DNA from: Alphaproteobacteria bacterium
Lineage (GTDB): Bacteria; Pseudomonadota; Alphaproteobacteria; ATCC43930; CGMCC-115725
NCBI GenBank assembly: GCA_030041385.1
Contig: JASHNY010000114.1
Span: 1 to 52,611, forward strand
Length of the DNA stretch: 52,611 bases
Direction of reading: 5' to 3'
Position numbers and translations under genes: made by a program. Positions 1-52,611 of the stretch are shown here, piece after piece (the stretch's first letter is position 1; every line of letters starts with the position of its first letter). The notes beneath the pieces were generated by a model. It was not told where the DNA came from and made no database searches. It worked only from the letters and a program-made list of their open reading frames with translations.

Positions 1-585
1 GGGCTGGAGGCGCTGCGCGCGCTGCTCGCGGACCCGCGGCGCAACGCCGCGCTGATCGGTCCGGGGGCCGGGCCCGGTGCGGAAACCCGCGCCGCCGTGC
101 TGGCAATTCTCGCGGCGAAAAAGCGCACCGTGCTCGACGCCGACGCGCTGACCGCGTTTGCGGCCGAGCGCGACACGTTATTCGCGGCATTGCATCCGGA
201 TTGCGTGTTGACCCCGCACGAGGGCGAGTTTGCCCGGCTGTTCGATAGCGGCGGCGACAAGCTCGACCGCGCCCGCCGCGCGGCACGGGAAAGCGGTGCG
301 GTGGTGCTGCTGAAAGGCGCCGACACGGTGATCGCCGCGCCCGACGGCCGTGCCGCCATCAACGACAATGCCCCGCCGCAATTGGCGACAGCCGGCGCCG
401 GCGACGTGCTGGCGGGGATGGTGCTTGCGCTGTTGGCCCAAGGCATGGCTCCCTTCGCGGCGGCGGCGGCGGCGTGCTGGCTGCACGGCGCGGCAGCGAG
501 CCGGGTCGGGACCGGGCTGGTCGCCGAGGATCTTGTCGCGGCGTTGCCGGCGGTGCTCGCCGCGCTTTCACCGGAGAGGTTATGA
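1..585 (+). CDS. nnrD: ADP/ATP-dependent NAD(P)H-hydrate dehydratase, C-terminal part (5' end outside window)
   Basis: The reading frame is open from base 1, so this is the 3' part of a longer gene. The family repairs hydrated NADH/NADPH by ATP- or ADP-dependent dehydration, often as the C-terminal half of a fused NnrE-NnrD protein. Visible family motifs are an early glycine-rich IGPGAGPG stretch, the DADALT segment, [11 protein letters not shown], and the ribokinase-like [11 protein letters not shown] signature with its catalytic Asp near the C-terminus. The stop codon overlaps the ATG of the next gene (TTATGA), so the two genes are translationally coupled. Whether the missing N-terminus carries the epimerase domain cannot be seen here. 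Confidence 0.88.
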
Positions 586-2015
586 CCGATCGCTCCCCCG
601 CCACGTTCTTCGACGGCGTCGTTGACCGCACGCTGGGCAACCTGCGCCGCGCCTGGCGCGAAATCGCCGGATCGGCGCGCGGCGTGCTGTCCGGTACGCC
701 GCGGCCCGACCTGCCCGACGATGACGCCGCCCGGCTGCGCCAGCAGATGCTGAGCTGCCTCGACAAGTCGGGCAGCGAGGTCACGGTGCGCGCCCGCGCC
801 GCCGAGCTCGGCCGTACCTATCTGGGGCTGAACCCGGAGGGGCGGGAACGGTTTTTACGTCTGCTCGCCGAGGAATTCGACACCGACCACGCGGCGGTCG
901 CAAACGCCTGTGCGGTGCTGGCCGCGGCAAAGACGGCGAGTGAACGCGCCGACGCCGAGCGCCATCTGCGCGAGGTGCTGTTGCCGCCGCGGGTCACGTT
1001 GCTGCGGCGGTTCAACGGGCTGCCGGAAGGGGTCAAGTTCCTCGTCGATCGCCGCGCCGAGCTGGTGGCGCTGCGCGGGCGCGATCCGGCCCTGCGCGAA
1101 CTGGCCGAGGATCTCAGGGAACTGCTCGCCAACTGGTTCGACATCGGCTTTCTCGAACTGAAGCGCATCACCTGGGAGGCGCCCGCCGCGCTGCTGGAAA
1201 AACTGATCGCTTACGAAGCGGTGCACGACATCCGCGGCTGGACCGACCTGAAGAACCGGGTCGAGGCGGATCGCCGCTGCTTCGCCTTTTTCCACCCGCG
1301 CATGCCCGACGAGCCGCTGATCTTCGTCGAGGTTGCGCTCGTCAACGGCATCGCCGGCAATGTCCACACCCTGCTCGACGAAGGGGCGCCGATCGGCGAC
1401 CCCAAAGCCGCCGACACCGCGATCTTCTATTCGATCTCGAATTGCCAGAAGGGGCTCGCCGGCATCAGCCTCGGCGATTTCCTGATCAAGCGCGTGGTCG
1501 ATGCGCTGGCGGCGGAATTACCGGGGCTCAAGGTGTTTGCCACGTTGTCGCCGATCCCGGGCTTTCGCGCCTGGCTCGCCGATGCGGCGGCGGAGGGCGA
1601 CCTGCTGCTGCCGGCCGAGGCGCGGGCCCTGCAGCCGCTGGGCGAGGCTACGGCGATCCCGGAGGAGACGCTGCTCCACCTTGTCGAGCGTCCCAACTGG
1701 CCGGAGGAGCCGGCCATTGCCGCGGCATTGCGGGCGCCGCTGTTGCGGCTTTGCGCGCGCTATCTGGTGCGCGAGCGCAGCCGCTCCGGCCGTGCCCTCG
1801 ACCCGGTCGCGCATTTCCATCTCAGCAACGGCGCCCGCATCGAGCAGCTCAACTGGCTCGGCGATCTGTCGGAAAAGGGCCTGCAGCAATCGGCCGGGAT
1901 CATGGTCAACTACCGCTATCAGCTCGGCGAGATCGAGGCCAACCACGAGGCCTATCGCGGCGCCGGCAAGGTTGTCGCCGCATCGGCAATCCAAGGGCTC
2001 GCGCGCGAGGATTGA
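582..2015 (+). CDS. matA: malonyl-CoA decarboxylase
   Basis: A 477-residue protein, about the length usual for bacterial malonyl-CoA decarboxylase, which converts malonyl-CoA to acetyl-CoA and CO2. The start at 582 ([10 protein letters not shown]) overlaps the preceding stop as ATGA and has GGAGAGG just upstream; a longer in-frame extension from 474 would run into the upstream gene and is rejected. The N-terminal half is helical and rich in Arg/Leu. The C-terminal catalytic half shows the family segments [20 protein letters not shown], and HFHLSNGA followed by LNWLGD, which carries the conserved His; it ends [10 protein letters not shown]. The enzyme either scavenges malonate-derived malonyl-CoA or sets malonyl-CoA levels. 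No malonate transporter or matB is adjacent, so the physiological role is open. Confidence 0.93.
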
Positions 2016-2099
2016 GCACGGGCGCGATGCCGGCGGCGAAACCTGTTTAGGTTAGCGCGACCGCCTGTGCTAGAACCCGGCACCCGGGCGATGGCCGGT

Positions 2100-2184
2100 G
2101 CGGGCGTGGCGAAATTGGTAGACGCACTGGATTTAGGTTCCAGCGATGCGAGTCGTGGGGGTTCGAATCCCCCCGCCCGCACCA
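2100..2184 (+). tRNA. tRNA-Leu (anticodon UAG)
   Basis: An 85-nt cloverleaf with a long variable arm, as expected for leucine. The acceptor strand GCGGGCG (2100-2106) pairs with CGCCCGC (2174-2180), followed by discriminator A and an encoded CCA. The anticodon stem CTGGA/TCCAG encloses the loop TTTAGGT, giving anticodon UAG. The T-arm is GGGGG-TTCGAAT-CCCCC. It sits between matA and tig. Confidence 0.97.
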
Positions 2185-2265
2185 CTGTCGATCCGGGTCG
2201 GCCTCCGTGCGCCTGTCGCCCGGACGCGCCCAACGGGATGAACTGTGTAACGTGAGCAGGCTGCG

Positions 2266-3750
2266 ATGGAAGTGACCGAAACCAGTGCCGACGGGTTGAA
2301 GCGCGAATTCCGGATCGTCGTTCCCGCCGATCAGCTGGAAGGCGAAATCAACCGCCGCCTCGACGAGCTCGGGCGGGCGATCCGCGTACCCGGGTTCCGC
2401 CCCGGCAAGGTGCCGATGCCGCTGCTGCGCCGGCGCTATGGCACCGCGGTGCGCGGCGAAGTGCTGGAAAGCAGCGTCCAGACCAGCTCGACCGAGGCGA
2501 TGGAGCAGCACAAATTGCGTCCGGCCCTGCCGCCGCGGGTCGAGATCGTGTCGGCGGCCGAAGGCGGCGACCTCGAATACAAGATGTCGGTGGAATTGCT
2601 GCCCGACTTGCCGACGCTGGACTTTGCCGCCCTCGGGCTCGAACGGCTGGTCGCCGAAATCCCCGAGGAGGAGGTCGATCGGGCGATCGCCCGCATCGCC
2701 GAGCAGAACCGCAAGTCGGAGCCGGTCGAGCGGCTGGCCGAGACCGGCGATATCGTCGTGCTCGACATGGTCGGCCGCAGCGAAGACAGGGAGATTCCCG
2801 GGACACGCGGCGAAGGCCGCCAGATCGAGGTCGGCACGCCGGCGATCGTGCCCGGCTTTTCCGAGCGGCTCGTCGGCGTCGTCGCCGGCGAGGAGCGCAA
2901 GATCGAGCTGACCTTCCCGGCCGATTACGGCAATCCCGACCTGGCCGGCAAGGACGCGGTGTTCGAGGTGACGATCAAGGAGGTGCGCCAGCGCCTGCCG
3001 GCCGCGACCGACGACGAGCTGGCCAAGGAAGTCGGGCTCGAAACCCTGGCCGAGCTGCGCCAGGAGGTCCAGCAGCGCATGCAGCGGGAGTACGATGCGG
3101 TGGCGCGCCAGCGGCTTAAGCGCGACCTCCTTGACAAACTCGCCGAGCGTTACAATTTCCCGGTCCCTCCGGGCATGATCGACATCGAATACCAGAACAT
3201 CCTGCGGCAATACGAGGCCGAAAAGGCGCTGCACGAGAACGAGGCGGCGGCGGAAACGCCGGCCGGTGCGGCGGGCGAAACGCCGGAAACCGAGGCGCCG
3301 GCCGCGGCAGCGTCCGAGGCGCCGGCAGCGTCCGAAGCGCCCGCGGAGCCGGCGGCAGCAGCAGCGGCGTCCGAGCCCGGCGAGGGCGCGACACCCGTTG
3401 TTGACCTCGACGAGAAGACCCAGGCGGAGTTTCGCCAGATCGCCGAGCGGCGGGTGCGTCTCGGGCTGCTGCTGGCGGAAGTCGGCCGCGCCAACAACAT
3501 CACGGTGACCCAGGAAGAGCTCAACCAGGCTCTGGTGCGCGAGGCGTACCGCCATCCCGGCTACGAGCGCCAGGTGATCGACTATTACCGCAAGAATCCC
3601 GAGGCGCTCGGCAATCTGCGCGCGCCGATCTACGAGGAAAAGGTCGTCGATTTCGTCATCGAACTGGCCAAGATCGACGAGCGCAAAGTGCCCGCGCCAG
3701 AGCTGATGCGCTCTCTTGCACCGGAAGCCGAGCCGTCGGCGCCGGCCTGA
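2266..3750 (+). CDS. tig: trigger factor, ribosome-bound chaperone/PPIase, with low-complexity insert
   Basis: A 494-residue trigger factor, longer than the usual 430-450. It binds the ribosome exit tunnel and shields nascent chains. The N-terminal ribosome-binding domain carries [17 protein letters not shown] (about residues 44-60), the contact loop. A FKBP-type peptidyl-prolyl isomerase domain follows (about 150-245, with [10 protein letters not shown] and [13 protein letters not shown]), then the helical C-terminal chaperone domain. The oddity is an Ala/Glu/Pro-rich stretch at about residues 326-376 that splits the C-terminal arms and accounts for the extra length. The start is the ATG at 2266. 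It lies upstream of clpP, clpX and lon in the classical proteostasis order. Confidence 0.96.
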
Positions 3751-3794
3751 GCGGTCGCCCGGTGCCGTTGCCGACACGAACAAGGAGACGAGTC

Positions 3795-4433
3795 ATGGAA
3801 GATCCGTTCGAGCAGTACATGAACAACCTGGTGCCGATGGTGGTCGAGCAGACCAATCGCGGCGAGCGCGCCTACGACATCTACTCGCGCCTCTTGAAGG
3901 AGCGGATCATCTTTCTCGTCGGGCCGGTGCACGACGCGGTCGCCAGCCTGATCTGCGCGCAGCTCCTGTTCCTCGAATCGGAGAACCCGAGCAAGGACAT
4001 CGCGTTCTACATCAACTCGCCGGGCGGGGTCGTCACCTCCGGCTTGGCGATCTACGATACGATGCAATACATCCGTTCGCCGGTCTCGACCGTATGCATC
4101 GGCCAGGCCGCCTCGATGGGGTCGCTGCTGCTTGCCGCCGGCGCCAAGGGCAAGCGGTTCTCATTGCCGAATGCGCGCATCATGATCCATCAGCCATCCG
4201 GCGGAGCCCAGGGCCAGGCGACCGATATCGAGATTCAGGCCCGGGAAATCCTGGCCATGCGGGCGCGGCTCAACGAGATCTACTGCAGGCACACCGGGCA
4301 GCCGCTCGACGTGATCGCGGCCGCGGTCGAACGCGACAAGTTCCTGTCCCCGCTTGAAGCAAAGGAGTTCGGACTGGTCGACGAGGTGGTCGAAGCTCGG
4401 CCCGGGCGCGACGAAGACCGGGCTCGCGCCTGA
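3795..4433 (+). CDS. clpP: ATP-dependent Clp protease proteolytic subunit
   Basis: A 212-residue serine protease subunit that assembles as a double heptameric ring and degrades proteins fed by ClpX or ClpA. The Ser-His-Asp triad is complete: Ser107 in GQAASMGS, His132 in MIHQPSGG, and Asp181 in ERDKFLSP, with the same His-Asp spacing as E. coli ClpP. The start at 3795 (MEDPFEQYM) is preferred over an in-frame GTG at 3762 because AAGGAGA lies 8 bases upstream. The C-terminal tail (after EFGLVDEV) is Arg/Asp-rich and short. Confidence 0.97.
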
Positions 4434-4472
4434 GAAGTCGGTCGTAGGCGAGGGATCGACCCATTTAACTAG

Positions 4473-4500
4473 TTGTTGATCCCGAGCGGGCACATATACT
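4473..4500 (+). promoter_or_regulatory. likely sigma-70-type promoter for clpX
   Basis: TTGTTG (4473-4478), a 16-base spacer and TATACT (4495-4500) lie in the clpP-clpX gap. This would give clpX its own transcript in addition to read-through from clpP. It is a pattern match only. Confidence 0.5.
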
Positions 4501-4594
4501 TCAATGCCTCGAGGCAGGACGCGCGAGGCGTCGGCGCCGGTCCGGTGAGGACGGGAACGTCGATGCACCCGGCACAGCCGGCGACGGAGTGGCG

Positions 4595-5860
4595 ATGACA
4601 AAGTCCAGCGGCGGCGACTCGAAAAACACGCTCTACTGTTCCTTTTGCGGCAAGAGCCAGCACGAGGTCAGAAAGCTGATCGCCGGGCCGACCGTGTTCA
4701 TTTGCGATGAATGCGTCGAGCTCTGCATGGACATCATCCGCGAAGAGCACAAGACGACGCTGGTCAAGTCGCGCGACGGGGTGCCGGGCCCGCGCGACAT
4801 CTGCCGGGTGCTGGACGATTACGTGATCGGCCAGGACTATGCCAAGCGGGTGCTTTCCGTCGCTGTGCACAACCACTACAAGCGGCTCGCCCACGGCGCG
4901 AAAAACAACGATGTCGAGCTGGCGAAATCGAACATTCTGCTGGTCGGGCCGACCGGCTCGGGCAAGACCCTGTTGGCCCAGACGCTGGCGCGGATCATCG
5001 ACGTGCCGTTCACGATGGCCGATGCGACGACGCTGACCGAAGCCGGCTATGTCGGCGAGGATGTCGAGAACATCATCCTGAAACTGCTTCAGGCCGCCGA
5101 TTACAACGTCGAGCGCGCGCAGCGCGGCATCGTCTACATCGACGAGGTCGACAAGATTTCGCGCAAATCCGACAACCCGTCGATCACCCGCGACGTGTCG
5201 GGCGAAGGGGTGCAGCAGGCGCTCCTCAAGATCATGGAGGGCACGATCGCCTCGGTGCCGCCGCAGGGCGGCCGCAAGCACCCGCAGCAGGAATTCCTGC
5301 AGGTCGACACGACCAATATCCTGTTCGTCTGCGGCGGTGCGTTCTCGGGCCTTGAGAAGATCATTGCTCAGCGCCGCCAGGGCACGTCGATCGGCTTCGG
5401 TGCCGAAGTGCGCGGGCCCGACGAGCGCAAGACCGGCGAGATATTGCGGGACCTCGAACCCGAGGACCTGCTGAAATTCGGCCTGATTCCGGAATTCGTC
5501 GGACGCCTTCCGGTCGTCGCGACGCTCGACGACCTCGACGAGGATGCGCTTGTCGACATCCTGACCAAACCCAAGAACGCGCTCGTCAAGCAATATCAGC
5601 GCCTGTTCGAGATGGAGGATGTTCGCCTCGAATTGACCGACGAAGCCTTGCGCGGGATCGCGCAGAAGGCGATCGCCCGCAAGACCGGTGCGCGCGGGCT
5701 GCGCTCGATCATGGAGTCGATTCTGCTCGATTCGATGTTCGAGCTGCCCAGCCTCGCCGGAGTCAGCGAGATCGTCATCAATCGCGAGGTGGTCGAAGGG
5801 CGGGCCGTGCCGCTGCACATCTATTCGGACCGCCGCGGCGAGATTGGCGCCGGCAGCTAG
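4595..5860 (+). CDS. clpX: ATP-dependent Clp protease ATP-binding subunit ClpX
   Basis: A 421-residue AAA+ unfoldase that delivers substrates to ClpP. The N-terminal zinc-binding domain has Cys15, Cys18, Cys37 and Cys40. The AAA+ core shows Walker A GPTGSGKT (118-125), the pore loop GYVGED, Walker [10 protein letters not shown], the RKH loop ([10 protein letters not shown]), the ClpP-docking IGF tripeptide ([10 protein letters not shown]) and sensor 2 [10 protein letters not shown]. The start at 4595 (MTKSSGGDS) is favoured over GTG 4589 because GGAG at 4586-4589 is then suitably spaced. No key residue appears altered. Confidence 0.97.
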
Positions 5861-6004
5861 CGGCCGTTCGGCCGTTTGGCGGAAGCAGCTGCGACGCACG
5901 GGTATTCCAGCACCGGCTTGACTGTCGGCGCCGGGACGCCAACCTAACACGCTCGGTAGACTGGCCGCCCGCTCCGCGGCGGTAGTCTTTGCGAAAGAGG
6001 GCCC

Positions 6005-8410
<2,406 letters not shown>

Positions 8411-8510
8411 GCGAATGCCGGCTGGGGTCGCGCGCGGGCGAGTTCATGTCAGGGCGCGAAAACGGCCGGTAACTCTGAAAAAAGGCTGGATTTTTAGGGG
8501 CGGAGTGTCA

Positions 8511-8546
8511 TTGACCGGCGGCGGAGCGCATTCTACACTCCGCCGC
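8511..8546 (+). promoter_or_regulatory. strong sigma-70-type promoter of the HU gene with an overlapping inverted repeat
   Basis: TTGACC (8511-8516), a 17-base spacer and TACACT (8534-8539) lie 52 bases upstream of the HU start. GCGGCGGAG (8518-8526) is repeated inverted as CTCCGCCGC (8538-8546), with 11 bases between. The right arm covers the end of the -10 box, so it could act as an operator or as a hairpin at the transcript start. Confidence 0.6.
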
Positions 8547-8590
8547 GAAGGCAAAGGCCATATATCGCTTACTGGCTTAGGGGGCGCCAC

Positions 8591-8863
8591 GTGAATAGGA
8601 ACGAACTCGTCGATGCCGTCGCCGGCAAGGCAGATTTGTCGAAATCGGCCGCGAGCAAGGCCGTCGAGGCGGTATTCGACTCGATTACCTCCGCGCTGAA
8701 GGGCGGGGGAGATGTTCGGCTGGTCGGTTTCGGGACCTTTTCGGTCTCCAAACGCGCGGCGTCCGAGGGGCGCAACCCCCGCACCGGCGCGAAGATTCGG
8801 ATCGCCGCGTCGAACCAGGCCAAGTTTAAGGCCGGAAAGCGGCTGCGCGACACGCTAAACTAG
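8591..8863 (+). CDS. hup: DNA-binding protein HU
   Basis: A 90-residue histone-like nucleoid protein of standard length. It starts with GTG (MNRNELVDAVAGKADLSK). The beta-arm region contains VRLVGFGTFSV and the family signature GRNPRTGAKIRIAASNQAKFKAGK, with the DNA-intercalating Pro in RNPRTG. HU dimers bend DNA and compact the nucleoid. It follows lon, as often seen in proteobacteria, but has its own promoter. A tRNA-Val gene begins 48 bases after its stop with no clear terminator between them, so the tRNA may be co-transcribed. Confidence 0.96.
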   Translation: MNRNELVDAVAGKADLSKSAASKAVEAVFDSITSALKGGGDVRLVGFGTFSVSKRAASEGRNPRTGAKIRIAASNQAKFKAGKRLRDTLN

Positions 8864-8911
8864 GCGGCGCGGGGCCGAGTCGACCGCAGGCGGTCCCGCG
8901 GCGGCGATCGG

Positions 8912-8987
8912 GGGCGATTAGCTCAGCTGGCAGAGCATCTCGTTTACACCGAGGGGGTCGGGGGTTCGAGTCCCTCATCGCCCACCA
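8912..8987 (+). tRNA. tRNA-Val (anticodon UAC)
   Basis: A 76-nt cloverleaf. GGGCGAT (8912-8918) pairs with ATCGCCC (8977-8983), followed by discriminator A and encoded CCA. The D-stem is GCTC/GAGC. The anticodon stem TCTCG/CGAGG surrounds TTTACAC, so the anticodon is UAC. The T-loop is TTCGAGT. Confidence 0.97.
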
Positions 8988-9094
8988 CGGTGCCGGGGCC
9001 GCCGCCATGGAGGCGGCTGGCGCATGTGCCGTGTGCGCGGGCGCTGACCGGCGATCGGGTGTCGCAGCGCTTGCCGGCTATGCCGCCCGTTCGC

Positions 9095-9123
9095 TTGACA
9101 CCTTTCCGACGCAAGGGTACGAG
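9095..9123 (+). promoter_or_regulatory. promoter of tRNA-Asp
   Basis: A consensus TTGACA (9095-9100), a 17-base spacer and TACGAG (9118-9123) end 24 bases before the mature tRNA-Asp 5' end. Confidence 0.6.
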
Positions 9124-9147
9124 TCGCCCGCCCCGATCAGGCATTGC

Positions 9148-9224
<77 letters not shown>

Positions 9225-9271
9225 TCCGACCGCGGGCGAAACGGCGTCGGGGGTCACGGCGTCGCCGCCGG

Positions 9272-9300
9272 TTTTACGTGCGGCGGCTCCAACCTATATC
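9272..9300 (+). promoter_or_regulatory. possible promoter of the nuo operon
   Basis: TTTTAC (9272-9277), a 17-base spacer and TATATC (9295-9300) lie 84 bases before nuoA. This is the best sigma-70-like match in the 159-bp tRNA-Asp/nuoA gap; the -35 is weak. Confidence 0.45.
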
Positions 9301-9383
9301 TTCACCAGAGGCGGTGCGGTTGGGGGTCGCGCCCGGATTGCCGGCTGCCGATGGCGGCACGGCATCGCCGCTGAGGGGTCGCG

Positions 9384-9749
9384 ATGGATGATCTGCTGAG
9401 GGAATATTTCCCGATTCTCGTATTTCTCGTGATCGCCGGCGGCCTGGCCCTGGTCATCATCTCGGCGTCGTTCGTGCTGGCCCGGCAGCGGCCCGACTCG
9501 GAGAAGCTGTCGCCGTACGAATGCGGGTTCGACCCGTTCGAGGATGCACGCATCCGCTTCGACGTGCGCTATTACCTCGTGGCGATCCTGTTCATCATCT
9601 TCGATCTCGAAGTCGCTTTTCTGTTCCCGTGGGCGGTGTCGCTGGGCGATATCGGGGTCTACGGGTTCTGGTCTATGGTCGTGTTCCTGGCGGTGCTGAC
9701 CGTCGGCTTCGGCTATGAGTGGATGAAAGGGGCGCTGGAATGGGAATGA
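9384..9749 (+). CDS. nuoA: NADH-quinone oxidoreductase subunit A
   Basis: A 121-residue membrane subunit of respiratory complex I, which oxidises NADH, reduces quinone and pumps protons. Three hydrophobic helices are visible: the N-terminal [19 protein letters not shown] segment, one around [20 protein letters not shown], and one at [17 protein letters not shown]. The conserved loop [14 protein letters not shown] carries the Cys that is exposed in the deactive enzyme. It is the first gene of the operon and overlaps nuoB by 10 bases. Confidence 0.97.
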
Positions 9750-10282
9750 TCGGCACGGCGGCGGGCTTGGTGCCGCCCGGCGCCGAACAGGATGTGTTGC
9801 TGAAGGCGGCGACCGACGAGCTGCGCGACCGCGGCTTCATCACCGCCTCGCTCGATGCGCTGCACAACTGGGCGCGCAGCGGCTCGCTGTGGCCGATGAC
9901 CTTCGGCCTCGCCTGTTGCGCGGTGGAGATGATGCACGCGGGCGCCAGCCGCTATGATCTCGATCGTTTCGGGGTCGTGTTCCGGCCGAGCCCGCGCCAA
10001 TCGGACGTGATGATCGTCGCCGGCACGCTGTGCAACAAGATGGCGCCGGCCCTGCGCAAGGTCTACGACCAGATGGCCGAGCCGCGCTGGGTGATCTCGA
10101 TGGGCTCCTGCGCCAATGGCGGCGGGTATTACCACTATTCGTACTCGGTGGTGCGCGGGTGCGACCGCATCGTGCCGGTCGATGTCTATGTGCCCGGCTG
10201 CCCGCCGACTGCGGAGGCGCTGCTCTACGGGGTTCTGCTGCTGCAGAAAAAGATCCGCCGCATCCGCAATTTCAGCCGTTGA
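9740..10282 (+). CDS. nuoB: NADH-quinone oxidoreductase subunit B (cluster N2)
   Basis: A 180-residue complex I connecting subunit that holds the terminal [4Fe-4S] cluster N2 next to the quinone site. The ligands are visible as the tandem pair in [11 protein letters not shown], the Cys in [10 protein letters not shown] and the Cys in [12 protein letters not shown]. The start at 9740 (MGMIGTAAG) inside the nuoA end is chosen because AAAGGGG lies 8 bases upstream; an earlier in-frame ATG at 9719 is less well placed. Confidence 0.96.
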
Positions 10283-10291
10283 GGCCACGCG

Positions 10292-10927
10292 ATGGCCGAC
10301 AGTCTGGCGGAGCTGGCCGAATATGTTTCCGGGGCGCTTTCCGGCGCGGTGCTGGGAAGCGAGATTCGGCACGGCGAGTTGAGCTGCCGCATCGCGCGCG
10401 ACGCGCTGCCGCAGGTGCTGGCCTTTCTGCGCGACGATCCGCGCTGCCGCTTCACGATATTGTGCGATGTCTGCGGTGCCGATTACCCGGAGCGGCCGGA
10501 ACGTTTCGAGGTGGTCTATAACCTGCTGAGCCTCTCGCACAACCGCCGCATCCGCCTCAAGCTCGAAACCGGCGAGGAACAGCCCGTGCCGTCGGCAACC
10601 GGCCTCTACAGTTCGGCCGGATGGTGGGAGCGCGAGGCTTTCGACCTCTACGGCATCTATTTCAGCGATCATCCCGATTTGCGCCGGATCCTGACCGATT
10701 ACGGGTTCGACGGGCACCCGATGCGCAAGGATTTCCCGCTGACCGGCTATGTCGAGCTGCGCTACGACGAAGAGCAGAAGCGGGTGGTCTACGAGCCGGT
10801 CAAATTGCGCCAGGAATTCCGCAGCTTCGACTTCCTGTCGCCGTGGGAGGGGATGGACCGGATCCTGCCGGGCGACGAGAAGGCGTCGGGACCGACGGAC
10901 GACCCGAACCCGAAGGGCGAGGCATGA
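10292..10927 (+). CDS. nuoC: NADH-quinone oxidoreductase subunit C (30 kDa)
   Basis: A 211-residue peripheral-arm subunit of complex I. The 30-kDa signature is clear: [19 protein letters not shown], then [20 protein letters not shown]. It is separate from nuoD, as normal for alphaproteobacteria (enterobacteria have a NuoCD fusion). The last codons are Asp/Pro/Lys-rich, and the stop overlaps the nuoD ATG (ATGA). Confidence 0.96.
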
Positions 10928-12156
10928 GCGAAGACCGCGTTTCGGCGCCGGGCGCCGCGAGCGCCGAAGACGGGCTCGAAGGCGGTGCGTCCATCCGCAA
11001 TTTCACGATGAATTTCGGGCCGCAGCACCCGGCCGCGCACGGCGTGATGCGGCTGGTGCTGGAGATGGACGGCGAGACGATCGAGCGCGCCGACCCGCAT
11101 ATCGGCCTCCTCCACCGCGGCACCGAGAAGCTGATCGAATACAAGACGTACCTTCAGGCGATCCCGTATTTCGATCGGCTCGACTACGTCTCACCGATGT
11201 GCCAGGAGCATGCCTTTGCTCTCGCCGTCGAAAAGCTGATGGGCATTACGCCGCCGCCGCGGGCCCAATACATCCGCGTGCTGTTTGCCGAGATCACCCG
11301 CATCCTCAACCATCTTCTCAACGTTTGCGCCTTCGGGCTTGATGTCGGCGCGATCACGCCGTTCCTGTGGGGGTTCGAGGAGCGCGAGCGGCTGATGGAG
11401 TTCTACGAGCGGGCCTCGGGCGCGCGGCTGCACGCCAATTATTTCCGCCCCGGCGGCGTGCACATGGACCTGCCGGCAAGCCTGCCGGCCGATATCCTCG
11501 CGTTTTGCGACAGCTTTCCTCAGACGATCGACGATATCGAGGTGCTGTTGACCGAGAACCGCATCTTCAAACAGCGCACCGTCAATATCGGCGTGGTCAG
11601 CGCGGCGGAGGCGCAGGATTGGGGCTTTTCGGGGCCGATGTTGCGCGGCTCGGGGGTGGCGTGGGATTTGCGCCGGGCGCAGCCCTACGACGCCTACGAC
11701 CAGATCGATTTCGACGTGCCGATCGGCAAGAACGGCGATTGCTACGATCGCTATCTCGTGCGCATCGAGGAGATGCGCCAGTCGTTGCGCATCATCCGCC
11801 AGGCGCTGGCGCAGATGCCGCAAGGGCCGGTCAAGATCGACGACCAGAAGGTGGCGCCGCCGCCGCGCGCGGTCATGAAGCAGTCGATGGAGGCCCTGAT
11901 CCATCATTTCAAGCTCTATACCGAGGGATACCACGTGCCGGCCGGCGAGACCTACACCACGGTCGAGGCGCCGAAGGGCGAGTTCGGGGTCTATCTCGTC
12001 GCCGACGGCACCAACCGCCCATACCGCTGCAAGATCCGCTCGCCGGGATTCGCCTTTCTGCAGGCGACCGAATTCATGTCGCGCGGGCACATGCTGGCCG
12101 ACCTGGTGGCGATCGTCGGCTCGATGGACATCGTCTTCGGCGAGATCGACCGATGA
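10924..12156 (+). CDS. nuoD: NADH-quinone oxidoreductase subunit D (49 kDa)
   Basis: A 410-residue subunit forming, with NuoB, the quinone-binding cavity. Key segments are [15 protein letters not shown] near the N-terminus, with the conserved His pair of the quinone site, [14 protein letters not shown], and the C-terminal [13 protein letters not shown] and FEIDR-like end. About 28 N-terminal residues before the conserved domain are acidic and low-complexity. The start at 10924 overlaps the nuoC stop; a frame extending upstream to 10621 lies inside nuoC and is rejected. Confidence 0.96.
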
Positions 12157-12836
12157 GCGAACCCGTTTCCGGTCCGCCCTTCGAGCAGCCGGCGGATTTC
12201 GAATTCACCGCCGAAAACCTCGAACGGGCCAAGGCGCACATCGCCAAGTACCCGCCGGGGCGGCAGGCCAGCGCGGTGTTGCCGCTATTGGACCTGGCGC
12301 AGCGGCAATCGGGCGGCTGGCTGCCGCGCGCGGCGATGGACCGGGTGGCGGCGATCCTCGACATGGCGCCGATCCGGGTCTACGAGGTCAGCACCTTCTA
12401 TACGATGTTCAACCTGCGCCCGGTCGGGCGGTACCTGCTGCAGGCCTGCACGACGACGCCGTGCTGGCTGCGCGGTTCCGAGGCGGTGGTTGCCGCCTGC
12501 AAGAGGAAGCTCGGCATCGGCATCGGCGAGACCACCGCGGACGGGCTGTTCACGCTGATCGAGGTCGAATGCCTCGGCGGCTGCGTCAATGCGCCGATTC
12601 TCCAGGTCAACGACGATTTCTACGAGGATCTCGACGGCGCGGCGACCGAACGGCTGCTCGATGCGCTCAAATCGGGGACGGTGCCGCCCAAGGGCTCGGC
12701 GACCGGGCGCGGCGGCTCGGCGCCGTTCAAGGGCAAGACAGCGTTGACCGAGCCGCCCGACGCCGCGGTGGCGGCGGGCTGGACCCGCAACCCGCCGGGC
12801 GCGGAAAAGCAAGGAGAGAAAGAGGATGCTGGCTGA
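12153..12836 (+). CDS. nuoE: NADH-quinone oxidoreductase subunit E (24 kDa)
   Basis: A 227-residue thioredoxin-like subunit binding the [2Fe-2S] cluster N1a. The four cysteine ligands are in [11 protein letters not shown] and [10 protein letters not shown]. The domain begins at [21 protein letters not shown]-terminal extension of about 55 Gly/Ser/Pro/Lys-rich residues follows the fold, as in other alphaproteobacterial NuoE. The ATG at 12153 overlaps the nuoD stop, and the gene end overlaps nuoF by 11 bases. Confidence 0.95.
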
Positions 12837-14115
12837 CCGCGACCGCGTCTTCACCAATCTCTATGGCGAGCACGACTGGCACCTCGCCGGGGCGCGGGCG
12901 CGCGGCGACTGGGACGGCACCAGGGAGGTGATCCTCAAGGGCCGCGACTGGATCGTCAACGAATGCAAGGAATCGGGTTTGCGTGGGCGCGGCGGCGCCG
13001 GCTTTCCGACCGGGCTCAAATGGTCGTTCATGCCGAAGACCAGCGACCGCCCGTGCTATCTCGTCGTCAATGCGGATGAAAGCGAGCCCGGCACCTGCAA
13101 GGACCGCGACATTCTGCGCTGGGAACCGCACAAATTGCTGGAAGGGTGCCTCTTGGCCGGGGTCGGGATGGGGGTCAGCGCGACCTACATCTACATCCGC
13201 GGCGAATTCTACAACGAGGCGCAGCACCTGCAGGTGGCGATCGACGAAGCCTATGCGGCGGGCCTGCTCGGCAAAAATGCGTGCGGCTCGGGCTACGACA
13301 TGGACCTCTACCTGCATCGCGGGGCCGGCGCCTATATCTGCGGCGAGGAGACGGGGCTCCTCGAAAGCCTCGAGGGGCGCAAGGGCCAGCCGCGCCTGAA
13401 GCCGCCGTTTCCGGCCGCGGTCGGGCTTTACGGCTGCCCCAGCACGGTCAACAACGTCGAGACGATCGCGGTGTCGACCGCGGTCTTGAAGCGCGGCGCC
13501 GCGTGGTTCTCCTCGATCGGAAGGCCGCGCAACACCGGCACCAAGATCTTCTGCATTTCCGGCCATGTCGAGCAGCCCTGCAACGTCGAGGAGGCGATGA
13601 GCATCCCGATGAAGGAGCTGATCGAGCGCCACGCCGGCGGCGTGCGCGGCGGCTGGGACAATTTGCTGGCGGTGATCCCGGGCGGCTCGTCGACCCCGGT
13701 CCTGCCGAAGGAAATCTGCGACACGGTGCTGATGGATTTCGACAGCCTGGTGGCGCAGAAATCGGGGCTCGGCACCGCGGCGCTGATCGTGATGGACAAA
13801 TCGACCGATATCGTCCGCGCGATCGCCCGCCTGTCGAAATTCTACAAGCACGAAAGCTGCGGCCAGTGCACCCCGTGCCGCGAAGGGCTCGGCTGGGTAT
13901 GGCGGGTGGTCGAGCGCATGGTCGACGGCGATGCGACGGTCGCCGAGATCGACACATTGCAGGAGATGACCACCGAGATCGAGGGACACACGATCTGCGC
14001 GCTGGCCGACGGCGCGGTGTGGCCGGTGCAGGGCCTGATCCGGCATTTCCGCCCGGAACTCGAACGGCGCATCGCCGAATACCGCGCAGCGGCGCCGCGC
14101 GAGGCGGCGGAGTAA
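12826..14115 (+). CDS. nuoF: NADH-quinone oxidoreductase subunit F (51 kDa, NADH/FMN)
   Basis: A 429-residue NADH dehydrogenase subunit carrying FMN and [4Fe-4S] cluster N3. Motifs: [13 protein letters not shown] and [16 protein letters not shown] (NADH/FMN binding), [19 protein letters not shown], and the iron-sulfur motif [12 protein letters not shown] with the fourth ligand in [11 protein letters not shown]. It begins within the end of nuoE. Downstream is one of the few non-overlapping junctions of the operon, occupied by a palindromic element. Confidence 0.97.
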
Positions 14116-14123
14116 ATGGTGTT

Positions 14124-14208
14124 GTCATCGCGGGGAGCGAAGCGACGAAGCGATTGCGTCGGGTCGTGTGCAGCCGACACGAGATTGCGTCGCTGCGCCC
14201 GCAATGAC
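14124..14208 (+). repeat. REP-like extragenic palindromic element between nuoF and nuoG
   Basis: Two arms face each other. The left arm starts GTCATCGCGGGGAGCGAAGC (14124-14143); the right arm, read on the other strand, starts GTCATTGCGGGCGCAGCGAC (14208 backwards). Both arms contain GCGACG and run on to an inner CGCAATC-type core. The layout is that of mobile palindromic units common between genes of alpha- and gammaproteobacteria. It interrupts otherwise tight operon packing. Confidence 0.65.
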
Positions 14209-14231
14209 GCCGTGAGGTATTGAGGCAGCAG

Positions 14232-16301
14232 ATGCCGAAAGTGACGATCGACGGACAGGAACTCGAGGTGCCGGCGGGCACGACGATCTTTCAGGCGTGC
14301 CAGCAGCTGGGCATCGAGATCCCGCATTTCTGCTATCACGAGCGGCTATTGATCGCCGGCAACTGCCGGATGTGCCTGGTCGAGGTCGAGAAGTCGCCGA
14401 AGCCGGTGGCCTCGTGCGCGATGCCGGTGGCCGACGGCAACGTGATCCTGACCCAATCCGAAAAGGCTAAAAAGGCGCGCCACGGCGTCATGGAGATGCT
14501 GCTGATCAACCATCCGCTCGATTGCCCGATCTGCGACCAGGGCGGCGAATGCGATCTGCAGGACGAGGCGATGGCCTACGGCTTCGACCGCAGCCGCTAT
14601 CGCGAGAACAAGCGCGCGGTGCCCGAGAAAGATTTCGGGCCGCTCGTCGCCACCCACATGACGCGCTGCATCCACTGCACGCGCTGCATCCGCTTTCTTG
14701 CCGATGTCGCCGGGGTTCCCGAGCTGGGCGGGACCGGGCGCGGCGAGGACATGGAGATCGGCACCTATATCGAGCGCGCGCTCAGCTCGGAATTGTCCGG
14801 CAACATCATCGATCTGTGCCCGGTCGGCGCGCTGACCTCGAAGCCCTACGCGTTCGTCGCCCGGCCGTGGGAGTTGCGCAAGACCGAGTCGGTCGATGTG
14901 CTCGATGCGGTCGGCAGCAACATCCGCGTCGACGCGCGCGACGGGCGCATCCTGCGCGTGCTGCCGCGGCTCAACGAGGCGGTCAACGAAGAGTGGATCT
15001 CGGACAAGTCCCGGTTCGCGATCGACGGGCTGGTCCGGAAACGGCTCGACCGGCCGTATATCCGGCGCAACGGGCGCCTCGTCGAGACCGATTGGCGCAG
15101 CGCGATCGAATTGGCCGCCGAGCGGCTGAAGGCGGTGCCCGGCGAGCGCATCGCCGCGATCGCCGGCGATCTGTGCGACGCCGAATCGATGTTTGCCTTG
15201 AAGCTGCTGCTGGGCGGGCTCGGCGCCGCCAGCCTCGATTGCCGCCAGGACGGCGCCCGGCTCGACGCGCGCTGCCGGCCCGGCTACGTGTTCAACACGA
15301 CGATCGCCGGCATCGAGAACGCCGATGCCTGCCTGCTGATCGGGACCGACCCGCGGCACGAGGCGGCCATCGTCAACGCCCGGTTGCGCAAGCGCTATCT
15401 GCGCGGCGGGTTCCGGGTCGCGGCGATCGGGCCGGCGCTCGACCTGACCTTTCCGGTCGAGCAGGTCGGCGAGGGCGGCGAGGCGGTGAGCGCGCTGGTG
15501 CGCGGCGACCACGAGTGGGCCAGCGTGCTCGAAGCGGCGAAGGCGCCGATGCTGGTGCTGGGCCAGGGCGCGCTGGCGCGTCCCGACGGCGCGCAGATCC
15601 TGTGGGCGGCACGCGCGATCGCCGAGACCTGCGGCCTCATCCGTCCGGAGTGGAATGGGTTCAACGTGTTGCACCGGGCGGCGGCGCGGGTCGGCGGCCT
15701 CGATCTCGGCTTTGTGCCGGGGCCGGGCGGCCGCGACGTCGCCGGCATCCTGGCCGGATGCCGCTCGGGCGAGACCGAGATTCTGTACCTGCTCGGTGCC
15801 GACGAGCTCGATCTCACGGATACCGGATCGGCTTTTGTGATCTATCAGGGCCACCACGGCGACCGCGGCGCGGCACATGCCGATCTGGTTCTGCCGGGCG
15901 CGGCCTATACCGAGAAGGACGGCACCTACGTGAATACCGAGGGCCGGGTGCAGCTGGCGCGCCGGGCGGTGTTTCCGCCGGGCGAGGCGCGCGAGGACTG
16001 GGCGATCCTGCGGGCGATATCGGCGGCGCTCGGGCGGGCGCTGCCGTTCGACACATTGCCGGAATTGCGCCGACACATGGCCGTGTCGCATCCCGGCCTG
16101 GCCGAGACGGACGAGTTGCTGCCCGGCGTTTGGGGCGGCTTCGGCGAGGTCGGGACGATCGCGCCGGCCGCGTTCGCCTACCCGGTCACCGATTTCTACG
16201 CGACCGACGCGATCAGCCGCGCCAGCCCGACGATGGCTGAGTGCCGCGAAACCTTCGCGCGCGAGCCCGCAACGGCGCCGCGGACGGGCACCCATGGCTA
16301 G
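14232..16301 (+). CDS. nuoG: NADH-quinone oxidoreductase subunit G (75 kDa)
   Basis: A 689-residue molybdopterin-oxidoreductase-like subunit of complex I. The N-terminal ferredoxin domain has [2Fe-2S] ligands Cys34, Cys45, Cys48 and Cys62. Next come the [4Fe-4S] motifs in [14 protein letters not shown] and [10 protein letters not shown], then the large inactive molybdopterin-like domain. The ATG at 14232 (MPKVTIDGQ) has GAGG 6 bases upstream; a TTG at 14220 is less likely. The frame ends 8 bases inside nuoH. Confidence 0.96.
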
Positions 16302-17310
16302 CGGGTTCTGGGGCGGCTACGCCCTGCCGACCGCGATCGTCGTCGGCGAGGTCATCGCGGTGGTGGTGCCGCTGCTGATCGCGATCGCCTATTTCACCTA
16401 TGCCGAGCGCAAGGTGCTGGCATTTTCCCAATTGCGCAAAGGGCCGAACGTCGTCGGGCCCTTCGGCCTGCTGCAGCCGATCGCCGACGGGGTGAAACTG
16501 TTCCTCAAGGAAACCGTGGTGCCGAGCGGGGCGAACCGCATCGTCTTCGTCGCCGCCCCGATGGTGACCTTCACACTGGCCCTCGTCGCCTGGGCGGTGA
16601 TCCCATTCGACTACGGCATCGTCATCGCCAACATCAATGTCGGGATACTCTACCTGTTCGCGATCAGCTCGCTGTCGGTCTACGGGATCATCATGGCCGG
16701 GTGGGCATCGAACTCGCGCTACGCCTTTCTCGGCGCCCTGCGGTCGGCGGCGCAGATGGTCTCATACGAGGTGTCGATCGGGTTCGTGCTGGTCACGGTA
16801 TTGCTGTGCGCCGGGTCCCTGAACCTGACCGACATCGTGATGGCGCAGCAGCACATCTGGTTCTGCATCCCGCTGCTGCCGATGTTTGTGATCTTTTTCG
16901 TCTCGGGCTTGGCGGAAACCAACCGGGCGCCGTTCGACCTGCCCGAGGGCGAATCGGAGTTGGTCGCCGGTTATTTCGTCGAGTATTCGGCGATGACCTT
17001 CGCCCTGTTCTTCCTCGGCGAATACGGCAACATGATCCTGGTCAGCGCGATGACCACGATCCTGTTTCTCGGCGGGTGGCTCGCGCCGTTCGGGGTGGTG
17101 CCGTTCACCTGGGTGCCGGGGCCGGTATGGCTGGCGCTGAAGGTGGCGTTTGTCTGCTTCTGCTTCCTGTGGGTGCGCGCAACCTTCCCGCGCTTTCGCT
17201 ACGACCAGTTGATGCGCCTGGGGTGGAAGGTGTTTCTGCCGTTTTCGCTGTTATGGCTGGTCTTGACCGCGGGGGTATTGACCGGGATGGGCTGGGTTCC
17301 GGTCCGTTGA
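16294..17310 (+). CDS. nuoH: NADH-quinone oxidoreductase subunit H
   Basis: A 338-residue membrane subunit at the junction of the arms, contributing to the quinone cavity. About eight hydrophobic helices are visible. Family segments are [56 protein letters not shown] and the C-terminal [18 protein letters not shown]. Standard length. It starts inside nuoG; nuoI follows after 42 bases. Confidence 0.97.
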
Positions 17311-17352
17311 CAGTGGAGCGCGCGGCTCTATGGTGGGGGTGAGGATCGAGCA

Positions 17353-17841
17353 ATGAGCTTTCTGGCGCGCGGCGCGCGCGGCCTGTTGTTGGGCGAGCTG
17401 CTGTCGGGCATGGCGCTGACTCTGCGCTACATGTTCCGGCAGTCGGTGACGGTCAACTACCCGTATGAGAAGGGGCCGCTCAGCGGCCGCTTTCGCGGCG
17501 AGCATGCGCTGCGCCGCTACCCCAGTGGCGAGGAGCGCTGCATCGCCTGCAAGTTGTGCGAGGCGATCTGCCCGGCACTGGCGATTACGATCGAGGCGGA
17601 GCCGCGCGAGGACGGCAGCCGGCGCACGACCCGCTACGACATTGACATGACCAAATGCATCTATTGCGGCTATTGCCAGGAGGCGTGCCCGGTCGATGCG
17701 ATCGTCGAGGGGCCGAATTTCGAGTTCGCCGCCGAGACGCGCGAGGAGCTGTTCTACAACAAGGAGAAGCTGCTCGCGAACGGCGACCGCTGGGAAGCCG
17801 AGATCGCCAAAGCCCTGTCGCTCGAGGCGCCGTATCGATGA
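17353..17841 (+). CDS. nuoI: NADH-quinone oxidoreductase subunit I (two [4Fe-4S])
   Basis: A 162-residue ferredoxin-type subunit binding clusters N6a and N6b. Both motifs are complete: [12 protein letters not shown] and [12 protein letters not shown]. The N-terminal amphipathic region ([22 protein letters not shown]) is typical of the family. The ATG at 17353 is preceded by a GAGG-containing stretch. nuoJ follows after 34 bases. Confidence 0.97.
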
Positions 17842-17875
17842 GCCGCCTGCCTGCGAGCGCGGCGGTGACGCCGCA

Positions 17876-18502
17876 ATGATCATCCAGACCATCATGTTCT
17901 ATGCCTTTTCGGCGGTCGCGGTCGCCTCGGGCGTGATGGTCGTGTCGGCGCGCAACCCGGTCCATTCGGTCCTGTTCCTGATTCTCGCCTTCTTCAACGC
18001 CGCCGGGCTGTTCGTGCTGATGGGGGCGGAGTTCCTGGCGATGATCCTGGTCATCGTCTATGTCGGCGCGGTCGCGGTGCTGTTCCTGTTCGTCGTGATG
18101 ATGCTCGACGTGGATTTCGCGCGACTGCGCAGCGGTTTCCTCCGCTATCTTCCGATCGGGGCGCTGATCGGCTTCATCCTTCTCGCCGAACTGATCCTGA
18201 TTTTCGGCAGCTGGGAGTTGGCGCCCAGCGTGGCCACGGCCAAGGCTGCGCCGATGCTCGTCGGCGGGATCAGCCTCACCAACACGCGCGCGCTCGGCGA
18301 CCTGATCTATACGCGCTACATCTTCGCGTTCCAGACCGCCGGGGTGATCCTGCTGGTGGCGATGATCGGGGCGATCGTGCTGACCCTGCGCCACCGGGTC
18401 GGCACGCGGCGCCAGTCGATCGCGGCGCAGCTGGCGCGGACCCGCGCGCAGTCGGTCGAGGTGGTCAAGGTTCGCGTCGGCGAGCCGGTGGACGGTGTGT
18501 GA
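17876..18502 (+). CDS. nuoJ: NADH-quinone oxidoreductase subunit J
   Basis: A 208-residue membrane subunit with about five hydrophobic helices. The family core [18 protein letters not shown] and the [21 protein letters not shown] helix (with its pi-bulge region) are plain. The start at 17876 ([11 protein letters not shown]) begins the first helix; the frame extends further upstream only through nuoI. The C-terminal tail is Arg/Val-rich. The stop overlaps the nuoK start (TGATG). Confidence 0.96.
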
Positions 18503-18807
18503 TGGTCGGGCTCGGGCATTACCTCACTGTCGCGGCGATCCTGTTTACGCTTGGGATCTTCGGCATCTTCCTCAACCGCAAGAACGTCATCATCATCATG
18601 ATGTCGATCGAGCTGATGCTGCTCGCGGTCAACATCAACTTTGTCGCCTTCTCGGTGGTGCTGCAGGATCTCGCCGGCCAGGTCTTCGCGATGTTCGTGT
18701 TGACCGTGGCAGCGGCCGAGGCGGCGATCGGGCTTGCCATCCTCGTCGTCTATTTCCGCAATCGCGGCACGATCCAGGTCGAAGACATCAACATGATGAA
18801 GGGCTGA
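18502..18807 (+). CDS. nuoK: NADH-quinone oxidoreductase subunit K
   Basis: A 101-residue membrane subunit with three helices, including the buried Glu of [19 protein letters not shown] and the second Glu in [15 protein letters not shown], both involved in proton transfer. The ATG at 18502 is used; an in-frame GTG at 18499 would add one Met. Overlaps nuoJ by one base. Confidence 0.96.
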
Positions 18808-18811
18808 GGCG

Positions 18812-20737
18812 GTGGCGATCGTCGTCGTGTTCCTGCCGCTTCTGGCCGCCGTGATCGCCGGCTTCGGCGGTCGCGCGATCGGCGACCGCGGTGCGGAGCT
18901 CGTCACCTGCGCGGGGCTGATCGTCTCGGCCGCGCTCGCCGCGGTCGTGTTCTACGGCATCCTCGGCCAACACGACGCCCAGATCATCCCGCTGGCGAGC
19001 TGGATCGTCTCCGGCGGGGTCGACGTATCGTGGTCGCTGCGGCTCGACACGCTGTCGGGAGTGATGATGGTCGTCGTCACCCTGGTGTCGGCGATGGTGC
19101 ACATCTACTCGATCGGCTACATGGCCCATGACCCGCACATTCCGCGGTTCATGGCCTATCTGAGCCTGTTCACCTTCTTCATGCTGATGCTGGTGACGGC
19201 CGACAATTTCGTGCAATTGTTTTTCGGGTGGGAAGGGGTCGGGCTCGCCTCGTATCTGCTGATCGGGTTCTGGAGCGACCGGCCTACGGCCAACGCCGCC
19301 GCGATCAAGGCCTTCGTGGTCAACCGCATCGGCGATTTCGGCTTTGCCCTCGGCATCTTCACGGTGTTCGTCGTGTTCGGCTCGCTCGATTTCGGCACCG
19401 TATTCGCCAAGGCGCCGAGCGCGGTCGGCACGACGATCGAGTTCCTGCATTGGCGGGTGCCGTCGCTGACCCTGGCCTGCATCCTGCTGTTCGTCGGTGC
19501 GATGGGCAAATCGGCCCAGCTTGGCCTGCACACCTGGCTGCCCGACGCGATGGAGGGCCCGACCCCGGTCTCGGCGCTGATCCACGCCGCGACGATGGTC
19601 ACCGCCGGGGTCTACATGGTGGCGCGGCTGTCGCCGATGTTCGAATATTCGGCCACCGCGCTCGCCGTGGTCGGCGTGATCGGCGGCACCACGGCGATGT
19701 TTGCCGCCAGCATCGGCATGGCGCAGAACGACATCAAGCGGGTCATCGCCTATTCGACGTGCTCGCAGCTCGGCTACATGTTTTTCGCCGCCGGCGTCTC
19801 CGCCTATGGTGCGGCGATCTTTCACCTGTTCACCCACGCGTTCTTCAAGGCGCTGCTGTTCCTCGGCGCCGGATCGGTGATCCACGCGGTCGGCGGCGAG
19901 CAGGACATGCGCCGCATGGGCGGGCTGTGGCAGAAGATTCCCTACACCTATGCGGTGATGTGGATCGGCAGCCTGTCATTGGCCGGCATCCCGTTGTTTT
20001 CCGGCTATTTCTCGAAGGACACGATCCTCGCCGCGTCGTGGGCGGCCGGCGACGCGGTCGGGCGCTATTCCTATTGCCTGGGCACGTTCACGGCATTCCT
20101 GACGGCGTTCTACTCGTGGCGCCTGATCATCATGACGTTCCACGGCAAGCCCCGCGCCGATGCCGAGACGATGCACCATGTGCACGAGAGCCCGTGGGTC
20201 ATGCTGATCCCGCTCTTCGTGCTGGCCGCCGGCGCCACCGTTGCGGGATATTTCACCAGGGGCTTTTTCATCGGCGAAGGCCGCACCGCCTTCTGGAAGG
20301 CCTCGATCCTGGTTCTGCCGGCACACAATTCGCTCGGCGGGGTCGAATCGATCCCGGCGGCCATTGCCTATCTGCCGCTGGTCTGCGCGCTGCTCGGCAT
20401 CGCCGTGGCCTATCTGTGCTACATGGTCAGGCCAGGGATCCCGGCGGCGCTGGCGATGCGGTTCCGCGCGCTGTACCTGTTCCTGCTCAACAAATGGTAC
20501 TTCGACGAATTGTACGACCGGCTGTTCGTGCACACCGCGTTTGTGCTCGGCGACGGGCTGTGGAAAACCGGCGACGGCACGATCATCGACGGGCTCGGCC
20601 CCGACGGCATTTCCGCTGCGACGCGCGAGCTGGCGCGGGAGGCGAGCAAATTGCAGACCGGCTACGTCTATCATTACGCCTTCGTCATGCTGATCGGCGT
20701 GGTGGCGCTGGTCACCTGGTACTTGATCCCACGGTGA
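18812..20737 (+). CDS. nuoL: NADH-quinone oxidoreductase subunit L
   Basis: A 641-residue Mrp-antiporter-like proton-pumping subunit with the long lateral helix expected of NuoL. GTG start ([14 protein letters not shown]), 4 bases after nuoK. Family segments are [57 protein letters not shown] (in parts), [16 protein letters not shown] and [11 protein letters not shown]. The conserved transmembrane Lys and Glu of the half-channels are present. It is followed by a 118-bp gap holding a palindromic element. Confidence 0.97.
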
Positions 20738-20770
20738 GCGGGCACGTGAGCTTCCTTCCCATAGTCCCAT

Positions 20771-20838
20771 CGTCGCCGGTCTTGACCGGGCCTTCCCCAG
20801 ATCCACGGGTCGGGTCCGCGACCGACGGCATCGGCGCA
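20771..20838 (+). repeat. imperfect palindromic element between nuoL and nuoM
   Basis: The gap holds CCGGTC-TT-GACCGG (20776-20789), then a GATCCACGGG-type segment, then GGTCG...CGACC (about 20809-20824). This resembles the short 'CCGGGCTTGACCCGG' palindromic units scattered in alphaproteobacterial intergenic DNA. Exact limits are uncertain. Confidence 0.45.
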
Positions 20839-20855
20839 GAGCGGACGACGGCACG

Positions 20856-22373
20856 ATGACCCATTGGCCGCTGCTGACGCTGGTAACGTTCCTGCCGCTG
20901 GTCGGCGTGTTCTTCATCATGCTTGCGCGCGGCGACGAGGCGGTCGTCGCGCGCAACGCCAGAAACATCGCGCTGTCGACCTCGGTGATCGTGTTCCTGC
21001 TGTCGCTGCTGCTGTGGATCGGCTTCGACCCGAACACCGCGGCGTTCCAGTTTGTCGAGCGCGCGAACTGGGTCCAGATCGGCGGGTTCGAGATCACCTA
21101 TCACATGGGGATCGACGGCATTTCGCTGTTCTTCGTGCTGTTGTCGACGCTGTTGACCCCGATCTGCGTGTTGGCGAGCTGGCAATCGGTGCACAGCCAG
21201 GTCCGCGAATACATGATCGCCTTCCTCGTCCTCGAGACGCTGATGGTCGGTTTGTTTTCGGCGCTCGATTTCGTGCTGTTCTATGTGTTTTTCGAAGGCG
21301 TCCTGATCCCGATGTTCCTGATCATCGGGGTATGGGGCGGACCGCGCCGCGTCTATGCCGCATTCAAGTTCTTTCTCTATACGTTTCTCGGCTCGGTATT
21401 GATGCTGCTGGCGATCCTCGCGGTCTATTTCCAGACCGGGACGACCGACATCACCGTGGCGCTGACCCATCATTTCCCGGCCGGGCTGCAGAAATGGCTG
21501 TGGCTGGCGTTTCTTGCCTCGTTCGCGGTCAAGGTGCCGATGTGGCCGGTGCACACCTGGCTGCCCGATGCGCATGTCGAGGCGCCGACCGCGGGGTCGG
21601 TGATTCTCGCCGGCATCCTGCTGAAGATGGGCGGGTACGGCCTGATCCGCTTTTCATTGCCGATGTTTCCGCTCGCCTCGGCCTATTTCACGCCGCTGAT
21701 GTTCACGCTGTCGGCGGTGGCGGTGATCTACACCTCGTTTGTCGCGCTGGCACAGACCGACATGAAGAAGCTGATCGCCTATTCGTCGGTTGCCCATATG
21801 GGCTTCGTGACGATGGGCATCTTCGCGGTCACGAGCGAAGCCGTGCAGGGCGCGATGATCCAGATGCTGAGCCACGGCCTGGTCTCGGCCGCCCTGTTCC
21901 TGTGCGTCGGCGTCGTCTATGACCGGCTGCATACCCGCGATATCGACCGCTATGGCGGGCTGGTCACGCGCATGCCGGCCTACGCCTTCGTGTTCATGGC
22001 GTTCGCCTTGGCCTCGATCGGATTGCCGGGGACGAGCGGGTTTGTCGGCGAGTTTCTGATTCTGCTCGGCACGTACCGGGTGTCGACGCTGGAATGTTTC
22101 CTGGCGGCGACCGCGATGTTCCTCGGTGCGGCCTACATGCTCTATCTCTATCGCCGGATCATCTTCGGCACGATCACCCGCGACGACTTGCGCGGCATGC
22201 TCGATCTGTCGTTCCGGGAAAAGGCGGTGTTTGCGCCGCTGATCCTGCTGGTGTTGTGGATGGGGATTTATCCGAATTCGTTTTTGACGCCGATCCGCGC
22301 CTCGATCGACCACCTTGTTGCCCAGGTCAACGCTGCGACGGCCGGCGCGGCCCTTCACGCCAGCCTGAACTAG
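20856..22373 (+). CDS. nuoM: NADH-quinone oxidoreductase subunit M
   Basis: A 505-residue antiporter-like proton-pumping subunit. Motifs: [60 protein letters not shown] (in parts) and [15 protein letters not shown]. About 14 helices can be drawn. Standard length. It ends 11 bases before nuoN. Confidence 0.97.
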
Positions 22374-22384
22374 GGCGAAGCGCC

Positions 22385-23836
22385 ATGCATTCCTTCGCTC
22401 CGCCCGCGTTGTTGCCGGCCCTGCCCGAACTGGTGCTGGTGTGCTCGGCGATGCTGCTGCTGCTGATCGGGGTGTTCCGGGGCGAAGGATCCAGCCGGCT
22501 GGTGTCGTGGCTCGCCGTCCTGGCGCTGGTCGTCACCTTGGGCCTGGCCGTGCGGGTCGGGCTCGAACCCCGCGTCAGTTTCTACGGCATGTTCGTCACC
22601 GACCCGTTCGCCGCGTTCATGAAAACGCTGGTGCTGCTCGGCTCGGCGGTCACGATCCTGATGGGCATGCGGTATTTCGAAGACCACGGCATCGCCCGGT
22701 TCGAGTTTCCGGTGCTGGTCATGCTGGCGAGCACCGGCATGATGATCATGGTTTCGGCGAACGACCTGATCACGCTGTATCTGGGCCTCGAATTGCAGAG
22801 CCTTGCACTCTATGTCGTCGCCAGCTTCGACCGCGATTCGCCGCGGTCGAGCGAGGCGGGGCTCAAGTATTTCGTGCTCGGCGCACTCGCCTCGGGGCTG
22901 CTGCTCTACGGTGCCTCGCTGGTCTACGGGTTCACGGGAACCACCAACTTCGCCGCGCTGGCGACCGCAGTCAGCAGTGGCGGCGCGCCGTCGGCAGGGC
23001 TGATCATCGGCCTCGTCTTCGTCGCGATCGGGCTCGCCTTCAAGGTTTCCGCGGTGCCGTTCCACATGTGGACGCCCGACGTCTACGAAGGGGCGCCGAC
23101 CCCGGTCACCGCGTTCTTTGCGGTTTCGACCAAGATGGCGGCGATCGCGCTGTTCATTCGCTTCCTGGTCGAGCCGTTCGGCCCGCTGCTCGCCGAGTGG
23201 CGGCAGATCATCGTGTTTCTGTCGGTCGCCTCGATGATCCTCGGCTCCGTGGCCGCAATTGCCCAGTCGAATATCAAGCGGCTGATGGCCTACAGCTCGA
23301 TCGGCCATATCGGCTATGCGCTGATCGGGCTGGCGGTGGGGACGTCGTCCGGCATCCGCGGCGTGCTCGTCTATATGGCGATCTACCTGTTCATGAACCT
23401 CGGCACCTGGGCGGTCATCTTGTGCATGCGGCGCAATGGGCAGATGGCCGAGGGCATTGCCGACCTCGCGGGGCTGGCGCGGACGCAGCCGGGGCTGGCG
23501 CTGGCTTTGGCGATCTTCATGTTTGCGATGGCGGGGGTGCCGCCGACCGCCGGGTTCTTTTCCAAGCTCTACATCTTTCTTGCCGCCATCGACGCCCACC
23601 TGAACGGCCTCGCGATCATCGGCGTGCTCGCCAGCGTGGTCGGCGCGTTCTATTATCTGCGGATCGTCAAGGTGATGTATTTCGACGAACCGCTCGCCGC
23701 GTTCGACCGGCCGATCTCTGCGGAATTGAAGGGAGTATTGCTGGTTACCGCAATCGTGACCCTGTTTTTCATCCTGCTGCCCGATCCGATCGTGGGTCCC
23801 GCGCAGGCCGCAGCGGCCTCTCTGTTCGGGAAATGA
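22385..23836 (+). CDS. nuoN: NADH-quinone oxidoreductase subunit N
   Basis: A 483-residue antiporter-like subunit, the last complex I gene. Motifs: [43 protein letters not shown] (in parts), [36 protein letters not shown] and [20 protein letters not shown]. The start at 22385 ([11 protein letters not shown]) follows nuoM after 11 bases. The stop overlaps the birA ATG (ATGA), coupling the operon to cofactor genes. Confidence 0.96.
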
Positions 23837-24594
23837 CAGCGGTCGCGCCGCCGCTTCCCTCGGCCTTCCGGCTGCTGCACTACGACACGATCGGCAGCAC
23901 CAACGACGAATTGAAGCAACTGGCGCGTGACGGCGCGGCAGGCGGGACGATTTGTTGGGCCGAGGCGCAGACCGCCGGGCGCGGGCGCCGCGGCCGCGAA
24001 TGGGTATCGCCGCCGGGCAACCTTTACGCCTCACTGCTGTGGCGGCCGGATTGCGCGCCGGCGCGCGCCGCCCAGCTTGGCTTTGTCGCCGCGCTGGCCC
24101 TGGCCGAAGCGCTGGAGCCGCTGCTTCCCCCCGCACGGCAGCTGCGCTGCAAATGGCCCAACGACCTGCTGCTCGACGGGCGCAAGCTCGCCGGCATCCT
24201 GCTCGAATCGGAAACGGCGGGCATGGCGGCGGAATTCGTCGTGATCGGCGTCGGGGTCAACCTCGCCACGTCGCCGCCCAATGTCGAATTCGCGGCGACC
24301 TCGCTCGCCGGGGAGGGCATTTCCGGCGTTGCGCCCGGCACGGTCCTTGCCGGATTTGCCGCAGGGTTCGAGCGGTGGGAGCGGGTGTGGCGCATTGAGG
24401 GGTTCGGCCCGATCCGCCTCGCCTGGCGCGAACGCGCGAGCGGCATCGGCGAGGCGATCCGCGTGCGGCTCGACGGGGCGACATTGCAGGGAAGGTTTGT
24501 CGATCTCGACGAGACGGGCGCATTGTTGCTCGAAGAGGGCCTGCGCCACCGGCGCATTGCCGCGGGCGACATCTTTCCGGCTTCTGCAGGGTGA
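23833..24594 (+). CDS. birA: biotin-[acetyl-CoA-carboxylase] ligase, monofunctional
   Basis: A 253-residue biotin protein ligase that activates biotin as biotinyl-AMP and attaches it to carboxylase carrier domains. The adenylate-binding loop GRGRRGR is at residues 49-55, the KWPND motif at 107-111, and the Lys of [10 protein letters not shown] at 118. The usual E. coli-type N-terminal helix-turn-helix is absent, so it is a class I enzyme and not a biotin repressor. Its ATG overlaps the nuoN stop, a placement typical of alphaproteobacteria. Confidence 0.94.
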
Positions 24595-24600
24595 GGCGCC

Positions 24601-25377
24601 ATGCTGCTGGCGATCGACTCGGGCAACACCAATGCGGTCTTCGCCGTCTACAGCGGTGATGAGCTGCTGGCGTCGTGGCGGATTTCGACCAATTCCCGCC
24701 GCACTGCCGACGAATACGCGATCTGGCTCACTCAGCTGCTGTCGCTGGCCGGGCTGAAGCCGGCCGACATCGATGCGGCGATCATCGGCAATGTCGTGCC
24801 CGATGCGATGTTCAACCTGATCCAGTTGTGCCAGCGCTATCTGAATTGCGAGCCGCTGGTGGTCGGAAAGCCCAATTGCAGCGTCGGCATCGGTATCGAT
24901 GTCGACATGCCGGCAAAGGATGTCGGCGCCGATCGCGTCGCCAACTCGGTCGCCGCGCAAGATCGCTACAAGCCGCCGCTGGTCGTCGTCGATTTCGGCA
25001 CTGCAACCAATTTCGACATCGTCGACCGCAATGGCAATTACTGCGGCGGGGTGATCGCGCCCGGACCCAATCTGTCGTTGCAGGCGTTGGAAATGGCGGC
25101 GGCGCAATTGCCGCACGTGGCGATGCTGCGTCCGCCCTCGGTGGTCGGCCGCAGTACCGTGCCGGCCATGCAGTCGGGGGTGTTCTGGGGGTATGTCGGC
25201 TTGATCGAGGGGATTGTCAGGCGCATCCGCGAAGAACGCGGGGAGGTGATGGGCGTCATCGCCACCGGCGGCCTGGCGCCGCTGTTCGCCGGTGCGACCG
25301 AGACGATCGAGACGGTCGACCGCGACCTGACCCTGTGGGGTCTGCGCCTGATCTACCGGCACAACACCAACAAATGA
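24601..25377 (+). CDS. coaX: type III pantothenate kinase
   Basis: A 258-residue kinase catalysing the first step of CoA synthesis, pantothenate to 4'-phosphopantothenate. ASKHA-fold motifs: LLAIDSGNTNAVFAV (P-loop-like phosphate 1 motif, Asp6), DFGTATNFDIVD (phosphate 2) and the Gly-rich GGVIAPGPNLS, plus GVIATGGLAPLF. It starts 6 bases after birA and its stop overlaps the next ATG. Confidence 0.95.
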   Translation: MLLAIDSGNTNAVFAVYSGDELLASWRISTNSRRTADEYAIWLTQLLSLAGLKPADIDAAIIGNVVPDAMFNLIQLCQRYLNCEPLVVGKPNCSVGIGIDVDMPAKDVGADRVANSVAAQDRYKPPLVVVDFGTATNFDIVDRNGNYCGGVIAPGPNLSLQALEMAAAQLPHVAMLRPPSVVGRSTVPAMQSGVFWGYVGLIEGIVRRIREERGEVMGVIATGGLAPLFAGATETIETVDRDLTLWGLRLIYRHNTNK

Positions 25378-27065
25378 ACGGACGCAAGGCCGCCTCGGCT
25401 TCCCCTCTGTGCGACCGCGACCCGGACGGGCTGTATTTCGTGCCGCTCGGCGGCTCGGGCGAAATCGGCATGAACCTCAACCTCTACGCCTATGGCGGCG
25501 AGTGGTTGATGCTCGATTGCGGCGTCACCTTCGGCGACGACAGCCAGCCCGGGCTCGACGTGGTGATGCCCGACCCGCAATTCATCGTCGAGCGCCGCGA
25601 CCGGCTGCTCGGCATCGTCGCCACGCACGCGCATGAGGACCATATCGGCGCGATCCCGTATTTGTGGCCGCAATTGCGCTGCCCGGTCTGGGCGACGCCG
25701 TTCACCGCCGCGTTATTGCGCGCGAAACTGGCCGAGGTCGGGCTCGCCGACAGGGTGCCGATCACGATCGTGCCGATGTCCGGGCGGTTCGAGATCGGGC
25801 CGTTCGCGCTCGAACTCATTACATTGACCCACTCGATCCCCGAGCCGAACGCGGTGGTGATCCGCACCCCCGCCGGCACGGTATTGCACAGCGGCGACTG
25901 GAAGCTCGATCCCGACCCGCTGATCGGCGAGGTCAGCGACGAGGCGGCGCTGCGGCGGCTCGGCGATGAGGGCGTCTTGGCGCTCGTCTGCGATTCGACC
26001 AACGCATTGCGGCCGGGCTCTTCGCGCTCCGAGGGCGAGTTGCGTGAGTCGCTGACTGAATTGATCGGCCGCTATGACGGCCGGGTCGCGGTCGCCTGCT
26101 TTGCCTCGAACGTCGCCCGGCTCGCGACGATCGCCCATGCGGCGCAGGCGCACGGGCGCGACGCGGCGCTGGTTGGCCGCTCGCTGTGGCGCATCGACAA
26201 GGCGGCGCGGGAAACCGGCTATCTCGCCGATGTACCGCGTTTTCTGACCGAGGAAGAGGCCGGCTATGTGCCGCGCGACCGCATCGTGCTGATCTGCACC
26301 GGCAGCCAGGGCGAGCCGCGCGCCGCCCTGTCGCGGATCGCCCGCGACGACCATGCCCATGTCACGCTCGAGCCCGGCGACGTGGTGATCTTTTCGTCGA
26401 AGGTCATTCCCGGCAACGAAAAGGCGATCGGGCGATTGCAGAATGCGCTGGCGCGGCTCGGCGTCGATATCGTCACCGAGACCGACGAATTCGTTCACGT
26501 CTCCGGGCATCCCTGCCAGGACGAGCTGGTGCGCATGTACCAGCTGGTGCGGCCGCAAGTCGCGATCCCGGTGCACGGCGAGGCGCGGCATCTGGCGGCA
26601 CATGCCGAACTGGCGCGCGACTGCCAGGTCAACGAGGTGCTGGTCATCGAAAACGGCGCGGTCGTTCGGCTCGATACCGCCGGCGCCGCGGTCGTCGGCG
26701 AGGTTCCGGCCGGGCGTGTCGCCAGCGACGGCAACACGCTGCTGCCGGTGGATGGGCCGGCGCTTCAGCAGCGCCGGCGCGTCGCCGGCAATGGCGGGGC
26801 GGTGGCAAGCCTCGTCGTCGATCGCCGGGGACGGCTTGTCGCCTCGCCGCGGGTTACATTGATCGGCCTCGCCGACGTCGAGGCGGTTCCGGAGATTGCC
26901 GCGAGCCTCGGCGATCGCGTCGCCGAGGCGCTGGAGGCGATACCGGGGCCGCTGCGCCGCGACGACGACACGCTGAGCGAGGCGGCCCGCCGCGCGCTGC
27001 GCCGCGGCCTCAGCGACTTTCTCGGCAAGCGCCCGGTGATCGAGATCCAGGTGGTCCGGTTGTGA
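25374..27065 (+). CDS. rnj: ribonuclease J
   Basis: A 563-residue metallo-beta-lactamase/beta-CASP nuclease (5'-3' exonuclease and endonuclease in RNA decay). The zinc motif HAHEDHIG has His85, His87, Asp89 and His90. LHSGDWKLDPDP, VCDSTNALRPGSS and VHVSGHP give further metal and beta-CASP elements, with VIPVHGEARHL completing the active site. The start at 25374 (MNGRKAASAS) overlaps coaX as ATGA. RNase J next to coaX and birA is a recurring alphaproteobacterial arrangement. Confidence 0.94.
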   Translation: MNGRKAASASPLCDRDPDGLYFVPLGGSGEIGMNLNLYAYGGEWLMLDCGVTFGDDSQPGLDVVMPDPQFIVERRDRLLGIVATHAHEDHIGAIPYLWPQLRCPVWATPFTAALLRAKLAEVGLADRVPITIVPMSGRFEIGPFALELITLTHSIPEPNAVVIRTPAGTVLHSGDWKLDPDPLIGEVSDEAALRRLGDEGVLALVCDSTNALRPGSSRSEGELRESLTELIGRYDGRVAVACFASNVARLATIAHAAQAHGRDAALVGRSLWRIDKAARETGYLADVPRFLTEEEAGYVPRDRIVLICTGSQGEPRAALSRIARDDHAHVTLEPGDVVIFSSKVIPGNEKAIGRLQNALARLGVDIVTETDEFVHVSGHPCQDELVRMYQLVRPQVAIPVHGEARHLAAHAELARDCQVNEVLVIENGAVVRLDTAGAAVVGEVPAGRVASDGNTLLPVDGPALQQRRRVAGNGGAVASLVVDRRGRLVASPRVTLIGLADVEAVPEIAASLGDRVAEALEAIPGPLRRDDDTLSEAARRALRRGLSDFLGKRPVIEIQVVRL

Positions 27066-27072
27066 GGCTGAA

Positions 27073-27477
27073 ATGATCGGCAGGCTCAACCACGTCGCCG
27101 TCGTCGTGCCCGATTTGGCCGCGGCGGCTGCGCGCTACCGCGACCTGCTCGGGGCGAGCGTATCCGGCCCGCACGCGCTGCCCGAACATGGCGTGACGGT
27201 GGTTTTCGTCGATCTGCCCAACACCCGCATCGAATTGCTGGAGCCGCTCGGCGACCATTCGCCGGTGCGCGAGTTTCTCGGGCGCAATCCCGCCGGCGGG
27301 ATGCACCATATCTGCTACGAGGTCGCCGACATTCGTGCGGCGCGCGACCGCCTTGCCGCCGCGGGCGCGCGGATATTGGGCGGCGGCGAGCCGCGGCCGG
27401 GCGCGCACGGCAAGCCGGTTCTGTTCCTGCATCCCAAGGATTTCTGCGGGACCCTGATCGAGCTGGAAGAAGCGTGA
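27073..27477 (+). CDS. mce: methylmalonyl-CoA epimerase
   Basis: A 134-residue vicinal-oxygen-chelate enzyme that interconverts the epimers of methylmalonyl-CoA in propionyl-CoA catabolism. The fold is a pair of betaalphabetabetabeta modules. Metal ligands are visible as His7 (RLNHVAVVV), the His of GGMHHICYEV and the Glu in GTLIELEEA. It starts 7 bases after rnj, so it is in the same transcription unit. Confidence 0.92.
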   Translation: MIGRLNHVAVVVPDLAAAAARYRDLLGASVSGPHALPEHGVTVVFVDLPNTRIELLEPLGDHSPVREFLGRNPAGGMHHICYEVADIRAARDRLAAAGARILGGGEPRPGAHGKPVLFLHPKDFCGTLIELEEA

Positions 27478-27478
27478 G

Positions 27479-28075
27479 ATGACCGCCGCCTATTGCCGCG
27501 CCGCTCCCGGGCATCCGCTGCACGGCCCCTATCACGACAGCGAATACGGCTTTCCGGCGGGGGACGAGGCGGTGCTGTTCGAACGCCTGGCGCTCGAAAT
27601 CAACCAGGCCGGCCTGTCGTGGCTGACCGTGTTGCGCAAGCGGGAGGCTTTTCGGAGCGCGTTTGCCGGGTTCGCCGTCGATCGCGTCGCCGCCTTTGGC
27701 GATGACGACGTGGCCCGGCTGATGGGCGACTCCGGGATCATCCGCAATCGGCTCAAGATCGCCGCGGTCATCGACAACGCTCGCAAGGTCCAGGAGTTGC
27801 GGGCGCAATACGGCTCATTCGATGCCTGGCTGCGCGCCCACCACCCGCGTCCGCTGCCCGAATGGACCCGGCTGTTCCGCCGTACCTTTCGCTTCACCGG
27901 GGGCGAGATCGTCGGCGAATTCCTGATGAGCGTGGGCTATCTGCCGGGCGCCCACGAACCGGATTGCCCGGTCTATGCACGGATCGGCGCGCTGCGGCCA
28001 CCGTGGGCGGAACCGGTGCAGGCAACCGGCGATGCGGCAGAAGCGCGTGAAATTGACGCAGAAGCCGGCTTCTGA
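27479..28075 (+). CDS. tag: 3-methyladenine DNA glycosylase I
   Basis: A 198-residue helix-hairpin-helix DNA repair enzyme that excises 3-methyladenine. The zinc-snap ligands appear conserved: Cys6 near the N-terminus, His in GPYHDSEYG, and the His and Cys in GAHEPDCPVY. The family core LFERLALEINQAGLSWLTVL and the NRLKIAAVIDNARKVQ segment are present. It starts immediately after the mce stop (one base between). Confidence 0.92.
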   Translation: MTAAYCRAAPGHPLHGPYHDSEYGFPAGDEAVLFERLALEINQAGLSWLTVLRKREAFRSAFAGFAVDRVAAFGDDDVARLMGDSGIIRNRLKIAAVIDNARKVQELRAQYGSFDAWLRAHHPRPLPEWTRLFRRTFRFTGGEIVGEFLMSVGYLPGAHEPDCPVYARIGALRPPWAEPVQATGDAAEAREIDAEAGF

Positions 28076-28203
28076 TTAGTTCCGTATCAGGGATGACCGC
28101 CCGGCCGGCACCGTATTTTGAGAGGTCCGGGGGGATGTGTGGAGCTTATCGCCGACAGCGCGATGATCCCTCCCACAATACGCAGACTTACCGGTCGCCG
28201 ACG

Positions 28204-28554
28204 ATGGAGGAGCCGTTGTCTCTGCGCCAGAAGTATTTGAAAACCGTGAGTCATCTGATGCCGGCCGGCGCGCTCGGGGTGTCGCTGGCATTGGGCGCGG
28301 CGGCTCCGGCGCTGGCAAGCCAAGACCCGGCCGACGCGCAGCCGCCGACGGTCGATCACGAGCGCGTTTCGGAGCGGCTTGCCGCCATCCGCGCCGCGGT
28401 GTCCGAGGTCGCCGGCGACCGCGAAGCGGCGGCCAAGGCCGAACAGCGTCTCGCCTGGGGCAATTTCCGCTGGGGCTGGGGCTGGCCGAACTGGCGCAAT
28501 TGGCCGAACTGGCACAATTGGCGGAACTGGGGAAACTGGTTCCACAACTGGTGA
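28204..28554 (+). CDS. exported Trp-Asn repeat RiPP precursor, GrrA/OscA-like
   Basis: A 116-residue peptide with three parts. First is a Sec-type signal (hydrophobic core about residues 20-36, AxA site, cleavage probably after Ala38). Second is a helical leader-like segment (about 45-80, ERVSERLAAIRAAVSEVAG). Third is a 32-residue core at 85-116 built almost entirely of W-x-N units: WGN, WPN, WRN, WPN, WHN, WRN, WGN, then WFHNW. The radical SAM/SPASM gene lies 21 bases downstream. Known Grr/Osc precursors combine the same leader segment with aromatic-x-Asn motifs that become three-residue cyclophanes; modification here is inferred. Start alternatives: ATG 28204, or TTG 28216, which has an ideal GGAGG at 28207-28211. 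Longer frames from 28093 add a non-signal-like N-terminus. Confidence 0.8.
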   Translation: MEEPLSLRQKYLKTVSHLMPAGALGVSLALGAAAPALASQDPADAQPPTVDHERVSERLAAIRAAVSEVAGDREAAAKAEQRLAWGNFRWGWGWPNWRNWPNWHNWRNWGNWFHNW

Positions 28555-28575
28555 AAACGGACCGGACGGCGCGCC

Positions 28576-29778
28576 ATGAACGGCCCGCAACAGCCGCAAA
28601 TTCAGCTTCTCGTCATCCAGCCGACCCCGTTCTGCAATATCGATTGCCGCTATTGCTATCTGCCGGACCGCTCCAACAAGGCGGTGATCGCGGAAGAAAC
28701 GCTGCGCAACCTGTTTGCGCAGGTCTTTGCCTCCGGCTGGGCCGCCGGCGAGCTCAGCATTGTCTGGCATGCCGGCGAGCCGATGGTATTGCCGATCGAG
28801 TTCTACCGCCGGGCATTTCGCCTGGTCGATGAGCTGAAACCCGCCGACCTGGCGGTCGGCCACTCGTTCCAGACCAACGGCACGTTGATCGATGACAAGT
28901 GGTGCCGGTTTTTCATCGAGCACCACGTCAATATCGGGGTCAGCATCGACGGGCCGAAGCGGCTGCACGACCGCAACCGGGTGACCCGCGCAGGCCGCGG
29001 CACGTTCGACAAGACGGTCGCCGGGCTGCGGCGGCTGCGCGACCATCGGGTGCCGTTTCACGTGATCTCGGTGCTGTCGTCGGAGAGCCTCGCGGTCCCG
29101 CGCGAGATGTTCGAGTTTTACATCGCGGAAGGCATCTCCGACGTCTGCTTCAACGTCGAGGAAACCGAGGGCAGCCACGTCTCGGAAACGTTCGCCGCGG
29201 CCGATATCGAGCAGGCGTATTACCGTTTTCTCAGCGAGTTCTGGCGCCTTTCGGCGGCGGCGCCGGGGAAGATCGCCTTCATCCGCGAAATCGACGATAC
29301 GACCCGCCAGGTGTTGCGGCCGCAGGAGGCGCGCTTCTTCAACCAATTGGTCGAGCCGTTTGCGGTGACGAGCATGGATTGGCGCGGCAACATCGCCACG
29401 TTCTCCCCCGAACTTCTCGGCTTGAGAAATTCCGATTACGGCGATTTCATCATCGGCAACATCAACCGCGACCGGCTCGTCGATATGGCCGGGCGGGCGG
29501 TGCTGGCCAAGATGCTGGCGGATATTCGCGCGGGGGTGGCGTTGTGCCGCGAGCGCTGCGGGTATTTCAGCGTGTGCGGCGGCGGCGAGCCGGTCAACAA
29601 GCTGTTCGAGAACGGCAGCTTCGCCACTTCCGAGACGACCTATTGCCGGATGACCAAGATGCGTGCGACCGACCTTGTGCTCGATCGGCTCGAGCGGATG
29701 CGCCAGGCGGAAGCCGAGCCTCGCGGCCTCGACGGCGTCGCCCGCTCGCCGGTCCCGATCCCATCGCCGACGGTTTAG
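28576..29778 (+). CDS. grrM: radical SAM/SPASM peptide maturase, GrrM/OscB-like
   Basis: A 400-residue radical SAM enzyme. Cys20, Cys24 and Cys27 form the CxxxCxxC motif (TPFCNIDCRYCYLPDR) that binds the SAM cleavage cluster. The TIM-barrel segment contains WHAGEPM and GVSIDGP. The C-terminal SPASM/twitch region has Cys324, Cys328, Cys334 and Cys357 (CRERCGYFSVC then TTYC) for auxiliary Fe-S clusters. QPTPFCNIDCRYCYLP closely matches what I recall of cyclophane-forming maturases of the GrrM/OscB family. The likely substrate is the Trp-Asn repeat peptide encoded immediately upstream. The last 25 residues are Pro/Arg-rich. The symbol is by resemblance, not by search. Confidence 0.85.
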   Translation: MNGPQQPQIQLLVIQPTPFCNIDCRYCYLPDRSNKAVIAEETLRNLFAQVFASGWAAGELSIVWHAGEPMVLPIEFYRRAFRLVDELKPADLAVGHSFQTNGTLIDDKWCRFFIEHHVNIGVSIDGPKRLHDRNRVTRAGRGTFDKTVAGLRRLRDHRVPFHVISVLSSESLAVPREMFEFYIAEGISDVCFNVEETEGSHVSETFAAADIEQAYYRFLSEFWRLSAAAPGKIAFIREIDDTTRQVLRPQEARFFNQLVEPFAVTSMDWRGNIATFSPELLGLRNSDYGDFIIGNINRDRLVDMAGRAVLAKMLADIRAGVALCRERCGYFSVCGGGEPVNKLFENGSFATSETTYCRMTKMRATDLVLDRLERMRQAEAEPRGLDGVARSPVPIPSPTV

Positions 29779-29833
29779 CAACCACGGCCGAATGCCGCTC
29801 CGGCGTGGCGGCATCCGATAGCGGGAGATGCGG

Positions 29834-30589
29834 ATGACAAAGATCGTTCCGAAGCTTTGCGCGCTGGCCGCGGCCGCTGCGCTGACGGTCGGGTCTGCCG
29901 GAATCGCGGGGGCGCAGAACGCACCGTCGTCGGCGCAGATGGCGGCGCCGCCCGCCGCGGCCAACCAGCCCGCGGGGTACCCCGAGGAGGAAGGCGAGAA
30001 CGCCGCCGAAAACAACGCCGCCGGCCCGGCCGGGGCGACCCGTCCGATCGAAGTGCCGGTGTTGTATGTGACCAGCATCGAGGTGTTGCGCGGTTCCGCC
30101 GAGCCCAAGATCGATATCGTGCGGGTTACCGGCCTGGCCAGCTCCGACGGGTGGAGCGCGCCCGAACTGGTGCCGTTCTTCTATGGCCGCCCGGCCGACG
30201 ACGTGCTCGATCTGCAATTCGTCGCCCAGAGCCCCGAGCAATCGCAGAAAGCCGACGGCTTCATGCCGGTCAGCGCGATATTTCCGCTCGATATCGGCCA
30301 TACGTTCAAGGGGGTGCGCGTCCGCGCCGCGGCCAACGCGCTCCAGCTGATGCAATTGCCGGGGGTCACCCAGACGACGATCAAGGCGTTGAGCGGCAAG
30401 GATCTGATCGGCAAGAAATTTGTCGAAAACGGCCCGGGCGGTCCGGGCGTGGTCACGGCCGCAGAATTGCCGCGCGGCTTTCGCACGATTGCGCCGACGC
30501 ATGGGGTGGGCGGGATCATCCACGATCCCAACCGGCTCGACCTGATCCTCGACGACTCGAACCGCATCGTCATGGCGTTCTGGGAGTAG
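29834..30589 (+). CDS. exported protein with I78-inhibitor-like C-terminal domain, third gene of the RiPP cassette
   Basis: A 251-residue protein with a clear Sec signal (Ala-rich core, cleavage likely after Ala27) and an Ala/Pro/Glu linker to about residue 70. The middle domain (about 75-180) contains PVLYVTSIEVLRG, VRVTGLASSDGWSAPELVPF and PVSAIFPLDIGHTFKGV; I do not recognise it. The C-terminal ~70 residues read LIGKKF...ELPRGFRTIAPTHG...PNRLDLILDDSNRIV. This follows the I78 peptidase-inhibitor pattern: a Gly-Lys start, an Arg-x-I-x-P strand, then an Asn/Asp-Arg-Leu strand and Asp-x-x-x-x-Ile. The terminal Cys-Gly of I78 is replaced by FWE. GGGAG at 29823-29827 selects ATG 29834 over 29828. 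It is 55 bases after the maturase, on the same strand. Confidence 0.6.
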   Translation: MTKIVPKLCALAAAAALTVGSAGIAGAQNAPSSAQMAAPPAAANQPAGYPEEEGENAAENNAAGPAGATRPIEVPVLYVTSIEVLRGSAEPKIDIVRVTGLASSDGWSAPELVPFFYGRPADDVLDLQFVAQSPEQSQKADGFMPVSAIFPLDIGHTFKGVRVRAAANALQLMQLPGVTQTTIKALSGKDLIGKKFVENGPGGPGVVTAAELPRGFRTIAPTHGVGGIIHDPNRLDLILDDSNRIVMAFWE

Positions 30590-30593
30590 ATGC

Positions 30594-30622
30594 CGCGCGG
30601 TTGCGGAGCTGCTCCGCGCGCG
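30594..30622. terminator. possible hairpin between convergent genes
   Basis: GCGCGG (30595-30600) can pair with CCGCGC (30613-30618 region), or the inner GGAG-CTG-CTCC can form. It lies between the end of the exported protein gene and the end of a convergent mini-ORF. There is no T-run, so it is at best a weak terminator. Confidence 0.25.
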
Positions 30623-30637
30623 GGCGGCCCGGGACGC

Positions 30638-30742
30638 CTATACGGCGAAGCGGAAATAGGCGAACAGCGCCGGGAGCGCGATCATCCCGGCGACCACCGC
30701 CAGGGCCGCGATTTCGCGCCAGTTGAGCGGGTTCTTCATCAT
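30638..30742 (-). CDS. putative 34-aa single-pass membrane peptide downstream of livF
   Basis: A short frame beginning MMKNPLNWREIAALAV and ending LFAYFRFAV, with one hydrophobic helix of about 20 residues (IAALAVVAGMIALPALFAYF) after a basic N-terminus. It lies 46 bases beyond the livF stop on the same strand. No good ribosome-binding site is visible. It could be a real mini-protein, or chance in GC-rich DNA. Confidence 0.35.
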   Translation of the reverse strand: MMKNPLNWREIAALAVVAGMIALPALFAYFRFAV

Positions 30743-30788
30743 GTGACCGTAAACCGGGCGCGGCGGCAATACGTTCCGCCGCCGCGGC

Positions 30789-31508
30789 TCAGCGGCCGAG
30801 ATAGGTGTCCACGACCCGGCGGTCGTTGGCCAGTTCGCTCGCCGAACCGGAAAGCACGATGCGGCCGTGGTCGAGCACATAGGCGCGGTCGGCGGCCGAG
30901 AGGCCGAGGGTCAGGCTCTGCTCGGCCAGCAGCACGCTGACCCCCTGGGCCTTCAGCAGCGGCAGGATTTCGAACACCGAGATTACGATCTTCGGCGCCA
31001 GCCCGGTCGACGGCTCGTCGAGCAGCAGCACCCGCGGGTCGGTCATCAGCGCGCGCGCGATCGCCACCATCTGCTGCTCGCCGCCCGAAAGCGTGCCGGC
31101 GCGCTGCTGCCGCCGCTCGTGGAGCACCGGAAACAGACCGAACATGCGCTCCTTAAGCTCGGCGCGCCGAGCGGGCAGGCAGAGCCGGCCGCCGAGATCG
31201 AGATGGTCGGCGACGGTCAGTCGCGGAAACAATTCGCGCCCGCTCGGCACATGGCCGATGCCGGCGCGGGTGACGGCATGGGCGGTGCGCCCTTCGATCG
31301 CCTCGCCGTAGAGGCGGATGTGGCCCGAGCGCGGCGCCAGCAGGCCGGCGATGGCACGGAACAGGGTCGTCTTGCCGGCGCCGTTGGCGCCCAGCACGAC
31401 CACGACCTCGCCGGGGCCGAGCACGAGCGACACCTCGTGCAGGATGGTGACCGGGCCATAGCCGGCGACCACATCCTCGAGTGCGAGGGCCGTTGCCGCC
31501 TCGCTCAT
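30789..31508 (-). CDS. livF: branched-chain amino acid-type ABC transporter ATP-binding protein, LivF
   Basis: A 239-residue ABC ATPase of the hydrophobic amino acid uptake family. Walker A is GANGAGKTTLF, the signature LSGGEQQMVAIARAL, Walker B VLLLDEPSTGLAP, and the H-loop position is Gln (LLAEQSL), as usual for LivF. The ATG overlaps the stop of the fused livMG gene (ATGA). It is the last transporter gene of the cluster livK-livH-livMG-livF. Confidence 0.93.
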   Translation of the reverse strand: MSEAATALALEDVVAGYGPVTILHEVSLVLGPGEVVVVLGANGAGKTTLFRAIAGLLAPRSGHIRLYGEAIEGRTAHAVTRAGIGHVPSGRELFPRLTVADHLDLGGRLCLPARRAELKERMFGLFPVLHERRQQRAGTLSGGEQQMVAIARALMTDPRVLLLDEPSTGLAPKIVISVFEILPLLKAQGVSVLLAEQSLTLGLSAADRAYVLDHGRIVLSGSASELANDRRVVDTYLGR

Positions 31509-33277
31509 GGCGGCGGCTCGCCGAGATAGGCACGGATCACTTCGGGGTCATGCAACACCCGGTCGGGCGTGTCCTCGGCGATCTTGCGGCCGAAATCGAG
31601 TACGACCATGCGGTCCGCCAGGTCGGCGATGGCGGGGATCACATGCTCGACCATCGCGACGGCGCCGACGCCATAGCCGCCGAGCCGGCGGATCACGGCC
31701 CGCACGTCTTCCTGCTCGTCCTTGGTCATCCCGGCCATCACCTCGTCGAGGAGGACGAGATCGGGGTTGAGCGCGAGCACCCGGGCGAATTCGAGCAGGC
31801 GCTGCTGGCCCGGGGTGAGACGGCCCACCGGGACGAGCCACATTTCGGCAAGCCCCACCGTGCGCACCACCCAGACCGCGTGCGCCACCGCGCGATGGGC
31901 CTGGCCACCGTGCCGGGCGGCAGCGAGCACATTCTCCCACACCGTCATCGGCCGCATCAGGCGCGGGATCTGGAAGGTCCGCGCCATGCCGAGCTGGGCC
32001 CGGCGATGGCTCGGCAGCCGCGTCACCGGCCGCCCGTGCAACCGGATCTCGCCGCCGCTCGCCGGCACAAACCCGGTGATGGCGTTGAACAGGGTGGTCT
32101 TGCCGGCGCCGTTGGCGCCGATGATGGCGATGGTTTCGCCGGGCGCGATCGCGAATGAGACGCCGTCCACGGCGACGAGACCGCCGAACCTGACGCCGAG
32201 TCCATCCACCGCAAGCACCGGCGCCGGCGGTTCCGCGCTGCCCAACCGTCCCGGCGCCGCGCGCGGCGGGGGCGGCTCGCCCGCCGGCAGTTGCCGCGGC
32301 GCCAGCACGATCGGGCGCATCAGCCAGCCCCAGCGGTTGGCGAGCGAAACCAGCCCGCCCGGCAAGGCGCGGACGATGACGATCACCAGCAGGCCGTAAA
32401 GCGCCAGCTCCAGGTTCGGCAAGGCGACCAGCAACTGCTCGCCGGCAATGGTCAGGATCAAGGCGCCGATGAACGGCCCCCACACCGTGCCCATGCCGCC
32501 GAACAATACGAAAACGACGGTTTGCAGGTCGATCGTCGGATCGAACATGCTGGGCGGATCGATATAGCTGCGGTTCCAGGCGACGAGCCCGCCGGCAAGC
32601 CCGGCGAGGACGGCGCTCAACGCGAAGGCGATCACCTTGACCCGGGTCGTCGGGACGCCGACCGCGGCGGCGGCGGCCTCGTCCTCGCGGATGCCCATCG
32701 CATCGAGGCCGAAGCCGGAGCGGGCGAACCACAGGTTGATCGCAAAACTCGCCGCGGCCAGCAACCCGGCGCCGATATAGATCGCGGTCGGGTCCAGCAC
32801 CGCCTGCAAGGTCATGCCGTTGCCGCCGCCGGCATAATCCCAGTCCGAGAACAGCACCATCAGAATGCGTCCCAGCCCGAGCATGCCGAGCGCAAACAGG
32901 ATGCCGCGCACGCGCAGGAGGATCGGGCCGAGGATGACCGCGAGGAGCGTCGCCAGCAGCCCGCCGATGCAGACCGCGGCGTACCACGGCACCGGCGTGT
33001 TGCTGACGAGCAGCGCGGTCGCATACGCGCCGATGCCGTAAAATGCGACTTGGCCGAACGACAAGTAGCCGGTGAAGCCGCTGATCAGGTTCCAGCCATA
33101 GGCCAGCGCCGAAGCCACCAGGATGTCCGTGGCAAGCTGCACCGCATAGGCCGAGCCGGCGGCCGGCACCGCGATAAAGGCGGCGACGATCACCGCCCAT
33201 GGCAGCGCCTGCCACAACCCCGGCAGGCGGGTGCGCGCCTGCTGCCGTCCCTCGGCCGCGATTTCCGGTTTTGCCAT
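31505..33277 (-). CDS. fused LivM-LivG: permease plus ABC ATPase
   Basis: A 590-residue fusion of two normally separate transporter subunits. Residues 1 to about 335 form a LivM permease with about nine hydrophobic helices and the family segment WNLISGFTGYLSFGQVAFYGIGAY. A Pro/Ala-rich linker (about 335-350) leads to a LivG ATPase from about 353, with Walker A GANGAGKTTLFNAITG, LARTFQ-type Q-loop region (GMARTFQIPRLM), a degenerate signature LTPGQQRLLEFARVL and Walker B VLLDEVMAGM. The start at 33277 (MAKPEIAAEGR) overlaps the livH stop by one base; the frame extending to 33991 lies over livH and is rejected. Confidence 0.92.
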   Translation of the reverse strand: MAKPEIAAEGRQQARTRLPGLWQALPWAVIVAAFIAVPAAGSAYAVQLATDILVASALAYGWNLISGFTGYLSFGQVAFYGIGAYATALLVSNTPVPWYAAVCIGGLLATLLAVILGPILLRVRGILFALGMLGLGRILMVLFSDWDYAGGGNGMTLQAVLDPTAIYIGAGLLAAASFAINLWFARSGFGLDAMGIREDEAAAAAVGVPTTRVKVIAFALSAVLAGLAGGLVAWNRSYIDPPSMFDPTIDLQTVVFVLFGGMGTVWGPFIGALILTIAGEQLLVALPNLELALYGLLVIVIVRALPGGLVSLANRWGWLMRPIVLAPRQLPAGEPPPPRAAPGRLGSAEPPAPVLAVDGLGVRFGGLVAVDGVSFAIAPGETIAIIGANGAGKTTLFNAITGFVPASGGEIRLHGRPVTRLPSHRRAQLGMARTFQIPRLMRPMTVWENVLAAARHGGQAHRAVAHAVWVVRTVGLAEMWLVPVGRLTPGQQRLLEFARVLALNPDLVLLDEVMAGMTKDEQEDVRAVIRRLGGYGVGAVAMVEHVIPAIADLADRMVVLDFGRKIAEDTPDRVLHDPEVIRAYLGEPPP

Positions 33278-34143
33278 CAGGCCGCGCGCCGGAAACGCTG
33301 TGGCCAGAGCGCCATGAACAGGATCAGCAGCACAAACGGCAGCACACTCTCGGCGTCGCCGCCGATCGCGAACCCGACCGCGGATTGGGCGATCCCGAGC
33401 AGGACCGAGGCGATGGCGACCCCGCGGTAGTCGCCGAGGCCGCCCAGCGCGATCAGCACGAAGCCGAGGATCGTGAAATCGTCCGCCGTCTCGGCCGCCA
33501 TCGGCTCGACCAGGATCAGCAATACGCCGGCGGCGCCGGCCAGCCCGACCCCGATCGCAAAGGCGACGAGGCGGACAAGGCGGACATTGATGCCGATCGA
33601 GACCGCGCCGACCTCGGATTGCGACGCGGCAAGCAGCGTTTTGCCGAAGCCGGTATGGTTGAGCCAGAACGACAGCAGCAAGGCGAGCGCCGCCGCAAAC
33701 GCGCTCCCCACCAGCAGCGACTTGCTGATCGTCAAGCCGGCCACCGACCAGGTGGATTGCAGATAGGGCAGGGAGACATAGCTGGAGCCGAACACCTGCA
33801 GGCCCAGCTCGATCAGCACATAATCGAGCCCGAAGGTCAGCATCAGGCTCAGCAGTTCCGCCTGCTGCGCGCCCAGCCCCATCAGCGGCTCCAGCAATAC
33901 CGGCTGCAGCAGCGCGCCGACCCCGAACAGCACCACAAACGCGATCGGGATCGCCAGCAGCGGATTGATCGCCGCGTGGGCGGCGAACCACACGGTGAAC
34001 AATCCGGCGAGCACGATGAAGCTGCCATGGGCGAGGTTGACCACGCCCATGACCCCGAAGATCAGGTTCAAACTCTGCGCGATCAGCACGTAGGTGCCGC
34101 CGAGCAGAACCCCGTCACACAGCAATTGCAGTGCCAGCAGCAT
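33277..34143 (-). CDS. livH: branched-chain amino acid-type ABC transporter permease, LivH
   Basis: A 288-residue inner-membrane permease with about eight helices. Its N-terminus LCDGVLLGGTYVLIAQSLNLIFGVMGVVNLAHGSF (in parts) is the LivH hallmark. The C-terminal LGGLGDYRGVAIASVLLG loop is the EAA-like ATPase-coupling region. It follows livK by 45 bases. Confidence 0.93.
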   Translation of the reverse strand: MLLALQLLCDGVLLGGTYVLIAQSLNLIFGVMGVVNLAHGSFIVLAGLFTVWFAAHAAINPLLAIPIAFVVLFGVGALLQPVLLEPLMGLGAQQAELLSLMLTFGLDYVLIELGLQVFGSSYVSLPYLQSTWSVAGLTISKSLLVGSAFAAALALLLSFWLNHTGFGKTLLAASQSEVGAVSIGINVRLVRLVAFAIGVGLAGAAGVLLILVEPMAAETADDFTILGFVLIALGGLGDYRGVAIASVLLGIAQSAVGFAIGGDAESVLPFVLLILFMALWPQRFRRAA

Positions 34144-34188
34144 GGTTTCAGCGCGTCTCTCGGCTTCTGTCCTCGCTGCTGCCCGCGG

Positions 34189-35394
34189 TCACTTGCCGGG
34201 ATACGGCACCAGCAGCTTCGCTTGCGCGAACTTGGCGGGGGTAATCAGCTTCAAGGCGCCGCCCTGCCATTGCACCAGGTATTGGCCAAACCCGGTCGAC
34301 AGCCCGTTCGGGTCGGATTTGTAGGTCCCCAGCACGGTCGGCACCGTGTGATGCAGCAGCCAGTTGCGGAGCTTCGCCTGATCGAGCGACTTGGCGCCTT
34401 GCACCGCCGCTCCCAATACCTGGATCGAGGCATAGCCGGTGATCGCATGGTAATCCGGCTCGGTGTGGAACATGGCCTTGTAGCGGGCGACGATCGCCGG
34501 CGAGTTCGCGGTCTTGAAGTTGGGCCACCAGCTCGTATTGCCGACTATGCCGTTGGCGAGCGAGCCGAGCGCGGTGCCGAAGGCCGGTTCCACCGTGCCC
34601 ACCGTCTCGCCGAAATACTTCGGCGCAAATCCCTGGTCATGCAATGCCTTGGCGATGCCGACCGCGTCCGGGAAATAGGTGCAGCCGATCACCACGTCGG
34701 GGTGCGCGCTCTTGATCGCCAGCCCGATCGCCGCGAAATCGGGCGACGGCAGCGAATAGCTCGACTGGTAGACAACCTTCATCCCGAGTTGCTTCGCCTG
34801 GTCGATGCGGGCCTGCGAGCAGGCAAGCGTGAAGGCGGATTTCAGCGCCAATACCGCGACCGTCTTGGCGCCGCCCTTCTTGGCAATCGGCAGCAATTCG
34901 TCGAGATAGGTCAGCGACGAGGCGGTGCCCTGGAAATTCCACTCGTTGCCCTTGACGTAGATGCCGGGCATCGAGGCGCCCGGTTCCACCGTGGCCATCT
35001 TGTACTTGTTGATCAGCGGTGCCACCGCCTGGGTGATGCCGCTCGAATACGGGCCGACCAGCAGGTCGACGTGGTCCTCGGTGATCAGCCGGGTATAAAG
35101 CCGCACCGCCGTGCCGGCATTGCTCTTGTCGTCGTAAACCTTGAATTCGAGCTTGCGGCCGAGCCAGCCGCCATGCGCGTTGGCCTCGGCGATCGCGAGC
35201 TGCATGCCTTTGACCTGGAAATCGGCGTCCTCGGCGAAGGCGCCGGTCTGCGACACCGTGCCCCCGATCACGATCGGCGGCGCCGCGGCCGGTGCGAACG
35301 TGGTGCCGGCGAGCAGCGCAACGAGCGCCGGCAATGCCGCGGCGGCCATCCGGCGCAGCGCTGGCGCTATAGTGATTGGACGCATCCCTTCCAT
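34189..35394 (-). CDS. livK: ABC transporter substrate-binding protein, LivK type
   Basis: A 401-residue periplasmic binding protein (type I fold) with an N-terminal signal ending near FAPAAA. Mature-region motifs: PIVIGGTVSQTGAFAEDADFQVKGMQLAI, then a two-lobe Rossmann pattern with VDLLVGPYSSGITQAVAP. The substrate is unknown; relatives bind branched-chain amino acids, amides, urea or aromatic acids. ATG 35394 and ATG 35385 are both possible. GGAAGG is directly against the first and 10 bases from the second. Confidence 0.9.
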   Translation of the reverse strand: MEGMRPITIAPALRRMAAAALPALVALLAGTTFAPAAAPPIVIGGTVSQTGAFAEDADFQVKGMQLAIAEANAHGGWLGRKLEFKVYDDKSNAGTAVRLYTRLITEDHVDLLVGPYSSGITQAVAPLINKYKMATVEPGASMPGIYVKGNEWNFQGTASSLTYLDELLPIAKKGGAKTVAVLALKSAFTLACSQARIDQAKQLGMKVVYQSSYSLPSPDFAAIGLAIKSAHPDVVIGCTYFPDAVGIAKALHDQGFAPKYFGETVGTVEPAFGTALGSLANGIVGNTSWWPNFKTANSPAIVARYKAMFHTEPDYHAITGYASIQVLGAAVQGAKSLDQAKLRNWLLHHTVPTVLGTYKSDPNGLSTGFGQYLVQWQGGALKLITPAKFAQAKLLVPYPGK

Positions 35395-35711
35395 TCCTTC
35401 CTTTGAACCACCGTGCGGCCGACGATCTGCACGAGGACATCCCGCGCGAACCGTCGCGCCTCGAAAGACGGTGTCGGCAACGCTTGCAACCTACGAGCGA
35501 GCGCCGGGTGGTCGCGAGATGGCCGAATTGACGCCTATCGCCGTCATTCGGACCGCCGCGTCCGTCCTTGTTGGTGACGCATCCCGTCGTTCTGCTGCGC
35601 GCGGCTCGTACCGCCCGGAGCCGCGATCGGTCAACCCCGCCGGGCGCGACGCATTAGCGCAGAAGCGCGAACTCGCGCGCCGATTGCTAGAGCAGAGGGG
35701 ACGGGCAGCCA
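35395..35711. other. 317-bp gap between coxL-type gene and livK
   Basis: It must contain the livK ribosome-binding site and perhaps a promoter reading leftwards (a weak TTGCAA...TTTCGA pair on the minus strand near 35465-35495). I see no gene, RNA or convincing repeat here. Confidence 0.4.
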
Positions 35712-38081
35712 CTACCCGTGGCGATGGGACTCGCGGCTGCGCGCCTGTTCGATCGCCGCCAATACCCGCTGCGATGTCAGCGGCGTCTCGTTGAGTTCGG
35801 CGCCAAGACCGGCGAGGGCATCGCGCACCGCATTGGCGATCGCTGCCGGCGGCGCGACGGCGCCGCCTTCGCCCATGCCCTTCATCCCGTATTCGCTCGC
35901 GGTGGCGGGAGTGTGCAGATGCCCGAGCTTGATGTCCGGCAATTCGAACGCGGCGGGCAGATGGTAATCGAGCAGGGTGGCGGCAAGCGGCTGGCCATGC
36001 TCGTCGTAGGGAATTTGCTCGCACAGCGCGGTGCCGATCCCCTGCGCGACGCCGCCGCGGATCTGCCCCTCGACGATCATGGGATTGACCATGGTTCCGC
36101 AATCCTCGGCCACGGCGAAATCCAGTAATTCGATCTCTCCGGTTTCCGGATCGATCGCGACGACGGCGCCGTGCGTCGCATAGGAAAAGACCCCGGTGCT
36201 GATCGCCGGCTCGTAGGTCGCGGCGGCTTCGAGCAGCGGCTCGACCCCGGGCGGCAATCCATCCATGCGCAGATGTGCGACACGGGCGATCTCGGCGATC
36301 GAAACCTCGCCGCGCGGCCCCGCTACGGCGCCGTTGGCGCACCGCGCCTCGCTCGCGTCGCATTGCAGCAGGTGAGCGCCGATGCGCAGAACCTTGTCGC
36401 GCAGCATCCGGCTGGCGCGTGCCACCGCCCCGCCCGACATCACCATGCTGCGCGAAGCGAACGTGCCGAACCCGAACGACGTGCTCTCGGTGTCGCCGTG
36501 GCGCACCGAAATCCGCGCCGGGTCGATCCCGAGCTCGTGGCAGGCGATCTGGGACAGCGTCGTTTCCAGCCCCTGGCCGTGCGATTGGATGCCGACGGTG
36601 AGAACGAGGCTGCCATCGGTCAAGATGCGCGCCGTGCAGCTCTCGTAGCCGGGGATGATCGATGCGCCGCGCGAGGCGAATTCGGCGGCGCCGTGCGCGG
36701 TCTGCTCGGTAAAGCTGGCAAAGCCGATGCCGATCAGGCGCCCGTCGGGCTCCCCGCGGCGCTGGCGCTCGCGGATTTGGCCCAGCTGCAAGAGGTCGGC
36801 ACAAAGCCGCACGCTTTCCGGGTAGTTGCCGGTGTCGTAGCGCATGCCGGTGATCGATGCGAACGGCATCCGCTCGGGCGGGATCATGTTCTCGATCCGC
36901 ACCTCGACAGGGTCGCGGCCGACGGCGCGCGCAACCTCCTCGATCGTCCGCTCGATCGCGAAACACGCGCCGGGACGCCCCACCCCCCGATAGGGTCCGA
37001 GCGGCGCCTTGTTGGTGGCGACCGTATAGGTTCGCGCGCGATAGTTCGGGATCGTGTACGGGCCGGGCAGGGTCCGCGCCGCCATGTTGGCTTCCTGGTA
37101 GGGTCCCTGCGGCCACAAACCATAGGCGCCGGCATCGACGATGATCTCGGTGTCGATGCCGAGGATATGGCCGCGCCGGTCGGCATAGGCGGTCAATTGG
37201 TAATGGTGGTCGCGGCAATGCGCCGCCGTCAGCAGGTGTTCGCCGCGGTCCTCGATCCAGCGCACCGGGTGGTCGAGCTGCAAGGCCAGTGCGGCAAGAA
37301 TGCATTCCTCGGGATAGAGGCGGGCTTTCGGCCCGAACCCGCCGCCGACATCGGGCGCCACGACGCGGATGCGCCGCTCCTCGACCCCCAGGATTTCGCC
37401 GAGCGCAACGCGCATCGTGTGGGGCGTCTGGGTGGAGGCATAGATCACGAGTTCGTCGAGGCGGTGATCGCGGCAGGCAAGCACGGCGCGGCCTTCGAGC
37501 GGCGAGCCCGATTGCCGGTTCATGCGGTACTGGCGGGTGACGACGACATCCGCCGCCCGCGCCGCCGCATCGATGTCGCCGCCGGCGACCGTGCGCTCGA
37601 TGTAGAGGTTGTCGCCCCACTGCTCGTGGACGAGCGCTCCGCCGCCGCGCAGCGCGCTCGGCGCATCGACGACGGCGGCCAGCGGTTCGAAATCGGCCGT
37701 GACGCTGTTGGCAAGATCTTCGGCCTCGGCCCGGGTTGGGGCGACGCAGGCGGCGATCGCCTCGCCGACATAGCGAACCTTGTCGGTCGCGAGCGGTGGC
37801 CAGGCCGGCGACTTGGCGCCAGTCGCCTGAGAGACCACGCGGATCGGGGCTATTTGCGGCAGGTCCGCGGCGGTAAACACCCGGCCGCGCGCGACCTCGG
37901 GAACCGTGATCGAGCGAATGCGCGCATGGGCGTGGGGGCTGCGCAGAAACACGACTTCCTGCGTGCCGGGCAGGCGGATATCGGCCACGAACTGGCCGCG
38001 CCCGCGCAGGTGCCGCGCATCCTCCTTGCGCTTCAGCGATGCGCCGATGCCGGGGTTCGGATGGGAATCCGTCGTTTCCAT
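35712..38081 (-). CDS. xanthine dehydrogenase/aldehyde oxidase-family molybdenum-binding large subunit (CoxL-like), orphan
   Basis: A 789-residue molybdopterin-cytosine-dinucleotide hydroxylase large subunit. It shows the N-terminal GASLKRKEDARHLRGRGQFVADI typical of CoxL/CutL proteins, the VAPDVGGGFGPKARLYPEE motif, and MGEGGAVAPPAAIANAV with the catalytic Glu. The active-site loop is PYRGVGRPG, nearer to form II (AYRGAGR) than to true CO dehydrogenase (AYRCSFR), so CO oxidation is unlikely. The start at 38081 has GGAGG 7 bases upstream; the longer frame to 38180 is rejected. No medium (FAD) or small ([2Fe-2S]) subunit gene is nearby. The substrate is unknown. Confidence 0.9.
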   Translation of the reverse strand: METTDSHPNPGIGASLKRKEDARHLRGRGQFVADIRLPGTQEVVFLRSPHAHARIRSITVPEVARGRVFTAADLPQIAPIRVVSQATGAKSPAWPPLATDKVRYVGEAIAACVAPTRAEAEDLANSVTADFEPLAAVVDAPSALRGGGALVHEQWGDNLYIERTVAGGDIDAAARAADVVVTRQYRMNRQSGSPLEGRAVLACRDHRLDELVIYASTQTPHTMRVALGEILGVEERRIRVVAPDVGGGFGPKARLYPEECILAALALQLDHPVRWIEDRGEHLLTAAHCRDHHYQLTAYADRRGHILGIDTEIIVDAGAYGLWPQGPYQEANMAARTLPGPYTIPNYRARTYTVATNKAPLGPYRGVGRPGACFAIERTIEEVARAVGRDPVEVRIENMIPPERMPFASITGMRYDTGNYPESVRLCADLLQLGQIRERQRRGEPDGRLIGIGFASFTEQTAHGAAEFASRGASIIPGYESCTARILTDGSLVLTVGIQSHGQGLETTLSQIACHELGIDPARISVRHGDTESTSFGFGTFASRSMVMSGGAVARASRMLRDKVLRIGAHLLQCDASEARCANGAVAGPRGEVSIAEIARVAHLRMDGLPPGVEPLLEAAATYEPAISTGVFSYATHGAVVAIDPETGEIELLDFAVAEDCGTMVNPMIVEGQIRGGVAQGIGTALCEQIPYDEHGQPLAATLLDYHLPAAFELPDIKLGHLHTPATASEYGMKGMGEGGAVAPPAAIANAVRDALAGLGAELNETPLTSQRVLAAIEQARSRESHRHG

Positions 38082-38207
38082 CGCGCCACCTCCGCGCCGC
38101 GCCGGCGCGATTTCCAGCCGGCGGACGGCGATGCTGCGTTTCCAGCGGGAGAGGATCGCACCCCGTCGCCGGGGTGGCAACGAGCAGCTATAGGGAAGCG
38201 GCGCCGG

Positions 38208-38972
38208 CTACAGCGTTCCGCCGTTGACCGAGATGCACTGCCGGGTGATCAGCCGGCTGTCGTCGGCGGCGAGGAACAGGGCGAGATTGGCGATGTCTTC
38301 GGGTGCGATCAGGTCAGGCAGGCATTGCAATGCGCGCCCGGCCTCGATCTGGCTTTCGTCGCGAAACCACAGGCGGCGCTGGCGCTCGGTCAATACCATG
38401 CCGGGGGCGATCGCGTTGACGCGGATACGCGCCGGTCCCACCGCCCTTGCCAATGTGTTGGTGAAGCCGACGATCGCGGCCTTGGCGGCGGCATAGGCTT
38501 CAAGCTCGGGGATGCCGCGCATCCACGAGACCGAGGACATGTTGACGATCGAGCCGTGGCCGAGCTCGCGCATCTGCGGCACGATCGCCTGGGCGGCGAA
38601 AAAGACGTGGCGGAAGTTTACCGCCATCATCCGGTCGAACTCGGCCGCGGTCATCGACGCGAAATCGTAACGCTGGTCGTTGGCGGCATTGTTGACCAGC
38701 ACGGCAGCCGGGCCGAGCGCGGCGCGGACCGCTCCGAGGGCGGCGCCGATCGCCGCCACGTCGCTCAGGTCGCAGGCGACGAACACCGGCTTTTCGGTCT
38801 CGCCTGCGAGCGCATCGGCCAGCGCCGTGCCGGCATCTTTCTGGATATCGAGAAACCCAACCCGCGCGCCGTTGGCGGCGAAGGCGCGGACAAACGCGGC
38901 GCCGATGCCGGTGGCGCCGCCGGTCACGACAACCGTGCGGCCCTTGAGGCTGTCATATCGGGTAAAGCTCAT
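38208..38972 (-). CDS. short-chain dehydrogenase/reductase
   Basis: A 254-residue classical SDR. The cofactor motif is TGGATGIG, followed by an acidic residue after beta-2 (FLDIQKD), which favours NAD over NADP. NNAA (VLVNNAAND) and the catalytic Ser-Tyr-Lys (SSVSWMRGIPELEAYAAAKAA, in parts) are present. It lies 36 bases after the second livF and 126 bases before the CoxL-like gene on the same strand. This suggests joint use of a transported hydroxy-compound. The substrate cannot be read from sequence. Confidence 0.92.
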   Translation of the reverse strand: MSFTRYDSLKGRTVVVTGGATGIGAAFVRAFAANGARVGFLDIQKDAGTALADALAGETEKPVFVACDLSDVAAIGAALGAVRAALGPAAVLVNNAANDQRYDFASMTAAEFDRMMAVNFRHVFFAAQAIVPQMRELGHGSIVNMSSVSWMRGIPELEAYAAAKAAIVGFTNTLARAVGPARIRVNAIAPGMVLTERQRRLWFRDESQIEAGRALQCLPDLIAPEDIANLALFLAADDSRLITRQCISVNGGTL

Positions 38973-39008
38973 CGCATCGGCCCTCCACCACGCGCCTCGA
39001 CGGCAAGG

Positions 39009-39731
39009 CTACAGCGCGGCCCCAAGATAGGCCCGATGCAGGACCGGGCTGTCGGCAATCTCGCGCGCCGTGCCGGAGAGCACGGTGCGGCCGGTTTGCA
39101 TGACGCTGGCGGTGTCGGCGATCTCGAGCGCAAGCTCCATCGACTGCTCGGCCACCAGCAGGGTCAGCCCCTCCGCGCGCAATTTCGCCAGCGTCTCGTA
39201 CATCGCGTCGACGACGGCCGGGGCGAGGCCGAGGCTGGGCTCGTCGAGCATCAGCAGTTTCGGGTCGCTCATCAGCGCCCGCCCGACCGCGAGCATCTGC
39301 CGCTCGCCGCCCGACAATGTGCCGGCAAGCTGGCGGCGGCGCTCGGCGAGCCGCGGGAACAGCGTGAACACCCGGTCGAGCAGCGGCGCGAGGCGCGAGC
39401 GGTCGGCGAGCGGGGTCGCGCCGAGCCGCAAATTCTGCTCCACACTCTGCATCACGAACAGCCGCCAGCCTTCCGGCGACAGCGCGATGCCGCGGCCGAC
39501 GACCGCGTGCGGCGGCGCGCCGTCGATCCGCTCGCCTCGCCACTCGATGCTGCCGGCGGCGGGCCGCACCAGGCCGGCGAGCGCATTGAGGGTCGTGGTC
39601 TTGCCGGCGCCGTTGGAGCCGAGCAAGGCCACCGCCGCGCCCTCGCTGACCTCGAACGATACGTCGGCGACGCCGACGAGATCGCCGTAATGAACGGCGA
39701 GGTGCGACACCCGCAATAGCGGCCCGCTCAT
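39009..39731 (-). CDS. livF: ABC transporter ATP-binding protein, LivF (second cluster)
   Basis: A 240-residue ABC ATPase. Walker A GSNGAGKTTTLNALAG, signature LSGGERQMLAVGRALM, Walker B LLMLDEPSLGLAP, LivF-type Gln in LLVAEQSM. Its ATG overlaps the stop of livG (ATGA). It is not a recent duplicate of the first livF: the sequences differ throughout outside the motifs. Confidence 0.93.
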   Translation of the reverse strand: MSGPLLRVSHLAVHYGDLVGVADVSFEVSEGAAVALLGSNGAGKTTTLNALAGLVRPAAGSIEWRGERIDGAPPHAVVGRGIALSPEGWRLFVMQSVEQNLRLGATPLADRSRLAPLLDRVFTLFPRLAERRRQLAGTLSGGERQMLAVGRALMSDPKLLMLDEPSLGLAPAVVDAMYETLAKLRAEGLTLLVAEQSMELALEIADTASVMQTGRTVLSGTAREIADSPVLHRAYLGAAL

Positions 39732-40447
39732 TTGTGCGCCCGCCGCCCGAGATAAGCGGTGATCACCGCCGGGTCGGCAGTAACCTCGGCGGGCGTGCCC
39801 TCGGCGATCACGCGGCCTTGGTGGAACACCAGCACGCGCCGGGTCAGCCGATGGATTACCTCCATGATGTGCTCGACCACGATCAGGGTCACGCCGCTCT
39901 CGTGGATGCGCCGCACCAGGTCGATCGCCGCCTCCACCTCGGCCGATGGCAGCCCGGCCAGCGCCTCGTCGAGCAGCAATAGCACCGGTTCGGTCGCCAG
40001 TGCGCGGGCGATTTCGAGCCGCTTGCGCCCCGGCGTGCCGAGCGCGGTCGCTGGCAGGTTCGCCTGTTCGGCGAGGCCGGTGAAGGCCAGCACCTCGTCG
40101 GCCTTGGCGGCGGCGGCGCGGCGATGCGGATGGCGCAGAAAGGCCCCGACCATCACGTTCTCGCGCACCGTCATCGTGTCGAACACGATCGGCACCTGAA
40201 ACGTGCGCGCCAGGCCCAGGCGCGCGTGCGCGGCGGGGGGCAATGCGGTGACCTCGGTGCCGCGAAAGCGGATCGTGCCGGCGGTCGGCCTCGCGTCGCC
40301 CGAGAGGCAGTTGAAAAAAGTGCTCTTGCCCGCGCCGTTGGGCCCGATCAGGCCGATCAGCTCCGATTCCTCGAGCAGCAGGTCGGCGCCGGCAACCGCG
40401 TGAAAGGCGCCGAACGCCTTGACGATGCCGCGCGCCTCAAGCAGCAC
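39728..40447 (-). CDS. livG: ABC transporter ATP-binding protein, LivG (second cluster)
   Basis: A 239-residue ATPase with Walker A GPNGAGKSTFFNCLSG, GLARTFQVPIVF (Q-loop), Walker B LLLLDEALAGLP and the His switch in VVEHIMEV. The signature is the degenerate GTPGRKRLEIARAL, as common in LivG. It overlaps livM by 11 bases. Confidence 0.93.
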   Translation of the reverse strand: MLLEARGIVKAFGAFHAVAGADLLLEESELIGLIGPNGAGKSTFFNCLSGDARPTAGTIRFRGTEVTALPPAAHARLGLARTFQVPIVFDTMTVRENVMVGAFLRHPHRRAAAAKADEVLAFTGLAEQANLPATALGTPGRKRLEIARALATEPVLLLLDEALAGLPSAEVEAAIDLVRRIHESGVTLIVVEHIMEVIHRLTRRVLVFHQGRVIAEGTPAEVTADPAVITAYLGRRAHK

Positions 40448-41399
40448 GGCGTCGCCTCGTGCGGGTCAGCACCCGCCACCATTCGGCCAGCCCGCCGGGG
40501 CAGAACCGGGCGATCAGCATGATGATGACGCCATAGGCGACATAGGCGGCGCCGCTGCTGCCGCCGCCGAGAATGGCGTTGCTCGCCTCCGACAGCGGCA
40601 CCAGGATGACCGCGCCGACGAGCGGGCCGAACAGGGTTCCCGCGCCGCCCAGCGCCGCCATCACCACCATGTTTACCGAGATCAATACTCCGAACCCGCT
40701 GTCCGGGTCGATAAAGCCGATCATCACCGCATAGAGCGAGCCGGCCAGCGCGGTAAACGCGCCCGACAGCAGCAGCGCGTAGAGCTTGTAGCGCCGGATC
40801 GGCACACCGAGGCTTTGCGCCGCCCGCTCCCCCGCACCGATCGCGCGCAGATAGAACCCCATCCGGCTGCGCTGCATCCGATGCGTCAGCCAGAGCAGCA
40901 CTGCGAGCACAGCGAGAAAGATCGCGTAATAGGGCAATGCGCTGCGGAACAGGAGATCGGCCGGCGAGCGTGCGGTCGCCGGCCCCATCATGCCGATCGC
41001 GCCGCCGGCGAAATTCCAGTTGATGATCAGCAACTCGGCGAGCGCGGCGATGGCAAACGTCGCCATCGAGAAATAATGCCCGTGCAGGCGGAACGTGGGC
41101 AGGCCGGCGATGACCGAGATCGCGAGGCTGGCGAGGATGCCGAGCGGGGCGCCGGCGATCGGCGGCAGGCCAAGCTTGGTAAAGACCAGCAGCGCCGCAT
41201 AGGCGCCGACGCCGAAATAGACCGAGTGGCCGAACGAGACCTGCCCCGCATAACCGCCGATCACGTTCCAGGCCGAGGCCGAGATCGCAGCCAGCGCGAC
41301 CAGCGCCGCGACCCGCTGGTAGAACGGGTTGAAGCTGAAAAAGGGCGAGGCCACGAGAACGAGCAGCAGCGCTGCGGGCCACGCGCGCGAAAGCCTCAT
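40437..41399 (-). CDS. livM: ABC transporter permease, LivM (second cluster)
   Basis: A 320-residue permease with about nine helices. Family segments: WNVIGGYAGQVSFGHSVYFGVGAY and LGGAGTLFGPLVGAVILVPL. The start at 41399 (MRLSRAWPAALL) overlaps the livH stop (ATGA). The C-terminus is Arg-rich. Here LivM and LivG are separate genes, unlike in the other cluster. Confidence 0.93.
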   Translation of the reverse strand: MRLSRAWPAALLLVLVASPFFSFNPFYQRVAALVALAAISASAWNVIGGYAGQVSFGHSVYFGVGAYAALLVFTKLGLPPIAGAPLGILASLAISVIAGLPTFRLHGHYFSMATFAIAALAELLIINWNFAGGAIGMMGPATARSPADLLFRSALPYYAIFLAVLAVLLWLTHRMQRSRMGFYLRAIGAGERAAQSLGVPIRRYKLYALLLSGAFTALAGSLYAVMIGFIDPDSGFGVLISVNMVVMAALGGAGTLFGPLVGAVILVPLSEASNAILGGGSSGAAYVAYGVIIMLIARFCPGGLAEWWRVLTRTRRRRAA

Positions 41400-42253
41400 G
41401 CGCGGCCCAGCAAGCCTTGCGGCCTGACCCACAACACCGCCACGAACAGGCCGTACACCGCGATGTCCTTGATCGCGGGGCCGAGCCAGTAGGCCGAAAG
41501 CGACTCGATCACGCCGATCGCCAGCCCGGCGAGCAGCGCACCCGGAACGCTGCCGAAGCCGCCGAGGCATACGGTGACGAAGGCGATCAACGTGAAGGCG
41601 TCGCCAACCCCGGGCGAGACATAGAAGAACAGCGCGATCAACGCCCCGGCGACGCCGGTCGAGGCGGCGCCCAGCCCCCAGGCGAGCGCCTGCATCGGGT
41701 CTGGCCTGATCCCGACCAGCGCCGCGGCGACGCGGTCTTCGGAAACCGCGAGCATGCGGCTGCCGAGATCGGTGCGCGTCAACAGCAGATGCATCCCCAG
41801 CGTCAGCGCCAGCGCCGTCGCGCCGGCGAGCAGCCGGGCGGCCGAGACCCGGATGCCGCCGACATCGTAGACGCCGCCGACCAGCGTGTTCGGCAACGAG
41901 ACGAAATTGGCCGAAAACACCCACAGCGCCGTGTATTGCATGACCAGCGCCAGGCCGAAGGTGGAGATGATCTGGGCCAGCATCGGCCCGCGCATCACGT
42001 AGCGCACCAGCCCCGCATAGACGAGCACGCCGAACCCGAACAATACGATCGCGGCGAGCGGGACGAAGACGGCGGGGCCGAGCTTCAACAGGGTGAAGGC
42101 GAAAAACGCCACATACATCGCCAGCATGACGAAATCGCCATGGGCGAAGTTGATGACGTTCATCATCCCCCAAATGAGCGTCAGCCCGGACGAGAACAAC
42201 GCATAGACCGCGCCGAGCAGCAGCCCGTCCGTGATCAGTTGCAGCAGGATCAT
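41396..42253 (-). CDS. livH: ABC transporter permease, LivH (second cluster)
   Basis: A 285-residue permease starting MILLQLITDGLLLGAVYALFS, with LTLIWGMMNVINFAHGDFVML, the canonical LivH N-terminus, and LGGFGSVPGALLAGLAIG near the C-terminus. The start at 42253 is chosen; the frame extends to 42349 only through the end of livK. It is 28 bases from livK. Confidence 0.93.
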   Translation of the reverse strand: MILLQLITDGLLLGAVYALFSSGLTLIWGMMNVINFAHGDFVMLAMYVAFFAFTLLKLGPAVFVPLAAIVLFGFGVLVYAGLVRYVMRGPMLAQIISTFGLALVMQYTALWVFSANFVSLPNTLVGGVYDVGGIRVSAARLLAGATALALTLGMHLLLTRTDLGSRMLAVSEDRVAAALVGIRPDPMQALAWGLGAASTGVAGALIALFFYVSPGVGDAFTLIAFVTVCLGGFGSVPGALLAGLAIGVIESLSAYWLGPAIKDIAVYGLFVAVLWVRPQGLLGRA

Positions 42254-42281
42254 CGGGGGTGCTGCACCGGGGCGGCTCCAG

Positions 42282-43529
42282 TCAGCTCCAGCCCTTGAAC
42301 GGCAATTCGAGCTTGGCCGACGCCGCTTCGGTCGGCCACACCGGCACATAGCGGTCGCCCTGCAGCTGGATCATCAGCGAATAGGCGAGAGTGTTCTGGC
42401 CCTGGGCGTTGAACTTCACCCCCTTGTAATTGATCATCAGCGCGCTCGCGGGCAGGTCGGTCTTGACCAGCGCGTCGCGGATCGCCTCCGGCTTGGTCGA
42501 GCCGGCGCGGTTGATGGCGTCGCACAGCACCAGGAACCCCTGCATCGAGCGCGCCGTGGTGTCGTCCATGTCGCGCCCGGTTTTCTTCTTGAACAGGGCA
42601 TTGATCTTGTAGGTCAGGCTGTCGGGCTTGCCCGGCACGAAGGCGCTGCGGTTGAGCGCCCCTTGCGCGATCGGCCCGACGCTCTTGACGAAGGACGGAT
42701 CGGAAAAGCCGGAATCGTCGCCGATCACGATCGGCGGCCGAAAACCGAGCGTCTTCATGGTCTTGAGGTAGAGGATCGAATCCGACGTGTAGCTGATGAA
42801 GATCACGACATCGGGCTTGCCGTTCTTCAGTTCGAGCACTTGCGGCGACACGTCGGTGCCGTTGGCGTTGTAAGCGATGCGCTGCGCCACCTTGATCCCC
42901 CGCGCGGCCGCGGTCTGGACCATCGAATCCGCCACCGACGTGCCGTAGTCGGTGTTCTCGTGCACGACCGCGATCTTGCTCGTGGCCATTCCGGTCTTGG
43001 CCACCGCGGCGAGGAAATCGAGGTAAAGCCGGGCGAAATCGGGGCCGTAGGGGGTGGTGCGGAAGAACCATTTGTAGCCGCGCTCGGTCAGGTTCGCTGC
43101 CGCCGACTCGCCGGCGAGGTAGGGAATGCCGTAACGCTCGGCCACCGCGCTCGAGGTCAACGTGCAACTCGACTGATAGGCGCCGGTCAATGCGACGACA
43201 TGGTCCTGGGTAATCAGGCGCAGCGCGTCGCTCTGGGCGACCGCCGGGCTCCCCTGGTTGTCGGCCCAGGCGATCTCGACCTTGGCGCCGCCGAGATTGG
43301 TCAGGCCGCCGGTCTTGGTCGCGAGCGTCAGCGGCGCCAATTCGGGGTGCGGGTTGTTGATGATCTCGGTCGCGAGTTCCGCCGCCTGCTTGATCGACTG
43401 CCCGGCCGCCGCGGCGTTGCCGGTGAGTGCCTCGATATAGCCGATCTTCACGGGCTCGGCGGCGAAGGCACGCACCGGCATGGCCGCCAATACCGGAAGT
43501 GCGATGACGCTGCGCCGTGTGATTGCCAT
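42282..43529 (-). CDS. livK: ABC transporter substrate-binding protein, LivK type (second cluster)
   Basis: A 415-residue periplasmic binding protein. The N-terminus MAITRRSVIALPVLAAMP has a twin arginine followed by a hydrophobic core and AFA cleavage site; Tat export is possible but the motif is loose. Mature segments: KIGYIEALTGNAAAAGQSIKQ, ALTGAYQSSCTLTSSAVAERYGIPYLAGES (in parts), VVHENTDYGTSVADSM. It is about 400 residues like the other LivK but clearly different in sequence, so the two systems likely bind different ligands. Start at 43529, with GAGAGGGAGAAT upstream on the minus strand. Confidence 0.92.
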   Translation of the reverse strand: MAITRRSVIALPVLAAMPVRAFAAEPVKIGYIEALTGNAAAAGQSIKQAAELATEIINNPHPELAPLTLATKTGGLTNLGGAKVEIAWADNQGSPAVAQSDALRLITQDHVVALTGAYQSSCTLTSSAVAERYGIPYLAGESAAANLTERGYKWFFRTTPYGPDFARLYLDFLAAVAKTGMATSKIAVVHENTDYGTSVADSMVQTAAARGIKVAQRIAYNANGTDVSPQVLELKNGKPDVVIFISYTSDSILYLKTMKTLGFRPPIVIGDDSGFSDPSFVKSVGPIAQGALNRSAFVPGKPDSLTYKINALFKKKTGRDMDDTTARSMQGFLVLCDAINRAGSTKPEAIRDALVKTDLPASALMINYKGVKFNAQGQNTLAYSLMIQLQGDRYVPVWPTEAASAKLELPFKGWS

Positions 43530-43790
43530 TCTCCCTCTCCTATTTTCTCGCCCTGCGCCTCTCGCGGGTGCTGCCGTCAACATAATGAGGCGATTTCAGG
43601 GCGAAAGTCTCGCGCCCGCTCGTCGCAGCGCGGGTCGGGCGGCAGGCGCCGCAGCCGGTGCGGAAATCGACGGCGTTCGGCGTCGAATCGGGTATCGTCG
43701 CGGCGCCGCGCCATGCCGGCGTCTGCAACCGAGAGCGTTGCGGCAGCCGCCGGAAGCGGCAGAAATCGGGCCGAACCGGGGGTCAGGAAC

Positions 43791-44327
43791 ATGTCGGCGA
43801 AGATCGTTGCGGGCTGCCTCGTCGGGTTGGCGCTGTGCGTGGCGCACGCCGCCTCGGCCCAGACCCTGACCGCGGCGGATCTGGGCTACCTCCAGACGAC
43901 CTACGGGATCACCCGCGGCAGCGCGGTGATCGCCGAGCTGACGCCGAACGAGACCCGCGCCCTGCACAGCGCGATCGACGACCTGAAGACCTATCCGGCC
44001 GGACGCGACCGCGAGGTCCAGTCGTACCTGGCGCTCGTCTATGGGCGGGAATGCAAGCGCTGGGCGCGCGACCATGCCGGCCAGCAATGTTCGCCCTCGC
44101 CGCTCGCCGCGGCCGAGCCGGGGAAGGCGATCTCAGACAGCGTCTGCGCCGAGTGCCACCTGTTCGGCACGGCGACGGCGCCGTCTTTTCACCAGCTGGC
44201 GATGCGCCGCGATTGGAACGCGCACAAGGTCTCGCATGCGCTCCAGCACACCCCGCAGATGGTGCCGATTACCCTGACGCAGCATCAGCTCGACGAGCTG
44301 GCCCTGTACATCAACTCGCTGCGCTGA
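43791..44327 (+). CDS. exported monohaem c-type cytochrome
   Basis: A 178-residue protein with a signal peptide (MSAKIVAGCLVGLALCVAHA, cleavage likely after ASA23). An N-terminal domain of about 85 residues (LGYLQTTYGITRGSAVIAELTPNETRALHSAI in parts) precedes a C-terminal cytochrome fold. The haem site is Cys119-Ala-Glu-Cys122-His123, and Met157 (TPQMVPIT) is a likely sixth ligand. Cys88 and Cys100 could form a disulfide. It is presumably a periplasmic electron carrier. It is divergent from livK with 261 bp between; no recognised partner enzyme is adjacent. The frame extending upstream to 42231 is antisense to livK and rejected. Confidence 0.85.
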   Translation: MSAKIVAGCLVGLALCVAHAASAQTLTAADLGYLQTTYGITRGSAVIAELTPNETRALHSAIDDLKTYPAGRDREVQSYLALVYGRECKRWARDHAGQQCSPSPLAAAEPGKAISDSVCAECHLFGTATAPSFHQLAMRRDWNAHKVSHALQHTPQMVPITLTQHQLDELALYINSLR

Positions 44328-44411
44328 CCGCGGCTGGCTCGGGCGAGCCGCCGGCTGCGTCCGAAACGCGCGCCGGGGATACTCCCGATCCGTCTCGGCG
44401 TATAGGGCAGC

Positions 44412-44501
44412 ATGCAGTGGTTCGACCTCGTCTTGATCGGCATCGGCGCAATCGCGGTAGTGGTGTCTGCAGTGTTTTTCGTTCTTGTCTACCGCGGGTG
44501 A
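44412..44501 (+). CDS. putative 29-aa membrane peptide
   Basis: MQWFDLVLIGIGAIAVVV followed by a further hydrophobic run ending VLVYRG: one transmembrane helix with a short basic end. It lies 84 bases after the cytochrome c gene and ends just before a terminator, so it would share that transcript. It is the size of small respiratory accessory peptides (CcoQ/CydX-like), but no specific family is recognised. The ribosome-binding site is poor (AGGGCAGC). Confidence 0.4.
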   Translation: MQWFDLVLIGIGAIAVVVSAVFFVLVYRG

Positions 44502-44531
44502 GCGGGCGCAAGCGAGAACGGGCCCGCCCCG

Positions 44532-44552
44532 ACCGGCGTTCGAGCCGGTTTT
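44532..44552 (+). terminator. rho-independent terminator
   Basis: ACCGGC (44532-44537), loop GTTCGA, GCCGGT (44544-44549), then TTTT; a second T8 run follows at 44563-44570. It ends the cytochrome c/mini-ORF unit and insulates irr. Confidence 0.55.
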
Positions 44553-44630
44553 AAGGTCTTAATTTTTTTTATAAAACAGGTCGGCGCGAGCAGGACGCCT
44601 CGATTGAGACACTAATAAGACAGCTCCCTA

Positions 44631-44659
44631 TTGACGGCGTCGTTCGGCGCGATTTATCT
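44631..44659 (+). promoter_or_regulatory. promoter of irr
   Basis: TTGACG (44631-44636), a 17-base spacer and TTATCT (44654-44659), 24 bases before the irr ATG. I see no Irr or Fur box overlapping it. Confidence 0.55.
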
Positions 44660-44683
44660 TAAGCTTCCGCCTACAAATCGGGC

Positions 44684-45103
44684 ATGCAAATGCCGCGGCC
44701 TTTGCCAAACTTGGCAGAACGCCTACGAACCGCAGGGCTGAGGCTGACAAGGCCGCGGTTGGCGCTGGCGCGGCTGTTGTTCGATGGCGACGACCGGCAC
44801 GTGACCGCGGAACAATTGTTCGGCGAGGCGGCAGCGCGCTCGATCCCGGTATCGCTTGCCACGGTCTACAACGTTCTCCACCAGTTCACGGGGGCCGGCC
44901 TGCTGCGCGAGGTGGTAATCGCGCCAGGGCGCTCGTACTTCGACACCAATATCCACGACCACCACCATTTTTTCTGCGAGTCGAGCGGCGAACTGCAGGA
45001 CATCGCCGGCGAGGGCGTGGCGGTCAGCGGCATCCCGCTGCCGCCTGCCGGAACCGAGATCAGCCGGGTTGAGGTCATCGTGCGGGTGCGCACATCCGGC
45101 TGA
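44684..45103 (+). CDS. irr: Fur-family iron response regulator Irr
   Basis: A 139-residue Fur-superfamily regulator. The N-terminal winged helix includes AGLRLTRPRLALARLLF and the recognition-helix region SLATVYNVLHQFTGAGLL. The dimerisation domain has HDHHHFFCESSGEL (His91, His93-95), the histidine cluster used by Irr for haem/metal binding. The N-terminal Cys-Pro haem regulatory motif of Bradyrhizobium Irr is absent, as in most Irr proteins. Irr controls haem synthesis and iron genes in alphaproteobacteria according to haem status. It is a single gene between its own promoter and an Irr-box-like palindrome that lies 16 bases past its stop. Confidence 0.88.
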   Translation: MQMPRPLPNLAERLRTAGLRLTRPRLALARLLFDGDDRHVTAEQLFGEAAARSIPVSLATVYNVLHQFTGAGLLREVVIAPGRSYFDTNIHDHHHFFCESSGELQDIAGEGVAVSGIPLPPAGTEISRVEVIVRVRTSG

Positions 45104-45119
45104 CGGCGAAGTATCTGCG

Positions 45120-45142
45120 CAGTTTAGAATTTTTCTGAACTG
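45120..45142 (+). promoter_or_regulatory. Irr box (iron control element)-like palindrome
   Basis: CAGTTTAGAA (45120-45129), spacer TTT, TTCTGAACTG (45133-45142): a 10-bp inverted repeat with one mismatch. The inner half-sites TTTAGAA-N3-TTCTGAA match the published ICE motif TTTAGAA-N3-TTCTAAA in all but one base. It lies directly upstream of the -35 of the next promoter and just after irr. Confidence 0.7.
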
Positions 45143-45172
45143 TTGACTCCGCTCGTTTGACGGCTCTTTAAT
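45143..45172 (+). promoter_or_regulatory. promoter of the DUF1800/DUF1501/NHL operon
   Basis: TTGACT (45143-45148), an 18-base spacer and TTTAAT (45167-45172). The -35 box begins on the base after the Irr-box-like palindrome. A transcript from here would have a 5' leader of about 220 bases. Confidence 0.5.
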
Positions 45173-45180
45173 TCGCATCA

Positions 45181-45403
45181 GGTTGGCCGGGCCGCGTTAC
45201 TCGCGGCAGACCGTTCCCAAGAGCATCGAGGGACGGATGATGGCGTATCCTCGAAGTAACGAGACCGAACGAGTCGTTGCCGCGCGGCGGGGCTGCGCGG
45301 CGCTGTACTGATTCGCGGCACATCCGCCGCCGGCGCAAACGCCGGAGGCAGGCTGTGGCGCGGTGCGACAGACCTTGGTCGTCAAATGGGAGGAGGGCGC
45401 AGT
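45181..45403 (+). other. long 5' leader with hairpin and a possible 24-aa leader ORF
   Basis: ATG at 45237 (or 45240) opens a 24-codon frame ending at 45311 (starts MMAYPRSNETERV), with GAGGGA a few bases upstream. CCGGCG-CAAA-CGCCGG (45330-45345) forms a tight hairpin after it. No riboswitch class is recognised. Confidence 0.3.
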
Positions 45404-46807
45404 ATGGCATACCAAGAAGACATCGCTTTGATGGCGCACCTGATGCGTCGGGCCGGGTTTGGCGCCACCCGCGACGAACTCGAAGCCCGCGTAGCCAAAG
45501 GATACGAGGCCACGGTCGAGGAGCTGCTGCATCCCGAAGCGCAGCCCGCGGTCGACGCCTATACCCTGTTGCGCTACCAGCCGGCGTCATTATTGCCGGG
45601 CGGCCAGCCGCCGATGGGCAATGTCCATTGGCTCTACTACCTGGTGAATACGCAGCGGCCGCTGCAGGAAAAGATGGCGCTGTTCTGGCACCACGTATTC
45701 GCGACCGGCAACTCGAAGGTCGATAATTACGACCAGCTGCTGGAACAGATCGAGCTGTTCCGCGAGAAGGGGCTGGACAATTACCGCGACCTGCTGCTCG
45801 ACGTCGCGAAAAACCCGACGATGCTGTTCTGGCTCGACAACAACCAGAACCACGGGACTGCGGTCAACGAGAACTGGGGCCGGGAATTGCTGGAATTGTT
45901 CAGCCTCGGTGCCGGAAACTACACCGAGGTCGATGTCCGCGAGGCCTCGCGCGCCTTCACCGGCTGGACCTTCGAAACCAAGATACCGCGCCTGCCTTAT
46001 GGCCGGTTCCCCTGGAAATTCCAGTATCGCCCCGAGGATCATGACGATACCGAGAAAACGTTCCTCGGCCACAGGGGGCGGTTTAACGGCGAGGACATCA
46101 TCGACATCATCGTACAGCAACCGGCTTGCGGAAAATTTATTTGCCGGCATCTGTATAATTTCTTCGTCGCCGATGAGCCGCAAGTGCCGGCCTGGCCGAT
46201 CGAACCGCCACGCGACCAGAAGGCGATGGACATGCTGGTCGGCGCCTTCCGCGACTCGAAATTCGACATGCGGTCGGTGCTGCGCGTGCTGTTCAATTCG
46301 GACGCCTTCAAGGAGGCCCGCTTCAAGCACGTCAAGTCTCCGGCCGAGGTCGTCGTCGGCACATTGCGCTTTGTCGGCGGCTACGAGATCCCCAAGCCCG
46401 GATACGGCGAATTGTCGATGAACACCGCGTATATGGGGCAGGATCTGCTCAACCCGCCGTCGGTCGAGGGCTGGCACACCGGCAAGGAGTGGATCAACAG
46501 CGGCTCGTTGATGGCCCGCATCAACTTCATGGCCGAGAAGGTGGGCAACACCTCGTCGCCGGGGGTGCGCGGCATCATCAACCGGCTGAAGACGAGGGGG
46601 GCGCTGAACCCCGAGCAACTGGTCGATGGCTGCCTTGACCTGCTGGGCCCGGTGGAGGTCGGCAACGAAACCAAGCAGCAGCTCCTCTCGCAGGCCAATG
46701 AGTGGGGGCAGACCTCCTGGGATAACGGTAACGCCCAGGTCGCCGATCAGCATGTCGGCCAGATGCTGCAGCTGATCGTCGCCACCCGCGAATACCAGTT
46801 CGCCTGA
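45404..46807 (+). CDS. DUF1800 family protein
   Basis: A 467-residue protein of the DUF1800 family, function unknown. The hallmark N-terminus is HLMRRAGFGATRDELEARVAKGYEATVEELL. MALFWHHVFATG, NENWGRELLELFSLGAGNYTE and AFTGW follow, then NPPSVEGWHTGKEWINSGSLMARI in the C-terminal third (in parts). The start at 45404 (MAYQEDIALM) has GGAGGAGGG upstream. The conserved domain starts 10 residues in, so there is no signal peptide. It is the first gene of a three-gene unit, followed by its usual partner family DUF1501 after 34 bases. Confidence 0.9.
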   Translation: MAYQEDIALMAHLMRRAGFGATRDELEARVAKGYEATVEELLHPEAQPAVDAYTLLRYQPASLLPGGQPPMGNVHWLYYLVNTQRPLQEKMALFWHHVFATGNSKVDNYDQLLEQIELFREKGLDNYRDLLLDVAKNPTMLFWLDNNQNHGTAVNENWGRELLELFSLGAGNYTEVDVREASRAFTGWTFETKIPRLPYGRFPWKFQYRPEDHDDTEKTFLGHRGRFNGEDIIDIIVQQPACGKFICRHLYNFFVADEPQVPAWPIEPPRDQKAMDMLVGAFRDSKFDMRSVLRVLFNSDAFKEARFKHVKSPAEVVVGTLRFVGGYEIPKPGYGELSMNTAYMGQDLLNPPSVEGWHTGKEWINSGSLMARINFMAEKVGNTSSPGVRGIINRLKTRGALNPEQLVDGCLDLLGPVEVGNETKQQLLSQANEWGQTSWDNGNAQVADQHVGQMLQLIVATREYQFA

Positions 46808-46841
46808 CCAAGAGACTGACCAGATTGGGAAGGAATACGCT

Positions 46842-47966
46842 ATGGCAAACCAAGACCCATGCGTCGTCGTTTTGCAGCTGACCGGCGGCAACGACTATCT
46901 GAACTCGATGATCCCGTATAACAACCCGCTGTACCGCGACAACCGGCCGGCGGTGGGCATCAGCGACAACAACATCATTCACCTCGACGCCAATTACGGC
47001 ATTCCGGACTACATGGCGCCGATGAAGAAATTCTGGGACGAAAACAAGCTCGCCGTTTTGCATGGTGTCGGGTTCAAGGATTCGCCCCGCTCCCATTTCC
47101 GGGCGATGGACATCTGGCATACCTGCGAGCCCGAAAAGGTCGGCACCGAAGGCTGGCTAGGGCGGGTCGCGCGCGAGTTCGACCCCCATAAGCAAAATGT
47201 GGTGCAGATCGTCAGCATGGGGCCGAGCCTGCCGCGCGCTCTGGTATGCCCGGGCGTGCCGGTGGCCTGCGTCGCCGGCGATCTGGAGCGGTACGGTTTC
47301 CTGCCGACGGTGCAGGGGAACGAGCGCATCCAGGTGCTCGACCGCTTCGCCAAGATGTACAGCCCGGCGATCGGGGCCGGCCCGGTGATGGACTATCTGA
47401 GCGAGACCGCGATCGATTCGCTGAAAGGCGAGGACATCATCAAGGTCGCGCCGCAGAAATACTCATCGACGGTCAAGTATCCGAGCACGCCGATCGCCCG
47501 CAAATTGAAGGGCATCGCCCAGGCCCATATCGCCGAGATCGGCAGCCGGATCTTCTATTGCGATCACAGCACCTTCGACACCCATGCCGGGCAGAACCCG
47601 GCGCACGGCAATCTGTGGAGCGCCGTGAGCCAGGGCGTCGAGGCGTTCTTCGCCGATCTGCGCGAGCACAACAAATCCGACAACGTGATCATGCTGCTGT
47701 TCTCCGAGTTCGGCCGCCGGGTCCACGACAACGGCTCGGGCACCGACCACGGAGCCGGCGGGGTCGCGTTCGTCCTCGGCGAGAAGGTCAAGGGCGGGCA
47801 TTACGGCGAAATGCCGTCGCTGAGGCCGGAACACCTGGTTCAGGGCGACCTCAACCCGAACATGGACTTCCGCAGCGTCTATTCGACGATCCTCGACAAG
47901 TGGTTGCACCTGAACCCGGCGCCGATCGTCAACGGCACGTTTGAGCAGCCGGCTTTCCTGAACTGA
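46842..47966 (+). CDS. DUF1501 family protein
   Basis: A 374-residue protein of the DUF1501 family (alkaline-phosphatase-superfamily-like, function unknown). Motifs: VVVLQLTGGNDYLNSMIPYNNPLY, HGVGFKDSPRSHFRAMDIWHT, STFDTHAGQ and LLFSEFGRRVHDNGSGTDHGAGG (in parts), the last holding putative metal ligands. Family members normally begin with a twin-arginine signal; here the domain begins at residue 8 with no signal at all. GGGAAGGA precedes the ATG. It pairs with the DUF1800 gene, as in many bacteria. Confidence 0.9.
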   Translation: MANQDPCVVVLQLTGGNDYLNSMIPYNNPLYRDNRPAVGISDNNIIHLDANYGIPDYMAPMKKFWDENKLAVLHGVGFKDSPRSHFRAMDIWHTCEPEKVGTEGWLGRVAREFDPHKQNVVQIVSMGPSLPRALVCPGVPVACVAGDLERYGFLPTVQGNERIQVLDRFAKMYSPAIGAGPVMDYLSETAIDSLKGEDIIKVAPQKYSSTVKYPSTPIARKLKGIAQAHIAEIGSRIFYCDHSTFDTHAGQNPAHGNLWSAVSQGVEAFFADLREHNKSDNVIMLLFSEFGRRVHDNGSGTDHGAGGVAFVLGEKVKGGHYGEMPSLRPEHLVQGDLNPNMDFRSVYSTILDKWLHLNPAPIVNGTFEQPAFLN

Positions 47967-48110
47967 CCGGAAAGCACGGCGGCAACGTTCTTCGCAAATG
48001 GGCCCGTCTCCCTGCGAACCGGGGGACGGGCGGCGAAGGGCGGCGGACGAAAGAGAACAGCCAAGGCCGTCCGGATACCCGGATGGCAGGAGTTTGAAGA
48101 GGAGGAAACC

Positions 48111-49217
48111 ATGCCGTTGACAACGGTCGCGCGAGGACGCGTGTACGATTGGAGCCATGCCATCGGTCGCGGCGCGGCGACGGGCACCGGGTTCAACTAC
48201 CCGCAGACGATGTGCCTCGACAAGAATGGCAACGTCTATACCGCAAATCGCGGCAATGAGAATAATTTCGGCATGCGGGTCAACCACGTGAAGGTCGGTG
48301 GGCCGGGCGAGGAAGAATTGCTCGCCGAATTCTTCCAATACGGTGAAGGCGACGGCAAGTCGATCTGGCCGTTCGGCGTCGCCGTCTGCGCCCAGCGTGA
48401 CCGGGTCTATTGCTCGGACGAGTGGAACAACACGATTTCGGTGTTCGACACCAGCGGCAAGTTCATCTTCAAGTTCGGCTCGACCGGCAGCGGCGATGGC
48501 GAGCTGCAGCGTCCGGCGGGCCTGGCGGTCGAGAGCAACGGCAACCTGATCGTCGCCGACAGCGGCAACAACCGCCTTCAGGTGTTCAGCCCCGAGGGCA
48601 AGTTCCTCGGCAAATGCGGCCATGCCGGCAAGGGCCCGGGCGAGTTCAACCAGCCCTGGGGGATCACCGTCGACAAGGATGGCCACATCTTCGTCGCCGA
48701 CTGGAAGAACCACCGCATCCAGAAGCTCTCCGCGGATGGCAAATGCCTGATGTGCCTCGGCTCATACGGGGCGATTCAGGAGCCGGAAGGCGCCTACGGG
48801 GTGACCACCTTCGGCCCGTTCGTCACCGGCGAGAGCGAAAAGGCCGGCTATCCGCCGACCGACAGGTTCAACCACCCGACCGATGTCGCGGTTGACAGCG
48901 ATGGCGACATCTATGTGTGTGACTGGGGCAACCACCGCATCTGCATCTTCGATTCCGAGGGAGGCCCGATCACGACGCTGATCGGCGACGCCCATGCCCT
49001 GTCCAGGTGGGGGCAGCAGAGCGTCGACGCCAACCCGGACATGATGAAGGCGCGGCGGCGGGTGAAGAGCCTCGAGCCGCAATGGCGGTTCTGCTTCCCG
49101 ACGGCGGTCGATTTCGATCCGCAGAGCGACAATCTGATCGTCGCCGACAGCCAGCGAAACCGGCTGCAGGTCTACAAGAAGGTTCGCAACTACACCGATT
49201 TCCAGGCGAACCTGTAG
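48111..49217 (+). CDS. NHL-repeat beta-propeller protein
   Basis: A 368-residue protein made of NHL repeats: FNYPQTMCLDKNGNVYTANRG, WPFGVAVCAQRDRVYCSDEWNNTISVFD, LQRPAGLAVESNGNLIVADSGNNRLQVF, FNQPWGITVDKDGHIFVADWKNHRIQKL, FNHPTDVAVDSDGDIYVCDWGNHRICIF, and a last one near NLIVADSQRNRLQVY (each abbreviated by its consensus). About six blades are predicted. There is no signal peptide. AGGAGGAAACC precedes the ATG. It lies 144 bases after the DUF1501 gene, probably in the same operon. Such propellers bind proteins, RNA or ligands; no catalytic residues are recognised. Confidence 0.88.
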   Translation: MPLTTVARGRVYDWSHAIGRGAATGTGFNYPQTMCLDKNGNVYTANRGNENNFGMRVNHVKVGGPGEEELLAEFFQYGEGDGKSIWPFGVAVCAQRDRVYCSDEWNNTISVFDTSGKFIFKFGSTGSGDGELQRPAGLAVESNGNLIVADSGNNRLQVFSPEGKFLGKCGHAGKGPGEFNQPWGITVDKDGHIFVADWKNHRIQKLSADGKCLMCLGSYGAIQEPEGAYGVTTFGPFVTGESEKAGYPPTDRFNHPTDVAVDSDGDIYVCDWGNHRICIFDSEGGPITTLIGDAHALSRWGQQSVDANPDMMKARRRVKSLEPQWRFCFPTAVDFDPQSDNLIVADSQRNRLQVYKKVRNYTDFQANL

Positions 49218-49255
49218 CAGACGGCCGCGAACCGCGCACAAATAGAAACGCGCTC

Positions 49256-49287
49256 TCCCTGCCTTCCATTACAAGGGAAGGCAGGGA
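49256..49287 (+). terminator. strong hairpin, likely terminator of the DUF1800 operon
   Basis: TCCCTGCCTTCC (49256-49267) and GGAAGGCAGGGA (49276-49287) form a perfect 12-bp stem with an 8-base loop; flanking GCGC bases can extend it. There is no long T-run. It lies 38 bases after the NHL gene. Confidence 0.5.
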
Positions 49288-49546
49288 TGGGTGCGCGTTC
49301 TTCCGTATCGAGCAAGAGTTGTGTTAGTAACCGCCGCATCGATACGCAGACCTCTTGTGCGTCCATCGCAAGCATCTTCCCTTAGCGCCTCTGCTATTCT
49401 CTTTCCGAGCCTTGGAGCCGGCGCACAGAAGGCGGGCCCGGGCAATTGCGGCGGGCCGCTTGTGGAGGCCGCCGCGGTGAGCACGAGCTTGGATGCATGA
49501 CCGGTGCGTCGGGCTTGGCCGAAAAGAACCGAAACGGGAGGGAACC
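49288..49546. other. gap upstream of the 72-aa gene
   Basis: Together with the hairpin this makes a 329-bp stretch without a gene (49218-49546). Short frames on both strands here show no family features. It presumably holds the promoter of the 72-aa gene; no convincing one was found. Confidence 0.4.
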
Positions 49547-49765
49547 ATGACACGCCCTCGCTCTGCCGACGATTTCGGCGCGATCCGCGCCCGCGTCGAG
49601 GAGCTGCGCCGCCAGCGCGTCCAGCTATCGGCCGATGAGGGTGCCCCAACGGCGCCTGAGCCGGCGCTCGACCCCCGCCGCAGCGGCCCCGTGTCGGCGG
49701 CGAGCAGGCCGGGAATCCCCGGGTGGCGCGTCTCTCGCAAGAAGCGCCCGCTCTCCGTGAGGTAA
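49547..49765 (+). CDS. small hypothetical protein (72 aa)
   Basis: Starts MTRPRSADDFGAIRARVEELRRQR after a good GGGAGGGAACC ribosome-binding site; an extension to 49493 is less likely. The first ~30 residues are a charged helix that resembles short alphaproteobacterial proteins beginning MTR..SADDF..IRARMEELRRER, seen in several genomes as far as I recall. The rest is Pro/Arg-rich and disordered-looking. No function is known. It is convergent with the small gene at 49816. Confidence 0.6.
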   Translation: MTRPRSADDFGAIRARVEELRRQRVQLSADEGAPTAPEPALDPRRSGPVSAASRPGIPGWRVSRKKRPLSVR

Positions 49766-49815
49766 CGGCGGCAAGGGCGGGAGTAAATCCGCCGCCGGCC
49801 GGGCGGGTTCAGGCG

Positions 49816-50016
49816 CTAAGGCCGGACCTCGACCACGTCCTGGGCGAAGATCATGTCTTCCTGCCCGACCAGCGCCGGGTCGCGGGGCGACGCGAGATAG
49901 CGGGCGAACAGCCAGACCCCGTCATTCGGGTTCGACACGATCTCGGCCTCGGCGCCGCTGCCCAGCACCACCCGCGCGCCGACCGCGAGATCGCGAATGT
50001 TTATGGGGCCGCTCAT
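49816..50016 (-). CDS. small hypothetical protein coupled to the dioxygenase (66 aa)
   Basis: A 66-residue protein (MSGPINIRDLAVGARVVLG ... MIFAQDVVEVRP). Its ATG overlaps the stop of the dioxygenase alpha gene (ATGA), so it is translationally coupled and probably belongs to the same function. Alternating hydrophobic strands suggest a small beta-barrel. No ferredoxin cysteines are present. The family is not recognised. Confidence 0.6.
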   Translation of the reverse strand: MSGPINIRDLAVGARVVLGSGAEAEIVSNPNDGVWLFARYLASPRDPALVGQEDMIFAQDVVEVRP

Positions 50017-51404
50017 TTCGCCGCAACGGCTTCGCGTGGCGCGTTGCGCCGCCAGGTCATCAATTCGTCCCAGCTGTCGGCCTCCATGAACTCGGCCCAG
50101 CGACGGTAGAGGTTGCGCATCGGCTCCTCGCTCGCCTGCGCCGCGGTCAGGTCGACCACGCGGCCGGGCAGAAGCAGCCCCTCCCACTCGTAATTCTCGA
50201 CAGCATGACCGAGCCCCATCTCGTAAGTATAGGGGTAGCGCCGGGCAATCACGCCGCGGCTGGCGGCATGGGCGTAATTCCAGTTTTCCATGTCGTCCTG
50301 CTCGGTCATGCCGGCCGGGCCGGAATAGCGGATGTAATAATCGCGCAGAAAGTTCTTGACCGCCGCTGGCGCGTCGCGATCGACAAAGAAAAACCGCCAC
50401 ACCTCGGTCTGGTGGGCGCCTTTCGGGTGCCATACCGCGAGCGTGCGCGGCTGGCGCGGCAGCAGCGCGAGGTTTGGAAAGATCTCGCCCGGGGCGCCGA
50501 TCAGCCGGCTGTTGGCGCCGGGACGGCGACGCCGTTCCTCCTCGCAATGACGGAAATACTCGGCGACCTCCGGCGAGTTCTGATAGGCCGGCTGCGGCTG
50601 GTGGCCGCTCGGCAGCACATAGGTGATCGTCTGATGGCCGCGGTCCGGGATCGCGACATGCAGCTTGCGGGCCACGTCGAGCTCGCCATAGTCGCGCCGG
50701 CTCTTGCCGCTCGGGCCCACGCCGACCAGATCGACCGAGCGGTGGCTGATGTTGTGGTACGAGTCGCCGCTGAAATTCTCGGCCGGGAATTTCCAGTTGC
50801 AGGGGATCAGCCATTTCTGCACGCCGCCGAGCAACTCGGCCTGGCCCTCGCGCCCGTCCCAGCCGTCGAGGATCAGGTCGAGAAACCGCCGGAACTCGCC
50901 GAGATATTCGAGGAACGGCGGGGCGGCGGCATCCCAGTTGGCCCATACCGTGCCCTTGTATGCGCACATCTGCGCCACCTCGACGAGGCCCCAGCGAGCC
51001 TTGTCGAGCGCGGAATGGTAGGCCTCGCGGAAGTAGGGCACGCCGACCAGCGCGCCGTCGGTGCCATAGCTCCAGCCGTGATAGGGGCAGGTGAAAACCG
51101 TCGTGTTGCCGTCGTCATAGCGGCACACCTTCATGCCGCGATGCCGGCACGAATTGAGGAACACATGCACCGCGCCGGCGCGGTCGCGGCACAGGATCAC
51201 CGATTCCTCACCCATGCGCGACACGAAGAAATCGCCGGGGTTCGGGATCTGGCTTTCATGGCCGACAAACAGCCACGAGCGGGCAAAGACGCGCTCCTGC
51301 TCCTCGGCGTAGATGTCGTCGTTGACGAAAATCTCGCGGCTGATCTGCCCGGTGGCGAGATCGACGAGGCCGGGCCGGTAGCCGCGCGGGCCGTTGGTTG
51401 TCAT
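50013..51404 (-). CDS. aromatic ring-hydroxylating dioxygenase, alpha (Rieske) subunit
   Basis: A 463-residue oxygenase large subunit. The Rieske [2Fe-2S] site is Cys86-x-His88 (SCRHRG) and Cys106-x-x-His109 (TCPYHGWSYG). The mononuclear iron site includes His217 and His221 (DSYHNISHRSVD), preceded by CNWKFPAEN, with an Asp late in the C-terminal domain. The start at 51404 (MTTNGPRGYRPG) has GGAGAGGAGG upstream. It works with the beta subunit, whose gene lies 197 bases upstream. The substrate is unknown. No ferredoxin or reductase gene is visible in the window. Confidence 0.93.
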   Translation of the reverse strand: MTTNGPRGYRPGLVDLATGQISREIFVNDDIYAEEQERVFARSWLFVGHESQIPNPGDFFVSRMGEESVILCRDRAGAVHVFLNSCRHRGMKVCRYDDGNTTVFTCPYHGWSYGTDGALVGVPYFREAYHSALDKARWGLVEVAQMCAYKGTVWANWDAAAPPFLEYLGEFRRFLDLILDGWDGREGQAELLGGVQKWLIPCNWKFPAENFSGDSYHNISHRSVDLVGVGPSGKSRRDYGELDVARKLHVAIPDRGHQTITYVLPSGHQPQPAYQNSPEVAEYFRHCEEERRRRPGANSRLIGAPGEIFPNLALLPRQPRTLAVWHPKGAHQTEVWRFFFVDRDAPAAVKNFLRDYYIRYSGPAGMTEQDDMENWNYAHAASRGVIARRYPYTYEMGLGHAVENYEWEGLLLPGRVVDLTAAQASEEPMRNLYRRWAEFMEADSWDELMTWRRNAPREAVAAK

Positions 51405-51422
51405 CGTAGCCTCCTCTCCTCC

Positions 51423-51523
51423 GTCATTCCGGGGCGGCCCGAGGGGCCGAGCCCGGAACTCATGTTCCAGAGGCCGGCGTTCATGGGTTCCGGACTCGCC
51501 GCTGCGCAGCGCTCCGGAACGAC
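51423..51523 (+). repeat. extragenic palindromic repeat element between dioxygenase beta and alpha genes
   Basis: Begins GTCATTCCGGGGCGGCCC and ends CGCTCCGGAACGAC, with internal GGGCCGAGCCCGGAACTCATG and GGGTTCCGGACTCG. Arms: GTCATTCCGG against CCGGAACGAC and CCGGAACTCATG against CATGGGTTCCGG. This is the layout of a widespread alphaproteobacterial intergenic repeat. A second unit (GATCCCCGAGTCAAGTCCCGGGCATGAC, split at 51571-51598) follows immediately. Confidence 0.65.
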
Positions 51524-51601
51524 GCGCGTGACCGGTTGCAAATGTAAGACTCCAATCCCTAGATCCCCGAGTCAAGTCCCGGGCATGACGACGAAATACG
51601 C

Positions 51602-52141
51602 CTAAAAGAAAAACGTCAGGTTTTTCGACATCAGCACATTCTGGTCGAGGATGATCTTGCGCCGGGCGACCAGCCAGCCGTTGCCGCTGCGGCGCAACGT
51701 GTCCTCGCGCTTGCCGATGAGCAGATCGGTTTCGGTCTCGACCCGGTTGCGATAGACGAGAAAGCGGCACTTGGCGGCCACTTCCTGGGCGTCGGCGACC
51801 GACGGGGTGGCCTCGATCAGCTGCACGTTCGACACGAAATGGGCGATGCGCGATTGCGGCTCCTCGGCCCAGTGGATGCCGGTCTGGATCTGCCGCACCC
51901 GCCGGGTCAAGGTTTCCTTGCCCTCGTCGAACCAGGCAATGTCGGCCTGCTCGCGGGTGAATTCGCGCGCCGCCTCGCCGTATTTGACGTTGCGCCGCAT
52001 CGGCATCCAGTAGCGGATGTCGTCGGCGAGGAGCGCCAGCCATTCGTCGTAATGCCGCTCGTCGAGAAGCTCGGCCTCCGCATACAGGAACTCAGCCACC
52101 TCGTGGGTCAGCAATACGCGGGCGAGGCGGTCGTCGCTCAT
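51602..52141 (-). CDS. aromatic ring-hydroxylating dioxygenase, beta subunit
   Basis: A 179-residue small subunit of the SnoaL-like/NTF2 fold used by ring-hydroxylating oxygenases. Segments: EVAEFLYAEAELLDERHYDEWLALLADDIRYWMPMR, RRVRQIQTGIHWAEEPQSRIAHFVSNVQ (in parts), and the C-terminal WLVARRKIILDQNVL. The start at 52141 overlaps the stop of the upstream dehydrogenase gene (ATGA). It lies upstream of alpha, with a repeat element between the two. Confidence 0.92.
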   Translation of the reverse strand: MSDDRLARVLLTHEVAEFLYAEAELLDERHYDEWLALLADDIRYWMPMRRNVKYGEAAREFTREQADIAWFDEGKETLTRRVRQIQTGIHWAEEPQSRIAHFVSNVQLIEATPSVADAQEVAAKCRFLVYRNRVETETDLLIGKREDTLRRSGNGWLVARRKIILDQNVLMSKNLTFFF

Positions 52142-52611
52142 GGCGCGCTCCCGGCGCCCCCGGCGCGCAATTCGACGCCGGCCAGCGCTTCGAGCACCCG
52201 GGCGACGACAGGAAACCCTTCCTGGCCCCAGCCTTGCGCCTGCGCGCGCTTGTAGACATCCGAGGCAAGCGCGCCGAGTGCCGCCGGGCTGCCGACGTCG
52301 CGGGCGAGCTGGCACGCCAGCTCGACATCCTTGGCGACGATGTCGAGCGTGCCGCCGGCGGCGAACGTTCCCGGCAAGACGCCGCGCGGAATGTTGTCGA
52401 AGGTGCGGCTCTGCCCGGCGCTGACCGGCACGATCTTGGCGAGGGTGGCAAGGTCGATCCCGGCCTTGGCGGCGATCAGCATGCCTTCGAGCGCCGCGAT
52501 GAAGCCGGTGTAGCCGAGATATTGCGTGACGAGTTTCGCGGCCGCGCCGGCGCCGCTCGGCCCGACGTGAAAGACGTTGGCGGCGATCGCTTCGAACAAG
52601 GGGCGACAGCG
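52138..52611 (-). CDS. beta-hydroxyacid dehydrogenase (3-hydroxyisobutyrate dehydrogenase-like), C-terminal part
   Basis: The frame is open to the window edge, so the N-terminal Rossmann domain is outside. The visible part begins RPLFEAIAANVFHVGPSGAGAAAKLV, the conserved central stretch of the family with the catalytic Lys (AAKLVTQYLG). The helical C-terminal domain follows (GTFAAGGTLDIVAKDVELACQLA in parts). Family members oxidise 3-hydroxyacids with NAD(P). Coupling to the dioxygenase beta gene suggests a step in the same catabolic pathway. Confidence 0.88.
   Translation of the reverse strand, partial: RCRPLFEAIAANVFHVGPSGAGAAAKLVTQYLGYTGFIAALEGMLIAAKAGIDLATLAKIVPVSAGQSRTFDNIPRGVLPGTFAAGGTLDIVAKDVELACQLARDVGSPAALGALASDVYKRAQAQGWGQEGFPVVARVLEALAGVELRAGGAGSAP

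Follow-up and report, generated by a model that had tools for sequence, protein, structure and literature searches.

The closest described counterparts of the locus analysed here are the GrrA-GrrM / OscA-OscB systems (TIGR04260 and TIGR04261). In other lineages, GrrM is also linked to GrrP (TIGR04262), an exported, extracellular substrate-binding orphan protein; we know of no settled function for the Grr peptides. The chemistry of OscB is described in a review (PMC11002830): C7 of Trp is bonded to the beta carbon of either Asn or Asp, and C4 of Phe to that of an Asn residue, in each case between residues i and i+2.

The present cassette lies in a window of 52,611 nucleotides (the whole stretch of DNA that was analysed) from an alphaproteobacterial contig. 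It resembles the Grr/Osc systems in its maturase, which scores above the TIGR04261 cut-off, and in the leader-bearing aromatic-x-Asn precursor directly upstream, but differs from them in the unspaced W-x-N array of that precursor, which is beyond the reach of the GrrA model, and in the addition of a linked third gene, with no GrrP above cut-off in the 16 genomes searched. The product of the third gene, hereafter the partner, shares linkage to GrrM and, by prediction, export with GrrP, but has no match to TIGR04262. In profile and, at modest Z, in predicted fold, its C-terminal domain is akin to the I78 inhibitors (PF11720; AFUEI) and to potato inhibitor I (CI-2, eglin c); unlike I78 proteins, however, the partner falls below the Pfam cut-off, lacks the terminal Cys-Gly, and carries an additional beta domain on its N-terminal side and, in most copies, a CxxC ahead of the I78-like domain. 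We consider it probable that the three genes form a cassette that yields an exported peptide with several cyclophanes, of the Grr/Osc (triceptide) kind, together with a dedicated extracytoplasmic partner, the cyclophanes, the export and the role of the partner all being predicted.

The precursor-maturase pair

The open reading frames of the window place three consecutive genes on the plus strand, with the following features:

28204-28554, plus strand: putatively GrrA-like precursor gene, 116 aa; leader homologous to those of 12 further precursors, drawn from 11 loci
28204-28317, plus strand: residues 1-38, the first part of the leader, resembling a signal peptide and with ALA before S at its end; assigned by eye
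28456-28551, plus strand: core with seven W-x-N (six contiguous) and one F-x-N, by motif count
28576-29778, plus strand: gene of the GrrM/OscB radical SAM/SPASM maturase, 400 aa; TIGR04261 at 408.3 bits (cut-off 310) and PF04055
28633-28656, plus strand: CxxxCxxC motif of the maturase (C20, C24, C27), invariant across nine aligned maturases
29828-30589, plus strand: partner gene, predicted exported two-domain protein, 253 aa, start possibly at 29834; conserved directly 3' of GrrM; AlphaFold2 model
30053-30361, plus strand: N-terminal beta domain of the partner, residues 76-178; AlphaFold2 model, weak NigD-like match
30386-30586, plus strand: C-terminal I78-like domain of the partner, residues 187-253; fold matches, weak PF11720 matches, hhalign

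Only 21 bases separate the precursor stop from the maturase ATG; this spacing and the coordinates bear out the original prediction of three genes at this place. Promoter and terminator scans yielded nothing exceeding shuffles. The maturase matches TIGR04261 over the entire model (positions 1-363 of 363), and this is the sole cut-off that it passes among the best 25 of 65 matching NCBIfam models, the next model, AmcB, scoring 311.7 against a cut-off of 425. In addition to the CxxxCxxC cysteines, C324, C328 and C334 are invariant in the nine aligned maturases (window included). The genome contains one GrrM match; in a search with defence-family models, viperin models matched the maturase weakly and the partner not at all. 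By its profile score, the maturase is a member of the cyclophane-forming GrrM/OscB family, as had been predicted, and the refuting case named with that prediction, a maturase outside the cyclophane-forming clade, does not apply.

In the precursor, a positively charged start is followed by a hydrophobic stretch leading to ALA-S; the middle part contains VSERLAAIRAAVSEV, and the tail of 32 residues reads WGNFRWGWGWPNWRNWPNWHNWRNWGNWFHNW. Judged from the sequence alone, its start is signal-peptide-like; the ATG at 28204 is backed by two relatives, the precursors of which begin with MKEETLSLR at the corresponding place. W-x-N triplets are located at residues 85, 94, 97, 100, 103, 106 and 109, and an F-x-N at 113. 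Up to seven consecutive W-N had been predicted; the actual unbroken run is six, with the seventh W-x-N standing apart and the F-x-N in addition. When the tail was shuffled 200,000 times, a run of six never arose, and seven W-x-N in total arose 117 times; the window has 652 stop-to-stop frames with a length of 40 aa or more, and the precursor is the only one of them that contains more than four W/F-x-N. The codons of the array vary (AAT or AAC for Asn, CGC or CGG for Arg) and, therefore, it is not a fresh DNA repeat. The comparison with GrrA/OscA that had been proposed for the precursor gave a divided outcome: the window copy has no match to the GrrA/OscA1 model TIGR04260 at an E-value of 1, but 3 of the 13 aligned precursors, the window copy not among them, do match (best E-value 1e-9). 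With its leader and its aromatic-x-Asn repeats directly upstream of GrrM, the window precursor can nevertheless be classed as GrrA-like.

Because the maturase belongs to the GrrM/OscB family, cyclophane formation is predicted. The maturase would act on the precursor in the cytoplasm and, in some or in all of the eight aromatic-x-Asn triplets, six of which are back to back, would bond the aromatic ring (Trp or Phe) to the beta carbon of the Asn at i+2; the leader may double as a Sec signal. Back-to-back links would stiffen the tail, and the product might be a rigid, rod-like peptide. The number of rings, the export of the peptide and the task of the partner are what we infer from these features. 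The maturase might instead modify one or a few triplets, leaving a mainly unlinked Trp-rich tail, for example, a membrane- or surface-binding segment. We regard this as unlikely: the link count cannot be read from the sequence, and the variable middle residues and the widely differing repeat number among relatives would be compatible with few links, but Asn at i+2 is retained in arrays with Trp or with Phe, spaced or unspaced, the pattern to be expected were every triplet a substrate. The unspaced array would also offer a test of whether one radical SAM enzyme closes neighbouring strained rings in series; if it does, rigid peptide rods useful in design would result.

Distribution of the three genes

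A search of the 99 nearest genomes, the own genome counted among them, showed GrrM of at least 66% identity in the own genome and ten others. One of these copies (G006) is split into two frames and another (G029) is a contig-end fragment; the break in the former (L060 / L044), near residues 218-237, is a frameshift or a sequencing error. A more distant copy, at 46% identity, is found in G020, with a poorer core (FSN, WPN, FRN). A homologous W-x-N precursor is located directly upstream of GrrM in all 11 close loci (window included, G020 excluded), and the alignment of the close-relative precursors reveals conserved leader positions. In G025, G035 and G029, there is a second precursor with W-R-N repeats further upstream, such that one maturase may serve two core designs; these second precursors (L054, L057, L061) end about 500-550 bases upstream of GrrM.

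The second lineage is the alphaproteobacterial family f67, genus g77 (labels of the genome collection used), in which 28 of the 30 examined loci have a W-G/H/R-N precursor, mostly GG-spaced. Of the two loci without an intact precursor, one (G319) retains only a leader stub and the other (G439) has none that is recognisable. The stub in G319 (L065) continues in frame into the maturase; the core missing there and in G439 (L134) points to deletion or to assembly collapse of repeats. Two further lineages contribute a mixed core (G227) and an F-P-N core (G322). At the G322 locus (L101, 4897-5181), the F-x-N repeats of the GrrM precursor stand in tandem, and there is no third gene. The original prediction had put at stake whether homologues of the maturase ever pair with W-x-N precursors; aromatic-x-Asn precursors accompany them at all of the close loci and at 30 of 32 further GrrM loci.

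The third gene may start at either of two ATGs, and the one at 29834 is no less likely than that at 29828 because GGGAG lies a few bases before it; the start of the protein appears signal-like, again going by sequence only. No Pfam or NCBIfam model matched the window partner beyond chance. Strong partner matches (E-value 1e-59 or better) occur in ten of the same 99 genomes, among them the own genome, and all ten also hold GrrM, in nine cases on the same contig and in G035 at the ends of two contigs; in addition, G036 has a broken partner fragment and no GrrM match, and the match in G077 is weak (E-value 6e-4). Across 385 genomes of the class, the partner was detected in 3, all with GrrM above cut-off, and GrrM above cut-off in 5. 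Within family f67, 40 of the 75 genomes have both genes, 4 have GrrM only, none has the partner only, and 31 have neither (Fisher p 5e-17, relatedness ignored). GrrM is above cut-off in 37 of the 40 partner-bearing genomes and fragmentary in 3; in three of the GrrM-only genomes (G439, G447, G450), the first codons of the partner are present and the contig then ends, and in the fourth (G452), the contig ends inside the maturase. The gap between the ends of the GrrM and partner matches is 96-177 bases in 34 of the 40 genomes, and the partner occurs in tandem copies in, for example, G396, G485, G435 and G432.

Outside both lineages, no partner was found near GrrM in the fetched stretches of G020, G227, G322 and the Phaeobacter, Nostoc and Streptomyces plasmids (three of the six plasmid records). 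A search of 299 genomes of the phylum added three weak partner matches (G604, G195, G694). These (L159, L160, L161) are short proteins that resemble the N-terminal part of the partner only; two are lipoprotein-like by eye, and there was no Pfam match at an E-value of 1. In a tree of 45 GrrMs, which has several long outside branches and an arbitrary root, the 39 sequences from the two lineages are set apart from six outsiders (94/75; 96% of bootstrap trees), which suggests, with moderate support, a single origin of the partner-GrrM pairing.

Several identities of the third gene were considered and rejected. TIGR04262 was absent among the NCBIfam matches at an E-value of 1 for the window copy and for 46 partners, and had no match in the own genome at an E-value of 0.001, so that the gene is not GrrP; a substrate-binding protein is rejected because the binding-protein-like match in G077 shares little past the signal-like start (by eye). 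The original prediction of a distinct partner outside the described Grr clusters holds up, the gene being conserved with GrrM, assignable to no named family and distinct from GrrP. The accompanying suggestion that the exact cassette may be undescribed survives in part: the precursor-maturase pair is of an already known kind, and what appears to be new is the linked two-domain partner with its I78-like domain, of which no description was found among the open-licence papers searched, nor was a comparable three-gene cassette in their titles or abstract starts.

Structure and possible role of the partner

An AlphaFold2 model of the partner built from 46 sequences (pLDDT 75.5) is all-beta and mostly confident from about residue 75, the first 73 residues scoring below 50; an earlier model from ten sequences was poor (pLDDT 53). 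The C-terminal part matches AFUEI, an I78 elastase inhibitor, with Z 6.5 and rmsd 2.4 over 62 aligned of 68 residues, and CI-2 and eglin chains at about Z 5-6, and the N-terminal part shows weak matches to NigD-like proteins (4pqx, Z 6.1, rmsd 2.8, 92 aligned; 3qwn, Z 4.8, rmsd 2.9, 92 aligned), all these Z values being under 8, where, by the tool's own note, a mere common arrangement may be involved. The fold search tested mainly the C-terminal part, so that a known fold of the N-terminal domain may have gone unnoticed. The best Foldseek E-value for the model was 0.17, and a viral fold library gave nothing at an E-value of 0.001.

Weak matches to PF11720 were obtained for 19 of the 46 partners (best E-value 5e-4; three other families were matched once each) and for 14 of 25 partner C-terminal domains, the window partner having none; in ten partners scanned singly, the cut-off of 23.6 bits was not reached (best 18.9, five without a match). 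An I78 alignment, made from 13 proteins of other genomes found by the Pfam model, has AFUEI as its first PDB match (E-value 8e-14), and hhalign joined it to the alignment of the partner C-terminal domains with a probability of 96.5% and a score of 49.7 over 41 columns, compared with at most 15.8 for 100 column shuffles and 10.6 for the reversed alignment. Common to both families is R-x-I-x-P, followed by P-N-R-L, an acidic turn and an Ile near the end. The last two residues are WE or WD in all 46 partners, and Cys-Gly in 11 of the 15 fetched I78 frames. A CxxC precedes the C-terminal domain in 44 of the 46 partners; the window copy and L150 lack both cysteines, and such joint loss would be expected of a disulphide.

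The last 65 residues of the partner thus look like a diverged I78 protease-inhibitor domain of the potato-inhibitor-I fold. That the resemblance is due to chance, the domain being another small beta fold such as that of RNase P component 1, seems improbable. By sequence, no solved relative emerged from the first whole-length alignment, and the top PDB match of the C-terminal profile is indeed RNase P component 1 (E-value 2.7e-4 over 66 positions), with neither AFUEI nor CI-2 found, and PF11720 stays below cut-off; yet the hhalign score far exceeds those of the shuffles, 45 or so of the best 50 rows of the fold list are potato-inhibitor-I chains or NigD-like proteins and none is RNase P, and the partner appears to be exported, whereas RNase P is cytoplasmic.

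With the I78-like reading retained, the third gene would give rise to an exported two-domain protein, the C-terminal domain of which descends from, or closely mimics, I78 protease inhibitors. Its most likely task would be to protect the exported peptide or to time its proteolysis, either through inhibition of a protease or through use of the same loop surface to hold the peptide. A less probable, although serious, alternative is that the partner serves the modified peptide as its specific receptor, chaperone or immunity protein, with the inhibitor-like fold as a mere scaffold and no protease inhibited. The exclusive linkage to GrrM and the tandem partner copies suit a peptide-specific binder, the C-terminus is unlike those of the fetched I78 proteins, and one of the weak NigD-like matches of the N-terminal part (4pqx and 3qwn among them) is titled an immunity protein; but the Z values of these matches are in the range that the tool calls middling, and toxicity or binding of the peptide has no support here. 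Tentatively, the protective reading can be carried further, to an undescribed class of Grr cassettes in which up to eight indole/phenyl-Asn cyclophanes, most of them back to back, would form an exported ladder, held and protected extracytoplasmically by its own protease-inhibitor-fold protein. As no strong form of the partner was encountered without the maturase, the partner offers a handle on the purpose of Grr peptides, through what it binds or inhibits.

Genomic surroundings

Upstream of the cassette are two genes, one for a glyoxalase-fold protein and one for a methyladenine glycosylase, which adjoin it also in 7 of the 10 remaining close loci (L055, one of the three exceptions, starts too near the maturase to show them); downstream, on the other strand, is an ABC ATPase gene. 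No peptidase or obvious peptide exporter was found among the four window neighbours scanned, which would fit Sec export. In G396, some 1.6 kb separate the second partner copy from an M23 peptidase gene (L099, 987-2459) that lies beyond it. GrrM is also encoded on six plasmid records, at 39-41% identity. Four of these are Phaeobacter plasmids typed as conjugative (for example, L162, Phaeobacter piscinae pP18_a), and on Streptomyces sp. pADI95-16a (L164), the plasmid GrrM adjoins lantibiotic-type genes.
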